Assembly: GCA_029319145.1 (NCBI GenBank)
Contig: CP119753.1
Coordinates: forward strand, 3,720,001-3,784,000
Length of the DNA stretch: 64,000 nucleotides
DNA from: Microbacter sp. GSS18
GTDB taxonomy: Bacteria > Actinomycetota > Actinomycetes > Actinomycetales > Microbacteriaceae
Reading direction: 5' to 3'
Below the pieces are notes generated by a model. The model did not search any database and had not been told where the DNA came from. It was given only the letters and a program-made list of their open reading frames with translations. Of the stretch, positions 1 to 64,000 are shown in pieces; within the stretch, counting starts at the first letter, position 1, and each line of letters opens with the position of its first letter. Made by a program: the position numbers and the translations under genes.

Positions 1-1407
1 GCCGCGAATCCCGAGGCGAGCACGATCGTCGCGTTCGGCAGCGAGGTCACCGTCATCCCGATCTTCGGCGTGCCGCTGACGATCTTCGACTACAGCTCGC
101 AGGTGTTCCCGCCACTGCTCATGGCCGCGGTCCTCGGGCCGCTCTACCGGGGGTTGAAGAAGATCATCCCCGACAACCTGCAGCTGATCTTCGTGCCGTT
201 CCTCGCGATGCTCGTGATGATCCCGCTCACCGCGTTCCTCATCGGCCCGATCGGCGTGTACGTCGGCGCGTGGCTCGCGCAGGGCCTGGCCGCCATCAAC
301 ACATGGTCGCCGTTCGTCTTCGCGATCCTCATCCCGCTCGCCTACCCGTTCATGGTGCCGCTCGGCCTGCACTGGCCGATCAACGCGATCATGCTGCTGA
401 ACATCCAGACGCTCGGCTACGACTTCATCCAGGGGCCCATGGGCGCGTGGAACTTCGCGTGCTTCGGCGCCACCGCCGGCGTGCTCGTGCTGGCCTGGCG
501 CGAACGCGACAAGCAGATGAGGCAGACGGCGACCGGCGCGCTCGCCGCGGGGCTGTTCGGCGGCATCTCGGAACCGTCGCTGTACGGCATCCATCTGCGC
601 TTCAAGCGCATCTATCCACGGATGCTGGTCGGCTGCGCCGTCGGCGGAATCATCATCGGCGTCGGCGGCGGAGTGAAGACGCAGGCGTTCGTGTTCACGT
701 CGCTGCTGACGATCCCCGCGTTCGACAACATCCTGCTGTACACGATCGCGATCGGCGCGGCCTTCGCGACCTCGATGGTCCTGGTGATGCTGTCGGGCTA
801 CAAGCCGAAGGAGGCCAAGGCGGTCGCCGAGGCGGGCGTCACGGTCGCCGACATCGCTTCGCGCAAGGGCGGCGAGAGCTCGGACACGCTCATCGCGGCC
901 GCCGCTCCCCGCACCGTCAACCCCGCCGACGTCGCGCTGCACGTGCTGTCGCCGCTCGCGGGCACCGTGGTGCCGCTGTCGGAGGTGCCCGACCCCGTGT
1001 TCGGCAGCGGCACGATGGGCCCCGGCGCCGCGATCGAGCCGAGCGGCGACACGGTCTACGCCCCCGGCCCCGGACTCGTGGCCGCCGCCCAGCCGACCGG
1101 GCACGCGTTCGGCCTCGTGCTGGACGGCGACGTCGAGCTGCTGATCCACGTCGGCATCGACACGGTGAACCTCAAGGGCGAGGGGTTCACCGTCCACGTC
1201 AAGAACGGAGACCGGATCGACGAGGGGACGCCGCTGGTGACCTTCGACCGGTCGGTCATCGAGGCGGCAGGCTACCCGCTCATCACGCCGGTCATCGTGC
1301 TCAACGCCGAGCAGTTCGGCGACGTGCGTCCGGCGGTCAAGGGTGCGGTCACGCCCGGCGCTCCGCTCATCGAGGTCATCGCCAAGCAGGAGGCGCCGAA
1401 GGTCTGA
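1..1407 (+). CDS. PTS beta-glucoside-type EIIC-EIIA permease, 5' end outside window
   Basis: Carboxy-terminal 468 residues of a sugar phosphotransferase permease; the reading frame is open from base 1, so the start and any EIIB domain lie upstream. The first ~260 visible residues are strongly hydrophobic membrane segments of an EIIC domain and contain GISEPSLYG, the conserved sugar-binding signature of the glucose/glucoside superfamily. A linker leads to a C-terminal EIIA domain (~residues 310-450) with the LLIHVGIDTV motif; its histidine (about residue 383 of the visible part) is the expected phosphorylation site. By family it would import and phosphorylate a glucoside such as a beta-glucoside, sucrose or trehalose; the substrate cannot be read from the sequence. 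The gene ends just before a strong bidirectional hairpin. Confidence 0.9.
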   Translation, partial: AANPEASTIVAFGSEVTVIPIFGVPLTIFDYSSQVFPPLLMAAVLGPLYRGLKKIIPDNLQLIFVPFLAMLVMIPLTAFLIGPIGVYVGAWLAQGLAAINTWSPFVFAILIPLAYPFMVPLGLHWPINAIMLLNIQTLGYDFIQGPMGAWNFACFGATAGVLVLAWRERDKQMRQTATGALAAGLFGGISEPSLYGIHLRFKRIYPRMLVGCAVGGIIIGVGGGVKTQAFVFTSLLTIPAFDNILLYTIAIGAAFATSMVLVMLSGYKPKEAKAVAEAGVTVADIASRKGGESSDTLIAAAAPRTVNPADVALHVLSPLAGTVVPLSEVPDPVFGSGTMGPGAAIEPSGDTVYAPGPGLVAAAQPTGHAFGLVLDGDVELLIHVGIDTVNLKGEGFTVHVKNGDRIDEGTPLVTFDRSVIEAAGYPLITPVIVLNAEQFGDVRPAVKGAVTPGAPLIEVIAKQEAPKV

Positions 1408-1412
1408 GTCTC

Positions 1413-1450
1413 GGGCGGCCGGCATCCGTGGGGGCGATGCCGGCCGGCCC
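1413..1450. terminator. Bidirectional hairpin terminator between convergent genes
   Basis: Near-perfect inverted repeat, GGGCGGCCGGCATC pairing with GATGCCGGCCGGCCC across a 9-nt loop with one bulged base. It sits in the 51-bp gap between the PTS gene (+) and the transglycosylase-like gene (-), where a shared terminator is expected. There is no T-run, as is common in high-GC actinobacteria. Confidence 0.7.
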
Positions 1451-1458
1451 GCTCTCGA

Positions 1459-2352
1459 TCAGTACCAGTCGGTTGCGACCGAGTGGCCCCATGCCGCGCA
1501 CGGCGAACCGTAGGCGCGGGCGATGTAGTCCAGGCCCCACTGGATCTGCGTCGTGGCGTTGGTCTGCCAGTCGGCGCCGGCGGTGGCCATCTTGCTGCCG
1601 GGCAGCGACTGCGGAATGCCGGTCGCACCGCTCGAGGGGTTGTAGGCCTGGTAGTTCCAGCCCGACTCCTTGGTCCACAGCGAGTCCAGGCACGAGAACT
1701 GGTCGGCGCCCCAGCCGTACTGCGACGCGGCGAGGTTGCGCGCCGTCGCCTTGGCGCCGTCGACGGTGTTGCCGGCGGCGAGCGCCTTCGCGGCCTCCTC
1801 GGCCTTGCGCTTGGCCTCGGCGGCCTTGCGTGCGGCCTCCTCTTCGGCGGCCTTCTTCTCGCGCGCCTGCTCGAGGCGGTCGGCGAGGTCGGCGACGCGG
1901 GCGTTGACGACCGCTGCCGCATCCTCGGCCTGGGCGGTCGCTTCGGGCAGCAGCAGCGCCGGCATGATGTCGAGGTCGGACAGGCCCGCGATCGCGGTGC
2001 GCACGTCGGCGGTGTCGATCGAGGTGTCGTCGACGCCGAGGTCGAGCCCTTCGGAGCGGATGTCCGAGGACAGGGCGGCGGCGGCCTCGACGGCCGCGCG
2101 AGCGGACGTCAGTGCACCGTGGGCGTCGGACGCAATGGTCTCGACGGTCTCGGGCGCGGCCGTCGGGCTCGGCGCGGCGGTCAGCGCGAAGCCCGCCTGC
2201 GGGGCGAACGAGGCCGCTGCGGCCAGGTGCGGCGTCGCCGAGACGAAGCCGGTGGTGAGGAGGATACCGAGGGCGGCACCACCCGCGACGAGCGCGGCGG
2301 GGACGCGACGGCGGCGATTGCGGGCAGGGGCGAGCGACGAAGTGGAGCGCAA
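1459..2352 (-). CDS. Secreted lytic-transglycosylase-like protein with coiled coil
   Basis: 297 residues. An arginine-rich start (NRRRR) followed by a hydrophobic stretch ending near residue 45 (SATPHLAAAA) is a secretion signal. A middle segment (~150-195) is made of Ala/Lys/Glu repeats typical of a coiled coil. The last ~85 residues form a small goose-lysozyme/transglycosylase-type fold as in actinobacterial resuscitation-like and aggregation-promoting proteins, with LWTKESGWN carrying the likely catalytic glutamate, then GATGIPQSLPGSKMA and a final WGHS. Two cysteines in the domain could form a disulfide. The expected role is cutting peptidoglycan outside the membrane. The gene stands alone. 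The family call is confident; the precise cleavage is inferred. Confidence 0.8.
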   Translation of the reverse strand: MRSTSSLAPARNRRRRVPAALVAGGAALGILLTTGFVSATPHLAAAASFAPQAGFALTAAPSPTAAPETVETIASDAHGALTSARAAVEAAAALSSDIRSEGLDLGVDDTSIDTADVRTAIAGLSDLDIMPALLLPEATAQAEDAAAVVNARVADLADRLEQAREKKAAEEEAARKAAEAKRKAEEAAKALAAGNTVDGAKATARNLAASQYGWGADQFSCLDSLWTKESGWNYQAYNPSSGATGIPQSLPGSKMATAGADWQTNATTQIQWGLDYIARAYGSPCAAWGHSVATDWY

Positions 2353-2554
2353 GATCGGGGGAGGTCCTTAGAGTCGGGGAGGGCCGCGGTGCGCGGCGGA
2401 TGCACCCTCGGGTCGGGCGCGAAGTCTCGAGTCTCACGTGCCTGTCTGGACGAAATCCCCTGTTCCACTGGGTATTCCGTCAAAGCCGCCCGGACGTCTC
2501 GTGGGTGAATCCGCAGGATCTCCTGCCCGCCTAGGCTTGTCGGGGAGGTTCCGC

Positions 2555-3364
2555 ATGCCCTTTCCCTCGCCCGATCTGAAGCTCATCGCCGTCGACATGG
2601 ACGGCACACTCCTCGACGGCGAGGGGCATGTCCCCGAGGCCCTGTGGCCGCTGCTTGCGCGCCTGACCGAGCTCGGCATCCTGTTCGTGCCGTCCAGCGG
2701 CCGCCAGCTGGCGACGCTTCGCCGCATCTTCGAGGGGCACGAAGCCGACATGGTCTTCATCGCCGAGAACGGCGCCTATGTCGTGCACGGCGACGAGGAG
2801 ATCAGTTCAGATGCCATGGACCCGGCGTTCGCCGAGACCGTCATCCGTCGCGTGCGCGACCTCGTAGCGGCGGGCTCGGACCTCGGGCTCGTCGTGTGCG
2901 GCAAGCGCTCGGCGTACATCGAGCGCACCGGCGACGCGTTCCGGACCGAGGCCGACCGGTACTACGCCGCGCTCGAAGAGACCGACGACCTGCTCACCGT
3001 CGACGACCAGATCCTCAAGCTCGCGATCTTCGACTTCGACGAAGCGGCCGCCACCGCCCCGGCGCTGGAGGACTGGACGGCGACCCATCAGGTCGTGGTG
3101 TCGGGACATCACTGGATCGATGTCATGAACCAGGGCGTCAACAAGGGCGTCGCCCTCGAGCGCCTGCAGACGGCGGCGGGTGTGACGCGCGCGCAGTCCG
3201 CGGCGTTCGGGGACTATCTCAACGACCTCGAGCTGCTCGAAGCCGCGGACCTGTCGTTCGCGATGGCCAACGCCCACCCCGACCTGATCGCCCGGGCGCG
3301 CTACCGCGCCCCCGCCAACACCGAGAACGGCGTCATCACGACGGTGGAGCGGATGCTCGGCTGA
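2555..3364 (+). CDS. Cof-type HAD-IIB family sugar-phosphate phosphatase
   Basis: 269 residues. Motif I is VDMDGTLLD with nucleophile Asp14 and Asp16; an SSGR-like motif II follows (VPSSGRQL), and FGDYLNDLELL near the end is the metal-binding GDxxND-type motif of Cof/YbiV phosphatases. The cap is the IIB type. It is a cytoplasmic phosphatase acting on small phosphorylated metabolites; the substrate is unknown. The frame is open further upstream, but ATG 2555 is chosen because GGGGAGG lies a few bases before it, TAGGCT (2532-2537) fits a -10 box, and the domain begins right after it. Confidence 0.85.
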   Translation: MPFPSPDLKLIAVDMDGTLLDGEGHVPEALWPLLARLTELGILFVPSSGRQLATLRRIFEGHEADMVFIAENGAYVVHGDEEISSDAMDPAFAETVIRRVRDLVAAGSDLGLVVCGKRSAYIERTGDAFRTEADRYYAALEETDDLLTVDDQILKLAIFDFDEAAATAPALEDWTATHQVVVSGHHWIDVMNQGVNKGVALERLQTAAGVTRAQSAAFGDYLNDLELLEAADLSFAMANAHPDLIARARYRAPANTENGVITTVERMLG

Positions 3365-3372
3365 CCGCCGTC

Positions 3373-3397
3373 GGCCGCGGCCGTCTGCGCCGCGGCC
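3373..3397. terminator. Bidirectional GC hairpin
   Basis: Perfect 9-bp inverted repeat GGCCGCGGC / GCCGCGGCC around a 7-nt loop, placed between the convergent HAD gene and the metal ATPase gene. Confidence 0.65.
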
Positions 3398-3412
3398 GGC
3401 GATGCGGTGTCG

Positions 3413-5686
3413 TCAGCCCCGGTCGCGGGCGACGACGGCCTCGGGCGACAGGTCGAGGCGCCGCAGCAGCTGCGCGTTGAGGGCCACGACCACCGTGGAC
3501 AGCGACATCATGATCGCCCCCACCGACATCGGCAGCACGAACCCGATGGGCGCGAGGATGCCGGCGGCCAGCGGCACCGAGATGAGGTTGTACCCGGCCG
3601 CCCACCACAGGTTCTGCGTCATCTTGCGATACGACGCGTGCGACAGCTCGATCACCGAGAGTACGGCGCGCGGGTCGGAGCCGGCGAGGATCACGCCCGC
3701 CGACGCGATGGCGACATCCGTGCCGGCGCCGATCGCGAGGCCGACGTCGGCCTGGGCGAGCGCGGGGGCGTCGTTGACGCCGTCGCCCACCATGGCGACG
3801 CGACGGCCCTCGGTCTGCAGCTCCTTCACCGCGTTCGCCTTGTCCTCGGGGCGGACGCCGGCGAAGTAGCGGTCGATGCCGAGTTCGCCCGCGACCGATG
3901 CGGCGACCGCTTCGGCGTCGCCGGTGATCATGACGACCTGGACGCCGCGGGCGTGGAGGGCGTCGACGGCTTCGCGCGATTCCGGTCGGATCTCGTCGGC
4001 GAGGCGCAGCGCGCCCGCGACCTCGCCGTCGACGAGCACGTGCAGCACGATGGCGCCCTCGTCGTGCCAGGCCCGTGTGACGGGCAGCTCGGCGGCGCCC
4101 TCCTCGGCGAGCAGGTGCGGTCCGCCGACGCGCACGGTGCGTCCGTCGACGGCGGCCGTGACCCCGACGGCGGGGGAGGACGAGAAGTCGCCGGATGCCG
4201 GAACGCGGATCCCGCGGTCGGCCGCCGCCGCGACGATGGCCCGCGCGAGCGGGTGCTCGGAATCCGACTCCGCCGCCGCCGCGAGGGCGAGCACCTCGTC
4301 GGCGTCGCGGCCGCCGGCGACCTCGACGGCCGACACCGCCGGTGCGCCCTTGGTCAGGGTGCCGGTCTTGTCGAACAGCACGGTGTCGACGGTGCGCATG
4401 CTCTCGAGCGCCAGCCGGTCCTTCACCAGCACGCCGGCCTTGGCGGCGCGCTCGGTCGCGATCGAGACCACGAGGGGGATCGCGAGGCCCAGCGCGTGGG
4501 GGCACGCGATCACGAGGACGGTGATCGTGCGGACGACCGCCTCGTCCGGCAGCCCGATCGCGCTCCACACCGCCGCCGTGATCGCGGCGCTGCCCAGCGC
4601 GAACCAGAACAGCCACCCCGCCGCCCGGTCGGCGAGCCGCTGCGCGCGCGATGACGACGCCTGCGCGTCCGACACCATGCGCTGGATGCCCGCGAGAGCC
4701 GTCTCGTCGCCGACGGCGGTGATGCGCACGCGCAGGCCCGAGTCGGTCGCGACGGTGCCCGCGACGACGGTGTCGCCCTCGGAGCGGCGCACCGCGCGCG
4801 ACTCGCCCGTGATCATGGACTCGTCCACGCTCGCCGATCCCTGCACGACGGTGCCGTCGGCCGGGACGCGTCCGCCCGGCCGCACCACGACGATGTCGTC
4901 GACCGCGAGGTCGGCGGGCGAGACCGTCACCGTCGTGTCGCCGTCGACGCGCTCGGCCTCGTCGGGCAGGAGCGCGGCGAGCGAGTCCAGCGCCGAGGTC
5001 GTCTGGGCCAGGGAGCGCATCTCGATCCAGTGGCCGAGCAGCATGATGACGATCAGCAGCGCCAGCTCCCACCAGAACTCGAGCTGGTGGTGCAGGATGC
5101 CGAGCGTCGCGCCCCACGAGGCGAGGAACGCCACCGTGATGGCCAGTCCGACCAGCAGCATCATGCCGGGCTGTCGCGCACGCAGTTCGCTCACCGCGCC
5201 GGTCAGGAAGGGGCTCCCGCCCCACACGTACATGACCGTCCCGAGGACGGGAGAGATCCACGACGCCCACGCGGCATCGGGCAGCGGGTACCCGAGCAGC
5301 ATCGCGAACATCGGCGAGAACGCCACGACGGGCAGCGCGATCGCCAGCATGATCCAGAACAGGCGGCGGAAGCGCGCCACATGGCCCATGTGGTCGTGCC
5401 CGCCGCCGTGCGAACCGTGCCCGGCGTGTGCGTCGTTTCCGGCGTGGGCGTCGTGCCCAGCGTGGCCGGTGTGGGCGTCGTGGCCTGCGGTGGCGCGCGC
5501 GTCGCGGTTCTCGTGTGCGGCGTGCTCGTCCTGCGCGGCGGGGGCGGCGACGTCGGTAGGGGCGTCATGCCCGGTGTGCCGGTGGTGCTCGCGCGACACG
5601 TCGTCGTGTGCGCTCTGCGTGCGGCCGGGGTGGTTGTGCGGGTGGGTCGGTTCCGCGTGCTCGTCGTGACCGTGTCCGGTGCTCAT
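3413..5686 (-). CDS. CopB-like P1B heavy-metal ATPase (CPH motif) with His-rich N-terminus
   Basis: 757 residues. The first ~105 carry about two dozen histidines in degenerate GHDAH-type repeats, an intracellular metal-binding tail instead of a CxxC heavy-metal domain. Membrane segments follow, with the TGES actuator motif (MITGESRAV), the intramembrane motif IACPHALG near residue 394, the phosphorylated Asp of DKTGTLTKG near 438, and MVGDGVNDAPAL. In this family CPH (not CPC) defines the P1B-3 group, exporters of Cu(II), Cu(I) or Ag(I). Location and family indicate ATP-driven metal efflux across the cytoplasmic membrane. A CsoR-like palindrome lies 13 bp before the start, so copper-responsive derepression is likely. 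No copper chaperone or repressor gene is in the window. Confidence 0.9.
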   Translation of the reverse strand: MSTGHGHDEHAEPTHPHNHPGRTQSAHDDVSREHHRHTGHDAPTDVAAPAAQDEHAAHENRDARATAGHDAHTGHAGHDAHAGNDAHAGHGSHGGGHDHMGHVARFRRLFWIMLAIALPVVAFSPMFAMLLGYPLPDAAWASWISPVLGTVMYVWGGSPFLTGAVSELRARQPGMMLLVGLAITVAFLASWGATLGILHHQLEFWWELALLIVIMLLGHWIEMRSLAQTTSALDSLAALLPDEAERVDGDTTVTVSPADLAVDDIVVVRPGGRVPADGTVVQGSASVDESMITGESRAVRRSEGDTVVAGTVATDSGLRVRITAVGDETALAGIQRMVSDAQASSSRAQRLADRAAGWLFWFALGSAAITAAVWSAIGLPDEAVVRTITVLVIACPHALGLAIPLVVSIATERAAKAGVLVKDRLALESMRTVDTVLFDKTGTLTKGAPAVSAVEVAGGRDADEVLALAAAAESDSEHPLARAIVAAAADRGIRVPASGDFSSSPAVGVTAAVDGRTVRVGGPHLLAEEGAAELPVTRAWHDEGAIVLHVLVDGEVAGALRLADEIRPESREAVDALHARGVQVVMITGDAEAVAASVAGELGIDRYFAGVRPEDKANAVKELQTEGRRVAMVGDGVNDAPALAQADVGLAIGAGTDVAIASAGVILAGSDPRAVLSVIELSHASYRKMTQNLWWAAGYNLISVPLAAGILAPIGFVLPMSVGAIMMSLSTVVVALNAQLLRRLDLSPEAVVARDRG

Positions 5687-5698
5687 GATGATCCGAAC

Positions 5699-5715
5699 AT
5701 ACCCCTAGGGGGTAT
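5699..5715 (-). promoter_or_regulatory. CsoR-family-like operator before the CopB ATPase
   Basis: ATACCCCTAGGGGGTAT, a pseudo-palindrome of the ATACCCC...GGGGTAT type bound by CsoR/DUF156 metal-sensing repressors. On the minus strand it overlaps the likely promoter (TATGTT follows it) and ends 13 bp before the ATPase ATG. It also covers the stop codon of the upstream hydrolase gene (5705-5707). Confidence 0.55.
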
Positions 5716-6493
5716 CTATTCCCACCTCCTGCAGGTGTCGGATGCCCTCGAGCACCGCGGCGTGGGTGCTCGACGACCCGAGCAGCCGGAAATGCCCCGG
5801 CGCGGGCACCTCGATGTTCCTCGCGCCCTCGAGGCGGCTGCCTTCGGGGATGTGCGGGTCGTACGGGCCGAAGATCGACACGATGCGCGCGTTGACGGCC
5901 CTCTCATGCGCGAGCGCGACGATCGTGGCGTCATCGGGTCGGAACTCGCGGATGCTCGGGTCCAGGGGCAGGAGGCGCGCCATCCACGAACCGGCGAACG
6001 GCGTCGCGACCGCGACGAGGCCGCGCAGGCCGAGGTTCGCAGCGGGCGACGCCGGCCGAAGCCGGTCCTGGTCCACGGCGCCGGCCGCGGTGGCGGCATC
6101 CGCGTCCAGAAGCGCGCGCTTGCCGATCAGGCCGCCTTTGCTGTGGGCGACGAGCACGCGTCCCGCGGGTGGAACCGGGTCCTTCGCGAGGGCGCGGGTG
6201 AGGCGCATGGCGGTGTCGGGAACGCTGCGGCGGTTCATCCCGAGCCCGTGGATGACGTTCACCCGGTACCCGGCGGCGGCGATGGCGTCGCCCAGCGGGC
6301 GGAGGAACGTCCAGTGCTCGTACACGCCGGGCAGCAGCACGATCTCGGGCAGCGACGGGTCTCCGGTGCGCCACGGGGGCGGCGTCGGCCGGGGCAGGCC
6401 CACCGTCCACGGCAGCGAGAGGACGGCGAGCTGATGCCGCCCCGCGTACAGGTAGTCGGCGGCCCACCACAGCAGGCGGCGGACGGGGTTCAC
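5705..6493 (-). CDS. Alpha/beta hydrolase family protein
   Basis: 262 residues. Begins with a short basic stretch (MNPVRRLLWWAADYLYAGRH), then the hydrolase core. ILLPGVYEHW resembles the oxyanion-hole region, and VLVAHSKGGLIGKR holds the nucleophilic serine in an A-H-S-K-G elbow, as in lipase/PGAP1-like hydrolases. The C-terminal GHFRLLGS supplies a plausible catalytic His. Start is GTG 6493: TAGGGT (6500-6505 on the minus strand) lies 6 nt before it, the leaderless promoter pattern seen repeatedly here. It is upstream of and co-directional with the copper ATPase, but the operator in between suggests separate control. Substrate unknown. Confidence 0.75.
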   Translation of the reverse strand: MNPVRRLLWWAADYLYAGRHQLAVLSLPWTVGLPRPTPPPWRTGDPSLPEIVLLPGVYEHWTFLRPLGDAIAAAGYRVNVIHGLGMNRRSVPDTAMRLTRALAKDPVPPAGRVLVAHSKGGLIGKRALLDADAATAAGAVDQDRLRPASPAANLGLRGLVAVATPFAGSWMARLLPLDPSIREFRPDDATIVALAHERAVNARIVSIFGPYDPHIPEGSRLEGARNIEVPAPGHFRLLGSSSTHAAVLEGIRHLQEVGIDTP

Positions 6494-6541
6494 GCCGCCA
6501 CCCTAGTGGTTCGGGCATCCGATCAGGTCTTTCACGCCCGG

Positions 6542-6668
6542 TAGACTGACGCGCACGGCCCCTCGGCCGCCACACCCACACACACCACACCGAAGCCCCG
6601 ACTTCGTGCGCACCGGTGCGCGCGGAGCCCGCCTGATCCCGGGCGGACCCGAGACCCCGGAGCGCCAC
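6542..6668 (+). promoter_or_regulatory. Promoter and ~115-nt leader of the SulP gene
   Basis: TAGACT (6542-6547) fits a -10 hexamer, which would give a 5' leader of about 110-120 nt before the SulP ATG. The leader contains a perfect 14-bp palindrome GCGCACCGGTGCGC (6608-6621). I recognise no known riboswitch in it. Confidence 0.35.
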
Positions 6669-8186
6669 ATGACCGCCGTCGTCCCCACCCAGGACCCCGC
6701 CGCCCGCTACCGCATCGAGCCCACGGTGCTGCAGGCGCTGCGCAGCCCCCGCATCCTCACGCGCGAGGTGCTGGCCGGCCTCGTGGTTGCGCTCGCGCTC
6801 ATCCCCGAGGCGATCGCGTTCTCGATCATCGCGGGCGTCGACCCGCGCGTCGGCCTGTTCTCGTCGTTCGTCATGGCCGTGGCCATCGCGTTCGTCGGCG
6901 GGCGCCCGGCCATGATCACGGCCGCCACCGGAGCGATCGCGCTCGTCGTGGCGCCGGTCGCCCGCGAATACGGAATGGACTACCTCATCGCGACGGTGAT
7001 CCTCGGCGGCATCCTGCAGATCGTGCTCGCCGCGCTCGGGGTCGCCAAGCTCATGCGGTTCATCCCGCGCAGCGTCATGGTGGGCTTCGTCAACGCGCTG
7101 GCGATCCTCATCTTCATGTCTCAGCTGCCGCAGCTGATCGACGTGCCGTGGCTGGTCTACCCCATGGTCGCCGTCGGCCTCGTCATCATCGTGTTCCTGC
7201 CGCGACTGACCAAGATCGTCCCGGCGCCGCTGGTGTCGATCGTGCTCGTCACCGCCGCCGCCGTCGTGTTCGGCCTGGCGGTTCCGACCGTCGGCGACCA
7301 GGGCGCGCTGCCCGAGAGCCTCCCCGAGCTGTTCATCCCGAACGTGCCGCTCACGCTCGAGACGCTCGGCATCATCGCTCCGTTCGCGCTCGGCGTCGCC
7401 CTCGTCGGCCTCATCGAGTCGCTGCTGACGGCGAAACTCGTCGACGACATCACCGACACGCACTCGCGCAAGTCGCGCGAGGCGTGGGGTCAGGGCGTCG
7501 CGAACGTCCTCTCGGGAGCGTTCGGCGGCATGGGCGGCTGCGCCATGATCGGCCAGACGATGATCAACGTGAAAGTCTCGGGCGCGCGCACGCGCATCTC
7601 GACGTTCCTCGCGGGCGTGTTCCTGCTGATCCTCGTGGTCGTCCTCGGCGACATCGTCGCGATCATCCCGATGGCCGCGCTCGTGGCCGTCATGATCATG
7701 GTCTCGGTCGCGACGTTCGACTGGCACAGCATCCGCCCCTCCACGCTCAAGCGGATGCCGTGGAGCGAGACCAGCGTCATGCTCGTCACCGTCATCGCGA
7801 CCGTCTGGACGCACAACCTCGCGATCGGCGTCGTGCTGGGCGTGCTGACCGCCATGGTGCTGTTCGCGCGCCGCGTCGCGCACTTCACGTCGGTCAAGCG
7901 CGAGATCTCGAAGGACGGCGAGACCGCGCACTACACGGTCAACGGCGAGCTGTTCTTCGCATCGAGCAACGACCTGACGACCCAGTTCGAGTACTCGCAC
8001 GACCCCGACAGCATCGTGATCGACATGTCGAACTCGCACATCTGGGACGCCTCGACCGTCGCCGCTCTCGACGCGATCGTCACCAAGTACGCGCACCGCG
8101 GCAAGACCGTCGACATCCAGGGCATGAACGAGGCCACGATCGACTTCCACGGCCGCCTTTCGGGGAACCTCGGCGGCGGCCACTGA
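6669..8186 (+). CDS. SulP/SLC26 family anion transporter with STAS domain
   Basis: 505 residues. A transmembrane core runs from about residue 30 to 390, with the conserved IPEAIAFSIIAGVDPRVGLF opening, the AATGAIALVVAP region and GGMGGCAMIGQTMINV, all hallmarks of the sulfate permease superfamily. The last ~100 residues form a cytoplasmic STAS domain (VIDMSNSHIWDASTVAAL). Members move sulfate, bicarbonate or other anions, often with Na+ or H+; the substrate is not visible. ATG 6669 is preferred over an upstream in-frame GTG because it is the first strong start before the domain. Its stop codon is the first base triplet of a 130-bp tandem repeat. Confidence 0.88.
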   Translation: MTAVVPTQDPAARYRIEPTVLQALRSPRILTREVLAGLVVALALIPEAIAFSIIAGVDPRVGLFSSFVMAVAIAFVGGRPAMITAATGAIALVVAPVAREYGMDYLIATVILGGILQIVLAALGVAKLMRFIPRSVMVGFVNALAILIFMSQLPQLIDVPWLVYPMVAVGLVIIVFLPRLTKIVPAPLVSIVLVTAAAVVFGLAVPTVGDQGALPESLPELFIPNVPLTLETLGIIAPFALGVALVGLIESLLTAKLVDDITDTHSRKSREAWGQGVANVLSGAFGGMGGCAMIGQTMINVKVSGARTRISTFLAGVFLLILVVVLGDIVAIIPMAALVAVMIMVSVATFDWHSIRPSTLKRMPWSETSVMLVTVIATVWTHNLAIGVVLGVLTAMVLFARRVAHFTSVKREISKDGETAHYTVNGELFFASSNDLTTQFEYSHDPDSIVIDMSNSHIWDASTVAALDAIVTKYAHRGKTVDIQGMNEATIDFHGRLSGNLGGGH

Positions 8187-8575
8187 GGTCCGCGCGGATG
8201 TCGGCGCGTCGCGGCATCCGCTTCACTCGGCGATGAATGCCGCCCGAGGCGCGTTATGGCGGCATCGGGCGCCAAGCGAGCGGGGGCTCGCGTCGCCGGG
8301 TCGGCGTTGCCGGTGAGGTTCGCGCGGATGTCGGCGCGCCCCGGCATCCGCTTCACTCGGCGATGGATGCCGCCCGAGGTGCGTTATGGCGGCATCGGGC
8401 GCCAAGCGAGCGGGGGCTCGCGTCGCCGGGTCGGCGTTGCCGGTGAGGTTCGCGCGGATGTCGGCGCGCCCCGGCATCCGCTTCACTCGGCGATGGATGC
8501 CGCCCGAGGCACGTATCGCGGCATCCGGCGCCAAGCAAGCGTCGGCTCGGGGCGTTCGGTTGGCGTTGCCGGTCG
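8184..8575 (+). repeat. Three-unit 130-bp tandem repeat
   Basis: Units begin near 8184, 8314 and 8444 (the word CGCGCGGATG recurs at 8191, 8321 and 8451, exactly 130 bp apart). Units 1 and 2 are nearly identical; unit 3 diverges in its second half. Each unit holds a hairpin such as ATGCCGCC / GGCGGCAT (8237-8265 in unit 1) and the word GCGCCAAGCGAGC. The period is not a multiple of three and no ORF with coding character runs through it, so it is treated as non-coding. The first unit begins at the stop codon of the SulP gene. Confidence 0.85.
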
Positions 8576-8612
8576 CGACGGAGCCTGCGGGCGACAGTGC
8601 GCGCCAACCGAA
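8555..8612. repeat. Perfect 11-bp inverted repeat in intergenic DNA
   Basis: TTCGGTTGGCG (8555-8565) pairs perfectly with CGCCAACCGAA (8602-8612) around 36 nt. It overlaps the end of the tandem repeats and precedes the Tat-exported protein gene. It could be a terminator or a structured RNA end; function not known. The remaining 8613-8710 holds TAGCTT (8663-8668), a possible -10 for the next gene. Confidence 0.5.
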
Positions 8613-8710
8613 GGGGCGGCCGTAGCGGTCCCGCATGCTTTGCCCGCCCGTCGCGCGTTCCGCTAGCTTGGGTCGGATTGCCGCCTGCGCATATACGGAA
8701 CCGGAGTGAC

Positions 8711-9124
8711 ATGAACGAGATCTCGAGACGCACAGTAGCCAAGGGCATCGCTTGGGCGACACCCGCGATCGCCATCGCGGCGGCCGTTCCGCAGGCGGCG
8801 GCCTCGGAGGATCCCTGTGCGCCGCAGGCCGAAGGCAGCCTGCTGTGCTGCGACCCTGGCTACCTCGAGGTGTCGGTGTCGAACATGCCGTGCTCGCCCG
8901 ACGCGATCATCGTCGAGGGCTGGCGCGACGCCGCCGGGCGCATCTGGCCGCCGACGTCGCCGCGGCTCCTCGAACCCAATCAGCGCGCGAACGTCTCGTT
9001 CCCCGGTGCGGCCGATTGCGCGGCGCCGACCGGCGAGGTGCTGTGGCGCTACCAGAGCGCAACCGCGCAGCAGGCCCTCAGCGTGGACCTCGCGGCCCAC
9101 ATCAACCCCGACTGCACGGTCTGA
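8711..9124 (+). CDS. Small Tat-exported cysteine-containing protein, function unknown
   Basis: 137 residues. The N-terminus reads ISRRTVAKGIAWATPAIA followed by an alanine-rich segment to about residue 32, a twin-arginine signal of the SRRxVxKG type, so the folded protein would leave the cell through the Tat route. The mature part is ~105 residues with cysteines in the patterns CAP, LLCC, MPC, DCA and DCTV, consistent with disulfides, and no catalytic motif that I recognise. ATG 8711 is chosen because the Tat motif follows it directly and CGGAG lies upstream. Genes of this type are common in Microbacteriaceae as secreted proteins of unknown role. Confidence 0.7.
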   Translation: MNEISRRTVAKGIAWATPAIAIAAAVPQAAASEDPCAPQAEGSLLCCDPGYLEVSVSNMPCSPDAIIVEGWRDAAGRIWPPTSPRLLEPNQRANVSFPGAADCAAPTGEVLWRYQSATAQQALSVDLAAHINPDCTV

Positions 9125-9228
9125 CGGCGGGGGATTCGCGACCACGACGGCCGTCGAGCGCATCGTCCGCGCCCGCCCGCCCACGCGCGCGATCGCTTGG
9201 CTGCGGACGCCGCAGAGGGCGGCTCTTC

Positions 9229-9275
9229 CGGCAGCGGGAGCCAAGCAAGCTCCTGGTGGCTCGAGTCGGTCGGCG
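9229..9275 (+). repeat. Diverged single copy of the 130-bp repeat motif
   Basis: GGCAGCGGGAGCCAAGCAAGC... continuing to GGCTCGAGTCGGTCGGCG aligns with the second half of the tandem unit (GGCATCGGGCGCCAAGCGAGC... GGCTCG...GTCGGCG). A nearby GCTTGGCT (9195-9202) is the reverse complement of AGCCAAGC (9239-9246), giving an inverted pair. The 290-bp gap between the convergent genes shows nothing coding. Confidence 0.4.
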
Positions 9276-9382
9276 GTCGTGGTCGCACGAGTCCGTGGTT
9301 GCGGCATCGGACGCCACGTGATCGGGGGCGCCCGGGGTCAGCGGGCAGCATCGGCTCGCTGCTGCGGTCGCAACGGGCACCA

Positions 9383-9400
9383 CGCCCGGCGCGTTCCGGG
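9383..9400. terminator. Short hairpin downstream of the amidase gene
   Basis: GCCCGG / CCGGGC perfect 6-bp arms with a 6-nt loop, 15 bp past the amidase stop codon on the minus strand. No T-run. Confidence 0.4.
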
Positions 9401-9414
9401 CCCCTGAACCTTGC

Positions 9415-11127
9415 TCAGCCGAGCTCGGGCGTGCGGGGCGGCACCGTCCGGCGCGGCCGGAGGGATTCGAAAGCGAGCGCCCACGTGAGGAGGTCGCGGT
9501 CGGCGTAGGCGCTGCCGGCGAACGTCAGGCCCACCGGCATCCCGATGTCGGCCATCGTGCCCATCGGCACCGTCACGGTGGGGATGCCCAGGTGCCGGAT
9601 CGCGAGGTTGCCGTTGGCGACCCACACGCCGTTCGCCCACGCGGCGTCAGCCGAGGCCTCGTTCACGTCGGCGTCCGCGGGCCCCACGTCGGCCATCGCC
9701 GGGAACACCACGGCATCGAGCGCGAGCTCTCCCATCCAGTCCTCGAGGTCGAGGCGGCGGGTCTCCTCGAGCCCGCGCAGACCTTCTTCGAGGTGCGGGA
9801 TGTCGGCGAACGAGGCGTGCGGATGCTCGCGCACCTGCGCCGGATAGGTGACGATGTCGTCGTCGAAGCCGGTGTACCGGTCGGGCAGGGCGCCCTCGGG
9901 CTGCGGGAAGATCCTCGTTCCGTCCACGCCGTCGAGCCGGTCGAGGTTCGGGTCGCCGTTCGCGCGCAGGAAGTCGTCCCATGCCCACGCCGACAGGTCC
10001 ACGATCTCGGACTTCAGGAACGCGGGGCTCACGAGCCCCCGCGTCATGAGCGTCGGCGCTCCGGCCCGGTCGCCCTCGTAGTTCGTCACGGTGGGGAAGT
10101 CGACCTCGACCACCTCGGCGCCGGCGGCCTCGAGGTCGCGGCGCGCCGCCCGCCACAGCTCGATCACCGAGTCGCGCGTCACGATGCGCTCGCCCGTCGA
10201 GCCGCCGATGGTGGTGCCGGTGCCGGCATCCGGGTCGGCGTTGATGTACATGCGGGGGATGCCGAAGCGCTTCCCCCGCAGCGAGCCCGATGCCGCGTCC
10301 GCAAGCGCAGCGAACGGCGCGGCGCGCATGGCGGATGCCGACGGCACCTCGATCCAGGGCTGGGCGCGCCAGAAGTCGCCGCGGGTCTCGGGGTCGTCGG
10401 CGACCATGACGTCGAGGATCTCGAGCATGTCGGCCATGGTGCGGGTGTGCGGCACGACGACGTCCATCGTCGGGACGAGCGGCCAGTTGCCGCGCACCGA
10501 GATGACGCCGCGCGAGGGCGTGTAGGCGCACAGCGCGTTGCAGGACGCCGGAGCGCGGCCGCTCGACCACGTCTCCTCGCCGAGGCCGAACGCCGAGAAG
10601 GACGCGGCGGTGGCGGTACCCGAGCCGTTGGACGAGCCCGAGCCGAAGGCCGACGTGAGGTAGTCGGCGTTGTAGGGGCTCTCGGCGCGCCCGTAGACGC
10701 CCCGCTGCATGCCGCCGTTCGCCATGGGCGGCATGTTGGTGAGCCCGAGCAGGATGCAGCCTGCCCCACGCAGCCGCGAGATCGAGAACGCGTCGTGCTG
10801 GGCGATGAGGTCGGCGAACGCGGGGGAGCCGGAGGCGACCGTCAGGCCCGCTGCCATGTACGAGTCCTTCGCGGTGTACGGGATGCCGTCCAGCGGGCCG
10901 AGGGTCTCGCCCGCCGCTCGGCGCGCGTCGGACGCCGCCGCTTCGGCGAGAGCGTCGGGGTTGCGCACGACGACGGCGTTGAGGGCGGTCTCGGTGCCCG
11001 GCGCGTCATACGCGTCGATGCGGGCGAGGTAGGCCTCGACCAGCCCGACGCTGGTCACCGCACCTGCTTCGAGCGCCGCGCGCAGGTCGGCGATAGACGC
11101 CTCGACGACGGGGAAGTGCGCGCTCAT
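9415..11127 (-). CDS. Amidase signature family protein
   Basis: 570 residues. Amidase-signature core: IPYTAKDSY with the catalytic lysine near residue 86, and FGSGSSNGSGTATAA near 160-170 with the Ser-cis-Ser pair of the Ser-Ser-Lys triad. The family hydrolyses amide bonds (indoleacetamide, fatty amides, ureido compounds and others); the substrate is not visible. The frame is open 116 codons upstream, but ATG 11127 (MSAHFPVVEAS) is the natural start. It lies downstream of an agmatine-deiminase-like gene, so a role in using the carbamoyl product is a reasonable guess only. The junction between the two genes is disrupted by a palindromic insert. Confidence 0.85.
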   Translation of the reverse strand: MSAHFPVVEASIADLRAALEAGAVTSVGLVEAYLARIDAYDAPGTETALNAVVVRNPDALAEAAASDARRAAGETLGPLDGIPYTAKDSYMAAGLTVASGSPAFADLIAQHDAFSISRLRGAGCILLGLTNMPPMANGGMQRGVYGRAESPYNADYLTSAFGSGSSNGSGTATAASFSAFGLGEETWSSGRAPASCNALCAYTPSRGVISVRGNWPLVPTMDVVVPHTRTMADMLEILDVMVADDPETRGDFWRAQPWIEVPSASAMRAAPFAALADAASGSLRGKRFGIPRMYINADPDAGTGTTIGGSTGERIVTRDSVIELWRAARRDLEAAGAEVVEVDFPTVTNYEGDRAGAPTLMTRGLVSPAFLKSEIVDLSAWAWDDFLRANGDPNLDRLDGVDGTRIFPQPEGALPDRYTGFDDDIVTYPAQVREHPHASFADIPHLEEGLRGLEETRRLDLEDWMGELALDAVVFPAMADVGPADADVNEASADAAWANGVWVANGNLAIRHLGIPTVTVPMGTMADIGMPVGLTFAGSAYADRDLLTWALAFESLRPRRTVPPRTPELG

Positions 11128-11303
11128 CGGGCGACCGCCCAGGCTGACGCATCCGCTGTCCCGCGTGCGGAACGGCGGGGATCGTGCCGGACACGCCGGA
11201 TGGCGGATGCCGCAACCCCGCGTGTCGCGGAGGATTCCCGCCGTTCCGCACCGGCGCGTCGTGGCTGCGGGCCGGGGTGCCAGGCGCTCATCGGGCGACC
11301 GCC
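11120..11303 (-). repeat. Palindromic element bounded by a 20-bp direct repeat at a gene junction
   Basis: The 20-mer GCGCTCATCGGGCGACCGCC occurs at 11120-11139 and again at 11284-11303. Copy one holds the amidase start (CAT), copy two the deiminase stop (TCA); each copy contains TCAT, which is ATGA on the minus strand. Between them lies a large imperfect hairpin: GTGCGGAACGGCGGG (11165-11179) pairs perfectly with CCCGCCGTTCCGCAC (11237-11251), with further pairing inside (GACACG / CGTGT). The layout suggests that a 144-bp palindromic piece entered a former 4-nt ATGA overlap and duplicated the site. No clear terminal inverted repeats are seen. Confidence 0.6.
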
Positions 11304-12316
11304 GCCGGCTGCTGCTGCGTGATGCAGTGGATGCCGCCGCCGCGCGCGAGGATCGGGCGCGCGTCGATCGTGACGACGTCGCGGCCGTAGGCCTCGCGCA
11401 GGATGGCCGCGGCGCGCTCGTCAGCTTCGGGCTCACCGTAGCCGCACGCGATGACGCCGTCGTTGACGACGACATGGTTGACGTAGCTGTAGTCGACGAA
11501 GCCGTCCTCGTCGGTCAGCGTCGCCGGCGCGGGCAGCTCGATGATCTCGAGCGAGCGTCCCGCGGCATCCGTCGCCCGCTCGAGCGCGGCGCGGACCTCG
11601 CGTGACACCGCGTAGTCGGGGTGCGCCGGGTCGTCCTGCCAGTGCAACAGCACCGTGCCGGGCTTCGCGAAGGTCGCGACCATGTCGACGTGCCCGCGGG
11701 TGCCCCAGCCGGCGTAGTCGCGCCACAGCCCCTTCGGCAGCCAGATCGCGTGGGTCGCGCCGATGGTGCGCTCGAGCTCGGCCTCGACGCGCTCCTTCGT
11801 GGCGTACGGGTTGCGTCGCGGGTCGAGCTGCACCGTCTCGGTCACCAGCACGGTGCCCTCGCCGTCGACGTGGATGCCGCCGCCCTCGTTAACGAGCGCC
11901 GAGACGAGATGCTGCGCGCCGGCGTGCGCTCCGACGAACGACGCGATGCGGTCGTCGCGCGTCCAGGTCGCCCACGCGTTCGCGCCCCACCCGTTGAAGG
12001 TCCAGTCGACGGCGCCGAGGGCGCCGACCTCGTCGAGCACGAAGGTGGGGCCGATGTCGCGCATCCAGAAGTCGTCGAGCGGTGCTTCGACGATCTCGAC
12101 CTCGCTCGCCAGGCGCGCGCGGGCCTCGCCGACAGCCGACGGGTCGACCACCATCGTGACGGGCTCGAATCGGGCTGCCGCGTTGGCCACGGCCGCCCAC
12201 GTGTCGCGGGCCTCGTCGGCGGACGCGGGGTCGTCGCCGAGGGTCTGGCCCACGCGGGGGAAGGCCATCCACAGGCGGTCGTGCGGCGCCCACTCGGGCG
12301 GCATCATCCAGGTCAT
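11288..12316 (-). CDS. Agmatine deiminase / peptidylarginine deiminase family protein
   Basis: 342 residues, the usual length for the bacterial PAD_porph/agmatine deiminase family. Visible family motifs: FWMRDIGPTF, FNGWG, NEGGGIHVDGEGT, GHVDMVATF with the catalytic His/Asp, and GGGIHCITQQQP near the C-terminus with the catalytic cysteine near residue 331. Agmatine deiminases turn agmatine into N-carbamoylputrescine and ammonia, so a cytoplasmic role in arginine-derived polyamine use is likely. Divergent from a TetR regulator across a perfect palindrome; TAAGTT (12343-12348, minus strand) within the operator could be its -10. Confidence 0.87.
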   Translation of the reverse strand: MTWMMPPEWAPHDRLWMAFPRVGQTLGDDPASADEARDTWAAVANAAARFEPVTMVVDPSAVGEARARLASEVEIVEAPLDDFWMRDIGPTFVLDEVGALGAVDWTFNGWGANAWATWTRDDRIASFVGAHAGAQHLVSALVNEGGGIHVDGEGTVLVTETVQLDPRRNPYATKERVEAELERTIGATHAIWLPKGLWRDYAGWGTRGHVDMVATFAKPGTVLLHWQDDPAHPDYAVSREVRAALERATDAAGRSLEIIELPAPATLTDEDGFVDYSYVNHVVVNDGVIACGYGEPEADERAAAILREAYGRDVVTIDARPILARGGGIHCITQQQPAAVAR

Positions 12317-12344
12317 CGAGGTCTCCGGTCGGGGCTGGGCAAAC

Positions 12345-12368
12345 TTATTGATCAGTCGATCAATAAGG
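12345..12368. promoter_or_regulatory. TetR-type operator, perfect palindrome
   Basis: CTTATTGATC-AGTC-GATCAATAAG: two perfect 10-bp arms, AT-rich in a ~70% GC region, in the 78-bp gap between the deiminase (-) and TetR (+) genes. It overlaps the likely -10 of the deiminase and sits just before TAAGGT (12372-12377), a possible -10 for the regulator, so one bound dimer could repress both directions. Confidence 0.75.
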
Positions 12369-12394
12369 GTTAAGGTAGCCAGCGGAGGGGAATC

Positions 12395-13015
12395 ATGTCA
12401 ACCACCCGGGCCCGCACCCGCAAGGCGCCGTCCGAGCGGTCCGCCGAGATCGTCGCGGCGGCCACCGAGCTCGCGCGCGCGGAGGGACTGAGTGCCCTCA
12501 CACAGCGCGCGGTCGCCACCCGCGCCGGTGTCGCCGTCGGCCTCGTCGCCCACTACCGGCCCATGGATCAGCTCGTGGCCGAGGTCTACCTCGACCTCGT
12601 CGGAGCCGAGCTGCGCGAGGTCGAGGTCGCGCTCGCCGCGGTCGCCGACCCCGCCGCGCGGCTGCGCCTGCTCATCGACACGCTCGTGGCCGGCGACCGC
12701 GACGACATCACGGTGGTGTGGGTCGAGGGCTGGGCGATGGCGCGGCGCAGCCCGGCGCTCGCCGATGCGGTCCGCGCCGAGATGGCGCGCTGGCAGGACA
12801 TGGTCCACGATCTCGTCGCCGACGGATGCCGCTCCGGTGCGTTCTCGACGCCCGAGCCCGGCGACGTCGCGTGGCAGCTGCTCGGCATGATCGACGGCAT
12901 CAACGCGCAGTCGCTCGCGCGGGGCGCGGATGCCGCGGCCTTCGCCGAGCGCGTCGCGCGCGCGGCGGAAGCGCTCGTCGAGGCGAAGCAGGGAGCGCTG
13001 CGCGGGGACGGCTGA
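12395..13015 (+). CDS. TetR/AcrR family transcriptional regulator
   Basis: 206 residues. The N-terminal helix-turn-helix (about residues 12-58: RSAEIVAAATELARAEG then LTQRAVATRAGVAVGLVAHY) is typical TetR, most like the BetI/PksA-type group; the C-terminal part is the ligand-binding helical domain. GGAGGGG precedes ATG 12395 at a normal distance. It is likely the local repressor of the deiminase-amidase pair and of itself through the palindrome at 12345-12368. The ligand may be agmatine or another amine, which is inference from neighbours. Confidence 0.88.
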   Translation: MSTTRARTRKAPSERSAEIVAAATELARAEGLSALTQRAVATRAGVAVGLVAHYRPMDQLVAEVYLDLVGAELREVEVALAAVADPAARLRLLIDTLVAGDRDDITVVWVEGWAMARRSPALADAVRAEMARWQDMVHDLVADGCRSGAFSTPEPGDVAWQLLGMIDGINAQSLARGADAAAFAERVARAAEALVEAKQGALRGDG

Positions 13016-13074
13016 AGCGGGCGATCCGCGCGCGAGGTGGCGCGCACCCGCCGCGCGGGCATACAACTGGGAAC

Positions 13075-14346
13075 GTGGAGGGCTGGGGACTCGTCATCAT
13101 CCTGGGGGCGCTGATCGCGTTCGCGCCGTTCTCGAAGCGGCTCGCGGGCACGCCGATCACGCCCGCCATCGTGTTCACCGGTGTGGGGTTCGTGCTGGGC
13201 ACGTCCGCGCTCAGCGTGCTGGATCCGGCGATCGATTCGTCGGGCCTGCGCCTCATCGCCGAGCTGTCGCTCACGCTCGTGCTGTTCTCGGATGCCGCCT
13301 CGCTCGATGTCCGGCGCCTCCGGCGCCAGACGACGCTGCCCGCGCGGCTGCTGCTCATCGCCCTGCCGCTGACGATCGTGCTGGGCGCGCTGCTCGCGCT
13401 TCCCCTGTTCCCCGAGCTGTCGATCTTCTCCGCCCTGGCGCTCGCCGTCATGCTCGCGCCGACGGATGCCGCCCTGGGTCAGGCGGTCGTGTCGGACCGG
13501 CGACTGCCCACGATGCTGCGCCAGGGCCTCAACGCCGAGAGCGGTCTGAACGACGGCATCTGCGTTCCGATCCTCGTCGCCGCGATCGCGTTCGCCGAGG
13601 TCGAAGAGGCCCCGAGCCTGGAAGGACAGATCCTCGTCGATCTGGTCCGCGAGCTCTCGATCGCGCTCGCCGTGGGGATCGCCATCGGTCTCGTGGCCGT
13701 CGGGATCGTCCGGGTCGCCGATCGTCGCGGGTGGATCAGCGACGACTGGGCCATGATCCTCGCGGCGGCCACCGCGCTTCTGGCCTACACGGCGACCGAT
13801 CATCTCCACGGCAGCGGCTTCATCGCGGCCTTCACGGCGGGGATCGTCTACGGCCGAGGACTCGGTCCGCGCGCCGCGGCCACGATCCACCTGGACGAGC
13901 GTGTGGGTCAGATGCTGAGCGCCGCGACCTTCCTGCTGTTCGGTGCGGTCATGGTCGGTCCGGCTCTCGCGGGGCTCGACGTGCGGGTCGTCGTCTACGC
14001 GGTGCTCAGCCTCACGGTCGTGCGGATGCTCCCCGTCGCGGTGTCGCTGCTCGGCAGCGGCGCCTCGATGCCCACGGTGCTCTTCGCGGGCTGGTTCGGC
14101 CCGCGCGGACTCGCGACGATCGTGTTCGCCCTGATCATCATCGACGAGTCGGACCTGTCCGAGGCCCCGGTCATCATGCAGACCGCCGTCGTCGTCGTGC
14201 TGTTCAGCGTCATCGCGCACGGGCTCACGGCGCCGTGGCTGACCGCGCGCTACGCGCGGTGGCTCGATGGCCACCGCGATGACCTGGCGCACCGCGGCGA
14301 GGCCCCGTCGCCCACCGGTGCACCGGGCGAGAACCACGAGCGGTGA
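13075..14346 (+). CDS. Cation:proton antiporter, CPA family
   Basis: 423 residues with about twelve hydrophobic segments. VMLAPTDAALGQAV, LNAESGLNDGI (family Asn-Asp ion-binding region) and FGPRGLATIVFAL are motifs of NhaP-type sodium/proton antiporters. The membrane part ends near residue 400, with a short charged tail, so there is no regulatory TrkA or cAMP domain. It would exchange Na+ or K+ for H+ at the cytoplasmic membrane. GTG 13075 is chosen; TACAAC lies 7 nt before it, close to the leaderless pattern. The frame runs open upstream through the TetR gene but is not coding there. Confidence 0.85.
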   Translation: MEGWGLVIILGALIAFAPFSKRLAGTPITPAIVFTGVGFVLGTSALSVLDPAIDSSGLRLIAELSLTLVLFSDAASLDVRRLRRQTTLPARLLLIALPLTIVLGALLALPLFPELSIFSALALAVMLAPTDAALGQAVVSDRRLPTMLRQGLNAESGLNDGICVPILVAAIAFAEVEEAPSLEGQILVDLVRELSIALAVGIAIGLVAVGIVRVADRRGWISDDWAMILAAATALLAYTATDHLHGSGFIAAFTAGIVYGRGLGPRAAATIHLDERVGQMLSAATFLLFGAVMVGPALAGLDVRVVVYAVLSLTVVRMLPVAVSLLGSGASMPTVLFAGWFGPRGLATIVFALIIIDESDLSEAPVIMQTAVVVVLFSVIAHGLTAPWLTARYARWLDGHRDDLAHRGEAPSPTGAPGENHER

Positions 14347-14418
14347 CAGGCGCCCCACCGTCGGCGGCGCGCGTGCAATGCGGGCCCGCTCGGCCCGCTC
14401 CGGGGGGAGGATGGAGCC

Positions 14419-15252
14419 ATGCTGACGATCCCCACCGTGACCCTCAACGACGGCACCTCCTTCCCCGAGCTCGGACTCGGGACGTACAACCTCACAGGTG
14501 AGGAGGGCATCACCGCCATCGTCACCGCCATCGGCTCGGGGTATCGGCTGCTGGACACGGCGGTCAACTACGGCAACGAGTCCGAGGTCGGCGAGGCGGT
14601 GCGCCGCAGCGACGTCGATCGGGACGAGCTTCTGGTGACCTCGAAGGTGCCCGGGCGTCACCACGGCCGCGAGGAGGCGGTCGCCAGCATCCGCGGGTCG
14701 CTGGAGCGGCTGGGGCTGGAGCGCATCGATCTGCAGCTCATCCACTGGCCGAACCCGAGTGTCGGCAAGTGGCTCGACACATGGCGCGGCCTCATCGACG
14801 CGCGCGAGCAGGGTCTGGTCCGTTCGATCGGCGTGTCGAACTTCACGGAGGACATGCTGACGCGACTCGAGGGCGAGACGGGCGTCATGCCCGCGGTCAA
14901 CCAGATCGAGCTGCACCCGTACTTCACGCAGGCGGCGCTGCGCGCCTTCCACCACGCCCACGGCATCCGCACCGAGAGCTGGAGTCCGCTGGCGCGCCGC
15001 AGCGAGCTGCTCGGCGAACCGCTCATCGCCGACCTCGCCGAGACCTACGGGGTCAGCCCCACCCAGCTCGTGTTGCGGTGGCACGTGCAGCTCGGCGCGA
15101 CGCCGATCCCGAAGTCCGCTGACCCTGCACGTCAGCGTGAGAACGCCGACGTGTTCGACTTCTCGCTCACCGAGGACCACATGGTCGCGATCTCGCGCCT
15201 CGAGCGCGGTCGCCTGTTCGGGGCGGATCCCCTGACGCACGAGGAGATGTAG
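14419..15252 (+). CDS. Aldo/keto reductase (2,5-diketogluconate reductase-like)
   Basis: 277 residues, standard length. Visible catalytic set: Asp46 and Tyr51 in LLDTAVNYGNE, a lysine in LLVTSKVPGRH near residue 76, and the histidine in LQLIHWPNP near 110. The C-terminal IPKSADPARQRENADVF binds NADPH. AKR5-like enzymes reduce small keto sugars or aldehydes with NADPH in the cytoplasm. The natural substrate is unknown. It lies alone between the antiporter and a convergent NmrA-like gene. Confidence 0.87.
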   Translation: MLTIPTVTLNDGTSFPELGLGTYNLTGEEGITAIVTAIGSGYRLLDTAVNYGNESEVGEAVRRSDVDRDELLVTSKVPGRHHGREEAVASIRGSLERLGLERIDLQLIHWPNPSVGKWLDTWRGLIDAREQGLVRSIGVSNFTEDMLTRLEGETGVMPAVNQIELHPYFTQAALRAFHHAHGIRTESWSPLARRSELLGEPLIADLAETYGVSPTQLVLRWHVQLGATPIPKSADPARQRENADVFDFSLTEDHMVAISRLERGRLFGADPLTHEEM

Positions 15253-15267
15253 GGACCGGCGACGCCG

Positions 15268-16056
15268 TCACGTCCCGGCCGGGGCCGGGGGAGCGGATGC
15301 CGCGACAGCGCGGACCGGCTGGGCGGCGAGCCACTCGGCGAACGGCGGACCCACGAGCTCGGCGTCGGCGCCGGGCAGAACGAGCCCGGCCCGCATGCCT
15401 TTCATCTGGGCGCCCGGCACGCTCACGCTCGGCAGCCACCCGCGGTGGCGGGCGGCACGGGCGTAGTCGCGCACCATGTCGTCCAGGCGCTCCTCCCGCG
15501 GGCCGGCGACGTCGCGCGTGCGACCCGCGGCGGGGGCGCCCGCGAGGAGCGCGAGGCGGGCGGCCGCGTCGGCGGCCGCGATCGGCTGGATCCGCGCCCG
15601 GGGCGCGACGTGGAACGGGCCGATCGTCGCGGCGGCGAAGATCTGACCGGCGAACTCGTGGAACTGGGTGAGGCGCTGGATCGTCCACGGCGTCGCGGAT
15701 GCCTGCACCGCCCGCTCGTGAGCGAGCTTGCCGGCGTAGTAGCCGTGCGGCACGCGGTCGATGCCTACGATCGAGGGCACCACGATGTTCGCCACCCCTC
15801 GACGAGCCGCCGCGGCCGTCAGGTTCGCCGTCGTGGTCGTGAAGAACCTCGCAGCCTCGTCCGCCGACAGGGTAGAGAGGTTGACGGCGTCGATGACGGC
15901 GTCGACGCCGTCGAGCGCGGCATCCAGGCCACCCCCGGTCGTCAGGTCGACGCCCGTCGCGCGGGCGAGCACGACCGGCTCGTCCCCGCGCGCCCGCACC
16001 GCCTGGACGATATGGCGGCCGAGTGTTCCGGTGCCGCCCGTGATCGCGATCCTCAT
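15268..16056 (-). CDS. NmrA/SDR-type NAD(P)-binding protein, likely ECF41 partner
   Basis: 262 residues. Starts MRIAITGGTGTLGRHI with the GxxGxxG dinucleotide-binding loop; later FTTTTANLTAAAARRGVANIVVPSIVG and a FHEFAGQI segment, typical of NmrA-like atypical short-chain dehydrogenases/epimerases. ATG 16056 is chosen over one 18 bp upstream because AGGAGGA sits 5 nt before it. It is divergent from an ECF41 sigma factor. ECF41 genes are usually paired with a COE-type gene (carboxymuconolactone decarboxylase, oxidoreductase or epimerase), so this is probably its regulated partner. Substrate unknown. Confidence 0.8.
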   Translation of the reverse strand: MRIAITGGTGTLGRHIVQAVRARGDEPVVLARATGVDLTTGGGLDAALDGVDAVIDAVNLSTLSADEAARFFTTTTANLTAAAARRGVANIVVPSIVGIDRVPHGYYAGKLAHERAVQASATPWTIQRLTQFHEFAGQIFAAATIGPFHVAPRARIQPIAAADAAARLALLAGAPAAGRTRDVAGPREERLDDMVRDYARAARHRGWLPSVSVPGAQMKGMRAGLVLPGADAELVGPPFAEWLAAQPVRAVAASAPPAPAGT

Positions 16057-16076
16057 GAGGGTCCTCCTGTGCATCC

Positions 16077-16107
16077 TGTCACTGCATCACCGACGACGCG
16101 GCCCGTC
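16077..16107 (+). promoter_or_regulatory. Possible ECF41 promoter
   Basis: TGTCACT (16077-16083) matches the ECF41 -35 TGTCACA in six of seven bases, and CGTC (16104-16107) matches the -10; the 20-nt spacer is longer than I would expect. It reads toward the sigma-factor gene, which would mean self-activation. Confidence 0.25.
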
Positions 16108-16167
16108 AGAATGTGAGGAGGCTCACGAATCGGTGCGCTGCGTCGTCGAGTGTCTGAGGGGGTGTCG

Positions 16168-17052
16168 ATGAAGGAGCAGCTGTCCGACCTCGCCGGCGAG
16201 CGCAGCGGGCTGATGGCCCTCGCGTACCGGATGCTGGGCACGGTCGCCGACGCCGAGGACGCGGTGCAGGAGACCTACATGCGCTGGTACCGGATGTCCG
16301 AGGCCGAGCGCGAGACGATCGACAACCCGGCCGCGTGGCTCACACGTGTGGCGAGCCGCGTGTGCCTCGACGTCCTCGGCAGCGCGCGCGTGCGGCGCGA
16401 GCACTACGTGGGGGAGTGGCTGCCCGAGCCGGTGCCGGCGACGTCGCCGATGGCCGCCGCTGTGCCGCCGGACCCCCTGGACCGCGTCACGCTCGACGAC
16501 TCGGTGAGCACGGCGCTGCTGGTCGTGCTGGAGGCACTCACGCCGGCTCAGCGTGTGGTGTTCGTCCTGCACGACGTGTTCGGCATGCCCTTCGACGAGG
16601 TCGCCGATGCCGTGGGGCGGACCCCGGCTGCGTGCCGGCAGCTGGCGGTGGCCGCGCGCGCCCGCGTGCGCGCCGGGCGTGAGGGCCGGGCATCCCGCGC
16701 CGCCCACGACGAGCTGGTGACGGCGTTCGCCCACGCGTGCGCCACCGGCGACCTCGCCGCGCTCACGGCGGTGCTCGCCCCCGACGTCGTGCTGCGGTCG
16801 GACGGCGGCGGCAAGGTCTCGGCGGCCCGCCGGCCGGTGCGGGGGGCCGACGACGTCGCGCGGTTCCTCCTCGGCCTCATCCGGATGCGCCCGAGCGCGA
16901 CGCTGTCGCCGGTGCAGACCGCCGACGGCCTCGGCTTCGTCATCCACGACGCCGGTGCCGTCGAAGGCGTCGTCACGCTCGGCGTCGGCGGCGACGCGGT
17001 GACGGATGTCTGGATCATGCGCAATCCCGACAAGCTGACCGCGTGGGAGTGA
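16168..17052 (+). CDS. ECF41-type RNA polymerase sigma factor with SnoaL-like domain
   Basis: 294 residues. Region 2 (LAYRMLGTVADAEDAVQETYMRWYR as its core region) and region 4 (LTPAQRVVFVLHDVFGMPFD) fill the first ~165 residues. A ~120-residue SnoaL-like tail follows with the DGGGK motif (RSDGGGKVSA) and an NPDKL end, diagnostic of the ECF41 group. In that group the tail, not a separate anti-sigma factor, controls activity. ATG 16168 is used because GAGGGGG lies 6-8 nt before it; an in-frame GTG at 16150 is possible. It is divergent from the NmrA-like gene, which fits the usual ECF41 gene pair. The inducing signal is unknown. Confidence 0.88.
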   Translation: MKEQLSDLAGERSGLMALAYRMLGTVADAEDAVQETYMRWYRMSEAERETIDNPAAWLTRVASRVCLDVLGSARVRREHYVGEWLPEPVPATSPMAAAVPPDPLDRVTLDDSVSTALLVVLEALTPAQRVVFVLHDVFGMPFDEVADAVGRTPAACRQLAVAARARVRAGREGRASRAAHDELVTAFAHACATGDLAALTAVLAPDVVLRSDGGGKVSAARRPVRGADDVARFLLGLIRMRPSATLSPVQTADGLGFVIHDAGAVEGVVTLGVGGDAVTDVWIMRNPDKLTAWE

Positions 17053-17094
17053 TCGACGCCGTCTCGCGGCCCCGCCCGGGTTAGCGTGGAGGCC

Positions 17095-19188
17095 ATGTCC
17101 CACACCCCGTTCGCCTCGCTCGACGACTGCTTCGCCCTTCCCCGCGTCGAGGCGCTCGCACTCTCGCCCGACGGCTCCCGAGCCGTCCTGACGATCGCCA
17201 CCCTCAAGAAGGACGGCACCGGCTACGAGCGCGCCCTGTGGGCGGTGCCCGCCGACGGCTCGGGAACGCCGCAGCGGCTGACGCGCTCGGCGAAGGGAGA
17301 AACCGGCGCCGCGTTCACGCCCGACGGAGACGTGCTGTTCGTGTCATCGCGAGCGGATGCCGAGGGAAGCGAGAAGGACGAGTCGGCCCAGCTGTGGCAG
17401 CTGCCGGTCGCCGGCGGCGAGGCCCGGCCCGTCACGCGACTGGCCGGCGGCGTCGACGGCATCGCCGCCGTCGCGGAGCAGAGCGGCCGCGTCGTCGTGA
17501 CCGCGTCACTGCTCCCTTCCGCCGACTCGCTCGGGGCCGACGCGGCGCTGCGCGAGAAGCGCGCGGACGCCAAGGTCGCGGCGATGCTGCACGAGGCGTA
17601 TCCCATCCGGTTCTGGGACCACGACCTCGGCCCCGCCGAGCCCCATCTGCTGGGCCTGGACCTCGACGGCTTCGAAGACGTGATTCCGGCAACGGATGAG
17701 AAGGCGACGGATGCCGATGGCGAGGGCGACGCCGGCGAGCCGAAGCCTTACCCGGCCACGCTGCCGCGCCCGACCGACCTCACGCCGAAGCCCGGCCGCT
17801 CCGTCGACAACGCCGAGGCGGCCGTCACTCCGGACGGGCGCACCCTCGTCGCAGCGATCACGCGTCCCGAGGAGCGCGGCGGCCGCAGCATCCTCGTCGC
17901 GATCGACACCGTCTCCGGCGCGTCGACGATTCTCATCGACGAGCCCGGCTTCGACATCGGCTCGCCGGTCATCAGCCACGACGGCACCGTACTGGCCTTC
18001 GGCCGTGCGGCGCGGAGCACTCCGGCGGGACCCGCAGACGCCGAGGTGTGGGTGTCGGCGCTGGACGGCGCCGGCGCACGGCGCATCGCGACGGACTGGG
18101 ATCGGTGGGCGACCTCGGCCGCGTTCGCCGCCGACGACTCGGCCCTCATCGTGACCGCCGACCAGGACGGCCGCGGCCCGATCTTCCGCCTCCCGCTGGA
18201 CGGCGGCGACGTCGAGCAGCTCACCCACGACGACTTCACCTACACCCACGTCGCTGTGGACCGCGCCGGTGACGGGTACGTCGCGCTGCGCTCGTCGTAC
18301 ATCGCGCCGCCGCATCCCGTGCGCATCGCCCCCGACGGGGCCGTCACGCCGCTGGCGAGTCCCGCGCCGCTGCCGACGATCCCCGGCGCCATCGCGGACG
18401 TCGAGGCGACGGCTGCCGACGGCGCCCGCATCCGCGGCTGGCTGATGCTGCCCGACGGCGCGTCGGCAGAGCACCCCGTGCCGCTGCTGCTGTGGATCCA
18501 TGGCGGCCCGATCGCGAGCTGGAACGCGTGGAGCTGGCGCTGGAACCCGGCCCTCGCCGTCGCACGCGGCTGGGCCGTGCTGCTTCCCGACCCGGGGCTC
18601 TCGACCGGCTATGGCCTCGACCACATCGCACGCGGCTGGAACGCGTGGGGCGCCGAGCCGTTCACCGACCTCATGGCGATCACCGATGCCGTCGAGGCTC
18701 GCGACGACATCGACGAGACCAGGACGGCCGCGATGGGCGGATCGTTCGGCGGCTACATGGCGAACTGGGTCGCCGGTCACACCGACCGGTTCCGGGCCAT
18801 CGTGACCCACGCGAGCCTGTGGGCGCTCGACCAGTTCCAGGGGACGACGGATCACTCCGTGTACTGGCAGCGCATCTTCACCCCCGAGGCGATGGTCGAG
18901 AACTCGCCGCACCGGCACGTGGCGAGCATCCGCACGCCGCTGCTCGTCATCCACGGCGACAAGGACTACCGCGTGCCGATCGGCGAGGCGCTGCGGCTGT
19001 GGAGCGACCTCGCGGAGCACCATGCGGCAGGCGACGGCACGATGCCCCACCGGTTCCTGTACTACCCCGACGAGAACCACTGGATCCTGAGGCCCCAGCA
19101 CGCGAAGGTCTGGTACGAGACGGTGTTCGCGTTCCTGGACCAGCACGTCCGCGGCCAGGAGTGGACGCGGCCCGCGATGCTCGGCTGA
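17095..19188 (+). CDS. S9 family prolyl-oligopeptidase-type peptidase
   Basis: 697 residues. The first ~420 form a beta-propeller with WD40-like/PD40 repeats (ALSPDGSRAVL, AFTPDGDVLF, AVTPDGRTLV). The C-terminal alpha/beta hydrolase carries the triad: Ser in MGGSFGGYMAN near 550, Asp in HGDKDYRVP near 622, and His in DENHWI near 662. Most similar in layout to acylaminoacyl-peptidase/DPP-like S9C enzymes, which remove residues from short peptides in the cytoplasm. No signal peptide is seen. TAGCGT (17082-17087) lies 7 nt before ATG 17095, a leaderless-type start. Confidence 0.88.
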   Translation: MSHTPFASLDDCFALPRVEALALSPDGSRAVLTIATLKKDGTGYERALWAVPADGSGTPQRLTRSAKGETGAAFTPDGDVLFVSSRADAEGSEKDESAQLWQLPVAGGEARPVTRLAGGVDGIAAVAEQSGRVVVTASLLPSADSLGADAALREKRADAKVAAMLHEAYPIRFWDHDLGPAEPHLLGLDLDGFEDVIPATDEKATDADGEGDAGEPKPYPATLPRPTDLTPKPGRSVDNAEAAVTPDGRTLVAAITRPEERGGRSILVAIDTVSGASTILIDEPGFDIGSPVISHDGTVLAFGRAARSTPAGPADAEVWVSALDGAGARRIATDWDRWATSAAFAADDSALIVTADQDGRGPIFRLPLDGGDVEQLTHDDFTYTHVAVDRAGDGYVALRSSYIAPPHPVRIAPDGAVTPLASPAPLPTIPGAIADVEATAADGARIRGWLMLPDGASAEHPVPLLLWIHGGPIASWNAWSWRWNPALAVARGWAVLLPDPGLSTGYGLDHIARGWNAWGAEPFTDLMAITDAVEARDDIDETRTAAMGGSFGGYMANWVAGHTDRFRAIVTHASLWALDQFQGTTDHSVYWQRIFTPEAMVENSPHRHVASIRTPLLVIHGDKDYRVPIGEALRLWSDLAEHHAAGDGTMPHRFLYYPDENHWILRPQHAKVWYETVFAFLDQHVRGQEWTRPAMLG

Positions 19189-19194
19189 GCCCGG

Positions 19195-20049
19195 TCAGCC
19201 TCGAGCCGGATCGGCGAGCGCGTAGCCGAAGAACTCCAGCAGGTCGGGTTCGGCCTCGAGTCGTCGTGAGACGGTGTCGAGCTCTTCCGGTGACAGCCGC
19301 GCGGTCTGCTCGGCGTTCATGTTCCGGATCGCCTGCGGCTCGTAGTCCTTCACGCGGATCTCGGCGTCCTCGGCGAAGTCGTCGCCGGCCTCGAGGCCGA
19401 AGGCCGTCAGGATGTCGCGCGGCGACTCGCAGAACCGCTCGTACCCCACGACCGGGAAGCCGTCCTCGAGGTGCGCGCGGCGCAGGATGCGGCTGCGGAA
19501 CCGCCATTGGTCGGCCAGGTGCGCGATCACATCCAGCCGCGGCGCCCCCGGGTAGTGGGCCTCGTGGTAGCGCTTGATCTGGGAGGCGACGTTGGCGTAG
19601 GGGTCGCGGTTGTTCACCACGACGCGCGCATTCGGGAGGATGCCGAGCAGGTCGCGGTAGCGGACCATGTTGGGCGGGCTCTTCTCCAGGACGAACTCCA
19701 CCGGCCGCTCGGCGCGGATCTCGTCGATGCGGCGCGCCCACGTGCTCGCCACCGCGGCGTAGTCGACGTACTTCTCGGGCCACCACCGGTCCGCCTCGCG
19801 AAGCGGGGGAACCAGCCACTGGCCTTCGCTGCTGCCGCCGAGCCCGACGACGCCGGGGATCGTGCCCACGAGCTTCGCGATCGCGGTCGAGCCCGAGTTC
19901 GGCGGCGTGAGCAGGAGCAGAACGTCCTCGTCGATCATCGTCACGTCGCTCGGTCGCGACCACGCCGGCTTCGACGGACGCGCATCGGCGATCGGCCGCA
20001 CGTCGTATCCCAGGCGGGCGAGCGAGCGCTTCACGGTTCGGCGGATCAC
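19195..20049 (-). CDS. Sulfotransferase family protein
   Basis: 284 residues. LLLLTPPNSGSTAIAKLV is the 5'-phosphosulfate-binding loop, and ARVVVNNRDPYANVASQ is the 3'-phosphate motif of PAPS-dependent sulfotransferases. The middle (DQWRFRSRIL, FPVVGYERFCESP) fits bacterial stf-type enzymes that sulfate carbohydrates or lipids. The acceptor is unknown and no PAPS-synthesis genes are nearby. GTG 20049 is preceded at 6 nt by TAGAGT (20056-20061, minus strand), a leaderless-type start. Convergent with the S9 peptidase gene with only 6 bp between stops. Confidence 0.78.
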   Translation of the reverse strand: MIRRTVKRSLARLGYDVRPIADARPSKPAWSRPSDVTMIDEDVLLLLTPPNSGSTAIAKLVGTIPGVVGLGGSSEGQWLVPPLREADRWWPEKYVDYAAVASTWARRIDEIRAERPVEFVLEKSPPNMVRYRDLLGILPNARVVVNNRDPYANVASQIKRYHEAHYPGAPRLDVIAHLADQWRFRSRILRRAHLEDGFPVVGYERFCESPRDILTAFGLEAGDDFAEDAEIRVKDYEPQAIRNMNAEQTARLSPEELDTVSRRLEAEPDLLEFFGYALADPARG

Positions 20050-20105
20050 AGCCGGACTCTAGCGGATCCCGCCCCGCGGATGCGGGCTTCGGGGCCCGAA
20101 CGAGA

Positions 20106-21317
20106 TCAGCGGGCCGCGATCACCGCGTCCCACAGGGCGTCCGCGACCTCGCGCTTGGAGCCCTCCGCGCGGGCGACGACCTCGTCGGAAGAGTCGATGA
20201 GCACGAGGGTGTTGTCGGCCGTCTCGAAGCCGGTCGTCCAGCCGACCTCGTTGACGGCGAGCAGGTCGACCCCTTTGCGGCGGCGCTTGCGGATGCCGCG
20301 CGCGACGAGGTCTTCGCCCTCCGCGGGCGTCTCGGCGGCGAAGCCGACGATGGTCTGCCCGGCTCGTCGGGATTCGACCAGACCCGCGAGGATGTCGTCG
20401 TTCTGCACGAGCTCGAGGGTGAACCCCGGCCCGTCGGCATCCTCTTTCGCGAGCTTGCGGTCCGACGTCGCCGCGACGCGGTAGTCCGCGACGGCGGCGG
20501 CCATGACGACAACGTCGGCGGCGTCGGCGGCGTCGCGCACGGCTGCACCGAGCTCCGCCGCGGTTCCGGCGGGCACGACGTCGATGAGCGGATGCCTCGC
20601 GGCGGGGCCGCCGACGTCGCCGTCGAGGTGCGCGGCCACGAGCGTGACCGCCGCTCCGCGGTCGGCTGCGGCGAGCGCCACCGCGACGCCCTGGCGGCCG
20701 CTCGAGCGGTTGCCGAGGTAGCGCACCGGGTCGATCGGCTCGCGCGTTCCGCCGGCGCTGACGACCACGCGCAGCCCCGCGAGGTCGCGGGGCGCCGAGA
20801 CGAGGGCGAGTGCGCGCTCGAACAGGGCGTCGGGCTCGGTCATGCGGCCGGGGCCGACATCGCCGCCGGTCAGCGGACCGTCCTCGGGTCCGACGATCTC
20901 GACGCCGCGGGCGCGGAGCGTGGCGATGTTGGCCTGGGTCGACGGGTGGCGCCACATCTCGGTGTGCATGGCCGGCGCCACGACGACCGGCGCCGTGGTG
21001 GCCAGTAGGGTGGTGCCCAGAAGGTCGTCGGCGAGACCCACGGCCATCTTGGCGAGGGTGTTCGCCGTGGCCGGCGCCACGATGACCAGCTCGGCCGCCT
21101 GCCCCAGGGCGACGTGGCGGACGGTGGGGACGTCGTCGTGGACCGACGTCGTCACGGGGTTCCGGCTGATCGACTCCCACGTGGGGAGGCCGACGAACCG
21201 CACCGCATCGTCGGTCGGGACGACGTGGACGTCGTGACCGGCCTGCACGAGCAGTCTCACCAGATGGACGGTCTTGTACGCGGCGATCCCGCCACTGACT
21301 CCCACGACCACGAACAC
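20106..21317 (-). CDS. coaBC: Phosphopantothenoylcysteine decarboxylase / phosphopantothenate-cysteine ligase
   Basis: 403 residues, bifunctional. The CoaC flavoprotein half (~1-190) shows VGVSGGIAAYK, the active His in TVRHVALGQ, VAPATANTLAKMA and APAMHTEMW. The CoaB half (~190-403) shows VVSAGGTREPIDPVRYLGN and RSSGRQGVA, the CTP-dependent ligase signature. Together they join cysteine to 4'-phosphopantothenate and decarboxylate it, two steps of coenzyme A synthesis. The frame extends 20 codons upstream, but GTG 21317 (VFVVVGVSGG) fits the family start. Position of His in PAMHTEMW, where enterobacteria have Asn, I believe to be normal for actinobacteria. Confidence 0.93.
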   Translation of the reverse strand: MFVVVGVSGGIAAYKTVHLVRLLVQAGHDVHVVPTDDAVRFVGLPTWESISRNPVTTSVHDDVPTVRHVALGQAAELVIVAPATANTLAKMAVGLADDLLGTTLLATTAPVVVAPAMHTEMWRHPSTQANIATLRARGVEIVGPEDGPLTGGDVGPGRMTEPDALFERALALVSAPRDLAGLRVVVSAGGTREPIDPVRYLGNRSSGRQGVAVALAAADRGAAVTLVAAHLDGDVGGPAARHPLIDVVPAGTAAELGAAVRDAADAADVVVMAAAVADYRVAATSDRKLAKEDADGPGFTLELVQNDDILAGLVESRRAGQTIVGFAAETPAEGEDLVARGIRKRRRKGVDLLAVNEVGWTTGFETADNTLVLIDSSDEVVARAEGSKREVADALWDAVIAAR

Positions 21318-21363
21318 CCCACGATCTTCCCACGACCGATCCGAACACCGACAGGAGCCCGAC

Positions 21364-22098
21364 ATGTGCACCGTCATCGTCCACGTGCCGGGGGAGGGCC
21401 GGCCGACCCGGATGCTCGCGGTGCGCGACGAGGATCCTGCCCGGCCGTGGAACGCGCCGGGACCGTGGTGGCCCGAGCGTCACCCGGGCGTCGTCGGCAT
21501 CCGCGACGTCCGCGCCGGCGGGGCCTGGCTCGCCGCCGACCCCGAGCCCGCCCGGCTGGCGGTGCTGCTGAACCGCATCGATCTGTCGGATCGCGCGGAC
21601 GACGATGTCGTCTCGCGCGGGGGCGTCGTGCTCGACGCCGTCGCCGGCCTCGAGCCTGCCGCCGTCCCGGCCACGCGGGGGTTCAACCTCGTCGAGGTCG
21701 ATCCGAACGGCAGCCGCGTCATCACGTGGGACGGGCTCGAGCGACGCGAGGTGACGATCGCGCCGGGCACGCACATGATCGCGCACGACGACCTCGACGA
21801 CCCGACCACGGCGCGCATCACCGCGTGGCTCGATGCCTTCCGCGCCGCCGAGCCCGATCCTGACGCGCCCGCGAACGGCCCGGACGCATGGTGGCGGCCG
21901 TGGATGCGCCTGCTGGACGAGCGCAGCCGCGAACTGGGCCCCGACGACGATCGGGCGATCATCCGCGACAACCGGGCGCACGGCTTCCCGACGCTGTCAC
22001 TGCTGGTGTGCGCGGCATCCGTCGCGGACGGGGACGTGTCGATGGCCTACGGCGAACTCGCCGAGCCGGGACGCTGGAACACCCTGGTGCTGGAGTGA
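21364..22098 (+). CDS. NRDE family protein
   Basis: 244 residues. Begins MCTVIV with Cys2 exposed after Met removal, and carries RMLAVRDEDP and PGVVGIRDVRAGGAWLA, the pattern of the NRDE (TANGO2-like) family, an Ntn-hydrolase-related fold. The canonical NRDE is RDE here. The family is implicated in handling of metabolites or heme in eukaryotes; the bacterial function is not established. ACAGGAG precedes ATG 21364. Divergent from coaBC, 46 bp apart. Confidence 0.75.
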   Translation: MCTVIVHVPGEGRPTRMLAVRDEDPARPWNAPGPWWPERHPGVVGIRDVRAGGAWLAADPEPARLAVLLNRIDLSDRADDDVVSRGGVVLDAVAGLEPAAVPATRGFNLVEVDPNGSRVITWDGLERREVTIAPGTHMIAHDDLDDPTTARITAWLDAFRAAEPDPDAPANGPDAWWRPWMRLLDERSRELGPDDDRAIIRDNRAHGFPTLSLLVCAASVADGDVSMAYGELAEPGRWNTLVLE

Positions 22099-22111
22099 CC
22101 GGCGCCTGATC

Positions 22112-22915
22112 TCAGTGGGGCGCGTGGTACTCGGTCTCTCCGCGCTTCCAGTAGCCGCGGACCGAGATCTGCTCGAGGCTCAGACCCCACCGGTCGAGCA
22201 GGAGTGCGCGGGCGGGCTTGACGATCGCGCTCTCGGCGGCGACGAATCCGAGCACCGATCCGTCCGGCCGGTCGTCGGCACCGAGCGCGTCGATGCGGTC
22301 GATGAGGGCCGCGCCCGAGGGGCGGAGGCCGCGGTGGACCTGCACCATCTCGACGCCCGAGGGCGCCTCGATCGGCAGCTCGTGCCGACGGTCTGCGACC
22401 TCCACCAGGATGCGCCCGACCGCGTCGGCGTCCATGAGGCCCGCCCAGCGGCGGATGGCGGGGACGGCGGTCTCGTCACCGGCGAGGAACCAGGCGGCGG
22501 GGCGCCCGGTGAGGACCTTGGAGCCGCGTGGGCCGCCGACGCCCGCCGGTGAGCCCAGGGGAGCCGTCGCGGCCCAGGGAGCGGCGACCCCCTCATCGCC
22601 GTGGATGGCGAATTCGAGGTCGAGCCAGTCATCGCCCCACTCCAGCGGCGTGTACTCGCGGCTCGGGGCGGCGCGCAGCTGCTCGATGGAGTCGACCTCC
22701 CCGTCGGGGAAGAACACGCGGATGTGGTCGTCGGCGCCGAGCGACTGGAAGCCGTGCAGTTCGTCGCCTTCGAGGCGGATGCGGACGTAGCTCGGGGTCA
22801 GCATTTCGCGCGCAGCGAGTCGGACGCTGCGGAAGCGCAGCTCGAGCATGCGGCGCTCGAGGCTGAAGGCGCCCGGCTCAGCGCCGTCTGTCGTCAACGG
22901 GTTCGACATCGTCAT
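22112..22915 (-). CDS. Siderophore-interacting flavoprotein (ferric-siderophore reductase)
   Basis: 267 residues. SREYTPLEW is the FAD-binding RxYT motif and the later VLTGRPAAWFLAGDETAVPAI segment is the SIP-type NAD(P)H domain typical of ViuB/SIP proteins. The protein would reduce ferric iron from siderophores in the cytoplasm. An iron box lies 6 bp before ATG 22915 and overlaps TAACCT, its likely leaderless -10 (7 nt before ATG). It is divergent from the iron-siderophore ABC transporter, so uptake and release share one control region. Confidence 0.9.
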   Translation of the reverse strand: MTMSNPLTTDGAEPGAFSLERRMLELRFRSVRLAAREMLTPSYVRIRLEGDELHGFQSLGADDHIRVFFPDGEVDSIEQLRAAPSREYTPLEWGDDWLDLEFAIHGDEGVAAPWAATAPLGSPAGVGGPRGSKVLTGRPAAWFLAGDETAVPAIRRWAGLMDADAVGRILVEVADRRHELPIEAPSGVEMVQVHRGLRPSGAALIDRIDALGADDRPDGSVLGFVAAESAIVKPARALLLDRWGLSLEQISVRGYWKRGETEYHAPH

Positions 22916-22920
22916 GATGA

Positions 22921-22939
22921 TTAGGTTAGCCTAACCTCG
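22921..22939. promoter_or_regulatory. DtxR/IdeR iron box 1
   Basis: TTAGGTTAGCCTAACCTCG matches the 19-bp DtxR/IdeR consensus TTAGGTTAGSCTAACCTAA at 17 positions. It lies directly upstream of the siderophore reductase and would occlude its -10 when iron-loaded repressor binds. Confidence 0.85.
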
Positions 22940-22951
22940 TTCGTGGCGGCC

Positions 22952-22971
22952 AAGTAAGGCTCGCCTCACTT
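22952..22971. promoter_or_regulatory. Probable iron box 2
   Basis: AAGTAAGGC-TC-GCCTCACTT, 9-bp arms with one mismatch, 12 bp from box 1. It resembles a weaker DtxR-type site and faces the ABC transporter operon. Confidence 0.6.
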
Positions 22972-23062
22972 CCACAAGCATGGTCTCGCGTCGCGCCGCG
23001 GCGCGCAATCCCGTGCGCCCCGACACCGACCTCCGCGTCGGCCTCGAAGGAGCCCACCCCGC

Positions 23063-24070
23063 ATGATCACCGCACGGCCGCTGCTCGCGGCGTCCCTCGC
23101 CCTCGTCACCGGCATCGCGCTCGCCGGGTGCGCCTCGTCCGAGGCAGGCGCCGAGCTCGAAGAGACCGCCGAGACCGTCTCTTTCACGTGGGACCGCAAC
23201 GTCGCCGGTGAGGATGAGGATCCGCAGTTCGAGACGACGACGGTCGAGGCGCCGCTCGACCCCGACACCATCGTCGTGTTCGACATCGCCGCGCTCGACA
23301 CCATCGGCGCGCTCGGCGGCGAGGTGGCCGGGGCGCCCCTCGAGAACGTGCCCGACTACCTGCAGGGCTACCTCGCCGACGATGCGTTCAACGTCGGCAC
23401 CCTCTTCGAAGCCGACCTCCTCGAGATCGAGGCCCAGCAGCCCGACCTGATCATCATCGGCGGGCGGTCGACCGCGCTGTACGACGACCTCAGCCGCATC
23501 GCGCCGACGGTCGACCTCAGCCTCACCGGCTCGTACCTCGACACGCTCGAGCGCAACACCCTCTTCCTCGGGGCGGTGCTGGGTGTCGAGGAAGAGGCCG
23601 CCGTCGCAGTCGACGAGCTCTCGGCCGGCATCGACGAGGCGCGTGCGGTCGCAGCCGAGGCCGGCACGGGCCTCGGCATCATGGTCTCGGGCGGCAGCCT
23701 CAGCGCGCTCGCACCCGCCGGCGACGGCGCCGACGCCCGCAGCGCCCGCGGAGGCCTCATCTACGATCTGTTCGGCGTCGAGCCCGTCGTCGACGACATC
23801 GCCTCGGCGACGCACGGCGAGCCGATCTCGTTCGAGTTCCTCGTCGAGTACGACCCCGACTACCTGTGGGTCGTCGACCGCGACGCGGCGATCGGCACCG
23901 AGGGGGCCGAGGCCGCAGCGGCTGTGCTCGACAACGACATCGTCGAGCAGACCACCGCGTTCGCCGACGACCACATCGTCTACCTCGACGCCACCGCGTG
24001 GTACGTCGTGTTCGGCGGCATCGACACGACGCGGCTCATGATCGACGACGTGCTGCAGATCGCCGGCTGA
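23063..24070 (+). CDS. Iron-siderophore ABC transporter substrate-binding lipoprotein
   Basis: 335 residues. Type II signal peptide with lipobox LAGC, Cys23 lipidated, so it is anchored on the outer face of the membrane. The rest is a periplasmic-binding fold of the FepB/CeuE type with PDLIIIGGRSTALYDDL, ISFEFLVEYDPDYLWVVDRD and the C-terminal TAWYVVFGGIDTTRLMIDD. Closest in layout to CeuE/YclQ, which bind catecholate siderophores such as petrobactin; the ligand is inferred. First gene of a four-gene operon under the iron boxes. GAAGGAG lies upstream of ATG 23063. Confidence 0.88.
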   Translation: MITARPLLAASLALVTGIALAGCASSEAGAELEETAETVSFTWDRNVAGEDEDPQFETTTVEAPLDPDTIVVFDIAALDTIGALGGEVAGAPLENVPDYLQGYLADDAFNVGTLFEADLLEIEAQQPDLIIIGGRSTALYDDLSRIAPTVDLSLTGSYLDTLERNTLFLGAVLGVEEEAAVAVDELSAGIDEARAVAAEAGTGLGIMVSGGSLSALAPAGDGADARSARGGLIYDLFGVEPVVDDIASATHGEPISFEFLVEYDPDYLWVVDRDAAIGTEGAEAAAAVLDNDIVEQTTAFADDHIVYLDATAWYVVFGGIDTTRLMIDDVLQIAG

Positions 24071-24087
24071 CCCGATCCGCGTGTGAC

Positions 24088-25107
24088 GTGACCGCCGCAG
24101 CCGTCGCTCCGACGAGCGCTCCCGCCCCCACCCGCCCCCGGCGGACGTGGGTGGGAGCGCTCATCGGCGCGTCCCTGGCGATCCTCGCGGTGGTCAGCCT
24201 TTTCGTCGGCGTATCGGACGTGTCGCCCGCGGCGCTGCTGGCGGGCGGGTCCGACGGCCCGGCGGCGTTCCTGCTCGTGAGCAGCCGCATCCCGCGCACG
24301 GTCGCGGTGATCCTCGTCGGCGCATCGCTGGGCATCGCGGGTCTCATCATGCAGATGCTCGTGCGCAACCGCTTCGTCGAGCCGGGCACGACCGGCGTCA
24401 CCGAGTTCGCGACGCTCGGGATGCTGGTGGTCATGATCTTCCAGCCCGCGATGCCGGTGCCCGGCAAGATGGCCGTCGCCGCCGTCTTCGGACTGTTCGG
24501 CACGTGGGTCTTCCTGCGCGTCATCCGCGCCGTGCCGGTGCGCCAGCTGGTCCTCGTTCCGCTCGTCGGGATCATGCTGGCCGGCATCGTCGGCTCGATC
24601 ACCGCGTTCTTCGCCTATCGGCTCGACCTGCTGCAGTCCCTCGGCCAGTGGGCGCAGGGCAGCTTCGCCACGGTCATGGCCGGCCGCTACGAGTTCGTGT
24701 GGATCGCCGGGGCGATGGTCGTGGTGGCGTGGTTCGCGGCCGACAGGTTCAGCGTGATCGGCCTGGGCGAGGAGTTCGCGGTGAACCTCGGGCTCGACTA
24801 CCGCCGCGTCGTGGCGATCGGCATGGTCGTCATCGCGGTGATCACCGCGGCGGTGCTCGTCACAGCGGGCATGATCCCGTTCCTCGGCCTCGTCGTCCCC
24901 AACGTCGTCAGCATCATCATCGGCGACAACGTGCGCCGCTCCATCCCGTGGGTGGCAGGCCTCGGCGCCGCGTTCGTGCTGGCGTGCGACCTCATCGCCC
25001 GCACCGTGCGCTTCCCCTACGAGATCCCGCTGTCCGTGGTCGTCGGCGTCGTCGGCGCGGGGCTGTTCCTGTGGCTCCTCCTGCGGAAGGGCAGCCGTGC
25101 TCACTGA
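24088..25107 (+). CDS. FecCD-family iron-siderophore permease (YclN-like)
   Basis: 339 residues with about nine or ten membrane segments. SRIPRTVAVILVGASLGIAG and GLIMQMLVRNRFVEPGTTG are FecCD-family signatures, and FLGLVVPNVV is the coupling region for the ATPase. GTG 24088 is 17 bp past the preceding stop and begins a short alanine/proline-rich tail before the first membrane segment. The next permease overlaps its end by 11 bp, so they are translated together. It forms one half of the channel for Fe-siderophore import. Confidence 0.85.
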   Translation: MTAAAVAPTSAPAPTRPRRTWVGALIGASLAILAVVSLFVGVSDVSPAALLAGGSDGPAAFLLVSSRIPRTVAVILVGASLGIAGLIMQMLVRNRFVEPGTTGVTEFATLGMLVVMIFQPAMPVPGKMAVAAVFGLFGTWVFLRVIRAVPVRQLVLVPLVGIMLAGIVGSITAFFAYRLDLLQSLGQWAQGSFATVMAGRYEFVWIAGAMVVVAWFAADRFSVIGLGEEFAVNLGLDYRRVVAIGMVVIAVITAAVLVTAGMIPFLGLVVPNVVSIIIGDNVRRSIPWVAGLGAAFVLACDLIARTVRFPYEIPLSVVVGVVGAGLFLWLLLRKGSRAH

Positions 25108-26125
25108 CGTCGTCCCCGCCCCCGCGCGGCGGTCCGGTCGCATCCGCCGCCCGAGCGCGCGCCTCGCGGCGGCGTGGGCGCGCCCCGGCGTCCGCCTCGC
25201 CGTGCTCGCGGTCCTCGTCGCGGCGCTCGTCGCCGCGTACCTGTTCACCGACGTCCCCGGCTCTCTCGCCTTCGCGCTGCATGTCCGTGGTCTCACGGTG
25301 CTCGCGATGCTCGTGGTCGCCACGGCGGTGGGCGCCTCGACGGTGGTCTTCCACACCATCACCCAGAACCGCATCCTGACGCCCTCGATCATGGGGTTCG
25401 ACGCCTTCTACCTGCTGATCTCGACGGCGATCGTCTTCGCGTTCGGCGCGACGGTGTTCCTGCGCACCGAGCCGCTGGTGCTGTGGACCGTGCAGGTGGC
25501 GGTGATGGTCGCATTCAGTGCCCTGCTGTTCACGTGGCTGTTCGGCGGCCGGCGGCGCTCGATCCACCTCATGCTGCTCGTCGGCATCGTGCTCGGGACG
25601 TTCTTCCGCAGCCTCACGGAGTGGATGCAGCGGATGCTCGACCCGTTGGACTTCCAGGTGCTCACCGACGCCGCCTTCGCGTCGCTCACCCGCCCCGACG
25701 AGGGACTGCTGCTGCTGACGGGAGCGCTCGTCGCCGCCTCCTGCGCCGCGATCGCGCCGCTGGTGCGTCGTCTGGACGTCCTGACCCTCGGCGAGGCCAC
25801 GGCGGTCGGGCTGGGCATCGACCATCGCCGTCTCGTGATGCTGCTGTTCGCGATCGTGTCGGTCATGATCGCGGCCTCCACGGCGCTGGTGGGTCCGATC
25901 CTGTTCTTCGGACTCATCGTCGCCAACCTCGCCTACGCGTACGCCGGCACGTTCCGCCACGCGTGGACGCTGCCGACGGCGGCGCTGCTGGGCATGGTCT
26001 TCCTGCTCGGCGGCCAGCTGATCCTCGAGAATGTCTTCTCGTTCGGCGGGAGCCTGTCGATGGTCATCGAGTTCGCCGGCGGAGTGTTCTTCCTGTTCCT
26101 CGTCCTTCGGAAGGGGGCGCGATGA
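25097..26125 (+). CDS. FecCD-family iron-siderophore permease (YclO-like)
   Basis: 342 residues. Membrane protein with TITQNRILTPSIMGFDAFY, the YclO-type version of the FecCD signature, and LVGPILFFGLIVANLAYAY near the C-terminus. GTG 25097 overlaps the upstream permease by 11 bp; its own TGA overlaps the ATG of the ATPase gene (ATGA). It is the second channel subunit. Two distinct permeases plus YclQ-like and YclP-like partners match the Bacillus yclNOPQ arrangement. Confidence 0.87.
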   Translation: MLTDVVPAPARRSGRIRRPSARLAAAWARPGVRLAVLAVLVAALVAAYLFTDVPGSLAFALHVRGLTVLAMLVVATAVGASTVVFHTITQNRILTPSIMGFDAFYLLISTAIVFAFGATVFLRTEPLVLWTVQVAVMVAFSALLFTWLFGGRRRSIHLMLLVGIVLGTFFRSLTEWMQRMLDPLDFQVLTDAAFASLTRPDEGLLLLTGALVAASCAAIAPLVRRLDVLTLGEATAVGLGIDHRRLVMLLFAIVSVMIAASTALVGPILFFGLIVANLAYAYAGTFRHAWTLPTAALLGMVFLLGGQLILENVFSFGGSLSMVIEFAGGVFFLFLVLRKGAR

Positions 26126-26880
26126 TCGCGCTCGAGAACGTCACCAAGCGCTACCGCGGCCAGACCGTGCTCGACGACGTGTCGCTCGGGCTCGGCGCAT
26201 CGGGCGTCACCGCCCTCATCGGGCCCAACGGCGCGGGCAAGTCCACGCTGCTCGCGACGGTCGGCCGTCTGGTCCGGCCGGACGCCGGCCGCGTCACGGT
26301 GGATGGCGCCGACGTCACGGCCGTCCCGACGGGCGAGCTGGCCCGGACGCTCGCGGTGCTGCGCCAGGACAACCACATCGCGGCACGCCTCACGGTGCAC
26401 GACCTCGTGGAGTTCGGCCGGTTCCCGCACTCGAAGGGTCGTCCCACGAGCTCCGACCGCGACCACATCGAGCGGGCGCTGGACTACCTCGACCTCGTGC
26501 CGCTGCGCGATCGCTTCCTCGACGAGCTTTCGGGCGGTCAGCGCCAGCGCGCGTTCATCGCGATGGTGCTGGCGCAGGACACCGACTACGTGCTGCTGGA
26601 CGAGCCGCTCAACAACCTCGACCTCGTCCACATGACCGACATCATGAAGCTCGTGCGGCGCATGGCCGACGAACTCGGCAAGCGCGTGATCGTCGTGCTG
26701 CACGACATCAACTTCGCCGCCACGTACGCCGATCGGATCGTCGCCATGCGCGACGGCCGCATCGTCGCCGATGCGCCCGTGGCCGAGATCATGCGCCCCG
26801 CGGTCCTCGAGGCCGTGTACGGCACCGCCGTGGACGTGCGCGAGATCGACGGCCGACCGGTCGCGCTCTACTACGCGTGA
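26122..26880 (+). CDS. Iron-siderophore ABC transporter ATP-binding protein
   Basis: 252 residues. Walker A GPNGAGKST, Q-loop VLRQDN, signature LSGGQRQRAF, Walker B YVLLDEPLNNLD and switch VLHDINFAATYADRI are all intact. The C-terminal VREIDGRPVALYY matches YclP/FepC-type ATPases. It powers ferric-siderophore import by the two permeases. ATG 26122 overlaps the previous stop by 4 nt. Last gene of the operon; a hairpin follows. Confidence 0.93.
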   Translation: MIALENVTKRYRGQTVLDDVSLGLGASGVTALIGPNGAGKSTLLATVGRLVRPDAGRVTVDGADVTAVPTGELARTLAVLRQDNHIAARLTVHDLVEFGRFPHSKGRPTSSDRDHIERALDYLDLVPLRDRFLDELSGGQRQRAFIAMVLAQDTDYVLLDEPLNNLDLVHMTDIMKLVRRMADELGKRVIVVLHDINFAATYADRIVAMRDGRIVADAPVAEIMRPAVLEAVYGTAVDVREIDGRPVALYYA

Positions 26881-26886
26881 CCCGAG

Positions 26887-26908
26887 GCGGCCCCGACGGC
26901 CGGGCCGC
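26887..26908. terminator. Hairpin between convergent genes
   Basis: GCGGCCC (26887-26893) pairs with GGGCCGC (26902-26908), 8-nt loop, directly after the ATPase stop and touching the DUF1918 stop. Confidence 0.5.
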
Positions 26909-27102
26909 TAGTCGGAGCCGGGATGCCTGATCTCGCAGTCGCTGCCCGGCGCGAGGATCGCCTCGTGGCCGTCGTCGTAGCGGACGACGAGCAGCGGCGG
27001 ATCCGTGGTGTCGCGGATGCCGATGACCTCGCCGGTCCTCTCGGCGGCTCCGACGGTGCGGCCGTGGATGATCACGCGGTCGCCGACGGTGGCTTGCATC
27101 AT
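26908..27102 (-). CDS. DUF1918 domain protein
   Basis: 64 residues, a small SH3-like beta-barrel protein: ATVGDRVIIHGRTVG, GEVIGIRD, PPLLVVRYDDGHEAILAPGSDC. DUF1918 proteins are short actinobacterial proteins of unknown function. AGGAGGTGA lies just upstream; ATG 27102 is taken, with ATG 27099 and an upstream GTG at 27108 possible. Confidence 0.8.
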   Translation of the reverse strand: MMQATVGDRVIIHGRTVGAAERTGEVIGIRDTTDPPLLVVRYDDGHEAILAPGSDCEIRHPGSD

Positions 27103-27161
27103 CCTCACCTCCTGAGCGTCACGATACGACGCGCTCCGGCCGCGCGGTAGAGCGTCGCCCG

Positions 27162-27386
27162 TCAGAGCTGGGCGCCGTCGTCATCCCGGTCGTAGATGCC
27201 GACGTTGCGGCCCCGCGACGACTCGTAGGCGATGAGCCAGCCGATCGAGACGGCCGCGGCGACGATGAGCCCGAGCCATACGTTGCCCCAGATCAGTCCG
27301 AAGATGATGCCGAGGGTGAACATCAGCGCCGTGCCGAACGCCCACCCGGTGTGCCCGCGGGTCCATCCGCCGTTCGAGTCGCCCAT
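27162..27386 (-). CDS. Small membrane protein, unknown function
   Basis: 74 residues. After a Gly/Ser/Trp-rich start (MGDSNGGWTRGHTGWAFG) there are two hydrophobic helices (ALMFTLGIIFGLIWG and WLGLIVAAAVSIGWLIAY), then a charged tail ending in DRDDDGAQL. The first start fitting the fold is ATG 27386, and TACGCT (27393-27398, minus strand) lies exactly 6 nt before it, the leaderless pattern. No family recognised. Confidence 0.6.
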   Translation of the reverse strand: MGDSNGGWTRGHTGWAFGTALMFTLGIIFGLIWGNVWLGLIVAAAVSIGWLIAYESSRGRNVGIYDRDDDGAQL

Positions 27387-27459
27387 GGCCCCAGCGTACG
27401 CGCCGTTCCGGCCGGGCGCGCGGATCCGTAGGGTGGAGGCGAACTCCGGGAGGGGACCC

Positions 27460-28377
27460 ATGCTCATCGACGTCAGCCCCGTCACGCTGGGAACATCCGC
27501 TCTCGGCCGCGGCATCGTGCCCGGCTCCCGGGAGGAGGAGGGCGCCGTCCTCGACGCCATCGCGCTTTTCGACGGTGGCCACACGCTCATCGACACCTCC
27601 AACAACTATGCCGACGGCCGCAGCGAGGAGGTCCTCGGACTCGCGATCGCCCGGCGCGGCGGAGACTCCGCCCGGCGCATCGTCACGAAGGTCGACCGCG
27701 ACCCAGAGACCGGGGCGTTCGATCGCGAACGGGTGCTGCGATCGTACGAGGAGAGCCGCGCCCGGCTCGGAGTCGAACGCGTGGGGCTGCTGCACCTGCA
27801 CGATCCGTACACCATCTCGTTCGCCCAGGCCGAGGCGCCGGGGGGTGCGATCGAGGCCATGGTCGAGCTGCGCGATTCGGGTGCTGTCGACGCCATCGGC
27901 ATCGCCGCAGGGCCTGTGCCGATGGTGCGCCGGTACGTCGACACGGACCAATTCGACGCCGTGCTCGTGCACAACCGCTTCACGCTGGTCGACCGCTCGG
28001 CCGAGCCGCTGTTCGCCAACGCGCGCCGCCGCGGCATGCTGGTCTTCAACGCGGCACCCTTCGGATCGGGCCTGCTCGCGGCCGGGGCCACCGGCGGTGC
28101 TCGCTACCACTACAGCCCTGCCGGACCCGACCTGCTCGCGTGGACGCGGCAGGCCGAGCTGGTGTGCGAGAACGCGGGCGTGACGCTCGCGGCGGCCGCT
28201 CTGCACTTCTCGCTTCGCGGACCGTTCGTGGATTCGACGATCGTGGGCGCGACGAACGCGCGCCGCGTCGCGCAGCTCGATGCCCTGCTGGGCACCGAGA
28301 TCCCGCCGCACGTGTGGCACGAGCTCGAGGAGCTCGGCCCGGCGCCGTCGCCCATCGACGACAGAGAGTTCGAGTGA
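27460..28377 (+). CDS. Aldo/keto reductase family oxidoreductase
   Basis: 305 residues. TLGTSALGRGIVPGS opening, LIDTSNNYADGRSEEVLG with the AKR Asp/Tyr pair, IVTKVDRD with the lysine and VGLLHLHDP with the histidine. The family pattern resembles galactose/fucose dehydrogenase-like AKRs (LgdA/D-threo-aldose group), which oxidise sugars with NAD(P)+. The substrate is unknown. GGGAGGGGA precedes ATG 27460. Convergent with a SpoIIAA-like gene. Confidence 0.8.
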   Translation: MLIDVSPVTLGTSALGRGIVPGSREEEGAVLDAIALFDGGHTLIDTSNNYADGRSEEVLGLAIARRGGDSARRIVTKVDRDPETGAFDRERVLRSYEESRARLGVERVGLLHLHDPYTISFAQAEAPGGAIEAMVELRDSGAVDAIGIAAGPVPMVRRYVDTDQFDAVLVHNRFTLVDRSAEPLFANARRRGMLVFNAAPFGSGLLAAGATGGARYHYSPAGPDLLAWTRQAELVCENAGVTLAAAALHFSLRGPFVDSTIVGATNARRVAQLDALLGTEIPPHVWHELEELGPAPSPIDDREFE

Positions 28378-28434
28378 TCGCCGTGCGGCAGGGCTGAGGG
28401 CGGCAGGCCCGCGCCACCCCGGGGAGCCTGCGGC

Positions 28435-28812
28435 TCAGGCCCAGACGGGGCCGCCCGCGGCCCACGCGACCGCGTCGCGCTCGCCGCTGGTGGGGAAGAA
28501 CTTCACCTCGCCGGGGAACAGGAACGCCAGCCCGTGGACGATCTCGGCGATCAGCGAGTGGTCGGTCACCAGCGCGATGCGGCCCCACGCCTGCCGGGGC
28601 TCGTGGTCGAGCATGGCGTCCTGCCACATTCCGCCGAGCGTGTACCGCTCGAAGTCGTCGCCGAAGACGAACACGATGTTGAGCCTCTGGTGCGCGGCGA
28701 CGGCGGCGTCGATCGCCGGGTCCATGACGCTGCGGTAGTCGTCCGAACTCACGGCTCCCACGGCGCGGAACCCCAGCACGCCGTCGGGCAGGTCGGGAAT
28801 CTGCTCGATCAT
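28435..28812 (-). CDS. SpoIIAA-like STAS-fold protein
   Basis: 125 residues. Pattern of the SpoIIAA-like family (DUF3478): DDYRSVMDPAIDAAV, LNIVFVFGDDFERYTLGGMWQDA, WGRIALVTDH, and FFPTSGERDAVAW at the end. These are lipid-binding or unknown soluble proteins with a STAS-like fold, not true anti-sigma antagonists. Start ATG 28812 (MIEQIPDLP) matches the family; the open frame upstream is not coding. Confidence 0.7.
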   Translation of the reverse strand: MIEQIPDLPDGVLGFRAVGAVSSDDYRSVMDPAIDAAVAAHQRLNIVFVFGDDFERYTLGGMWQDAMLDHEPRQAWGRIALVTDHSLIAEIVHGLAFLFPGEVKFFPTSGERDAVAWAAGGPVWA

Positions 28813-28864
28813 GCGCCCATCCTCGCGGCCCCGGGCGGGCGGCGTCCAGCCCCGCGTCCGCGTG

Positions 28865-29863
28865 TCAGCGGCCTCGGTGGTCTTCCGGGTGCAGTCGGGG
28901 TGCACGGCGCGGCTCGCGCACGCCGCTCGCGCCGATCAGCCGGATGACGCGCTGCCGGTGACCGGCCCATGGCGCCAGCAGCGTCAGCATCCCGTCGTCG
29001 TCGGTCCGCTCGCCCGTCAGTGCGTAGCCGACCTCGTGCGCGAGGTGGAAGTCTCCGACGCTGACGGCATCCGGGTCGCCGAAGGCACGGATGCGCGTCT
29101 CGGCCGACGTCCACGGACCGATGCCCGGCACGCTGATCAGCACGCGGTCGATGCCTTCGCCGTCGTCGGCGGCCCGCATCGCGCGCACGAGGGACGCGGC
29201 ACGGCCGGCGGCGCGCACCACGGTCTTCGACTGGGGCGGCTCGAGTCCGGCGCGGTGCCACGTCCATGACGGGATCCGCCGCCACCCGTCGACGGCCGGG
29301 GGAGCGAACATCGGATGCGGCGTCGGCCCGGGGGCGCGCTCGCCGTGCCACGTGACGATGCGGCGCCACGCCGCGAAGGCCTGCATGCCGGTGATCTTCT
29401 GCTCGAACACGGCGACCGCCAGCGCGTCGAACGGCAGGTCCGTGCGGCCGAGCCGCAGTCCCGGGTTGCGGCGGTGGGCCTCGGCGATGAGCGGGTGCCG
29501 GTCGGCCTCGAAGCCGGCCGGGTCGTCACAGGCGCCGCACAGCGCGGGCATCTGGTCGAGCGCCCACGCGGCTCCGGGGCCCCAGGCCGCGCCGCGGATC
29601 ACACCCGGGTGGGTCTCGCGCAGCGCGAGCGTCGCGACGCCCTGCGGGGTTCGGCTCGCGCGCCAGATCACCGATCCGGCGACGGCCATCGTGGGGTCGT
29701 TGCGGCCGCGTCGCTGGAACAGCACGGTGCGACGCAGGTCCAGCGGCCGGCGCGGCCGGTACTCGGTCTCGAGCGGCAGGGGATGGTCGGGGCGCGGGTC
29801 GCGTGCAGGCGCGGCATCCGCCCTCGCATCCCGGGCCTGCCCGGTACGTTGCGCGACCTTCAT
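28865..29863 (-). CDS. DNA-3-methyladenine glycosylase 2 (AlkA-like)
   Basis: 332 residues. The HhH-GPD core is clear: FEQKITGMQAFAAWRRIV, the hairpin ISVPGIGPWTSAETRIRAFG and VSVGDFHLAHEVG with the catalytic aspartate. The N-terminal half has weak similarity to the AlkA beta domain. Expected role: removing alkylated bases (3-methyladenine and similar) from DNA. ATG 29863 is 6 nt downstream of TAGGGT (29870-29875, minus strand), another leaderless-type start. It follows the winged-helix gene in the same direction but a hairpin separates them. Confidence 0.85.
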   Translation of the reverse strand: MKVAQRTGQARDARADAAPARDPRPDHPLPLETEYRPRRPLDLRRTVLFQRRGRNDPTMAVAGSVIWRASRTPQGVATLALRETHPGVIRGAAWGPGAAWALDQMPALCGACDDPAGFEADRHPLIAEAHRRNPGLRLGRTDLPFDALAVAVFEQKITGMQAFAAWRRIVTWHGERAPGPTPHPMFAPPAVDGWRRIPSWTWHRAGLEPPQSKTVVRAAGRAASLVRAMRAADDGEGIDRVLISVPGIGPWTSAETRIRAFGDPDAVSVGDFHLAHEVGYALTGERTDDDGMLTLLAPWAGHRQRVIRLIGASGVREPRRAPRLHPEDHRGR

Positions 29864-29929
29864 GCGCTCACCCTACGTGGGCGCCGCGACATCCGTCCCG
29901 CGACCCCGCCGCATCGAGCGCACGTGGCG

Positions 29930-29975
29930 TCACCGAGGGCACACGCAATGCGCGCGCGAAGCATGTGGGCTCGGT
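29930..29975. terminator. Hairpin after the winged-helix gene
   Basis: TCACCGAG (29930-29937) pairs with CTCGGTGA (29968-29975), with ATGC / GCAT pairing inside. It lies in the 155-bp gap after the winged-helix gene (minus strand) and before the AlkA gene. No U-run. Confidence 0.5.
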
Positions 29976-30018
29976 GAGGGCATGTGCGTTCGCCGAGCCC
30001 GCGCGGACGCCGGGGTAC

Positions 30019-30777
30019 TCAGAAGCGGTCGGGCGACGGGGTGCCGTGGCCGTAGCGGATCTGGACGTCGGCGTGGCGGTCGAAGCGGTAGCCGACGCCG
30101 CGCACGGTGCGCACGATGTCCTCGTAGCGGCCGAGCTTGGCGCGCAGACGGCGCACGTGCACGTCGATGGTGCGCTCGCCGGGGACCTCTTCGTCGGTGG
30201 CGCCCTGCCACAGCGATCCGACCAGCTCGGTGCGCTCGATGGTGCGACCCTCGCGCAGCACCAGGTACTGCAGCAGCTCGAACTCCTTGTAGGTCAGCGC
30301 GGCGGACTCGCTGTCGATCAGGACCCGCTTGCGCGAGATGTCCACGATGACACCGCCGGGGGCGCGATCCTCGTCCTCGGGCTCCTCGTGCTTCGCGCGG
30401 GCGATCGTCGAGGGCTCGTGCAGGGCACGGCGGACGACGTCGACGTCGCGGCCGCCCGCGCCGACGGGGGCGAGGGCGACGGTGGCGTAGGTCTCGGCCT
30501 CGGGTGCGAGGTCGGCGAGCGTGCGGCGCAGCGCGTCGACGAGGACGCCCAGCGAGACGCCGGCGGCGGCGGCCTTGGCCTCGTCGAGGCCCACGTACAG
30601 GGCGAAGCCGCGCGGGGCCGTTCCCGGGGGCAGGGCGTTGGCGGGGCGCGGCGCCTCGGGAGCGGCGGGGACCTCGGCGGCGGGGGCGGCCGGCTGCGGC
30701 ACAGCGCGCAGCGTCGGGGCCGGGGCGGTCACGGCGCGGAGGTGGTTGGGGCGCTCGAGAAGGGCGGTGTTCGACAT
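30019..30777 (-). CDS. Winged-helix regulator without receiver domain
   Basis: 252 residues. Only the C-terminal ~95 residues (from about 155) match a known domain: an OmpR/PhoB-type winged helix with ALTYKEFELLQYLVLREG, the recognition part TIDVHVRRLRAKLG and the wing VRTVRGVGYRFD. There is no receiver domain with a phosphorylatable Asp. The N-terminal part is a Pro/Ala-rich tail (residues ~10-50) and a small unknown domain (FALYVGLDEAKAAAAGVSLG onward). No histidine kinase is adjacent. ATG 30777 begins MSNTALLERP. A long leader with a small peptide ORF and two hairpins precedes it, so expression is probably regulated post-initiation. Confidence 0.82.
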   Translation of the reverse strand: MSNTALLERPNHLRAVTAPAPTLRAVPQPAAPAAEVPAAPEAPRPANALPPGTAPRGFALYVGLDEAKAAAAGVSLGVLVDALRRTLADLAPEAETYATVALAPVGAGGRDVDVVRRALHEPSTIARAKHEEPEDEDRAPGGVIVDISRKRVLIDSESAALTYKEFELLQYLVLREGRTIERTELVGSLWQGATDEEVPGERTIDVHVRRLRAKLGRYEDIVRTVRGVGYRFDRHADVQIRYGHGTPSPDRF

Positions 30778-30800
30778 GATGATGGTCCTAGCGGGAGTGT

Positions 30801-30866
30801 GAACCCTGGCCTCTGGCCCGGAAAGGGTTCGGGAGGTGCTGCTTTCGGGCCCCGGTCTCACGGGGC
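30801..30866 (-). promoter_or_regulatory. Two candidate regulatory hairpins in the winged-helix leader
   Basis: Hairpin A: GAACCCT (30801-30807) pairs with AGGGTTC (30824-30830), with inner GGCC/GGCC around TCT. Hairpin B: GCCCCG (30849-30854) pairs with CGGGGC (30861-30866). They lie between the small peptide ORF (stop 30985) and the regulator ATG (30777); the nearer one ends 24 nt before that ATG. No clear terminator U-tract is seen, so translation control is as likely as attenuation. Confidence 0.45.
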
Positions 30867-30984
30867 GGGCTCGAAGGGAGCGGGCGAGCGTGGTCGACGC
30901 GCGGATCCGGTTCTTCGGGGGACTCGATCAGGTGACGCTTCGGGCTGTCAGCCTCTGCGCACGAGTCCAGCGGGGGTCACCGTG

Positions 30985-31086
30985 CTAGTGGCACATTCGA
31001 CAACACATGACGTCGCGGCCGGCCATCATCATGCCGGCAGTCCCGTTCGCCTCCCAGGCGGACAGAGAATGCGCGAGTTTCGTCAT
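30985..31086 (-). CDS. 33-residue Cys/Met-rich leader peptide
   Basis: A small ORF beginning MTKLAHSL and ending GRDVMCCRMCH, followed by TAG. It contains six Met (three consecutive) and three Cys near its end. The two adjacent Cys codons are TGT TGT and the Lys codon is AAA, rare for this genome, which would make a ribosome slow there. A consensus promoter lies 7 bp before its ATG, so the transcript would be leaderless. It is in the same direction as, and 207 bp before, the winged-helix gene. Position, size and tail composition are those of sulfur-amino-acid-sensing leader peptides (family comparison), but coding evidence is only sequence-based. Confidence 0.6.
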   Translation of the reverse strand: MTKLAHSLSAWEANGTAGMMMAGRDVMCCRMCH

Positions 31087-31093
31087 GCGGCCG

Positions 31094-31123
31094 ATTATGA
31101 CGGACTGCGTCGTTGTGAGTCAA
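31094..31123 (-). promoter_or_regulatory. Consensus promoter for the leader peptide and regulator
   Basis: On the minus strand TTGACT (-35, 31118-31123), an 18-nt spacer and CATAAT (-10, 31094-31099), 7 nt before the leader-peptide ATG. It is the closest match to a full sigma70 consensus that I see in the window. Further upstream, GTCAC repeats twice (TGTCACATTCCGTCAC). Confidence 0.75.
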
Positions 31124-31292
31124 ATCGCTCGATCCGCCCGCCCGGCTCGTGACGGAATGTGACAGATTGCTCAATCGATCGGCATGGGACCCGGTATCGC
31201 GCACGGTGCGTCGGGGTGCCGCAACCTGAGGGGGTTCCCAACGAGTGGGCGCGGCGGCCCGGGGCGCGGCGCGACGGGGTTAGCCTGTGGAC

Positions 31293-31592
31293 ATGACCGA
31301 GTTCACGCTGGTGCACGAGCCCGACGCATCCCGCTATGCGCTGATGCACGGCGACGCGCGCGTGAGCGTCCTGGACTATCGCGACGACGGGCGCTCGCTC
31401 GCCCTGACCCGCGCCTACACGGTGCCGACCTTCCGCGGCCACGGGTACGCCGGCGAGCTGGTGGAGCGTGTCGTCGCCGAGCTCGAGGAGCGCGGCGACC
31501 GCACCGTGATCCCGGTGTGCTGGTACGTCGCGGACTGGTTCGCGGCGAACCCCGCGCACGAGCACCTGCTTCACCACCGCCGGAGCGCATAG
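31293..31592 (+). CDS. Short GNAT-type N-acetyltransferase (NATD1/YjdJ-like)
   Basis: 99 residues. SLALTRAYTVPTFRGHGYAG holds the short-family acetyl-CoA loop (GHGYA), and PVCWYVADWFAANP is the conserved C-terminal block. These are minimal GNAT proteins without known substrates. ATG 31293 is used: TAGCCT (31281-31286) lies 6 nt before it. It is divergent from the leader-peptide transcript with about 200 bp between; I see nothing else in that gap. Confidence 0.8.
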   Translation: MTEFTLVHEPDASRYALMHGDARVSVLDYRDDGRSLALTRAYTVPTFRGHGYAGELVERVVAELEERGDRTVIPVCWYVADWFAANPAHEHLLHHRRSA

Positions 31593-31601
31593 GCGGTCAC
31601 C

Positions 31602-32003
31602 ATGGCGATGGGTCGCGCGAAGCACGCGTGGCTCGCCTTCGTCAATCACACGCTCAACCACGTCACGCGCGGGCTCGCGCGGTGGGGTCACGGACCGTTC
31701 TCGATCATCCGTCACGTCGGACGGCGCAGCGGCGGCACGTTCGAGGCGCCGCTGATCCTCGCGCCGGTTCCCGGCGGCTTCGTCGCCGAGCTCACCTACG
31801 GCCCCGAGGTCAACTGGTACCGAAACACCCTGCACGGCGGGAGCGTCGTGCTGCACCGACGCCGCGAGTACCGCGTCGTGTCGGTGGAGCCGTGCACGGT
31901 CGAGGACGGCCTCGCCGCCTTCGGGCCCCCGACCTCGGTCATCCTGCGGCTGCTGCGTCGGGGCGAGTTCCGGATGCTGACGACCGAACCCTCTCCCCGC
32001 TAG
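31602..32003 (+). CDS. Deazaflavin (F420)-dependent nitroreductase family protein
   Basis: 133 residues. The Ddn-like family pattern is visible: FSIIRHVGRRSGGTFEAPL, VAELTYGPEVNWYRNTLHGG and the C-terminal hydrophobic segment. It is an F420H2-dependent split-barrel reductase or binding protein; the substrate is unknown. It starts 10 bp after the GNAT gene, so they are probably co-transcribed. Its stop codon TAG is the first half of the -10 hexamer of the next gene. Confidence 0.8.
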   Translation: MAMGRAKHAWLAFVNHTLNHVTRGLARWGHGPFSIIRHVGRRSGGTFEAPLILAPVPGGFVAELTYGPEVNWYRNTLHGGSVVLHRRREYRVVSVEPCTVEDGLAAFGPPTSVILRLLRRGEFRMLTTEPSPR

Positions 32004-32012
32004 CCTGACCCC

Positions 32013-32444
32013 GTGGACATCGAGGACGCCTTCACCGCGGTGGCCGTCGGGTTCGAAGCCATCGGGGCGTTCGCGATGGTCGTCGGCTTCGTCGTCGCCG
32101 TCGTCCTGGGGTTGCGGGCGCTCGGCCGCGGCGAGGGCGGGCAGGCCGCCTTCCAGGTGCTGCGCACGACCCTCGGGGCGGGCATCCTGCTGGGACTCGA
32201 AGTGCTCGTCGCCGCCGACCTGATCCGCACGATCACGTCCAAGCCGTCGATCGAGGAAGCGCTCATCCTCGGGATCATCGTGCTGATCCGGACCATCCTG
32301 TCGATGTCCATCCAGATCGAGATCGACGGTGTGGTGCCGTGGAAGCGCGCGCTGCTGACCAGCGGCGGACAGCTGATCGGCGAAGCCGTCGCGCGCGATC
32401 GGCGCGCGGCGCGCGGCCAGGGGGAGTCTGCTCCGCGCGGTTGA
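32013..32444 (+). CDS. DUF1622 membrane protein
   Basis: 143 residues. Three hydrophobic helices with the DUF1622 pattern: EAIGAFAMVVGFVVAVVLGL, LGAGILLGLEVLVAADLIRT and LGIIVLIRTILSMSIQIEI with a conserved Arg between. Function unknown. Start GTG 32013: TAGCCT (32001-32006) is 6 nt before it and uses the stop codon of the preceding gene. Confidence 0.82.
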   Translation: MDIEDAFTAVAVGFEAIGAFAMVVGFVVAVVLGLRALGRGEGGQAAFQVLRTTLGAGILLGLEVLVAADLIRTITSKPSIEEALILGIIVLIRTILSMSIQIEIDGVVPWKRALLTSGGQLIGEAVARDRRAARGQGESAPRG

Positions 32445-32500
32445 GCGGATGCGCGGCCTGCCTCGGCCGCGATGTCGGAGGGTCCGCCTACCGTGAGGGC

Positions 32501-33655
32501 ATGCGGATGCTGCACACCTCGGACTGGCACATCGGGCGGTCGTTCCACGGCCACTCCACCCTCGATGCGCTCAGCGGCGTGCTCGACGAGCTCGTCGCCC
32601 GCGTGCGCGACGAGGACGTGGACGTCGTCATCGTCGCGGGTGACGTGTTCGACTCCGCCGCGCCCTCGGCCGCCTGCTACCCGGTCCTCACGAGCGCGCT
32701 GCGCGGAATGGCTGATGCCGGTGCCCGCGTGATCGTCACGAGCGGCAACCACGACTCCGCCGCCCGGCTCGGGTTCCAGGCCGAGCTGCTGCGCGAGGGG
32801 ATCCACATCGTCACCGACCCCCGCACCGTCGGCACCCCGATCACGATCGACGACGCCGACGGTCCGGTCCACGTCTACGCCCTGCCGTATCTGGAGCCGG
32901 CGCTCGTGCGCCACGTGTGGCCCGACGTGCCGCTGCGCACGCAGCACCAGGTGATCGAGCACGCGATGGGCCTGGTGCGCGCCGACATGGCCGAGCGCGG
33001 CGGACGATCGGTGGTCGTGTCGCACTGCTTCGCCGCGGGGGTGGAGGCGACGCCGGGCGTCGAGCGCGAGATCCGCCAGGGCACCCTCGACGTCGTTCCG
33101 CTGTCGGCGTTCGACGGTCCCGACTACGTCGCCCTCGGGCACATCCACGGTCGGCAGAAGCTGTCCGACCGCGTGCGGTACGCGGGCGCCCCGCTCTACT
33201 ACAGCTTCGGCGAGGCCGACAAGCCGCGCGGCGCCTGGATCGTCGATCTCGACGCGCAGGGGCTCGCGGGCGTCGCGTGGCTCGACCTGCCGGTGCCGCG
33301 CGCGCTCACGACGATCCGCGGGACGCTCGACGAGCTGCTGAACGACCCTCGTCACGCCGCCGCCGAGGACGAGTGGGTGTGCGCGCAGTACACCGATCCG
33401 ACACCGCAGCCCGATCCGATGCGCCGCCTGCTGACACGCTTCTCCCATTGCGCGACGGTGATGCATCAGCCGGAGGGCGCGCGCGAGGACGACGGGCTCA
33501 GCTACGCCAGGCGCGTGCGGGCCGCGCGTTCGGACGCCGAACTCATCGACTCCTTCCTCGTGCACGTGCGCGACGGCGAAGGGGCGACGGCGCGCGAGGC
33601 CGAGATCATCGGCGACGTGATCGGCGAGCGGGTCGTGGCGGAGGCGACGGCATGA
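32501..33655 (+). CDS. sbcD: SbcCD nuclease subunit D
   Basis: 384 residues. Mre11-type phosphoesterase motifs: LHTSDWHIGRSF, VIVAGDVFDSA, TSGNHDSAARL, VVSHCFAAG and YVALGHIHGRQ, which bind two Mn ions. With SbcC it forms an ATP-driven nuclease that opens hairpins and protein-blocked DNA ends. Start ATG 32501: TACCGT (32489-32494) is 6 nt before it; the open frame upstream is not coding. Its TGA overlaps the SbcC ATG by 4 nt, so the subunits are coupled in translation. Confidence 0.95.
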   Translation: MRMLHTSDWHIGRSFHGHSTLDALSGVLDELVARVRDEDVDVVIVAGDVFDSAAPSAACYPVLTSALRGMADAGARVIVTSGNHDSAARLGFQAELLREGIHIVTDPRTVGTPITIDDADGPVHVYALPYLEPALVRHVWPDVPLRTQHQVIEHAMGLVRADMAERGGRSVVVSHCFAAGVEATPGVEREIRQGTLDVVPLSAFDGPDYVALGHIHGRQKLSDRVRYAGAPLYYSFGEADKPRGAWIVDLDAQGLAGVAWLDLPVPRALTTIRGTLDELLNDPRHAAAEDEWVCAQYTDPTPQPDPMRRLLTRFSHCATVMHQPEGAREDDGLSYARRVRAARSDAELIDSFLVHVRDGEGATAREAEIIGDVIGERVVAEATA

Positions 33656-36600
33656 GGCTGCATCGGCTCTCCCTCGAGGGTTTCGGTCCGTTCCGGTCGC
33701 GGCAGGAGGTCGACTTCGACGCCTTCGCCGACGACGGCATCTTCCTGATCGCCGGTCGCACCGGCGCGGGCAAGTCCAGCGTGCTCGACGGTGCGTGCTT
33801 CGCGCTGTACGGCGGCGTGCCGCGCTACGACGGAGCCGAGAAGCGCCTGCGCAGCGACCACTGCACTCCCGATGACCCGACGGTCGTGTCGGTCGAGTTC
33901 ACCACCGGCGGCCGGCGCTGGCGCGTGACCCGCTCGCCCGAGTACGAACGGGCGAAGCGGCGCGGAGCCGGCACCACGACGGTCGCCGCCGAGGCGCAGC
34001 TCGACGAGCGGGTCGACGGCGTGTGGATCGGCCGCGCCAGCGGGGCCCGCGCGGTCGCGCTCGAACTCGACGACGTGCTCGGACTCAACCAGCAGCAGTT
34101 CCTGCAGGTGATCCTGCTGGCCCAGAACCGCTTCGCGCAGTTCCTGCTCGCCCGCAGCGACGAGCGTCAGAAGTTGCTGCGCCGCCTCTTCGGCACCCGC
34201 ACGTACGAGGACTACCAGAGCGCGCTCGACGACCGTCGCCGTGAGGCCGAGCGCGCGCTCGCCTCCGCCGGCGAGGGGGTCGCGCTGCTGCTCGACGAAG
34301 TCGAGCGCACGCTCGCCGCCGACGACCTCACCGTTGCCGATCCCGAGTCGCCCGTGCACGACACCGCCGGGCGCCTCGCCGCGGCGAGGGTCGGAGCCCA
34401 GCGAGCGGCGTACCGGGCCGAGACGCTCGTGCGCGAGCGGGATGCCGCCGACGTCGCCCATCGCCGCGCCGACGAGGCGCACCAGCGCGCGAAGGATCTG
34501 CGTGATCGCCAGCTGCGGCGGCTGCGGTCGCGCGAGGCGCTCGCCGAGCTCGAGGGCCGCGCCGAGGCGATCGAAGCGGACCGCGTCGTGCTCGCCCGGG
34601 CAGCCGCCGCCGAGGTGCTGCGCGCTTCCGTCGAGGGCGCCGAGGCTGCCGACGCCGTCGCGGGTGCGGCGGTGGAACGGGCCGACGCAGCGCTCGCGGA
34701 GTACGCGCGGCTCGATGGCGAACCGGCGGCCGATCCGGACGACATCGCGCTCCTGCGCGCCCGCGTCGACGCGCTCACCGGCGACATCGCGGTCTGGACG
34801 ACCACGCTCGAGCGTGAGCGCGAGCTCACCGCACTCCGGGCCGAGATCGACCGATTGACCCTCGCGATATCCGAGCGCGAGCAGGCGCTCAGCGCGGTCG
34901 CCGTCGCGATCGCCGGGGTGCCGGCCAAGCGCGAAGAGCTCGACGAGCAGCTCGCGGTGGCCCGCATGGCCGCCGCGGCGCGCGACGGTCTTCGGACGCG
35001 GCGCGACGATCTGATCGCGCGGCGCGATGCGGCACGCCGCGCCGCCGAACTCTCGGACCGGGTGCGCGAAACCGAGGCGGCGTACCTGGAGGCGTCCACG
35101 CGGCACGACCACGCGCGGTCCGCCGTGACGGCGCTCCTGAGGCGCCGCCTCGACGGGTTCGCCGGCGAGCTGGCCCAGAGCCTCGTCGAGGGCGAGCCGT
35201 GCCCCGTGTGCGGCGCCGCCGAGCACCCGGCCCCCGCCACGCCGTCGGACGACGCGGTCGGCGACGCCGAGGTCGCCACGGCCGAAGCGGAGCGGGATGT
35301 CGCGGCCGCGGCCGAGACCGCCGCCGGTGACACGGCGCGCACCGCCCGCGAGGCCCATGCCGCCGCGCGGGCCCGGGCCGGCGATGCGACGGAGACCGAG
35401 GTGGCCGAGCTGCTCGCCGACGCCGCAGACGGTCTCAAGCGGGCCGAGGCGGCTGCCGAGGCCGTCGATCGGCTGCTCGCCGAGCGTGCCGAGCTCGCCG
35501 AGCTCGAGAGCTCGGCGCGCGCCGAGCACGACGCCGTGGCGGCGGACCTCCAGCGCCTTCGCGAATCGCTGGCTGCGAGCGTCGCGAGGGCTGAGCGCGA
35601 CGCTCGGGCCGTCGACGAGGCCCGGGGGTCGTTCGCGACCGTCGCCGAGCGGATCGCCGACGCCGAGCGTCGCCGCGTGGCTGCGCACACCCTCGCCGAG
35701 GCGGTCGATGCCCGGGCCGCCGCCGCAGCGGCGGCGGAAGCCGCCCGCCGCGATCGCGACGACCGCATCGCCGCCACAGACTTCACCGACGCCCAGGCGG
35801 CGACCGCGGCGCTGCGCGACGACCAGACGCGCGCGGCGCTCGACAAGGGGATCCGCGACCACGAGGCGGCGCTGCGCGGCGAACGGGAGCGGCTGCGCGA
35901 GCTCGAACTCGAGCTGGCGGGCGAGCCCGACGGCCCGATCGAGCTCGAGGCGACCCACGAGGCGCTGGCCCGGGCCCGCGATGCGTGGAGTCGAGCCGTC
36001 GACGCCGCAGCCCAGGCCGCCCAGGTCGCGGCGGCCGTCGCCGACCTGAGCGCGCGGGCCGAGCGTGCACACGAGAAGGTCGGTGCGCTGGCCGAGGACG
36101 CCGAGATCATCGCGCGCCTGGCGAACACGGTGTCGGGCCGTGCCCCCAACACCCACCGCATGACGCTCGAGTCCTTCGTCCTCGCCGCCGAGCTCGAAGA
36201 GATCGTCGCGGCGGCGAACGTGCGCCTGTCCGACATGTCGGCCGGTCGCTACAGCCTGCAGCACACCGATGCGCTCGCCGCGCGCGGCGCCGCGTCCGGC
36301 CTCGGTCTGCAGATCATGGACGCCCACACGGGGCACGCGCGCCCCGCCCAGTCGCTGTCGGGCGGCGAGACGTTCCTGGCATCCCTCGCGCTCGCGCTCG
36401 GGCTCGCCGAGGTCGTCACCGCCCGCGCCGGCGGTGTCCGCCTCGACACCCTGTTCATCGACGAGGGCTTCGGCTCACTCGACGAAGACACTCTCGACCT
36501 CGCGATGCGCACGCTCGACGAGCTGCGCGCGGGCGGCCGCACCGTCGGCCTCATCAGCCACGTCGCCGCGATGAAGGAGCAGCTCCCCGCGCACCTGCTG

Positions 36601-36660
36601 GTCGAGGCCACGCCCGAGGGCCCGAGCGAGATCCGCCAGGACGAGCCCGCGTACGCCTGA
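33652..36660 (+). CDS. sbcC: SbcCD nuclease subunit C (Rad50-like ATPase)
   Basis: 1002 residues. An SMC-type ATPase head at both ends: Walker A AGRTGAGKSSV near residue 35 and signature LSGGETFLASLALALG near 902 with FIDEGFGSLD as Walker B. The rest is a long coiled coil, with a CPVCGAAEHP zinc hook near 518 that joins two molecules. It moves or opens DNA for SbcD to cut. The Ala/Arg/Glu-rich coils are why long antisense frames appear here; they are not genes. Confidence 0.95.
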   Translation: MRLHRLSLEGFGPFRSRQEVDFDAFADDGIFLIAGRTGAGKSSVLDGACFALYGGVPRYDGAEKRLRSDHCTPDDPTVVSVEFTTGGRRWRVTRSPEYERAKRRGAGTTTVAAEAQLDERVDGVWIGRASGARAVALELDDVLGLNQQQFLQVILLAQNRFAQFLLARSDERQKLLRRLFGTRTYEDYQSALDDRRREAERALASAGEGVALLLDEVERTLAADDLTVADPESPVHDTAGRLAAARVGAQRAAYRAETLVRERDAADVAHRRADEAHQRAKDLRDRQLRRLRSREALAELEGRAEAIEADRVVLARAAAAEVLRASVEGAEAADAVAGAAVERADAALAEYARLDGEPAADPDDIALLRARVDALTGDIAVWTTTLERERELTALRAEIDRLTLAISEREQALSAVAVAIAGVPAKREELDEQLAVARMAAAARDGLRTRRDDLIARRDAARRAAELSDRVRETEAAYLEASTRHDHARSAVTALLRRRLDGFAGELAQSLVEGEPCPVCGAAEHPAPATPSDDAVGDAEVATAEAERDVAAAAETAAGDTARTAREAHAAARARAGDATETEVAELLADAADGLKRAEAAAEAVDRLLAERAELAELESSARAEHDAVAADLQRLRESLAASVARAERDARAVDEARGSFATVAERIADAERRRVAAHTLAEAVDARAAAAAAAEAARRDRDDRIAATDFTDAQAATAALRDDQTRAALDKGIRDHEAALRGERERLRELELELAGEPDGPIELEATHEALARARDAWSRAVDAAAQAAQVAAAVADLSARAERAHEKVGALAEDAEIIARLANTVSGRAPNTHRMTLESFVLAAELEEIVAAANVRLSDMSAGRYSLQHTDALAARGAASGLGLQIMDAHTGHARPAQSLSGGETFLASLALALGLAEVVTARAGGVRLDTLFIDEGFGSLDEDTLDLAMRTLDELRAGGRTVGLISHVAAMKEQLPAHLLVEATPEGPSEIRQDEPAYA

Positions 36661-36745
36661 GCCGCCAGGACGAGCCCGCGTGCCTCTGATCCGCTGGCCC
36701 CGGGCGGGTGACGTGTGGTCCGGCTCGGCCGCGTACGCTGGAGGA

Positions 36746-36925
36746 ATGACCAAGAGCACTGTGTGGACCATTCTCGCCGTCGCCCTGGCGATCGTGATCG
36801 CCTGGATCCTGGTGAACGTGCTCTTCTCGGTGCTCTGGTTCGTCGTGCGACTGGTCGTCGTCGCCGCGGTCGCCGTCGCGGTCTACTTCCTGCTGCGGCG
36901 GGCCTTCAGCGGGTCGGAGAGCTGA
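36746..36925 (+). CDS. Small single- or double-span membrane protein
   Basis: 59 residues: MTKSTVWTILAVALAIVIAW then a second hydrophobic stretch to residue ~50 and a basic tail. Function not recognised; small hydrophobic proteins with this pattern are common in Microbacterium. Start ATG 36746: TACGCT (36734-36739) is 6 nt upstream. Convergent with the nucleosidase gene 13 bp away. Confidence 0.65.
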   Translation: MTKSTVWTILAVALAIVIAWILVNVLFSVLWFVVRLVVVAAVAVAVYFLLRRAFSGSES

Positions 36926-36938
36926 GCGCTTCGGCCGC

Positions 36939-37496
36939 TCACACGCCGTAGTCTGCGCGAACGCGCTCGCGCAGCTGCGCCGAGCACAGCTCGACCATGT
37001 CGTGCCACGTCGCGTGGGCGTCGTCCTGCGCGCGATCCGACACGCTCTTGAGCACGCGGATCGGGATGCCGAACTCCTGCGCGACCCAGATGTAGGCGTA
37101 CGTCTCCATGTCGACCATGCCCGCACCCAGCGGCAGGATCACCGAGACGGCCTCGGCGTCGTCCACGAAGTGATCGCCGGTCGCGATCGTGACCTCGCCG
37201 GCCTCGAGTTCGACCCGCGCCGGCAGCGACACGTGCTGGCCGACGATGCCGTCGATGTCCGTGACGTCGTGCTGGATCGCGGCGGCGATCTCGTAGACCT
37301 CGTGCTCGAGGCGTCGGTCGATCGCGCCGGCGGTGCCGACCACGAGCACCTCCTCGTACGAGCCGGCCTCGAGGGCGCGTGTGAGACCGTAGGTGGCCTG
37401 CAGCTTGCCCGGACCGGTCACCAGCCGATCGAATCCCGGCAGGTCTGCGGGGAAGGCGGAGAGTTCGGATTCGAGGGCGGCGACGAGGAGCTTCAC
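36939..37496 (-). CDS. Nucleosidase, MTA/SAH-type
   Basis: 185 residues. Carries LVVGTAGAIDRRL and GAGMVDMETYAYIWVAQEFGI, the active-site Glu region of 5'-methylthioadenosine/S-adenosylhomocysteine nucleosidases, but is shorter than the usual 230 residues. It probably cuts a purine nucleoside such as MTA or a futalosine-like compound. Start is GTG 37496, with CAGAAT 6 nt before it. Confidence 0.7.
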   Translation of the reverse strand: MKLLVAALESELSAFPADLPGFDRLVTGPGKLQATYGLTRALEAGSYEEVLVVGTAGAIDRRLEHEVYEIAAAIQHDVTDIDGIVGQHVSLPARVELEAGEVTIATGDHFVDDAEAVSVILPLGAGMVDMETYAYIWVAQEFGIPIRVLKSVSDRAQDDAHATWHDMVELCSAQLRERVRADYGV

Positions 37497-37524
37497 CGTC
37501 CCATTCTGCCGGTGGTCGCCTGAG

Positions 37525-39009
37525 TCACCGCTGGAGGCGCGACGGCCCCACGATCACGCGCCGACGGTCGCGGACCCACCGTGCGCCGTCGTCGCGGTGC
37601 TCGGCACGCGTTGCGAAGCGGTACCGATACGCGATCGCGCGCACGTAGCGCGGCGCCGTTCCGTCGAACGGGTCGTGGGCGAGCAGCCGCAGGGTCGCGG
37701 CATCCGCTTCGAGCAGCTTGCCGAGCAGCGGCATGAACCACTCGTCGAGCGGCTGCCCGAGCGGCAGGAACCACATCAGCCAATCCAGACGCAGATGGTA
37801 CGGCGCGTACTGCCGCGGGATGCGCCGCAGATCGCCGGGCTTGCCCTTGAATCCGTACTCGTGCCACGTCGCCAGCTCGGGGTTCGCGTCTCTCGTTCCC
37901 TCGACGACGATCTCGATGCGCTCTTTCGTGACGGTGCCGAACGCCCCGTAGGCGTTGGCGAGCTGCCAGCGGTTGAAGCCGGCGTTCATGAGCTGCCGGT
38001 GCGCGAAGAGGTTGCGCAGCGGCGCCCAGCTGAGCACCACGTACAGCAGCGCGACGGCCGACGTGACGACGAGCCACCACAGCGGCAGCCCGTCGAGGAT
38101 CCACGGAGGGTCGTCGACGGCAGCCTCACTCGCCGCCCCGATGCCCGGGATGCCGATCGCCGAGAAGGCCAGCACGATGGTCGCCCAGTTCAGCCACGCG
38201 AAGTTGCCGGTCAGCACCAGCCACAGCTGGGTGGCGGCGATCACCGCCGCCGCCGCGGCGCCGACGAGCGCGGGCCACGGCCCGGGGATCCACTGGCCCA
38301 GCAGCGGCGCGAACAGGAACCACGGCACGACGAGCTGCGCGACATGGTTTCCCACGACCTCGCCGCGATGGAACCACGCGGGCAGCAGGTGCGCCTGACG
38401 GCTCAGCGGCCCCGGCATGGGCTGGGTCTCGTGGTGGTACATGAGGGCCGTCAGGTCGCGCCACTCGCGCCCGCCGCGGATCTTGATCATGCCGGCGCCG
38501 AACTCCAGCCGGAACAGCAGCCACCAGAACAGCACGATCACGGCTGTCGCGGGCGGCTGCGCGTTCGACCCGAGGAACGCGGCGAGGAACCCGACTTCGA
38601 GCAGCAGCATCTCCCAGCCGAAGCCGTAGAAGGTCTGCCCGATCGACGAGATCGACATGTACGCCAGCCACAGCGCGAGGAAGCACAGCATCGGCACCCA
38701 CGCGGGACCGAGCTGCGGCAGCCCGATGACGAGCGCTCCCGCCACCACGATGCCGCCGATGCACAGCGCGCGCAGGCGGGCGTCGCTGTAGCGCACCCAG
38801 CGGAAGATCGTGGGACGAAGCATCCGTCCCGCGCGCTTCGTGCGCTTCGCCCAGGCCAGCAGCTCGGGCGCCGGCAGCAGGCCCCGCTCGCCGAGCAGCG
38901 CCGGGAACTGATTCAGCGTCGAGACGAAGGCGACGACGAACAGCGCCGCGATGCCCCGCTGCAGCACCTGCCGCGCGAACTCGAAGTCGACCGCCGCGAA
39001 GCCGTCCAT
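37525..39009 (-). CDS. Lipase maturation factor family membrane protein
   Basis: 494 residues. About eight to ten membrane segments, with FWWLLFRLEFGAGMIKIRG, EWRDLTALMYHHETQPMP and a C-terminal soluble part FGTVTKERIEIVVEGTRD typical of LMF1/2-like proteins. In vertebrates LMF1 helps fold lipases in the ER; the bacterial role is unknown. It follows the oxidoreductase (minus strand) by 4 nt, suggesting an operon. Confidence 0.8.
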   Translation of the reverse strand: MDGFAAVDFEFARQVLQRGIAALFVVAFVSTLNQFPALLGERGLLPAPELLAWAKRTKRAGRMLRPTIFRWVRYSDARLRALCIGGIVVAGALVIGLPQLGPAWVPMLCFLALWLAYMSISSIGQTFYGFGWEMLLLEVGFLAAFLGSNAQPPATAVIVLFWWLLFRLEFGAGMIKIRGGREWRDLTALMYHHETQPMPGPLSRQAHLLPAWFHRGEVVGNHVAQLVVPWFLFAPLLGQWIPGPWPALVGAAAAAVIAATQLWLVLTGNFAWLNWATIVLAFSAIGIPGIGAASEAAVDDPPWILDGLPLWWLVVTSAVALLYVVLSWAPLRNLFAHRQLMNAGFNRWQLANAYGAFGTVTKERIEIVVEGTRDANPELATWHEYGFKGKPGDLRRIPRQYAPYHLRLDWLMWFLPLGQPLDEWFMPLLGKLLEADAATLRLLAHDPFDGTAPRYVRAIAYRYRFATRAEHRDDGARWVRDRRRVIVGPSRLQR

Positions 39010-39013
39010 GTCA

Positions 39014-40477
39014 TCACTCCGGGAAGATGTCCTCCATGTCCACCGGCACCCCGGCGAGGTCGCCGAGTGCGAGCCGGGCGGCGTGCCAACCGGGCATGCC
39101 GGTCACCCCCGGTCCCGGGGGCGTCGAGGCCGAGGCCAGGTAGACGCCGTGGGCGGGCGTCCGCCACGGCGCCGTCGAGACGACGGGACGTCGCACCGCC
39201 TGCGGCAGCGTGAACGCGCCGCCGAGGATGTCGCCGCCGATGTCCGCGGGGTTGTAGACAGAACGCTGCTCGGCGGTCATCGCCGACGATGCCAGGATGC
39301 GGTCGCGGAAGCCCGGCGCGAACCGCTCGATCTGGCGCGTGACCAGCTCGGTCGGGTCCAGGCGCGACCCCGGGGGCACATGGATGTACGCCCACAGCGT
39401 CTGCGCGCCCTCCGGTGCGCGGGTGTCGTCGAAGATGCTCGGCTGCACGGCGAGGACGTACGGATGCACGCTCACGCGTCCGGCCGCCACGGAGTTCTCG
39501 CTCACCGCGACCTCGTCCGCCGTGCCCGCGACGTGCACGGTGGGCGACCGGGTCACGTCGGGGTTCGCCCACGGCACAGGGCCGTCGAGGGCGAAGTCGA
39601 CCTTGGCGGCGGCGGCGCCGTACCGGTACGCGGACACGGCGCGCCGATAGCGCGCAGGCAGATCCGGCAGGGTCAGCAGCAGGCGCGGCGACGTGTCGAG
39701 CATCAGCAGGTCGCCGGCCTCGGGGTCTCCCCAGTCCAGACCCTCGAGCCGATCGATGCGTCGATCGGTCTCGATCTCGCCGCCGTGGGCGACGAGGTCG
39801 TCGATGAGCGCATCCGCGATCGTCCGGGCACCGCCGCGCGGGTAGGCCCATCCCTCGGCGGTGTGGCCGTGCGCCGCCAGGAACAGCCCCGATGCCGCCG
39901 ACGCCGGCGACGGCAGGGCCGTGTTCGCGTGGGCGAAGACGCCCGCCAGCAGCGCCGCCGCCTCGTCGGTCGCGAACGTGCCGCGGCCGAGGAACGAACC
40001 CATCTGCAGCATCCGCGCGGCGAACCGCGCCATGACGACCGGATGCCGCGGCACGCGCAGCAGCTGGTTGCCCGTCAGCTCGACGACGGCGTCGATGTGC
40101 TCGGCGAGCGGCTGGACGACGGCCCGCCATGCGCGGGCGTCCCGGCCGAGCCCCTCGGCGGTGCGGTCGAGGTCGCGCCACGCGATCGCGGCGCGTCCGC
40201 CGTCGAGCGGCTGCGCGTACGAGATGTCGGGCACGATCCAGTCGACGCGGTCGCGGATGCCGAACGCGCGCAGGAACGGCGAGCTGAGCGCTGCGGGGTG
40301 CACCGCCGAGCACACATCGTGCTGGAAGCCGGGGAGGGTCAGCTCGGCGGTCCGCACCCCGCCCCCGGGGGTGGCGTCCGCTTCGAGCACCTGCACGTCG
40401 TAGCCCGCGCGCGCGAGGGTGACGGCGGCGGTCAGTCCGTTGGGGCCGCTGCCGATGACGGTCGCACGCCGGGCCAT
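39014..40477 (-). CDS. FAD-dependent phytoene-desaturase-like oxidoreductase
   Basis: 487 residues. Starts MARRATVIGSGPNGLTAAVT, the FAD-binding GxGxxG, followed by VLEADATPGGGVRTAEL. The C-terminal GVYLASASTPPGPGVTGMPG closes the FAD site. It belongs to the CrtI/pyridine nucleotide-disulfide-like flavin oxidoreductases, but no other carotenoid gene is near, so the substrate is unclear. ATG 40477 with CAGGAT 6 nt upstream. Overlaps no neighbour; the LMF gene follows 4 nt later. Confidence 0.78.
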   Translation of the reverse strand: MARRATVIGSGPNGLTAAVTLARAGYDVQVLEADATPGGGVRTAELTLPGFQHDVCSAVHPAALSSPFLRAFGIRDRVDWIVPDISYAQPLDGGRAAIAWRDLDRTAEGLGRDARAWRAVVQPLAEHIDAVVELTGNQLLRVPRHPVVMARFAARMLQMGSFLGRGTFATDEAAALLAGVFAHANTALPSPASAASGLFLAAHGHTAEGWAYPRGGARTIADALIDDLVAHGGEIETDRRIDRLEGLDWGDPEAGDLLMLDTSPRLLLTLPDLPARYRRAVSAYRYGAAAAKVDFALDGPVPWANPDVTRSPTVHVAGTADEVAVSENSVAAGRVSVHPYVLAVQPSIFDDTRAPEGAQTLWAYIHVPPGSRLDPTELVTRQIERFAPGFRDRILASSAMTAEQRSVYNPADIGGDILGGAFTLPQAVRRPVVSTAPWRTPAHGVYLASASTPPGPGVTGMPGWHAARLALGDLAGVPVDMEDIFPE

Positions 40478-40607
40478 GCATCCATCCTGCCCGCCGCGCC
40501 GCGCCGGCGGAAGGCGCCGCCCGGCACGCCGTGCCGAACGCTTCCCCCTCGACCGCACGTCGGCCAGGATTGGGAGTGCGGAGACCGTCCGCAGGAAGAG
40601 GGCTGAC

Positions 40608-41186
40608 ATGCAATCGGTGCTGCTGGAGACCCCCGACGGAATCGCCGCCCGGCTGGGCTGGGATCCCAAGATGAGCGAGCACGACCGCAAGCGCGTGCTC
40701 GCCCGCGAATTGGTCGCCGCGCACCTGAAGCGCGAGCTCAAGGAGGTCCGCGTCGAGCGCGAGTCGCCGGCGCAGTTCGGCTTCCACACCGAGCTGTTCG
40801 CCGAGGTCGACGGCGAAGAAGTGCCGCTCAAGATCAAGAACGCCAGCTTCCGCGGCGCGACCGTCGTCGCGATCGCCGATCCGGCCGTTCCGCTGGGGAT
40901 CGACCTGCGCGATGCGCATCCCGACGAGGTGCTGCTGCGCGAGATGCGCCGCCATTCGCACCTGTTCGACGAGAGCAACGTCGATACGCTCCTCGCCCAC
41001 TGGACCCGCGTGCAGGCGGTGCGCGAGGCCGACGGCCGTGGGGCGCGCGTCAAGCCCGACCACGTGCGGCTGGACGCGCCGCTGACGAAGGGGTGGATCC
41101 CCGACCGGCGCGTGTACTACCAGCTGGCCGATCTGTCGCGCGACGGCTGGATCATCACCCTCGCGTACGGCGCCGAGCCGCGCTGA
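40608..41186 (+). CDS. Degenerate 4'-phosphopantetheinyl-transferase-like protein
   Basis: 192 residues. The order of blocks matches the PPTase superfamily: a central LKIKNASFRGATVVAIAD where active enzymes have the SHS segment, GIDLRDAHPDE where they have G(V/I)D(V/I)E, and HWTRVQAVREADGRG where they have WxxKEAxxKAxGxG, then VKPDHVRLD. The first metal Asp of GID is kept, but the second acidic residue (Arg), the Lys-Glu pair (Val-Gln) and the SHS histidine (Ala) are changed. It is probably inactive as a transferase and may bind CoA or another partner. No PKS/NRPS gene is near. The likeness is my reading; no search was run. Confidence 0.55.
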   Translation: MQSVLLETPDGIAARLGWDPKMSEHDRKRVLARELVAAHLKRELKEVRVERESPAQFGFHTELFAEVDGEEVPLKIKNASFRGATVVAIADPAVPLGIDLRDAHPDEVLLREMRRHSHLFDESNVDTLLAHWTRVQAVREADGRGARVKPDHVRLDAPLTKGWIPDRRVYYQLADLSRDGWIITLAYGAEPR

Positions 41187-41244
41187 TCCCGAATCGCCGC
41201 GAATCCTTCACGCGGCCGAAACAGGCCCGGTCGTACTCTGGAGC

Positions 41245-41820
41245 ATGGCGCACATCGCATCCGGAGACTGGCTCACACCGGCCGGAACCGTCGTCGCGAT
41301 CGTCGGCGACGGGGCCGCCGACGCACTGACGGCGCTGGACGGCATCCGCGACGTCGAGACGCTTCCGCTCGGCGACGACGATCCGTCGCTCGGCGCTCGC
41401 CGCATCGCCGCCGCGCGCTCGCCGTGGGTCGTGCACGACGCCGACCCGCTCGGCCACGTCGCGTCGGCGTGGGTGGAGCTGTTCCAGGAGCGCTCCACGC
41501 TGGGTGTGCTCGAGATCGAGGTCGACGCCGCGCTGTCGCGCTTCGAGGCGGGCGAGGCCATCATGCCCGACTACTACATCGTCCTCGAGCCGTCGTCGGC
41601 CGAGCACACGTGGCGCCACTGGTGGTGCGGCGCCCTCGGCCACCGCGCACCGCGGCGCGTGCTCCCGGTGGACGCGCCGGCGTCGTCGATGGCGGATGCC
41701 GTGCGGCGCCTGCTGACGTCTCTGCCGTCGTCGCGTCCGTGGCCCGAACCGGCCTCGTGGCTGCCGAGCCTCAAGTTCGACATCCCCGACCGGGTCGGCG
41801 TGCGCGACACCGGACGGTGA
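41245..41820 (+). CDS. Hypothetical protein
   Basis: 191 residues, no family that I recognise. The opening GTVVAIVGDGAADALTALDG and later RIAAARSPWVVHDADPLGHV look like an alpha/beta fold; the middle has WRHWWCGALG. No signal or membrane segment. Start ATG 41245 with TACTCT (41234-41239) 5 nt before, so it is probably expressed. Convergent with NAD synthetase with 6 bp between stops. Confidence 0.6.
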   Translation: MAHIASGDWLTPAGTVVAIVGDGAADALTALDGIRDVETLPLGDDDPSLGARRIAAARSPWVVHDADPLGHVASAWVELFQERSTLGVLEIEVDAALSRFEAGEAIMPDYYIVLEPSSAEHTWRHWWCGALGHRAPRRVLPVDAPASSMADAVRRLLTSLPSSRPWPEPASWLPSLKFDIPDRVGVRDTGR

Positions 41821-41826
41821 GCGGCG

Positions 41827-43920
41827 TCACTCCTCGACGAGCTCGGGGAGTGCGGCCTTCAGCTCGTCGAGCCAGACCGCGGCGTTGCCGTCGGACGGCG
41901 CGCGCCAGTCGCCTCGGGGCGACAGCGAGCCCGCGGGCGACACCTTGGGCCCGTTCGGGATCGCCGAGCGCTTGAACTGCGCGAAGGCGAAGTAGCGGCG
42001 CAGGAACACCTGCAGCCACCTCACGACGGTCGCCAGGTCGTAGCCGTAGCGGTCGACCTCGGGGAAGCCGGGCGGCCACGCGCCGGCCTCCGGGTCCCGC
42101 CACGCGTGCTCGGCGAGGAACGCGATCTTCGACGGGCGCATGCCGTAGCGCAGCACGTGGAACAGCGCGAAGTCGTGCAGCGCGTACGGGCCGATGCGGT
42201 CCTCGGTGGACTGCATCCGGCCGTCCTGGCCCGCCGGCACCAGTTCGGGAGAGATCTCGGTGTCGAGCACCGACTGCAGCACGTCGCGCGCACGGTCCGA
42301 CAGGCGGGCCGCGCCGTCGTCGCCGCGGTGGGCGATGACCCAGCGGATGAGGTGCTGGATGAGCGTCTTCGGGACGCCGGTGTTCACGGCGTAGTGGCTC
42401 ATCTGGTCGCCGACGCCGTAGGTGGACCAGCCCAGGGCCAGCTCGGACAGGTCGGACGTGCCGATGACGATGCCGCCGTGGTGGTTGGCGAGGCGGAAGA
42501 GGAAGTCGGTGCGGATGCCGGCCTGGACGTTCTCGAAGGTGACGTCGTGCACCGGCTCGCCATCGGCGAACGGGTGCGAGATGCCCTGCAGGATCTCGAG
42601 CGCGGCTGGGCGGATGTCGATCGTCTCGATGCTCGCCCCGATCGCCTCCGCCAGGGCGATCGCGTTGGACTTGGTGTGGTCGCTCGTGGCGAAGCCGGGC
42701 ATCGTGAAGGCACGGATCTCGCTGCGGGCCAGCCCCATGCGGTCCATCGCGCGGGCGACGACCAGGAGCGCATGGGTCGAGTCGAGTCCGCCGCTCAGGC
42801 CGATGACGGGCTTGGGTCGTCCGATCGCCTCGAGCCGCTGCACGAGGCCGGAGACCTGGATGTTGAACGCTTCGTAGCAGTCCTGTGCGAGCCGCTCGGC
42901 GTCGTCGGGCACGAAGGGGAACCGGTCGAGGCTGCGGCGCAGCCCGACGTCTCCGGTGGGCGGGTCGAGCTCGAAGTGGACGGTGCGGAACGTGCGCGCG
43001 CCGAGCGGCGACTGCGCGGTGCGCCGGTTGTCGTCGAAGGTGCCCTGCCGCAGGCGGTCCTGCCGCAGCCGGTCGAGGTCGACGTCGGCGATCGAGGCGC
43101 GAGGGCCGGCGGGGAAGCGCTCGGTCTCGGCCAGCAGCAGGCCGCCCTCGTAGATCATCGTCTGGCCGTCCCACGACAGGTCGTTCGTGGATTCGCCCAT
43201 GCCCGCCGCCGCATAGGCGTAGGCGGCGAGGCACCGCAGCGACTGCGACTGGCACAGATCCTTGCGGTCCTCGGCGCGCGCGATGGTGATGGGACTGCCG
43301 CTGAGGTTCAGCAGCACCGTGGCGCCGGCCAGAGCCGCCTGGGACGAGGGCGGGATCGGCACCCAGACGTCCTCGCACACCTCGGCGTGGACGACGAGGC
43401 CGGGGACGTCGAGGGCCTCGAACAGCAGGTCGGGTCCGAAGGGGGCCTCGAGTCCTCCGATGCGGATGTCCTGGTCGTCCTGGTCGTCGCCGGGCGCGTA
43501 CCAGCGTCGCTCGTAGAACTCGCGGTAGGTGGGGAGGTACGACTTGGGCACGACGCCGAGGATCTCGCCGCGGTGGATCACGACGGCGCAGTTGTAGAGC
43601 CGGTTGCGGTGCCGCAGCGGAGCCCCGACGACGATGACGGGCATGAGGTCGTCGGAGGCCTCGACGAGGCGCTCGATCTGGGCGACGACGGCGTCGAGCA
43701 CGGGGTCCTGCATGACCAGGTCGTCGATCGCGTAGCCGCTCAGGCACAGCTCGGGGAAGACCGCGACCGCCACAGCGTCGTCGTGGCACTGCCGCGCGGA
43801 CGCGAGCACGGCGTCGGCGTTGGCGACCGGGTCGGCGATGCGCACCGGGATGGTGCAGGCGGCGATCCGCGCGAATCCGTGGCGGTAGGCGCTCTCGAAG
43901 TCGAGACGGCTCGTGCTCAT
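41827..43920 (-). CDS. nadE: Glutamine-dependent NAD+ synthase
   Basis: 697 residues, long glutamine-dependent type. The N-terminal nitrilase domain has VFPELCLSGY (Glu), VPKSYLPT (Lys) and VVHAEVCEDVWVP (Cys near residue 181), which releases ammonia from glutamine. The C-terminal synthetase has GLSGGLDSTHALLV near 375 for adenylation. It makes NAD+ from nicotinic acid adenine dinucleotide, an essential last step. ATG 43920, with CAGACT 6 nt before. Very long antisense frames over it are not genes. Confidence 0.95.
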   Translation of the reverse strand: MSTSRLDFESAYRHGFARIAACTIPVRIADPVANADAVLASARQCHDDAVAVAVFPELCLSGYAIDDLVMQDPVLDAVVAQIERLVEASDDLMPVIVVGAPLRHRNRLYNCAVVIHRGEILGVVPKSYLPTYREFYERRWYAPGDDQDDQDIRIGGLEAPFGPDLLFEALDVPGLVVHAEVCEDVWVPIPPSSQAALAGATVLLNLSGSPITIARAEDRKDLCQSQSLRCLAAYAYAAAGMGESTNDLSWDGQTMIYEGGLLLAETERFPAGPRASIADVDLDRLRQDRLRQGTFDDNRRTAQSPLGARTFRTVHFELDPPTGDVGLRRSLDRFPFVPDDAERLAQDCYEAFNIQVSGLVQRLEAIGRPKPVIGLSGGLDSTHALLVVARAMDRMGLARSEIRAFTMPGFATSDHTKSNAIALAEAIGASIETIDIRPAALEILQGISHPFADGEPVHDVTFENVQAGIRTDFLFRLANHHGGIVIGTSDLSELALGWSTYGVGDQMSHYAVNTGVPKTLIQHLIRWVIAHRGDDGAARLSDRARDVLQSVLDTEISPELVPAGQDGRMQSTEDRIGPYALHDFALFHVLRYGMRPSKIAFLAEHAWRDPEAGAWPPGFPEVDRYGYDLATVVRWLQVFLRRYFAFAQFKRSAIPNGPKVSPAGSLSPRGDWRAPSDGNAAVWLDELKAALPELVEE

Positions 43921-44007
43921 GGATCCAGTCTGTCAGGTGGGGCTCGCCACCGGCGAGAGGCCGCTGTCGCAACCCCTCGGTACTGTCGATGGGGAAGGGG
44001 TGGGGCA

Positions 44008-47000
44008 TTGCGATACATACCTGACGAGGCACGGCTCGTGTGGAGCGCGAGCGACCTGAAGGCCGCCGCCGAGTGCGAGTTCGCCTGGGTGCGCGCGATC
44101 GACGCGAAGCTCGGGCGCGTTCCCGTCGTCGAAGAGCCCGAAGACCTCACCCTCGAGCGCGCCGGCCGGCTCGGGCTCGTGCACGAGAGGCGCGTGCTCG
44201 CCGAGTACATCGAGCGCTTCGGCGACCGAGTGATCGTGATCCCCGAGACGCGCTCGTCCGATGCCGCAGGGCTGGCCGAGGCTGTGGCGCGCACGCGCGC
44301 AGCGCTGGATTCGGATGCCCTCGTGATCTACCAGGCCGCCTTCGCCACCGACGGGTTCGTCGGGTTCGCCGACTTCCTGGTGCGCGACGGGGCGGATGCC
44401 GGCTCGGCCGGACCGTGGATCGTGCAGGACACCAAGCTCGCGCGCCGTGCGCGCGTGACGGCCCTCATGCAGCTGGCGGCATACGTCGATCAGCTCGATC
44501 GGCTGGGGGTTTCGCGGGCAGACCATGTCGAGCTCCTGCTCGGCGACGGATCGGTCAGCTCCCATCGCGTCACCGATCTCATGCCGGTATTCGGCCTGCG
44601 GCGCGCACGGCTCGAGGCGCTCATCGCCGACCGGCGGCTCGAGGACGGCGCCGCCGGCGAGCCGATCGCCTGGGGTGACCCGCGCGGGGATCTCGGTGTT
44701 CTCGCGTGCGGCCGCTGCGCCACGTGCGAGATCGAGGTCACGGCGACGCGCGATCTGCTCCTGGTCGCCGGCATGCGCCCCGTGCAGCGCGAGCGGCTGC
44801 GCGACGCCGGCATCCTCACGATCGACGACCTGGCCTCGGCCCGCTCCGGCCCCGAGGGTATGCGGCACGAGGTCTTCTCGATGCTGCGCACGCAGGCGCG
44901 CCTGCAGCTCGCCAGTCCCGCGGGCGTCCCGCAGCCGGTCGCGCCGGCCGCGGCGCCGGCGGCGGCCTTCTCCGCCGGCGTGACGGTGACGGCGACCCTC
45001 GCACCGGCCGCGGCCCCCGCTGCGACCGAGCCGCCCGTGCCGGTGTTCGAGGTCGTGGCGCCGAAGGCCCTCGCCGCCCTGCCGCGCCCCGACCTCGGTG
45101 ACCTGTTCTTCGATTTCGAAGGCGACCCGCTGTACACCGAGTCGCCCGTCGCCGGGGAGCCTGCGTCGTGGGGGATCGACTACCTGTTCGGCTGGGTCGA
45201 CATGCGCGAGGAGTACAGCGCGCTGTGGGCGCACACGTTCGCCGACGAGAAGCGGGCGCTCGAGGACTTCCTCGACATGGTCGCGCTTCGTCGCGAGCAG
45301 CATCCCGGCATGCACATCTACCACTACGCGCCATACGAGCCGACGCACCTGCTGGCGATGGCGGCACGGTACGGCGTGCGGGAGGCCGATGTCGACCGGC
45401 TGCTGCGTGACGGCGTGTTCGTGGATCTGTACCCGATCGTGCGGCGCGCGCTGCGGGTGGGGTCGCGCTCGTACTCGATCAAGAAGCTCGAGCCGCTGTA
45501 CATGGGCGAAGAGGTGCGCACGAGCGACGTCCAGAAGGGCGACGACTCGATCGTGCAGTACGTCGAGGCGCGCGGCCTGCGTGATGACGGGCACGACGCC
45601 GAGGCGGACGCGATCCTCGACGACCTGGCCGACTACAACCGCTACGACTGCGTCTCGACGAGGCGTCTGCGCGACTGGCTCGTCGATCGCGCGCGCGAAG
45701 CGGGTCTGCGTCCGTCCCCGAACCCCGAGCCCGCCGACGCGGCGTACGAGCCGTCGCTGCGTGCGCTGACGCTGGATTCGCTGGCGCTGCGGCACGCGCC
45801 CGAGTCGGCCGAGGCACGCGCGCTGCGCTTGGGCGCGGCCGCGATCGACTACTACCCGCGCGAGGCGAAGTCGTTCTGGGCGACGCACTTCCTGCGTCTG
45901 CGCGAGCCCGTCTCGGTGTGGGACGAGACGCGCGACGTCATCGTGCTCGATCCCGATCGGTGCCGCGTCGTCGAGGACTGGCATCGCGCCGAGGGCCGGC
46001 GCACCGACCACCGCGTGCTCGAGCTGCGCGGAGATGTGGCGCCCGGCACGCGGTTGAGCGAGGGCGGCTCGCCCTTCGCGCTGTACGAGCTGCCGGTGCC
46101 GTTCCCGTTCGATCCGCATGCGCGGTGGATCCACGCAGATCACCGGGTCACCGTGGTCGAGGTGCTCGACGACGGCGTCGTGGTCGAGGAGGCAGCTGTC
46201 GAGGGCCTGACGTGGTCGGAGCTGCCGCTCGCGATCACGCCGGCGGCCCCGCCGCGGGCGATGAGCCAGCAGTCCGCGATCGACGCGTGGGCGGATGCCC
46301 TGATCGCCGCCGATCCCGCCCTGCCCGAGGACCCCGCGACCGACATCCTGTGCCGGCGCGCGCCCCGCACGCCCAGCGGAGGCCTGCCGCCGCGCGACGG
46401 CGACGACGTCGACACGATCACGCGCGCGGTCGCCGAGCTCGACCGCAGCTACCTCGCCGTGCAGGGCCCGCCCGGCACCGGCAAGACCTACGTGGGCTCG
46501 CACGTCATCGCCCGTCTCGTCGAAGAGCGGAAGTATCGGATCGGGATCGTCGCCCAATCGCATGCCGTGGTCGAGAACATGCTCGACCGCGTGGTCGCCG
46601 CCGGCGTCCCCGCGGAGCAGGTCGCGAAGGCGCCCAAGGACCGCGACGCCGAGGTGTCGTTCACCGTCATCGAGAAGAACGGCGTCGCCGGCTTCGCCGA
46701 GGAGCACGCCGACTCCGGCTTCGTCGTCGGCGGCACGGCGTGGGACTTCAGCAATGAGCGCCGCATCCCGCGGGGGAGCCTCGACCTGCTGGTGATCGAC
46801 GAGGCCGGCCAGTTCTCGCTCGCCTCCACGATCGCCGTATCGCTCGCGGCCCCGCGCCTGCTGCTGCTCGGCGACCCCCAGCAGCTGCCGCAGGTGAGTC
46901 AGGGCACGCATCCCGAGCCCGTCGACACCTCGGCGCTGGGCTGGGTCATGGACGGCGCCGACGTCATCCCCGCCGACCGCGGCTACTTCCTCGCCCGCAC

Positions 47001-47628
47001 GTGGCGCATGCATCCCGAGGTCGCCGCTCCCGTCTCGGCGCTGTCGTACGACGGCGAGCTCGCGGCTCACCCCTCGACCGCTCTGCGCCGCATAGACGGC
47101 GTCGCACCCGGCCTGGTCCCCGTGTCGCTGCGCCATCACGGCCGGGCCACCCACGCGCCTGAGGAAGCCGAGGCGGTCGTCGCGATCGTGCGCGACCTCG
47201 TCGGCCGGAGCTGGCGCGACGTCGAGGTCGAGGACGACGGTGAACCGGTCGCCGTGCCCGAGCGTCCGCTGACGCAGGCCGACATCATCGTCGTCACCCC
47301 CTACAACGCCCAGCAGGTCGAGGTCGAGCGCGCCCTGGCCGAGGCGGGCTTCGGGTCGGTGCCGGTCGGCACGGTCGACCGGTTCCAAGGTCAGGAGGCG
47401 GCGGTGGCGATCGTCTCGCTCGCGGCCTCGTCGGGTCGCGATGCGCCGCGCGGCCTGGAGTTCCTGCTGCTGCGCAACCGCCTGAACGTCGCCGTCTCGC
47501 GTGCCGAGCACACCGCGTACCTGGTGCACTCGCCGGGTCTGCTCGACGACCTGCCGCGCACGCCCGAGGGCGTCGGGCGCCTGAGCGCGTTCGCGCATCT
47601 CGTGGGCGCTGGCGCGTATGCCGACTGA
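44008..47628 (+). CDS. TM0106-type RecB-like nuclease / DEDD exonuclease / SF1 helicase fusion
   Basis: 1206 residues with three modules. Residues 1-~300: RecB-like nuclease with GFVGFADFLV, VQDTKLA and LMQLAAYV (acidic active site and QxxxY-like motif), plus a CGRCATCE cluster. A Pro/Ala-rich linker covers ~305-355. Residues ~360-560: RNase-H/DEDD exonuclease fold with FFDFEGDP near 368 and YNRYDC near 545. C-terminal ~450: superfamily I helicase with GPPGTGKTY near 822, VIDEAGQFS near 931 and DRFQGQEA near 1125. TTG start at 44008 gives MRYIPDEARL and has TACTGT (43981-43986) and a G-rich Shine-Dalgarno. Probably DNA repair or recombination; substrate unknown. Confidence 0.85.
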   Translation: MRYIPDEARLVWSASDLKAAAECEFAWVRAIDAKLGRVPVVEEPEDLTLERAGRLGLVHERRVLAEYIERFGDRVIVIPETRSSDAAGLAEAVARTRAALDSDALVIYQAAFATDGFVGFADFLVRDGADAGSAGPWIVQDTKLARRARVTALMQLAAYVDQLDRLGVSRADHVELLLGDGSVSSHRVTDLMPVFGLRRARLEALIADRRLEDGAAGEPIAWGDPRGDLGVLACGRCATCEIEVTATRDLLLVAGMRPVQRERLRDAGILTIDDLASARSGPEGMRHEVFSMLRTQARLQLASPAGVPQPVAPAAAPAAAFSAGVTVTATLAPAAAPAATEPPVPVFEVVAPKALAALPRPDLGDLFFDFEGDPLYTESPVAGEPASWGIDYLFGWVDMREEYSALWAHTFADEKRALEDFLDMVALRREQHPGMHIYHYAPYEPTHLLAMAARYGVREADVDRLLRDGVFVDLYPIVRRALRVGSRSYSIKKLEPLYMGEEVRTSDVQKGDDSIVQYVEARGLRDDGHDAEADAILDDLADYNRYDCVSTRRLRDWLVDRAREAGLRPSPNPEPADAAYEPSLRALTLDSLALRHAPESAEARALRLGAAAIDYYPREAKSFWATHFLRLREPVSVWDETRDVIVLDPDRCRVVEDWHRAEGRRTDHRVLELRGDVAPGTRLSEGGSPFALYELPVPFPFDPHARWIHADHRVTVVEVLDDGVVVEEAAVEGLTWSELPLAITPAAPPRAMSQQSAIDAWADALIAADPALPEDPATDILCRRAPRTPSGGLPPRDGDDVDTITRAVAELDRSYLAVQGPPGTGKTYVGSHVIARLVEERKYRIGIVAQSHAVVENMLDRVVAAGVPAEQVAKAPKDRDAEVSFTVIEKNGVAGFAEEHADSGFVVGGTAWDFSNERRIPRGSLDLLVIDEAGQFSLASTIAVSLAAPRLLLLGDPQQLPQVSQGTHPEPVDTSALGWVMDGADVIPADRGYFLARTWRMHPEVAAPVSALSYDGELAAHPSTALRRIDGVAPGLVPVSLRHHGRATHAPEEAEAVVAIVRDLVGRSWRDVEVEDDGEPVAVPERPLTQADIIVVTPYNAQQVEVERALAEAGFGSVPVGTVDRFQGQEAAVAIVSLAASSGRDAPRGLEFLLLRNRLNVAVSRAEHTAYLVHSPGLLDDLPRTPEGVGRLSAFAHLVGAGAYAD

Positions 47629-47722
47629 TGCACCGGCCGGGCTGCCGGCCTGGCGACGTGCTCGTCGGCGGGCAGCACGAATGCCGGCCCGAGGCCGATG
47701 CGCCGTCGACTAGCATGCGGGC

Positions 47723-47950
47723 ATGACGACTCCAGCTCCGATCGACGACGTCTCGATCGGCGGTGAAGGCATTCGCCTCGGTCAGTTCCTCAAGTTCGCC
47801 GGGCTCCTCGACTCCGGTGGAGACGTGAAAGAGGCCATCATCGACGGCTACGTGCTCGTCAACGGCGAGGTCGATCGCCGCCGCGGACGCCAGCTGCAGC
47901 TCGGCGACGTCGTCGCCTTCGACGGACGCAGGGTGCGCGTCTGCCCCTGA
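47723..47950 (+). CDS. S4-domain RNA-binding protein (YaaA/YbcJ-like)
   Basis: 75 residues: one S4 domain, IRLGQFLKFAGLLDSGGD and IIDGYVLVNGEVDRRRGR, ending LQLGDVVAFDGRRVRV. Such proteins bind rRNA or tRNA; the exact role is unknown. ATG 47723: TAGCAT (47711-47716) is 6 nt upstream. Confidence 0.85.
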   Translation: MTTPAPIDDVSIGGEGIRLGQFLKFAGLLDSGGDVKEAIIDGYVLVNGEVDRRRGRQLQLGDVVAFDGRRVRVCP

Positions 47951-47990
47951 GGGCGGCGATGCGGGCCGTCGACGAGAACAAGGCTCAGCT

Positions 47991-48053
47991 GCTTGCCCGG
48001 TGGGGACACCGAGATCGCTCCGAGCCCGTCGGCTCGCGGAGATCACGGCAAGC
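47991..48053. terminator. Two-tier hairpin after the S4 gene
   Basis: Outer arms GCTTGCC (47991-47997) and GGCAAGC (48047-48053), inner CGAGCC (48021-48026) and GGCTCG (48031-48036). It lies in the 150-bp gap before the ArsR gene. Confidence 0.4.
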
Positions 48054-48094
48054 GGGGACAGCGGTCTGCTGTGCCGATTCTCGCGCTGACTTAG

Positions 48095-48116
48095 TATCTA
48101 CGTATGCACGCAGATA
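48095..48116 (+). promoter_or_regulatory. ArsR operator over promoter and start codon
   Basis: TATCT-n-CGT ... ACG-n-AGATA, an imperfect palindrome with 9-base arms. It overlaps the likely -10 TAGTAT (48092-48097) and the ATG (48104) of the arsR-type gene, so a bound repressor would block transcription of both this gene and the coupled MFS gene. Confidence 0.65.
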
Positions 48117-48448
48117 CGTATGGTGCTCGGCTCCGGCCCGACAGTGAGTTCGTCGATGTGGCGGTCGAGGTCTTCCGGCTCCTGGCGGACGCGACCCGCA
48201 TCCGGATCGTGCTGGCGCTGCGCGGGCGAGAGCTGCCCGTCAACGACCTCGCCGACGCGGTGGAGCGAAGCCCGGCGGCCGTCTCGCAGCATCTGGCGAA
48301 GCTGCGGTGGGCCCAGGTCGTCCGGGTCCGCAAGGAGGGCAACCGGGTGTTCTACCGGCTCGCCGACGAGCACGCGCATCGACTGGTCGTGGAGGCGATC
48401 ATGCAGGCCGAGCACGCGGTCGAGGAGTCTCCCGGCCACCACGCATGA
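48104..48448 (+). CDS. ArsR/SmtB-type metal-sensing repressor
   Basis: 114 residues. Winged helix with FRLLADATRIRIVLALRG and the recognition region LADAVERSPAAVSQHLAKLR. Histidines near the N-terminus (MHADT) and in the C-terminal helix and tail (ADEHAHRL, QAEHAV, GHHA) are of the NmtR/KmtR (nickel/cobalt) type of metal site. The metal is inferred. Leaderless start with TAGTAT 6 nt upstream. Overlaps the MFS gene by 4 nt (ATGA). Confidence 0.82.
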   Translation: MHADTYGARLRPDSEFVDVAVEVFRLLADATRIRIVLALRGRELPVNDLADAVERSPAAVSQHLAKLRWAQVVRVRKEGNRVFYRLADEHAHRLVVEAIMQAEHAVEESPGHHA

Positions 48449-49683
48449 TCGAGGTCCTCCGCAATCGCACGTACCGGACGCTGTTCGGCGCGCAGGTGAT
48501 CGCGCTCATCGGGACGGGGCTGCTCACCGTCGCCCTCGGGCTGCTGGCGTTCGATCTGGCCGGGAACGCCGCCGGATCCGTACTGGGAACGGCGCTGACG
48601 ATCAAGATGGTCGCGTACGTCGGCGTCGCGCCGTTCATGGCGGCGCTGGTGGATCGGATGCCGAAGAAGGTCGTGCTGGTCGGCGCCGACGTCATCCGGT
48701 TCGCGATCGCGCTGATGCTCCCGTTCGTCACCGAGACCTGGCAGATCTACGTGCTGGTGTTCGCGCTGCAGTCCGCGTCGGCGACGTTCACGCCCGCCTT
48801 CCAGTCGCTCATCCCGACCGTCCTGCCCGACGCGCGCGACTATACGCGTGCCCTCGCGCTGTCGCGGCTCGCGTACGACCTCGAGGCGCTGCTCAGTCCG
48901 ATCCTGGCCGCCGCACTGCTGACGATGGTCGCCTACAGCGACCTGTTCCTGGGGACCGCGTTCGGGTTCGCCGCCTCGGCGACGCTCGTGCTCGTCGCGG
49001 CGATCCCGGTCCACGCCACAGGCGCCGAGACCTCGACATTCTGGCAGCGCCTCCCCGAGGGCATCCGGGTCTTCGTGCGCACGCCCGAGCTGCGGTTCCT
49101 CGCCCTGGCGAATCTGGTCGTCGCCGCGGGAACCGCACACGTACTGGTGAACTCGGTCGTCTACGTCAAGGCCGTCTTCGGGCTCGGCGACTCCGCCCTC
49201 GCCCTCACGCTCGGCGCCTACGGAGTGGGCTCCCTGCTCGTGGCGCTGAACATCCCCCGGCTGGTCGATCGCCTCGGGGTCATCCGCACGATCCGCGCCG
49301 GGCTCGTCACGATCGTGGTGGGGCTGACGGCGGCATCCGTCGTCACCCTCTTCGCTGTCGTCGACGGCGCCGGATGGGCGGCCGTCCTCACGGTCTGGGT
49401 CGTGCTCGGAGCGGGCACATCCCTGGTCGGCACGCCCTCGTCGCGCCTGCTCGCCGATGCGTCGACCCCCGCCAACCGGAACCTCGTGTACACGGCGCAG
49501 TTCGCGCTGTCGCACGCGTGCTTCCTGATCGCGTACCCCCTCGCGGGGTGGATCGGGGCGTACAGCCTCGTCGGCGCGGCCGCTGTGCTGACCCTCGTGG
49601 CGGTGGCGGGAGCCGTCGTCGCGGCGGCGAGTCGAGCCTCGCGGGAGACCCGTCCCCGCCATCGCGTCCGACGCCCCCGATGA
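48445..49683 (+). CDS. MFS efflux transporter coupled to ArsR regulator
   Basis: 412 residues, ~12 membrane segments (first MIEVLRNRTYRTLFGAQVIA). AFMAALVDRMPKKVVLV-type motif A region and LSRLAYDLEALLSPILAAALL are typical of the NreB/EntS-like MFS group. With the NmtR-like repressor it most likely exports nickel, cobalt or another metal; drug export is the alternative. ATG 48445 overlaps the regulator stop, ensuring co-translation. Confidence 0.8.
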   Translation: MIEVLRNRTYRTLFGAQVIALIGTGLLTVALGLLAFDLAGNAAGSVLGTALTIKMVAYVGVAPFMAALVDRMPKKVVLVGADVIRFAIALMLPFVTETWQIYVLVFALQSASATFTPAFQSLIPTVLPDARDYTRALALSRLAYDLEALLSPILAAALLTMVAYSDLFLGTAFGFAASATLVLVAAIPVHATGAETSTFWQRLPEGIRVFVRTPELRFLALANLVVAAGTAHVLVNSVVYVKAVFGLGDSALALTLGAYGVGSLLVALNIPRLVDRLGVIRTIRAGLVTIVVGLTAASVVTLFAVVDGAGWAAVLTVWVVLGAGTSLVGTPSSRLLADASTPANRNLVYTAQFALSHACFLIAYPLAGWIGAYSLVGAAAVLTLVAVAGAVVAAASRASRETRPRHRVRRPR

Positions 49684-49732
49684 CCGCCGGCGCGGAGCGC
49701 TGCGACGACGGCCCGGCCGGAGGTCCCACGGG

Positions 49733-51421
49733 TCAGGATCGGGTTTCCCCGATCCATACGGTTGCTTCCCCCGGAACGGCGCCGCCCGAGACGGGCGCGC
49801 TCGAGAGCCGCACCGGGACGCCCGCGGGCAGCGGGTAGGGCTCGGAGCCGAAGTTCGTGACCACCTGCCATCCGTTCGGGCGCGCGAACCACAGGACGTC
49901 GTCGCGTCCGGTCTCGACCCACGTCAGCTGCTCGGCGGACTGGAGTTCGTGGCGGAGGGCCAGCGCCCGGCGGTAGAGCGAGAGCGTCGAGGAGTCGTCG
50001 CCGTCCTCGACATCGACGGCAGACGAAGAGAACCACGACGGCTGCGGCAGGTGAGCTCCGTCCTCGCCGAATCCGAACGACGAGCCGGTCGGCGACCAGG
50101 GCAGCGGCACGCGGCATCCGTCCCGCCCGATCTCCGTCCCTTCGGTGCGGAAGAAGGTCGGGTCCTGGCGCTCGTCGTCGGGGATGGCGGTCACCTCGTG
50201 CAGCCCGAGCTCCTCGCCCTGGTAGAGGTAGGCCGAGCCCGGGAGCCCCAGCATGAACAGCGTGGCGGCGACCGCGCGACGCCGGCCGCGCTCGCGGTCG
50301 AGGTCCGCGTCATCGCCGCCGCCGTGGAGCCAGTCGCGGACGTGCGTCATCAGCTCGGTGGTGCCCTGTCCGGCGACGCGAAGCCCGTAGCGGGTCGCGT
50401 GCCGGACCACATCGTGATTCGAGAGCACCCACGTGCTCGACGAGCCGGAGCGGGCCGCGAGCTCGAGGCTGTCGGTGACGATGCGGCGGAACTGCGCGGC
50501 GTCGAAGTCGGCTTGGAGCAGCTCGAAGTTGAACGACTGGCCGAGGCTCTCGGGACTCGCGTAGCGCGGGACGCGGTCGGAGGCGACCCAGGCCTCGGCC
50601 ACGGCCGTGCGGGGTGGGTCGTACGAGTCGAAGACCGCCCGCCACTCGGCGTAGATCTCGTGCACGTCGTCGCGGTCGATCAGCGGATGGTTGCCGTCGA
50701 TCGGGATCAGGGCGAGTTCGTCCCGCGTCGGGAGCGGCTCGGTCAGGTCCTTGGTGAGCATGTGCGCGACGTCGATGCGGAACCCGTCGACCCCGCGATC
50801 CGACCAGAACCTCAGCGTCGAGACGAAGTCCTCGTGCACATCGGGGTTGTCCCAGTTGAGGTCGGGCTGCTCGGTGGCGAAGTTGTGGAAGTACCACTGG
50901 CCGTCTTCGACGCGATGCCACGCCGGTCCGCCGAACACCGACACCCAGTCCGTGGGAGGCTCGGACCCGTCCGGGCCCGTGCCGTCGCGGAAGATGTATC
51001 GGTCGCGTGCCGCCGATCCGCGCCCGGCCGACAGCGCCTCCTGGAACCACGGGTGCAGGTCGGAGGTGTGGTTGGGGACGATGTCGACGATCACCTTGAT
51101 GCCGCGCTCATGCAGCGCGTCGACCATGGCGTCGAAGTCGTCGAGCGTTCCCAGCCGCGGGTCGACGTCGCGGTAGTCGGCGACGTCGTATCCGCCGTCC
51201 GCGAGCGCGGAGGGGTAGAAGGGGCTCAGCCACACGGCGTCGACGCCCAGCGCCGCCAGGTAGTCGGCGCGCGAGACGATGCCGGGGATGTCGCCGAGCC
51301 CGTCGCCGTTCGCGTCGGCGAAGCTGCGGGGGTAGATCTGATAGACCGTGGCCTGTCGCCACCACAGGGCGGCGCTGGCATCGATGGCGGTGTCGACACG
51401 GGGGTCGGCGGCGGTTCTCAC
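49733..51421 (-). CDS. GH13 alpha-glucosidase / oligo-1,6-glucosidase
   Basis: 562 residues, usual length. (beta/alpha)8 barrel with the four GH13 regions: DIVPNHTSD, GFRIDVAHML (nucleophile Asp near 215), AVAEAWV (acid Glu near 275) and LSNHDVVRHAT (Asp near 337). The QIYPRSFADANGDGLGDI start marks the oligo-glucosidase subgroup; it would cut maltose, isomaltose or short dextrins in the cytoplasm. Last gene of the sugar ABC operon, 50 bp after the MalG-like permease on the minus strand. Confidence 0.92.
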   Translation of the reverse strand: MRTAADPRVDTAIDASAALWWRQATVYQIYPRSFADANGDGLGDIPGIVSRADYLAALGVDAVWLSPFYPSALADGGYDVADYRDVDPRLGTLDDFDAMVDALHERGIKVIVDIVPNHTSDLHPWFQEALSAGRGSAARDRYIFRDGTGPDGSEPPTDWVSVFGGPAWHRVEDGQWYFHNFATEQPDLNWDNPDVHEDFVSTLRFWSDRGVDGFRIDVAHMLTKDLTEPLPTRDELALIPIDGNHPLIDRDDVHEIYAEWRAVFDSYDPPRTAVAEAWVASDRVPRYASPESLGQSFNFELLQADFDAAQFRRIVTDSLELAARSGSSSTWVLSNHDVVRHATRYGLRVAGQGTTELMTHVRDWLHGGGDDADLDRERGRRRAVAATLFMLGLPGSAYLYQGEELGLHEVTAIPDDERQDPTFFRTEGTEIGRDGCRVPLPWSPTGSSFGFGEDGAHLPQPSWFSSSAVDVEDGDDSSTLSLYRRALALRHELQSAEQLTWVETGRDDVLWFARPNGWQVVTNFGSEPYPLPAGVPVRLSSAPVSGGAVPGEATVWIGETRS

Positions 51422-51470
51422 GGAGTTGAGTCCTTTCGAGGTGTGATGTGAGTGATCCGGTGCGGCGGGC

Positions 51471-52385
51471 TCAGCCCTTGACGGCGCCCTGCGTGACGCC
51501 CTCCATGACCCACCGCTGCGTGAACAGGTAGACCACGATCGCCGGGGCCATCGCCATCAGGTACGACGCGAACGACACGTTGTAGTTGTTGCTGAACTGC
51601 GTCTGGAAGATGCTCTGCACCACCGGCAGCGTCTGCAGCGCCGGCTGCGAGGTGATCAGGGACGGCATCATGAAGTCGTTCCAGGAGGCGAGGAAGGCGA
51701 AGATGCCGATCGTGGCGCTCATCGGCGCGAGGAGCGGGAAGATGAGGCGCCAGAACGTCTGCCAGGTCGTGGCTCCGTCGATGCGGGCGCTCTCTTCGAG
51801 TTCGAGCGGGATCGAGCGCAGGAACGCCGTGAACAGCAGGATGCTGAAGCTGAGCTGGAACATGATGTGCAGCAGCGTGACGCCGATGGGATTGTCGAGC
51901 CCCAGCAGCCCGGTGAGCTGGATCTGCGGCAGCGCGACGACCGGGAACGGCAGGAACATCGCCGCGAGCAGGTAGAAGAACGACCAGCGGAACAGCCGCC
52001 GATCCCAGTTGCGCGAGATGGCGAAGGACGCGAGCGCGGCCAGGAGGATGGTGCCGGCGACCGTGCCGGCTGTGACCAGCGTCGAGATCAGCAGCGCGAC
52101 CGGGAAGTTCGTCAGCTCCCAGGCGGCGACGAAGCCCTCGATCGAGAACGGCGCCGGCAGCGAGAAGGCGTTGCCGTCGGCCGCCTGGGACTGGGTCTTG
52201 AACGCCATCGACAGCGTCACATACAGGGGCACCAGGACGGTGATCGCGCAGAGGATCAGGACGATGGTCGTCGACCAGCTGATGCGCTCCCTGCCGACGC
52301 GTCGTCGCTTGGGCGTGGGGACGGTGTGCTCGAGGACCTCTTCGGCCTCGCTGGCCTGGAATGCGAGAGCGGGCTGGACGGACAT
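51471..52385 (-). CDS. Sugar ABC transporter permease, MalG-like
   Basis: 304 residues, about six membrane segments. The EAA loop ARIDGATTWQTFWRLIFPLL is intact. The long N-terminal cytoplasmic tail and C-terminal QRWVMEGVTQGAVKG are typical of CUT1 MalG-type subunits. Start ATG 52385 overlaps the stop of the MalF-like gene by 1 nt. Confidence 0.9.
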   Translation of the reverse strand: MSVQPALAFQASEAEEVLEHTVPTPKRRRVGRERISWSTTIVLILCAITVLVPLYVTLSMAFKTQSQAADGNAFSLPAPFSIEGFVAAWELTNFPVALLISTLVTAGTVAGTILLAALASFAISRNWDRRLFRWSFFYLLAAMFLPFPVVALPQIQLTGLLGLDNPIGVTLLHIMFQLSFSILLFTAFLRSIPLELEESARIDGATTWQTFWRLIFPLLAPMSATIGIFAFLASWNDFMMPSLITSQPALQTLPVVQSIFQTQFSNNYNVSFASYLMAMAPAIVVYLFTQRWVMEGVTQGAVKG

Positions 52386-53296
52386 CAGAAGGAGCTCCTT
52401 CCCCGCGTGATCGACAGCTGTGCTGCGGAGATCACGATGACGATGATGAAGAACAGGGTGGCGTTGGCCATCTGGTAGGCGTAATCGCCCCCGGTGAAGC
52501 CGGTGACGATGGTCATGGCGATGCTTCGCGTGGCGGTTCCCGGGCCGCCGTCGGTGAGGCCGACGATGATGTCGTAGGCGTTGAGGAAGTTCTTGAAGCC
52601 GAGGATGACGTTGATGACGACGTAGCCGGCGACCAGTGGCAGCGTGATTCGCAGGAGCTGCTGCCGCTTGCTCGCACCGTCGATGTCGGCGGCCTCGTAG
52701 ACCTCACCGGGGATCGACAGGAGGCCCGCGATGTAGATCAGGAGCGTTCCGGGGATCGCCTGCCACGCGGTGACGATGACGATCGCCACCCACGCCCAAT
52801 CCGGATTCGCCAGGATGCTCTCGCTCAGGACGTTCAGCCCCAGCGCCTGCCCGACCGCGGGCACGGAGTTGGAGAACAGGAAGTTGAAGACGTAGGCGAT
52901 GATGATGCCCGAGATGACCATCGGGATCACGAAGATCGCCCGCAGGCCCGTCTTGAACCGGATGCTGGCGGTCAGCCCGACCGCCAGCAGGAACGCGATC
53001 ACGTTGACGGCGATGACCGTGACGATGGCGAAGCCGAACGTGAACAGGTAGCTCTGCAGTATGGCCGGGTCGGAGAAGATCGCGACGTAGTTGATGAAGC
53101 CGACGAACTCCCAGTCGCCGAAGCCGATCGAGTTGGTGAAGCTGAAGAAGATCCCGATGACCGCCGGAACGGTGATCGCGAGCGTGAACAGGATCAGGCT
53201 CGGGAGGAGGAAGAGGTAGTAGACGCCGTCGACTTTGCGACGGGAGCGGACGTCGGCCCCCGGGGGGACGGTGACGACAGCGGTGGTGCTGGCCAT
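52385..53296 (-). CDS. Sugar ABC transporter permease, MalF-like
   Basis: 303 residues, six membrane segments. EAA loop AADIDGASKRQQLLRITLPL is visible, and GGPGTATRSIAMTIV lies near the end. Partner of the MalG-like subunit; no ATPase is encoded here, so a shared MsiK-type ATPase elsewhere is expected, as in other actinobacteria. Confidence 0.9.
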   Translation of the reverse strand: MASTTAVVTVPPGADVRSRRKVDGVYYLFLLPSLILFTLAITVPAVIGIFFSFTNSIGFGDWEFVGFINYVAIFSDPAILQSYLFTFGFAIVTVIAVNVIAFLLAVGLTASIRFKTGLRAIFVIPMVISGIIIAYVFNFLFSNSVPAVGQALGLNVLSESILANPDWAWVAIVIVTAWQAIPGTLLIYIAGLLSIPGEVYEAADIDGASKRQQLLRITLPLVAGYVVINVILGFKNFLNAYDIIVGLTDGGPGTATRSIAMTIVTGFTGGDYAYQMANATLFFIIVIVISAAQLSITRGRSSF

Positions 53297-53326
53297 GGTG
53301 TTGGTCCTATCCGTTCGAGTCGGGGG

Positions 53327-54601
53327 TCACTGCCGCAGCGCGACGCGCGCCCAGTCGGCATCCATCGTCTGGAGGGTCTGCTCCGGATCGGCGCCGAGCA
53401 CGATGCCCTGCAGATAGTTGTGGACGGGAATCGTCTGCGGGACCTGCTGCGTCGCGCCCTGGTAGAACGCCGCGCGGTCGAAGTACTCCTTCATCCCGGT
53501 GATGCGGGGGTCGGTCACGGGGGCGGCATCGACGGTCGTGCCGTAGCCGAGCTGCGCGGCGTTGTAGGCGTCCATGACGTCCTGCTGGAACAGGTAGCTG
53601 AGGAAGGCCCGGGCCGCCTCCTGGTGCGGCGACACTTCGGGTATCCACGCCGCGAGGTCCAGATTCACGCGGACCTTCAGGTCGCCGGGATCATCCGTCA
53701 TCGGTAGCGGGAAGGTGCCGAGCTCCAGGTCGGGGGCCGTCTTCGCGATCTCCCCGAACGCCCACGGCCCCTGGAGGTACATCGCGGCCTCGCCCTGGGC
53801 GAAGGCGAGGTTGCCGTCACCGTACCCGCGGCTGGGCGCATCCTGGTTCGTGTAGGCGTCGCTGAGCTCCAGCATCTTGGCGACGGGCTCTGCCATCGTC
53901 TTCTCGAACGACACGGGCGAGTCCGGACCGACGTCGGTGCCCAGCGCGTTCATCTCGTCGTAGAACCCGGCGACGTCGACCATGCCGCCGACGCTGTAGT
54001 CGAACCACCCCTGGCCGACGGTCCACGGATCGGCGAACGTCGCGTAGAACGGGGTGATGCCGGCGGCCTCGAGCGTGTCGCACACCTCCAGCAGCTCATC
54101 CCACGTCGTGGGGACCTCGAGGCCCTGGTCGGCGAAGATCTCCTTGTTGTAGATGACGGATGCCGCCATCACCGAGTACGGCAGCACGCTGGTCCGCCCC
54201 GGGTAGGTGGCGTACTGGTCCACGAGCGCCTGCACCTCGGGCAGGATCCGGTCCGCCTCGGGCATGTCCGAGAGGTCGCTCAGGGCGCCGCGCTCCATGA
54301 AGCGCGCCATCTCCATGTTGTAGTTCAGCAGCGCGAGGTCGGGCGGGTTGCCCCGGACGAAGCCCGCCTGCAGGTTGGCGGACGTGTCGAAGACGACGTG
54401 GACGTCGTCCTGCGACTGGTTGTACTCCTCGATCAGGTCGCGGAAGTACGGAATGGCTTCGGGCTTGCTGAGGTGGAAGGTGATCGACTCGGGGCCGCCG
54501 CCACCGGCGCCGGCCGCGCAGCCGCCGATGACGCCCGTCACCGTCATCAGCGCGACCACCGCCCCGGCGCGAAGCGCTCTGCTGCGTGAATTCTCTGGCA
54601 C
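53327..54601 (-). CDS. Sugar ABC transporter substrate-binding lipoprotein
   Basis: 424 residues. Lipobox VIGGC with Cys28, then a CUT1 periplasmic-binding fold (LVDQYATYPGRTSVLPYSV, FAQGEAAMYLQGPWAFGEIA, and ARAFLSYLFQQDVMDAYN). It would catch maltodextrin-, isomaltose- or trehalose-like sugars outside the cell. First gene of the operon, with a LacI-type operator 39 bp before the start. Confidence 0.9.
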   Translation of the reverse strand: MPENSRSRALRAGAVVALMTVTGVIGGCAAGAGGGGPESITFHLSKPEAIPYFRDLIEEYNQSQDDVHVVFDTSANLQAGFVRGNPPDLALLNYNMEMARFMERGALSDLSDMPEADRILPEVQALVDQYATYPGRTSVLPYSVMAASVIYNKEIFADQGLEVPTTWDELLEVCDTLEAAGITPFYATFADPWTVGQGWFDYSVGGMVDVAGFYDEMNALGTDVGPDSPVSFEKTMAEPVAKMLELSDAYTNQDAPSRGYGDGNLAFAQGEAAMYLQGPWAFGEIAKTAPDLELGTFPLPMTDDPGDLKVRVNLDLAAWIPEVSPHQEAARAFLSYLFQQDVMDAYNAAQLGYGTTVDAAPVTDPRITGMKEYFDRAAFYQGATQQVPQTIPVHNYLQGIVLGADPEQTLQTMDADWARVALRQ

Positions 54602-54639
54602 GTCGTCGTCCCTTCTCCGGCTGCGTCGCCGAATGCATT

Positions 54640-54651
54640 GGAAGCGTTTCC
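54640..54651. promoter_or_regulatory. LacI-family operator 1
   Basis: GGAAGCGTTTCC, the inverse of the second site. It lies in front of the binding-protein gene. The two cores are 67 bp apart. Confidence 0.75.
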
Positions 54652-54706
54652 GATAGAGAACTACAAATCTGGTCGGGAGTCAAGGCCTATCAAAGGAATA
54701 TACGTC

Positions 54707-54718
54707 GGAAACGCTTCC
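54707..54718. promoter_or_regulatory. LacI-family operator 2
   Basis: GGAAACGCTTCC, palindrome-like GAAACGCTTCC of the LacI/GalR type with a central CG, in front of the regulator gene and over its -35 region. Confidence 0.75.
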
Positions 54719-54747
54719 ATACCTCCGGAAAGCGATAGCCTCACTGC

Positions 54748-55782
54748 GTGGCTTCCAATGAGAACGTCCTCATGCGCGACGTCGCGCAGCGTGCCGGCGT
54801 CGGCGTCGCGACGGTGTCGAGGGCGCTCAGCGGCGCCCCCGGCGTCTCGCCGGTCACACGCGCGCGCATCCAGGAGATCGCCCGCGCCATGGGCTACGTC
54901 GTCTCGCCCGAGGCGTCCCGTCTGGCCAAGGGAGTGACGGGGCGGGTCGCGGTGGTCGTGCCGCATGTCTCCCGGTGGTTCTTCGGCGCCGTCGTCGAGG
55001 GGATCGAGCGGGTGCTCGGCCCGACGGGGACGGATGTGCTGCTCTATCAGGTGCCCGACGAAGCGTCGCGCCACCGCTTCTTCAGCGAGCTGCCGGCGCG
55101 GCGCAAGGTCGACGGTGCCATCGTCGTGGGAATCCCCATCGATACGGACGAGGAGCGCGCGCTCCACACCCTCGGCGTCCAGATCGTGACGGTGAGCGGC
55201 ATCATCGTGTCGGGTCGCGGCGACACGTCGGTGTTCCCCTCTGTGAGGGTCGACGATGCGGCGGCCGCGCGTCAGGCAGCCGCTCATCTGCTCGCGCTCG
55301 GTCACCGACGCATCGGCGTGATCGGCTCGCGGGAGCCCACCATCCCGGAGTGGTTCGTCGACATTCCGCGCGCACAGGGGTTCAGCGAGGCGCTCACCGA
55401 AGCAGGGCATCCGCTCGAGCCCGAGATGATCGTGAACGTCGACTGGAATCCCGAGAACGCCGCGCGCGCCGCCGGCCGGCTGCTCAGTGCCTCGCCGCCG
55501 CCGACGGCGGTCTTCGCCCACTCGGACGAGCTGGCCGTCGCCGTGATGCGGACCATCCGGCGCGCCGGCCTGCGCGTGCCCGAGGACATCTCGGTGATGG
55601 GCGTCGACGACCATCCCATCGCCGCGCTGACCGACCTGACGACCATCGCGCAGCCGGCGGCCGAGCAGGGCGAAGAGGCGGCCACGATGATGCTCGACCT
55701 GCTGGCCGGCCGGGAGACCGAGACACAGGTCCTGCTGCCGACGATGCTCGTCCCGCGCGGCAGCACGGCGCGCCCGAGATAG
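54748..55782 (+). CDS. LacI-family repressor of the sugar operon
   Basis: 344 residues. HTH at the N-terminus (VLMRDVAQRAGVGVATVSRAL, hinge SPEASRLAKG) and a periplasmic-binding-like effector domain (RVAVVVPHVSRWFF, VMGVDDHPIAALTDLTTI). GTG 54748 is 6 nt past TAGCCT (54736-54741), a leaderless start. Divergent from the ABC operon, with two operators between. Likely responds to a maltodextrin-type sugar. Confidence 0.9.
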   Translation: MASNENVLMRDVAQRAGVGVATVSRALSGAPGVSPVTRARIQEIARAMGYVVSPEASRLAKGVTGRVAVVVPHVSRWFFGAVVEGIERVLGPTGTDVLLYQVPDEASRHRFFSELPARRKVDGAIVVGIPIDTDEERALHTLGVQIVTVSGIIVSGRGDTSVFPSVRVDDAAAARQAAAHLLALGHRRIGVIGSREPTIPEWFVDIPRAQGFSEALTEAGHPLEPEMIVNVDWNPENAARAAGRLLSASPPPTAVFAHSDELAVAVMRTIRRAGLRVPEDISVMGVDDHPIAALTDLTTIAQPAAEQGEEAATMMLDLLAGRETETQVLLPTMLVPRGSTARPR

Positions 55783-55820
55783 CGCGCCCGAGACGCCCGC
55801 CGGGCACTGTTCTGGGCGCG
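55783..55820. terminator. Bidirectional hairpin
   Basis: CGCGCCC (55783-55789) and GGGCGCG (55814-55820) between the convergent LacI and acyltransferase genes. Confidence 0.5.
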
Positions 55821-55827
55821 ACGACGG

Positions 55828-57924
55828 TCAGCGCGGCGACGCGCTCACGCACAGACTCGCGTGCTCGAGCGCATCGTCCCGGCACGCGGCCAGGGCCGCG
55901 CGCAGCGGCACGGCGAGCGTGCTGGCGAACGTGTTCGTGAAGTGGTTCCGATCGCGGTACGCCAGGACGTCGCCGATGACCGGCACGCACTGCATCGTGG
56001 TGCACAGCGCATCGCTGAGATCGAGAACGGCGATATCCTCGGGCACGTCCGCGTCGGCGAGCAGAGCGTCGAGATCGCCGAAGATCTCGTTCGCGGGCCG
56101 CGCGCAGTCGGCGATCACGTCGGCGGCGAGGACGCACTCCGGCACCGGCTGGAGGAAGCGTGGGGTGTCGCGGATGCCGACGACGCTCACACCCATCTCG
56201 ACCAGCCAGCGCCATCCCTCGACCTGATCGGCCGGAGGCGCCACCTCGCCGTTGTGGACCGTCGTCCACGTGAGGATCACGACCACGACGTCCGGCGGAT
56301 CCGTGCGCAGCGCTTCGGTCACATTCGCCGACCACGCGCGGCAGGGCCGTGCGTCATCGCCGGATTCGGCCAGCCCCCAGCGGCACGCATGCTTGACCAC
56401 GGCGCTCAGATGCCAGGACTCGTCCTCTGCCACCACCTCCCACGCGGGAATCCAGTGCTCGGTGTGGGAGCCGCCGAGGAGCAGGACATCCAGCGTCGCG
56501 TCCTCGGGCTGCACGATCTCGCACACCACCGCCTCCTGCCCGAGGGTGGTGCGGTCGGGAGCCCGTGGGCACTCGTGGCCGTCGACGAGGATGTCGTCGT
56601 GCGCGGCGAACCACGCGCTCGGCCGGAACTCCGAGACGGCGCCGGCCTGCGGCGCCGCGGCGGCGCCCGGGTGCCCGGCCGACGGCTCCGAGACCGCCGC
56701 GCGCTCGCGGTCGATCACCGCGGTCATCGCGAAGACGCCGGCGAGAGCCGTCGAGCCCACCACGACCAGCGGAACGGCGGTCATGGTCAGGAGTCGACGA
56801 GGAGACACGCGCGGGCGGAGCCGGACCACGGGTCGCTCCAGCAGATGGTAGGTGAGGATCGACAGGACGAGCGAGATCCCGAGCACCACGAACGCGCCGA
56901 CGGTGCCCAGTTCGGGATGACCGCGGGACGCGACGTAGAACACGGCGACGGGCCAGTGCCACAGATACAGCGGGTACGACAGGTCGGCCAGCCACACCAG
57001 CGGTCGTGATGTCAGGATGCGACCGGCAGGCCCCCGGTCGCCGGCGGCGAGGACGATGAGGGCCGCACCTCCGACCGGCCACAGGGCCGCCGGTCCGGGG
57101 AACAGCGAACCGCCGTCGAAGAGGAACCCGCTGGAGATCACCATCGCGAGGCCGACCATCGCGAGCAGCGACCGCGTGCGGGCGCCGAAGCGGAGGCGTG
57201 TCGCGACGAGGCCCAGGAGCGCACCCGCTCCGATCTCCCAGAACCGGGTGAACGAGTCGAAGTAGGCCACCATCTGGTCGACGCGGACGAACCACATCGC
57301 ATACGCGAAGGATCCTGCGGTCGCGAGCGCCGTCACGGTGATCAGGATGCGGCCGGCCAGGCCGCGGTCGGCCCGCGCGAGCGCCAGGGTCGCCAGCACC
57401 ACGATGGGCCACAGCAGCAGGAACTGCCCCTGGATGGCGAGCGACCAGAAATGCTGCAGCGGATCCGCTGCCGACGACACCGCGCCGTACGCGAGACCCG
57501 TTTCGATCAGCTGCCAGTTCTGGTAGTAGAACGCGGATGCCGCCAGTTCCCGCCCCACGTCGATCCAGCGCGTCGCCGGGAGCACCGCGACGGTGGCCAC
57601 CCCGACGGCGAGGAGGACGACGGTCGCGGACGGGAACAGCCGCGACGCAGCGCGCGAGTAGTGTCGCGTCACGGAGAAGCCGGGGCGACCGAAGCGGGAC
57701 AGGACCTCGCGGGCGGCCAGAAAGCCGGTGACGAAGAGGAACACGTCCACGCCACCCGAGACCCTGCCGGCCCCGAGAAGATGGAAGACGACGACCAGCG
57801 TGAGCGCGACGCCGCGCAGGCCCTGCAACTCGGCGATGAAGCCGCTCGGGGACGCGTTCGATGTCCGCGAGCCAACATCGAACGCTGTCGCCACCCCGAC
57901 CCTCCCCGCGATCCCCAGGGACAC
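55828..57924 (-). CDS. Acyltransferase 3 with fused SGNH domain (OafB-like)
   Basis: 698 residues. About ten membrane segments in residues 25-400 (GFIAELQGLRGVALTLVVVF, SYPLYLWHWPVAVFYV), the acyltransferase-3 family, then an extracellular SGNH hydrolase-like domain (GGSHTEHWIPAWEVV with the Ser; YRDRNHFTN with the Asp/His). Such proteins O-acetylate cell-surface polysaccharides or glycolipids. The acceptor is unknown and no glycan cluster is nearby. Confidence 0.85.
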   Translation of the reverse strand: MSLGIAGRVGVATAFDVGSRTSNASPSGFIAELQGLRGVALTLVVVFHLLGAGRVSGGVDVFLFVTGFLAAREVLSRFGRPGFSVTRHYSRAASRLFPSATVVLLAVGVATVAVLPATRWIDVGRELAASAFYYQNWQLIETGLAYGAVSSAADPLQHFWSLAIQGQFLLLWPIVVLATLALARADRGLAGRILITVTALATAGSFAYAMWFVRVDQMVAYFDSFTRFWEIGAGALLGLVATRLRFGARTRSLLAMVGLAMVISSGFLFDGGSLFPGPAALWPVGGAALIVLAAGDRGPAGRILTSRPLVWLADLSYPLYLWHWPVAVFYVASRGHPELGTVGAFVVLGISLVLSILTYHLLERPVVRLRPRVSPRRLLTMTAVPLVVVGSTALAGVFAMTAVIDRERAAVSEPSAGHPGAAAAPQAGAVSEFRPSAWFAAHDDILVDGHECPRAPDRTTLGQEAVVCEIVQPEDATLDVLLLGGSHTEHWIPAWEVVAEDESWHLSAVVKHACRWGLAESGDDARPCRAWSANVTEALRTDPPDVVVVILTWTTVHNGEVAPPADQVEGWRWLVEMGVSVVGIRDTPRFLQPVPECVLAADVIADCARPANEIFGDLDALLADADVPEDIAVLDLSDALCTTMQCVPVIGDVLAYRDRNHFTNTFASTLAVPLRAALAACRDDALEHASLCVSASPR

Positions 57925-58139
57925 ATTGCACGACAGGCGACCCGCGAGGCAAACCGGCGCCGTCCAGGGCTCTCCGCGCCGGCTCGAGGAGGCGCCGTCA
58001 GCGGTCCCTGAGGCTCATCGACCCGCATTCGAGCCGCCGCCCCGGCCGCGGAGGGGACCGACGGTCCCGCCGCGTGCCCGGCCAATCCCGCGCGTCCGCG
58101 GGCCCGGTGCGTAGACTCACGCACGACGGAGGAGGATGC

Positions 58140-58463
58140 ATGGCCGAAGAGGCGCCGCGCCAGTTCGAGATCGATCTGCCCCCGGAGCTGATCGGCGGTG
58201 CCTACGCCGACTTCGCGAACGTGTGGCACACGCCCACGGTGTTCGTGATGGACTTCCTCACGCTCGCCAAGCCGCCGAGCGACCACGTCGATCCCGAGAC
58301 CGGCGAGCGTCGCACGCTCGTGCCGGCGCGCGTCGTCAGTCGCATCCGCATTCCTCCCGAGCAGGTCTTCGAACTCGCGAAGGCCCTGACCCAGCAGCTG
58401 GAGTTCTGGGAGCAGGAGACCGGCCGGCGCAAGCCGCCGGACTCGCTCCTCGAGGACGAGTAG
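58140..58463 (+). CDS. DUF3467 protein
   Basis: 107 residues. Whole protein matches DUF3467: LPPELIGGAYADFANVWHTP, FVMDFLTLAKP, RVVSRIRIPPEQVFELAKAL. Function unknown, soluble. GGAGGAGG precedes ATG 58140. Confidence 0.85.
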   Translation: MAEEAPRQFEIDLPPELIGGAYADFANVWHTPTVFVMDFLTLAKPPSDHVDPETGERRTLVPARVVSRIRIPPEQVFELAKALTQQLEFWEQETGRRKPPDSLLEDE

Positions 58464-58606
58464 GCCGCGCGCGAGGGGCTGTCAACCCCCGCTCTCGTGC
58501 CCGGCGCTCGACATAGCCTGGCGATGCGCCAACCGGCGCACGTGCGGTGCCCGTTCGGCGAGGGGCGGGCACCGCACCGCCCTCGGCGCCACCCGCGCGG
58601 GCTGGA

Positions 58607-59239
58607 TCAGACGGTGCCGTACAGGCGGTCGCCCGCGTCGCCGAGGCCCGGGACGATGTAGCCCTTCTCGTTGAGCTTCTGGTCCATCGCGCCGAGCACG
58701 AGCGTCACATCGCGGCCGTCGACCTGCTTCTCGATCGCCGCGACACCCTCGGGAGCGCCCAGCAGGCAGATCGCGGTGACGTCCTGCGCGCCGCGCGCGA
58801 ACAGGAACTCGATCGCGGCGCCCAGCGACCCGCCGGTGGCGAGCATCGGGTCGAGCACGAAGCACTGGCGGTCGCTGAGGTCGTCGGGCAGGCGCTCGGC
58901 GTACGTCGATGGCTCGAGCGTCTCTTCGTTGCGGACCATGCCCAGGAACCCGACCTCGGCGGTGGGGATGAGCTTGACCATGCCCTCGAGCATGCCCAGT
59001 CCCGCGCGCAGGATCGGCACGACGAGGGGACGGGGCTCGCTGATGCGCACGCCTGTGGTCCCCGTCACCGGCGTCTTGATGTCGACGCTCTCGACGCGGA
59101 CGTTGCGGGTCGCCTCGTACGCCAGCAGCGTCACGAGTTCCTCGGTGAGCTGGCGGAACACCGGCGACGGCGTGCGCTCGTCGCGCAGGGCGGTGAGCTT
59201 GTGGGTGATGAGCGGGTGTTCGGCGACGTGCAGGCGCAT
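58607..59239 (-). CDS. upp: Uracil phosphoribosyltransferase
   Basis: 210 residues, standard length. [16 protein letters not shown] start ([15 protein letters not shown]), PRPP loop [19 protein letters not shown] and the C-terminal [16 protein letters not shown]. It converts uracil and PRPP to UMP in pyrimidine salvage. ATG 59239 with TAACCT (59246-59251, minus strand) 6 nt upstream. Divergent from tadA. Confidence 0.96.
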
Positions 59240-59245
59240 ACGCTC

Positions 59246-59270
59246 AGGTTAGCCGGTGACGTCCTACCCT
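59246..59270. promoter_or_regulatory. Back-to-back -10 boxes of upp and tadA
   Basis: Minus TAACCT (59246-59251) serves upp and plus TACCCT (59265-59270) serves tadA, each exactly 6 nt from its start codon. The two starts are 37 bp apart, so the -35 regions overlap into the opposite gene. Confidence 0.6.
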
Positions 59271-59276
59271 CGTGAT

Positions 59277-59738
59277 GTGGACATCGCCGCGTCGGACCAG
59301 GCCGCCATGGAGCGCGCGCTCGAACTCGCCGCCGCCGCCGGAGAGGCCGGCGACGTGCCGGTCGGGGCGGTGGTGACGGATGCCGACGGCACCGTCATCG
59401 GCGAGGGACGCAACGTCCGCGAGGTCACCCACGATCCCACCGGGCACGCCGAGATCGAGGCGATGCGGCGCGCCGCGGCCGCCATCGAATCGTGGAACCT
59501 CGAGGGCTGCACGCTCGTGGTCACGCTCGAGCCGTGCGTCATGTGCGCGGGCGCGCTGCTGCAGGCACGCATCTCACGGCTTGTCTTCGGAGCCTGGGAC
59601 GACAAGGCCGGCGCCGCCGGCTCGATGTACGACGTCGTGCGCGACCGTCGCCTGCCGTACCGCGCCGAGGTGATCGGGGGCGTGGAGGCGGAGGCCGCGA
59701 CGGCCCTGCTGCGGGACTTCTTCGCCGACCGGCGCTGA
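59277..59738 (+). CDS. tadA: tRNA adenosine(34) deaminase-type nucleoside deaminase
   Basis: 153 residues. Zinc motifs His57-Ala-Glu59 (TGHAEIEAM) and Pro86-Cys87-Val-Met-Cys90 (EPCVMCAGAL) are those of TadA, which changes A34 to inosine in tRNA-Arg(ACG). GTG 59277 is chosen because TACCCT lies exactly 6 nt upstream; longer N-terminal frames add nothing. Confidence 0.9.
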   Translation: MDIAASDQAAMERALELAAAAGEAGDVPVGAVVTDADGTVIGEGRNVREVTHDPTGHAEIEAMRRAAAAIESWNLEGCTLVVTLEPCVMCAGALLQARISRLVFGAWDDKAGAAGSMYDVVRDRRLPYRAEVIGGVEAEAATALLRDFFADRR

Positions 59739-59810
59739 CGCGGTCAGCCCTCCGAAAGACGGGGGATAACCCGGTGTCCGCGCCCTCCCGTCGTCCCTAG
59801 CGTGAAGCTC

Positions 59811-60578
59811 ATGGCCGCGTCGACCACCACCTCGCACACCCCCTCGCCCGCCCCTGCATCGCCCGGGCCCGCGCCGGCGGCATCCGCTCCGCCGATGCTC
59901 CGCTCCCGCGTGGGCTGGACCTTCGTGGTGCTCTCGGCTCTGGCGATCGTCGCCTTCGCGGCCGTCCCCTATGCCACCGGCCCGCTCGACGCTCTCGCCG
60001 AGCAGCAGGTGGGACTCGCCGAGGCCTACGCGGCGCAGCCGCCGGTCGTCCAGCTCGCCCTCTACGTCCACATCGCGGGCGGGTCGATCGCCCTCGTGCT
60101 CGGCGCCCTGCAGTTCTGGCGCGGTCTGCGCGACCGCCTGCCGAACGTGCACCGCTGGTCCGGACGGACCTACCTCGTCTCGGTGGGGCTCGGCGGTGCC
60201 GCCGGGCTGGCGATCTCGTTCGTCAGCCCTGCCGGCTGGGTCGGGCTGTTCGGCTTCGGAGCGCTCGCCGTGCTGTGGCTGCTGACCGGCTGGCGCGCCT
60301 ACCGGGCGATCCGCCGCGGCGACGTCGCGACGCACCAGTCATGGATGATCCGCAACTACGCCCTGACGTTCGCCGCGGTCACCCTGAGGCTCTGGCTGCC
60401 GCTGCTGCTGCTCCTGCCGCTGTGGCTCGGCATGCCGTGGGACTTCGACGCGGCGTGGGCGAACGCGTACGCGGCCGTGCCGTTCCTCGCGTGGATGCCG
60501 AACCTGCTCGTCGCGGAGTGGCTCATCCGCCGCCGCGGCCTGCCGTCGTATCGCCTGACGCCCGCGGCGCAGTCCTAG
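59811..60578 (+). CDS. DUF2306 membrane protein
   Basis: 255 residues. Pro/Ser/Ala-rich tail, then ~6-7 membrane segments with LALYVHIAGGSIALVLGALQF, LPNVHRWSGRTYL and HQSWMIRNYALTFAAVTLR, the DUF2306 histidine/tryptophan pattern. Function unknown. ATG 59811 with TAGCGT (59798-59803) 7 nt before. Its stop codon overlaps the stop of the next gene (CTAG). Confidence 0.8.
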   Translation: MAASTTTSHTPSPAPASPGPAPAASAPPMLRSRVGWTFVVLSALAIVAFAAVPYATGPLDALAEQQVGLAEAYAAQPPVVQLALYVHIAGGSIALVLGALQFWRGLRDRLPNVHRWSGRTYLVSVGLGGAAGLAISFVSPAGWVGLFGFGALAVLWLLTGWRAYRAIRRGDVATHQSWMIRNYALTFAAVTLRLWLPLLLLLPLWLGMPWDFDAAWANAYAAVPFLAWMPNLLVAEWLIRRRGLPSYRLTPAAQS

Positions 60579-61504
60579 CGGGGCAGGTGCGGCAGCACCT
60601 CTTCGCCGAGGAACTCCACGTGCTCGGGGTCCTGCAGATCCATGAGCTGGAAGTAGACGCGCTCGGCGCCGAGGGCATGCAGGCGCTCGACCTTCGCGAC
60701 GATCTCGTCACGTCCCCCGACGATGTTCGCGTCGTTGCGGTAGTCGGCGACCGTTCGGCCGACAGCGGCGGCGCGGCGCTCGAGGTCGGCATCCGACCCT
60801 CCCGCGAGCGTCGGCAGTGCGACCGACATCTTCAGGGTCGCGGGGTCGCGGCCCTCGGCCTCGCACGCGCGGCGCACGTTCGCGAACTTGTCGGCGGCGA
60901 CGGCTTCGGGGACGAACCCGATGTTGAACTCGGTCGCGTACCGGGCGGCGAGCGCCGGTGTGCGCTGGGGGCCGCCGCCGCCGACGATCACCGGCACCGG
61001 CTGCTGGACCGGCCGGGGGAGCGCTGGTGCGTTCTCGAGCGTGTAGTGCGCCCCGGCGAACGAGTACGTCTCGTCGGCCGGCGTCGACCACAGGCCCGTG
61101 ATCAGCGCCAGCTGCTCCTCCAGAAGGTCGAAGCGCTTCGCGGGGAACGGGATGCCGTAGGCGCGGTGCTCCTCCTCGAACCAGCCGGTGCCCAGGCCCA
61201 GCTCGACGCGGCCGCCCGACATGGCGTCGACCTGGGCGACCTGCACGGCCAGGACGCCGGGCACGCGGTACGTCACCGACGACACGAGCGTGCCGAGGCG
61301 CAGCGTCGAGGTCTCTCGGGCGAGGCCGGCGAGCGTCGTCCAGGCATCCGTCGGCCCGGGGAGCGGGGAGCCGGGACCCATGCGCAGGTAGTGGTCGGAG
61401 CGGAAGAACCCCGTGAACCCGAGACGCTCGGCGGTCTGCGCGAACACCAGCTGGTCGTCGTAGCTCGCGCCCTGCTGGGGCTCGGTGAAGATGCAGTACT
61501 CCAA
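60575..61504 (-). CDS. LLM-class F420-dependent oxidoreductase
   Basis: 309 residues. Luciferase-like fold: GFFRSDHYLRM, RLGTLVSSVTYRVPGVLA, GRVELGLGTGWFEEEHRAYG and PVPVIVGGGGPQRTPALAARY, all typical of F420-dependent enzymes. The substrate is unknown. TTG 61504 starts it (no better codon fits the family start LEYCIF); AGGA lies upstream. Ends on a CTAG shared with the DUF2306 stop. Confidence 0.88.
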   Translation of the reverse strand: MEYCIFTEPQQGASYDDQLVFAQTAERLGFTGFFRSDHYLRMGPGSPLPGPTDAWTTLAGLARETSTLRLGTLVSSVTYRVPGVLAVQVAQVDAMSGGRVELGLGTGWFEEEHRAYGIPFPAKRFDLLEEQLALITGLWSTPADETYSFAGAHYTLENAPALPRPVQQPVPVIVGGGGPQRTPALAARYATEFNIGFVPEAVAADKFANVRRACEAEGRDPATLKMSVALPTLAGGSDADLERRAAAVGRTVADYRNDANIVGGRDEIVAKVERLHALGAERVYFQLMDLQDPEHVEFLGEEVLPHLPR

Positions 61505-61515
61505 GAAAGGTCCTG

Positions 61516-62481
61516 TCAGTCGGCGGAGCGGATCACGACCTGCTCGGTCGGCGGCTCGGGTTCGGATGCGGGGCGGTAGATGTCGGGTTCGACGTAGATG
61601 ACGCGGGCGGCGGGGACGACCTCCCGCACGCGCGCCTCGACGGTATCGATGGCCGCGGCGACCTCGCCGAGCGAGACGTCGGCCCGGAAGCCGAGCTTGG
61701 CGGCGACCATGAGCTCGTCGGGGCCGAGATAGAGGGTCTTGATGTGGATGATCCGGCGCACCTCGGGACCGTCCTGGATGGCGGCGACGATGCGACGGTG
61801 GTCGCTCTCGGTCGCTCCCTCGCCGACGAGCAGGCTCTTGGTCTCGATGCCGAGGGTGATCGCGACGAGGATCAGCAGGGTGCCGATCATGAGGGTGCCC
61901 AGAGCGTCGAAGAGCGAGTTGCCGGTTATCGCGGTGAGGCCGACGCCGAGCAGGGCGAACGCCAGGCCGGTGAGGGCCGCGACGTCCTCGAGCAGCACGA
62001 CCGGGAGCTCGGGCGCCTTGGCCCGGCGGACGAACGCCACCCACGACTGATCCTTCGCGCGGACCGCGTTGGACTCCTTCACCGCGGTGCGCAGCGAGAA
62101 CGACTCGAGGCCGATCGCGATCAGCAGCACGATGATCGGCAGCCATGCATTCTCGAGCTCGTGCGGGTGGGTGATCTTGTCGACGCCCTCGTAGATCGAG
62201 AACAGCCCGCCCACCGAGAACAGGATGATCGCCACGACGAACGCGTACACGTAGCGCTCGCGGCCGTAGCCGAACGGATGCTCGCGGTCGGCCTTCTTCC
62301 TCGCCTGGCGGCCGCCGAGCATCAGAAGCAGCTGATTTCCCGAGTCGGCGACCGAGTGGATCGCCTCGGCGAGCATCGACGCCGACCCCGAGATGAACCA
62401 TGCGATGAACTTCGCCAGCGCGATGCCCATGTTCGCCAGGAACGCGGCGATGATCGCCTTGCCGCCGCCGGATGCGCTCAT
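61516..62481 (-). CDS. Cation diffusion facilitator (ZnT9-like) transporter
   Basis: 321 residues. Membrane domain with AEAIHSVADSGNQLLL (HxxxD metal site), REHPFGYGRERYVY, and LLEDVAALTG in the place of the second HxxxD, the variant found in SLC30A9-like members. The C-terminal domain is VRRIIHIKTLYLGPDELMVA. Metal probably Zn, Mn or Fe. TAGACT lies 7 nt before ATG 62481. The LLM gene follows 11 bp downstream on the same strand. Confidence 0.88.
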   Translation of the reverse strand: MSASGGGKAIIAAFLANMGIALAKFIAWFISGSASMLAEAIHSVADSGNQLLLMLGGRQARKKADREHPFGYGRERYVYAFVVAIILFSVGGLFSIYEGVDKITHPHELENAWLPIIVLLIAIGLESFSLRTAVKESNAVRAKDQSWVAFVRRAKAPELPVVLLEDVAALTGLAFALLGVGLTAITGNSLFDALGTLMIGTLLILVAITLGIETKSLLVGEGATESDHRRIVAAIQDGPEVRRIIHIKTLYLGPDELMVAAKLGFRADVSLGEVAAAIDTVEARVREVVPAARVIYVEPDIYRPASEPEPPTEQVVIRSAD

Positions 62482-62527
62482 GCGGTCGAGTCTAGGGACC
62501 TGAAGGGACGACAGGTCCCGTCGGATG

Positions 62528-63640
62528 TCAGTCCGAGGCGCGCAGGATGATCGCCTCGGTCGGCGGGGCCGGGTTCTGGGGCTGGCCGATGTAGCCGATG
62601 TGCTCGAGCAGCGCGTGGCGGAACTCCGCCGGGCGCTCCAGGTGGGCCGAGTGCCCGACGCCCTCGAGCGCCACCTCGGTGGCCCTGCCGCCGCGTGCGC
62701 CGTACTCGCCGAGCACGTCGCGCGTCTGCGAGACCATCTCCTGCGCGGGGGCGATATCCGCGCCGGGCCAGCCGGGCACGACCCCCAGGGCGCCCAGGTG
62801 GTTGATGTCGTAGAACGATGCGTCCGAGACGATCGCGTCGGCGGTCCCGTGGATCCAGAGGATCGGCGGCTTCGGGTCGAGGTCCACGATGCCCGACACG
62901 TCGAAGTACTTCGGCGCCATGGTGTTGAGCACGCCGCTCGTGCCGGCGGCGAATCCCGGCCAGTTCTCGGACGAGGTGGAGTCGCCCGGGTAGTTGCCCG
63001 ACGCCGTCGAGGTGGACAGCATCGATTCCACCCAGACGTCCTCGTTCTCGGTGGTGTACCCCTGCGCGACGTATCCAGAGCGGAACACGCTGCGCGGTGA
63101 GGTCGCGGCATCGGTCGAGGTGTCGCCGTCGTTCAGGCGCTGGATGAAGTCGGGATTGCCCGTGCCGCCGCCGCAGCCGGCGTCGTCGTCGGTCAGGCGC
63201 GTGCCGTCGCGGCGCGTGCCGCCGAAGCCGTAGGGCGACACCGGCGACTGCAGCGTGAGGCTCAGCACCGGGTGGTCGAGGGCGTACTGCATCACGACGC
63301 CGCCGCCCATCGACCAGCCCACGAGATGGACCGGGCCCACGCCCATGGCCTCGAGCGCGGCGTGCACGTCGTCGCTGAAGTCGCGGACGCCGCGCGTGGC
63401 GTCGATGGGCGCGTGCTCGCTGCCGCCGAAGCCGCGCAGATCGATCGCGATCACGCGCAGGTCGTTCGGCAGATCCTCCATGATCTCCTGCCAGAACAGC
63501 GACGACGAGACGTTGCCGTGGATGAGCACCACCGTGCGCTCCGGCGGAGTCGCCGGGTCGTCGCCGGACCTCTCGAGGACGTTCACGCGCAGGCGGGGCG
63601 TGTCGATGACGCGCTCGGTGATGCCTTCGAACAGGGTCAT
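62528..63640 (-). CDS. Alpha/beta hydrolase
   Basis: 370 residues. HGNVSSSLFWQEIM (oxyanion hole), IAIDLRGFGGSE, GWSMGGGVVMQYAL (nucleophile Ser), and GVGHSAHLERP (His) with DAIVSDASFY as the acid region. A ~100-residue cap holds the CGGGTGNPDFIQ insert. It resembles haloperoxidase/lipase-like hydrolases; the substrate is unknown. ATG 63640 is used as GGAGGA lies ahead. Longer frames start outside the fold. Confidence 0.85.
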   Translation of the reverse strand: MTLFEGITERVIDTPRLRVNVLERSGDDPATPPERTVVLIHGNVSSSLFWQEIMEDLPNDLRVIAIDLRGFGGSEHAPIDATRGVRDFSDDVHAALEAMGVGPVHLVGWSMGGGVVMQYALDHPVLSLTLQSPVSPYGFGGTRRDGTRLTDDDAGCGGGTGNPDFIQRLNDGDTSTDAATSPRSVFRSGYVAQGYTTENEDVWVESMLSTSTASGNYPGDSTSSENWPGFAAGTSGVLNTMAPKYFDVSGIVDLDPKPPILWIHGTADAIVSDASFYDINHLGALGVVPGWPGADIAPAQEMVSQTRDVLGEYGARGGRATEVALEGVGHSAHLERPAEFRHALLEHIGYIGQPQNPAPPTEAIILRASD

Positions 63641-63782
63641 GGCTGAATCCTCCACGGTGGTGCGCCGGGGCCTCGACGCCCCGTTGCCTCGATGATAGAC
63701 CGCGAACCTCAATATGAACGAGGTTTCAGGTTCGTGTGTCATCGGCAGCCGGAACGCCACGTGCGCGACCTAGGATGGCGGC

Positions 63783-64000
63783 ATGCCCGACACACCGCTC
63801 CCCTCGATCGCGATCCTCGGCGCCGGCTCGATGGGCGGCGCGATCCTGCAGGGCCTGGTCGCCTCGCAGGCGGCTGCGGCGGGTGTCACCGTGACCAATC
63901 GCACGACGGCCAAGGCCGAGGCGCTCTCAGGGCTCGCGGGCGTCACGAGCATCGCCCTCGAGACCGAGCCCGACGGCAATCGCGCAGCCGTGCGCGGGGC
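63783..64000 (+). CDS. proC: Pyrroline-5-carboxylate reductase, 3' end outside window
   Basis: First 72 residues visible. SIAILGAGSMGGAILQGL is the NADP(H)-binding start of ProC, followed by VTVTNRTTAKAEAL. It makes proline from pyrroline-5-carboxylate. ATG 63783 with TAGGAT (63771-63776) exactly 6 nt before. Cut by the window end. Confidence 0.85.
   Translation, partial: MPDTPLPSIAILGAGSMGGAILQGLVASQAAAAGVTVTNRTTAKAEALSGLAGVTSIALETEPDGNRAAVRG

Follow-up and report, generated by a model that had tools for sequence, protein, structure and literature searches.

In erm-type translational attenuation, a ribosome that stalls in a leader ORF frees a masked downstream ribosome-binding site (RBS), with a macrolide as the signal. 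Leaderless poly-cysteine short ORFs of mycobacteria are reportedly treated by Canestrari et al. 2020. In the available text of the published reports, such ORFs sit upstream of cysteine and sulfur metabolism genes (PMC4633059, PMC9094748, PMC13236596) and are reported as cysteine-responsive translational attenuators (PMC13236596). Seliverstov et al. 2005 (PMC1262725) described cys leader peptides in Mycobacterium, Propionibacterium acnes, and Bifidobacterium and, in the sections available, saw none of the methionine operons preceded by conserved RNA structures. In Rhodobacterales, the accessible text of PMC8632094 presents uORFC-8-2 as a Cys-codon attenuator of cysS, which encodes Cys-tRNA synthetase.

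We analyzed a region in which a short Met- and Cys-rich ORF precedes a gene for a winged-helix protein, here called wH, and we see an even chance that this region is a translational attenuator with a leaderless ORF, through which wH, a one-component regulator, would respond to Met/Cys supply. A literature search, with most subscription journals outside its reach, found nothing on the leader or the wH gene.

Leader, promoter, and target gene in the window

The window is the whole stretch of DNA analyzed, 64,000 nucleotides long, representing positions 3720001-3784000 of a 4.03-Mb genome. The features of the locus are listed in Table 1, and an Rfam search of 30700-31300, with E values allowed up to 1, returned 0 matches.

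Table 1. Coordinates of the leader and wH features, in window positions
Feature	Position	Strand	Details or basis
-35 hexamer TTGACT of leader promoter	31118..31123	(-)	Read in window sequence
-10 hexamer CATAAT	31094..31099	(-)	18-nt spacer to -35; 7 nt before leader ATG
Leader ORF MTKLAHSLSAWEANGTAGMMMAGRDVMCCRMCH	30985..31086	(-)	33 codons + TAG; 33 aa, six Met, three Cys
In-ORF hairpin GCCGGC-ATGATGATG-GCCGGC, Met codons 19-21 in loop	31018..31038	(-)	Comparison with synonymous variants
ATGATGATG, Met codons 19-21, predicted anti-RBS strand	31024..31032	(-)	Complementarity, accessibility prediction
Core TGT TGT CGA ATG TGC, Cys28-Cys29-Arg30-Met31-Cys32	30991..31005	(-)	Codon conservation
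Leader stop to wH start, 207 nt	30778..30984	(-)	Terminator scan, folding against shuffles
AGGA, Shine-Dalgarno-like sequence of wH	30786..30789	(-)	Window sequence, relatives
CCATCATCATG, spacer and start codon of wH	30775..30785	(-)	Complementary to leader 31023-31033
wH gene, 252-aa protein	30019..30777	(-)	PF00486 at 158-232, OmpR/PhoB-type; start ATG, first base 30777

The leader promoter, TTGACT-18-CATAAT, agrees with the consensus at 10 of 12 bases, and shuffles of the region contained a mean of 0.0 sites as good, which bears out the near-consensus promoter proposed by the sequence-only reading. The 33-codon ORF ending in DVMCCRMCH, its six Met, and the 207-nt gap before a winged-helix gene were also present as that reading had described them. 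Its remark that TGT is a rare Cys codon in this genome holds in part: TGT made up 16 of the 109 Cys codons counted across 37 CDS-like ORFs of the window, a low share without being an extreme one.

Among 154 loci in relatives, the -35 hexamer was TTGACA in 109, with TTGACA or one-off forms dominating, the promoter spacer was 18 nt in 111, the -10 hexamer lay 6-7 nt before the leader start in 151, and the start codon was ATG in 151; because the relatives' leader starts were picked by maximal promoter score, these statistics are inflated and the counts are upper bounds. A leaderless start of the ORF is predicted from this promoter spacing. The tetramer GTCA occurred within the promoter spacer in 22 of 154 loci against 7.6 expected, a weak excess. 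Strong constant transcription with control further downstream is the natural reading of the promoter data. Autoregulation of wH at its own promoter was considered and set aside, as no conserved motif was found 5' of the -35 hexamer among the 154 loci. A second promoter-like site, TTCACA-16-CATCAT (9/12), lies at 30776-30803 on the minus strand and overlaps the wH RBS; this candidate may be a promoter of wH itself, and its CATCAT is accounted for by complementarity to the leader.

Searched against Pfam, wH matched PF00486 (E 9.6e-21) and gave no Response_reg match up to E 1, as expected from the earlier description of a receiverless winged-helix gene. The protein resembles OmpR/PhoB-family regulators in its C-terminal DNA-binding domain, its best solved match by sequence being the OmpR-family regulator 8hml, and differs from them in having no receiver domain and an N-terminal region of ~100 residues without a Pfam match. 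Orthologues were identified in 193 of 199 family genomes, and the nearest named relatives are from Microbacterium, where the protein is listed merely as a winged-helix protein.

No sulfur metabolism gene and no copper gene was found among the neighboring ORFs scanned with Pfam; for sulfur metabolism, the scan took in 20 ORFs, 18 on the flanks of homologous loci and 2 within the window itself. A gene of the PAPS reductase family (PF01507) was identified in only 5 of 13 Microbacterium-genus genomes, compared with 14 of 14 control genomes, so many members of the genus may depend on reduced sulfur, and such dependence would make a Met/Cys sensor useful to them. The wH gene is present in genus members with or without the PAPS reductase family gene.

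Conservation and selection within and beyond Microbacteriaceae

A search with the leader peptide hit 149 of the 199 family genomes with E no higher than 1. Loci were anchored on wH to avoid selection by the leader, yet 30 of them came from the leader search; the resulting 181 family loci exclude 16 repeats of the same genome, the truncated contig L042, and loci outside the family, and L025 holds no wH. A leader with the strict end [CRS][RS]MC-x(0-3)-stop was identified within 800 nt upstream of wH in 154 of the 181 loci, against 1 of 181 in the antisense control and 0 of 152 in the 800 nt downstream of wH. By eye, 21 of the other 27 loci had a leaderless Met/Cys-rich ORF with a variant end, e.g., CCRMSA, CCRMHA, or MCMCMCMCR, L110 kept only the N-terminal half of the leader, and no leader was seen in L167, L169, L175, L180, and L183. 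Reduced genomes harbor forms such as CACRMCCCC and MCMCMCMCR, with poly-Cys or Met-Cys alternation. In L080, the leader lies ~430 nt upstream of wH and carries the expanded tandem repeat MMMPVLMMPVLMMPVLMMPVLMMPVRAVACCRMCA, an example suggesting that the Met block can multiply while the Cys-Arg-Met-Cys end stays.

The 15-mer TGYTGYCGAATGTGY was present in 117 of 199 family genomes (2 of 199 for the reversed-pattern control), twice in 8 of the 117, with a few matches away from wH, e.g., in G047 and G096. In the class sample, 17 of 31 matching genomes fell outside the family; the 16 such places inspected lay in longer frames without a leader, and the element was rejected at these.

Over the 85 of 154 leaders with exactly 34 codons, we obtained an omega-like value of 0.40 from 14166 synonymous and 18975 nonsynonymous single-step codon differences, a synonymous share above expectation, the pairs not being independent. 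Judged by these differences, the leader peptide is under purifying selection. Thus, far from being unconserved or free of codon-position bias, either of which would have spoken against the sequence-only reading, the ORF recurs upstream of orthologous wH genes in Microbacteriaceae with synonymous changes favored. In the same 85 leaders, codon 32 was Cys in all 85 and codon 29 in 83, and the Cys codons are clustered near the stop at conserved positions, as in mycobacterial-type poly-Cys ORFs.

Selection also acts on the RNA, because Arg30 was encoded by CGA in 153 of 154 leaders, whereas CGA accounts for 140 of 3598 Arg codons in wH genes. Met31 was ATG in 154 of 154, the flanking Cys codons used TGT and TGC freely, and CGA was found at 15 of 15 sites in further loci. 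The codon is invariant even where the RBS has no partner for it; in genomes that otherwise avoid CGA, the CGA-AUG core, explained in part, offers a sharp handle. In the 105 loci with in-frame ATGATGATG, the hairpin around Met19-21 was compared with 60 synonymous variants per locus and surpassed their mean stability at 88 loci (mean of -14.8 kcal/mol versus -12.4 for the variants); its arms include GCCGGC/GCCGGC, GCTGGC/GCCAGC, and GCCGAC/GTCGGC. On the codon evidence, both the CGA codon and the Met19-21 hairpin exceed what selection on the peptide explains. At least in part, the Met run serves at the RNA level, as a hairpin loop and anti-RBS strand, so six Met in 33 residues are no clean evidence of Met sensing.

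A profile search with wH across the order matched 94 of 297 genomes, 23 of these in the own family, and leaders were found before the homologues in several other families. All 18 loci of family f7 had leaders, e.g., MTSIAVRVEAAIRVASAMMRSMMMMMMQMMQRQPSL, ending in Met runs, with 7-13 Met/Cys in the last 24 residues and terminal residues that are mostly RQPS[LI]. These f7 leaders (L202, L292-L308), with up to 13 Met/Cys, are among the most Met-rich short ORFs we encountered and provide a clean test case for Met-codon attenuation. Met/Cys leaders such as MTSATHLMRMPAAAMCMRCVRGR were present in 7 of 9 loci of family f6, and 12 of 21 loci of family f2 had an in-frame Cys-Arg-Met end with CGA as the Arg codon, L281 having an AGG site elsewhere besides its CGA site; no such leader was found at the 3 loci of family f8. 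A scan of named genomes gave 80 loci, of which 39 were examined; 13 had Cys-Arg-Met with CGA, Brevibacterium had leaders in 5 of 5, and the scan showed none for Rothia, Kocuria, Cellulomonas, Actinotalea, Demequina, Aquiluna, Leucobacter, and others. Identical leader types link f2 to Micrococcaceae, with Pseudarthrobacter, Arthrobacter, Sinomonas, and others, and f6 to Brevibacterium. In family f26, the distant class-level wH homologues of L203 and L204 are closely preceded by short ORFs, VRTTVRFGCLVGDGCRPAACR and VPRLLLTQRRAVDLMRVASQLCR, which are possibly further Cys leaders.

In four families, the leader end retains sulfur amino acids even as the other residues of the peptide vary. Leaders rich in Cys, leaders with both Met and Cys, and leaders with Met runs interchange before wH homologues in other families, which fits sulfur amino acid sensing, and Met/Cys supply would be the simplest factor common to the leaders. 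The main rival is a soft-metal or redox sensor, in which the nascent leader peptide, through Met/Cys ligands, would sense a soft metal, e.g., Cu(I), or thiol oxidation on the ribosome, and arrest or release would control wH. The alternation of Met and Cys between families suits soft-metal ligands as well as sulfur codons, and the C-terminal R-M-C hardly varies in its amino acids although Cys wobble is free, a constancy beyond what runs of codons would require. We nevertheless consider this sensor unlikely, since it predicts neither the single Arg codon, CGA in all leaders but 1, nor the RNA-level constraint on the Met run, and the scanned neighbors include no copper gene.

Likewise unlikely is that the leader senses ribosome transit, with the slow CGA and the low-structure UGUUGUCGAAUGUG forming a pause site and wH responding to translation stress (antibiotics or scarce inosine-modified arginine tRNA) and not to Met/Cys. 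TadA makes the inosine needed to read CGA, and the near-invariance of CGA in the family leaders, the 15 sites in further loci, and the Cys-Arg-Met site of the 12 f2 loci would suit such a sensor, as would the gene neighborhood. With upp identified by Pfam and tadA by its motif, the pair flanked wH at 133 of 155 loci of the own family, 8 of 21 in f2, 9 of 9 in f6, 17 of 18 in f7, and 3 of 3 in f8, a neighborhood that supports orthology of the wH locus. Against a transit sensor, the f6 and f7 leaders share Met/Cys content and not CGA, and tadA is absent from the window's own wH locus within the 7 kb examined. As a separate observation, upp and tadA are neighbors of wH in most families of the order, e.g., at L128, L201, and L202. 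A leader with an invariant CGA codon has tadA close by, and the window has lost that neighborhood.

Folding and predicted pairing with the ribosome-binding site

The sequence-only reading had given a role to two hairpins between leader and wH, which our folding left unsupported: the 207-nt stretch was no stabler than shuffles (z -0.05, with 92 of 200 shuffles as stable), nor was the longer 339-nt segment that begins with the leader and runs into wH (z -0.40, 34 of 100). A scan of 30650-31300 gave 0 terminator-like sites, against an expectation of 0.3 from shuffles, and with hairpins at shuffle level, classical terminator/antiterminator attenuation was rejected. Of the leader-based attenuation proposed earlier, the leaderless, conserved Met/Cys-rich ORF with its codon-level selection stands, and the hairpin role and classical termination fall; the data point instead to codons of the leader itself as the pairing partner of the wH RBS.

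In the window, the ATGATGATG region of the leader is an 11-nt perfect complement of the wH start region, and in this genus, the wH RBS has its complement in the Met-Met-Met codons AUGAUGAUG. The two are lost together: among the 13 genus genomes, CATCATC preceded wH in 7 of 7 with intact Met-Met-Met and 0 of 6 with a broken run. More widely, the RBS region of wH contained CATCAT at 51 of the 104 loci whose leader has Met-Met-Met, at 8 of the 30 that have Met-Met, and at 0 of the 19 that have neither, before or after the Shine-Dalgarno sequence depending on the lineage. An alternative TTCGAC, complementary to leader GTCGAA, was found in the RBS region of 20 of 158 loci, 2 of which also had CATCAT. 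On the wH protein tree, 28 separate pairs, each with a difference in the Met triplet, were compared for CATCAT: its change was concordant in 6, discordant in 0, and tied in 22 (p 0.016). Comparing in reverse gave 7 versus 1 (p 0.035).

Complementary runs of at least 8 between leader and RBS occurred in 61 of 153 loci versus 43.6 expected from mismatched partners (p 0.0002), and the own run was 6.88 versus 6.48 for mismatched pairs (permutation p 0.0002); a control window upstream of the RBS showed a smaller excess (5.90 versus 5.73, permutation p 0.011), so relatedness explains part of these values. In f7, 14 of 18 loci had a complementary run of at least 7, against 1 of 18 in the control window, the start codon contributing to the runs. 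The f6 leader ends CGTCCGCGGCC or CGTTCGCGACC pair in some loci with a segment ~40 nt upstream of the RBS; this pairing is perfect over 11 nt in 3 of 7 loci (L201, L285, L286), one of them having changed bases that still pair, and spans 7 nt in L284.

For the window, the predicted probability that the RBS is unpaired was 0.14 with the free leader, 0.45 with shuffled leaders, and 0.70 with no leader. With a ribosome placed at codons 16-25, it rose to 0.63-0.71, so a halt at the Met triplet would open wH directly; with a ribosome at codons 28-34, it was 0.16-0.17 and the RBS stayed masked, so a halt at Cys would need a second ribosome queued behind. The Met triplet and the Cys codons are about ten codons apart, the distance of a queued ribosome. 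Masking of the RBS as a family-wide rule was not supported by full-length folding, in which the free leader masked the RBS more than shuffled leaders in 61 of 153 loci (p 0.33). Placing a ribosome on the final Cys codon did not open it either (87 of 153, p 0.08). Nor did the end of the leader show general pairing with sequence downstream (mean z -0.06, 12 of 149 below -2), and such pairing was rejected as a family-wide rule. Within the genus, masking was predicted in the 7 genomes with the Met triplet. As the family-wide folding was negative, we limit RBS masking to this genus and the lineages with matching motifs, where we hold it to be likely.

Plain translational coupling, by which the leader would deliver ribosomes through reinitiation or keep Rho off without conveying a signal, is quite unlikely. 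It would suit ribosomes that load on a leaderless ORF and a 207-nt gap in which no terminator was found, and Rho involvement has been proposed for actinobacterial cys leaders in the available text of PMC1262725, but the gap, mostly 130-280 nt in relatives, is long for reinitiation, and mere delivery would not hold the peptide end or the Met/Cys content. That the leader encodes a small functional protein, e.g., a metal-binding peptide merely sharing a promoter with wH, is very improbable in spite of the purifying selection on the peptide, which elsewhere is replaced by unrelated Met-run or Cys-run sequences, always before wH, and given the RNA-level constraints of CGA, Met hairpin, and RBS complementarity.

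Proposed mechanism and comparison with known systems

In a leaderless attenuator responding to Met/Cys supply, a strong sigma-70-type promoter would fire constantly, and the transcript would start at or next to the leader AUG, with ribosomes loading directly on the leader ORF. With Met- and Cys-tRNA plentiful, ribosomes would clear the leader, and the Met-Met-Met stretch AUGAUGAUG in the hairpin loop could then pair with the wH RBS and keep wH translation low; in the window, ATGATGATG of the leader would pair with CATCATCAT to repress wH, and in other lineages the Cys-Arg-Met stretch UGUCGAAU would take this part. When Met or Cys is short, a ribosome would halt on the sensor codons, or queue behind them, and cover the anti-RBS strand; wH would be translated and would reprogram sulfur amino acid supply genes. 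We infer charged tRNA as the signal, translation and not Rho-dependent termination as the controlled step, and such genes as the wH regulon.

In its fullest form, our proposal is that the sensor codons are themselves the masking strand: AUGAUGAUG or UGUCGAAU would hide the RBS of a family-wide one-component regulator, a halted or queued ribosome would remove that strand, and the Met/Cys codons would drift while wH stays, the whole being an upstream switch for sulfur amino acids in Microbacteriaceae, Micrococcaceae, Brevibacterium, and a fourth family. This form is tentative, and we hold it to be rather doubtful. If true, a regulator found across Microbacteriaceae would gain a probable input signal and a testable role, amino acid attenuation would control a transcription factor in place of a biosynthetic operon, and the RNA strand repressing the next gene would consist of the very codons that the ribosome reads.

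Compared with the mycobacterial poly-Cys ORFs, as the available text presents them, the leader shares a predicted leaderless start, terminal Cys codons, a conserved position before a gene, and the lack of an intrinsic terminator. Those ORFs precede cysteine and sulfur metabolism genes, whereas the gene that follows the present leader encodes a DNA-binding regulator; because of this target, we keep the leader apart from them and regard it as a candidate variant, not a member, of the leaderless sulfur amino acid attenuators, with a putative Cys response. Beyond what is given in those accounts, it adds the fixed CGA-ATG core, the Met triplet in a hairpin loop, and the complementarity to the RBS, and in one family of the present leaders Met replaces Cys.

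With the cys leaders of 2005, it shares Cys codon runs near the stop, the absence of other attenuator parts, and possible Rho dependence; in the sections available, those leaders lie upstream of cys or cbs operons and Met codons are not reported (PMC1262725). Like uORFC-8-2, it has tandem Cys codons within a leader ORF that is itself part of an RNA structure; according to the accessible text, that system is transcriptional, has an intrinsic terminator, and targets Cys-tRNA synthetase (PMC8632094), whereas the present leader precedes a regulator gene and would act on translation. As in erm-type attenuation, stalling of a ribosome in the leader ORF would free a masked RBS; unlike there, the signal would be amino acid supply, and the sensor codons themselves would form the masking strand.
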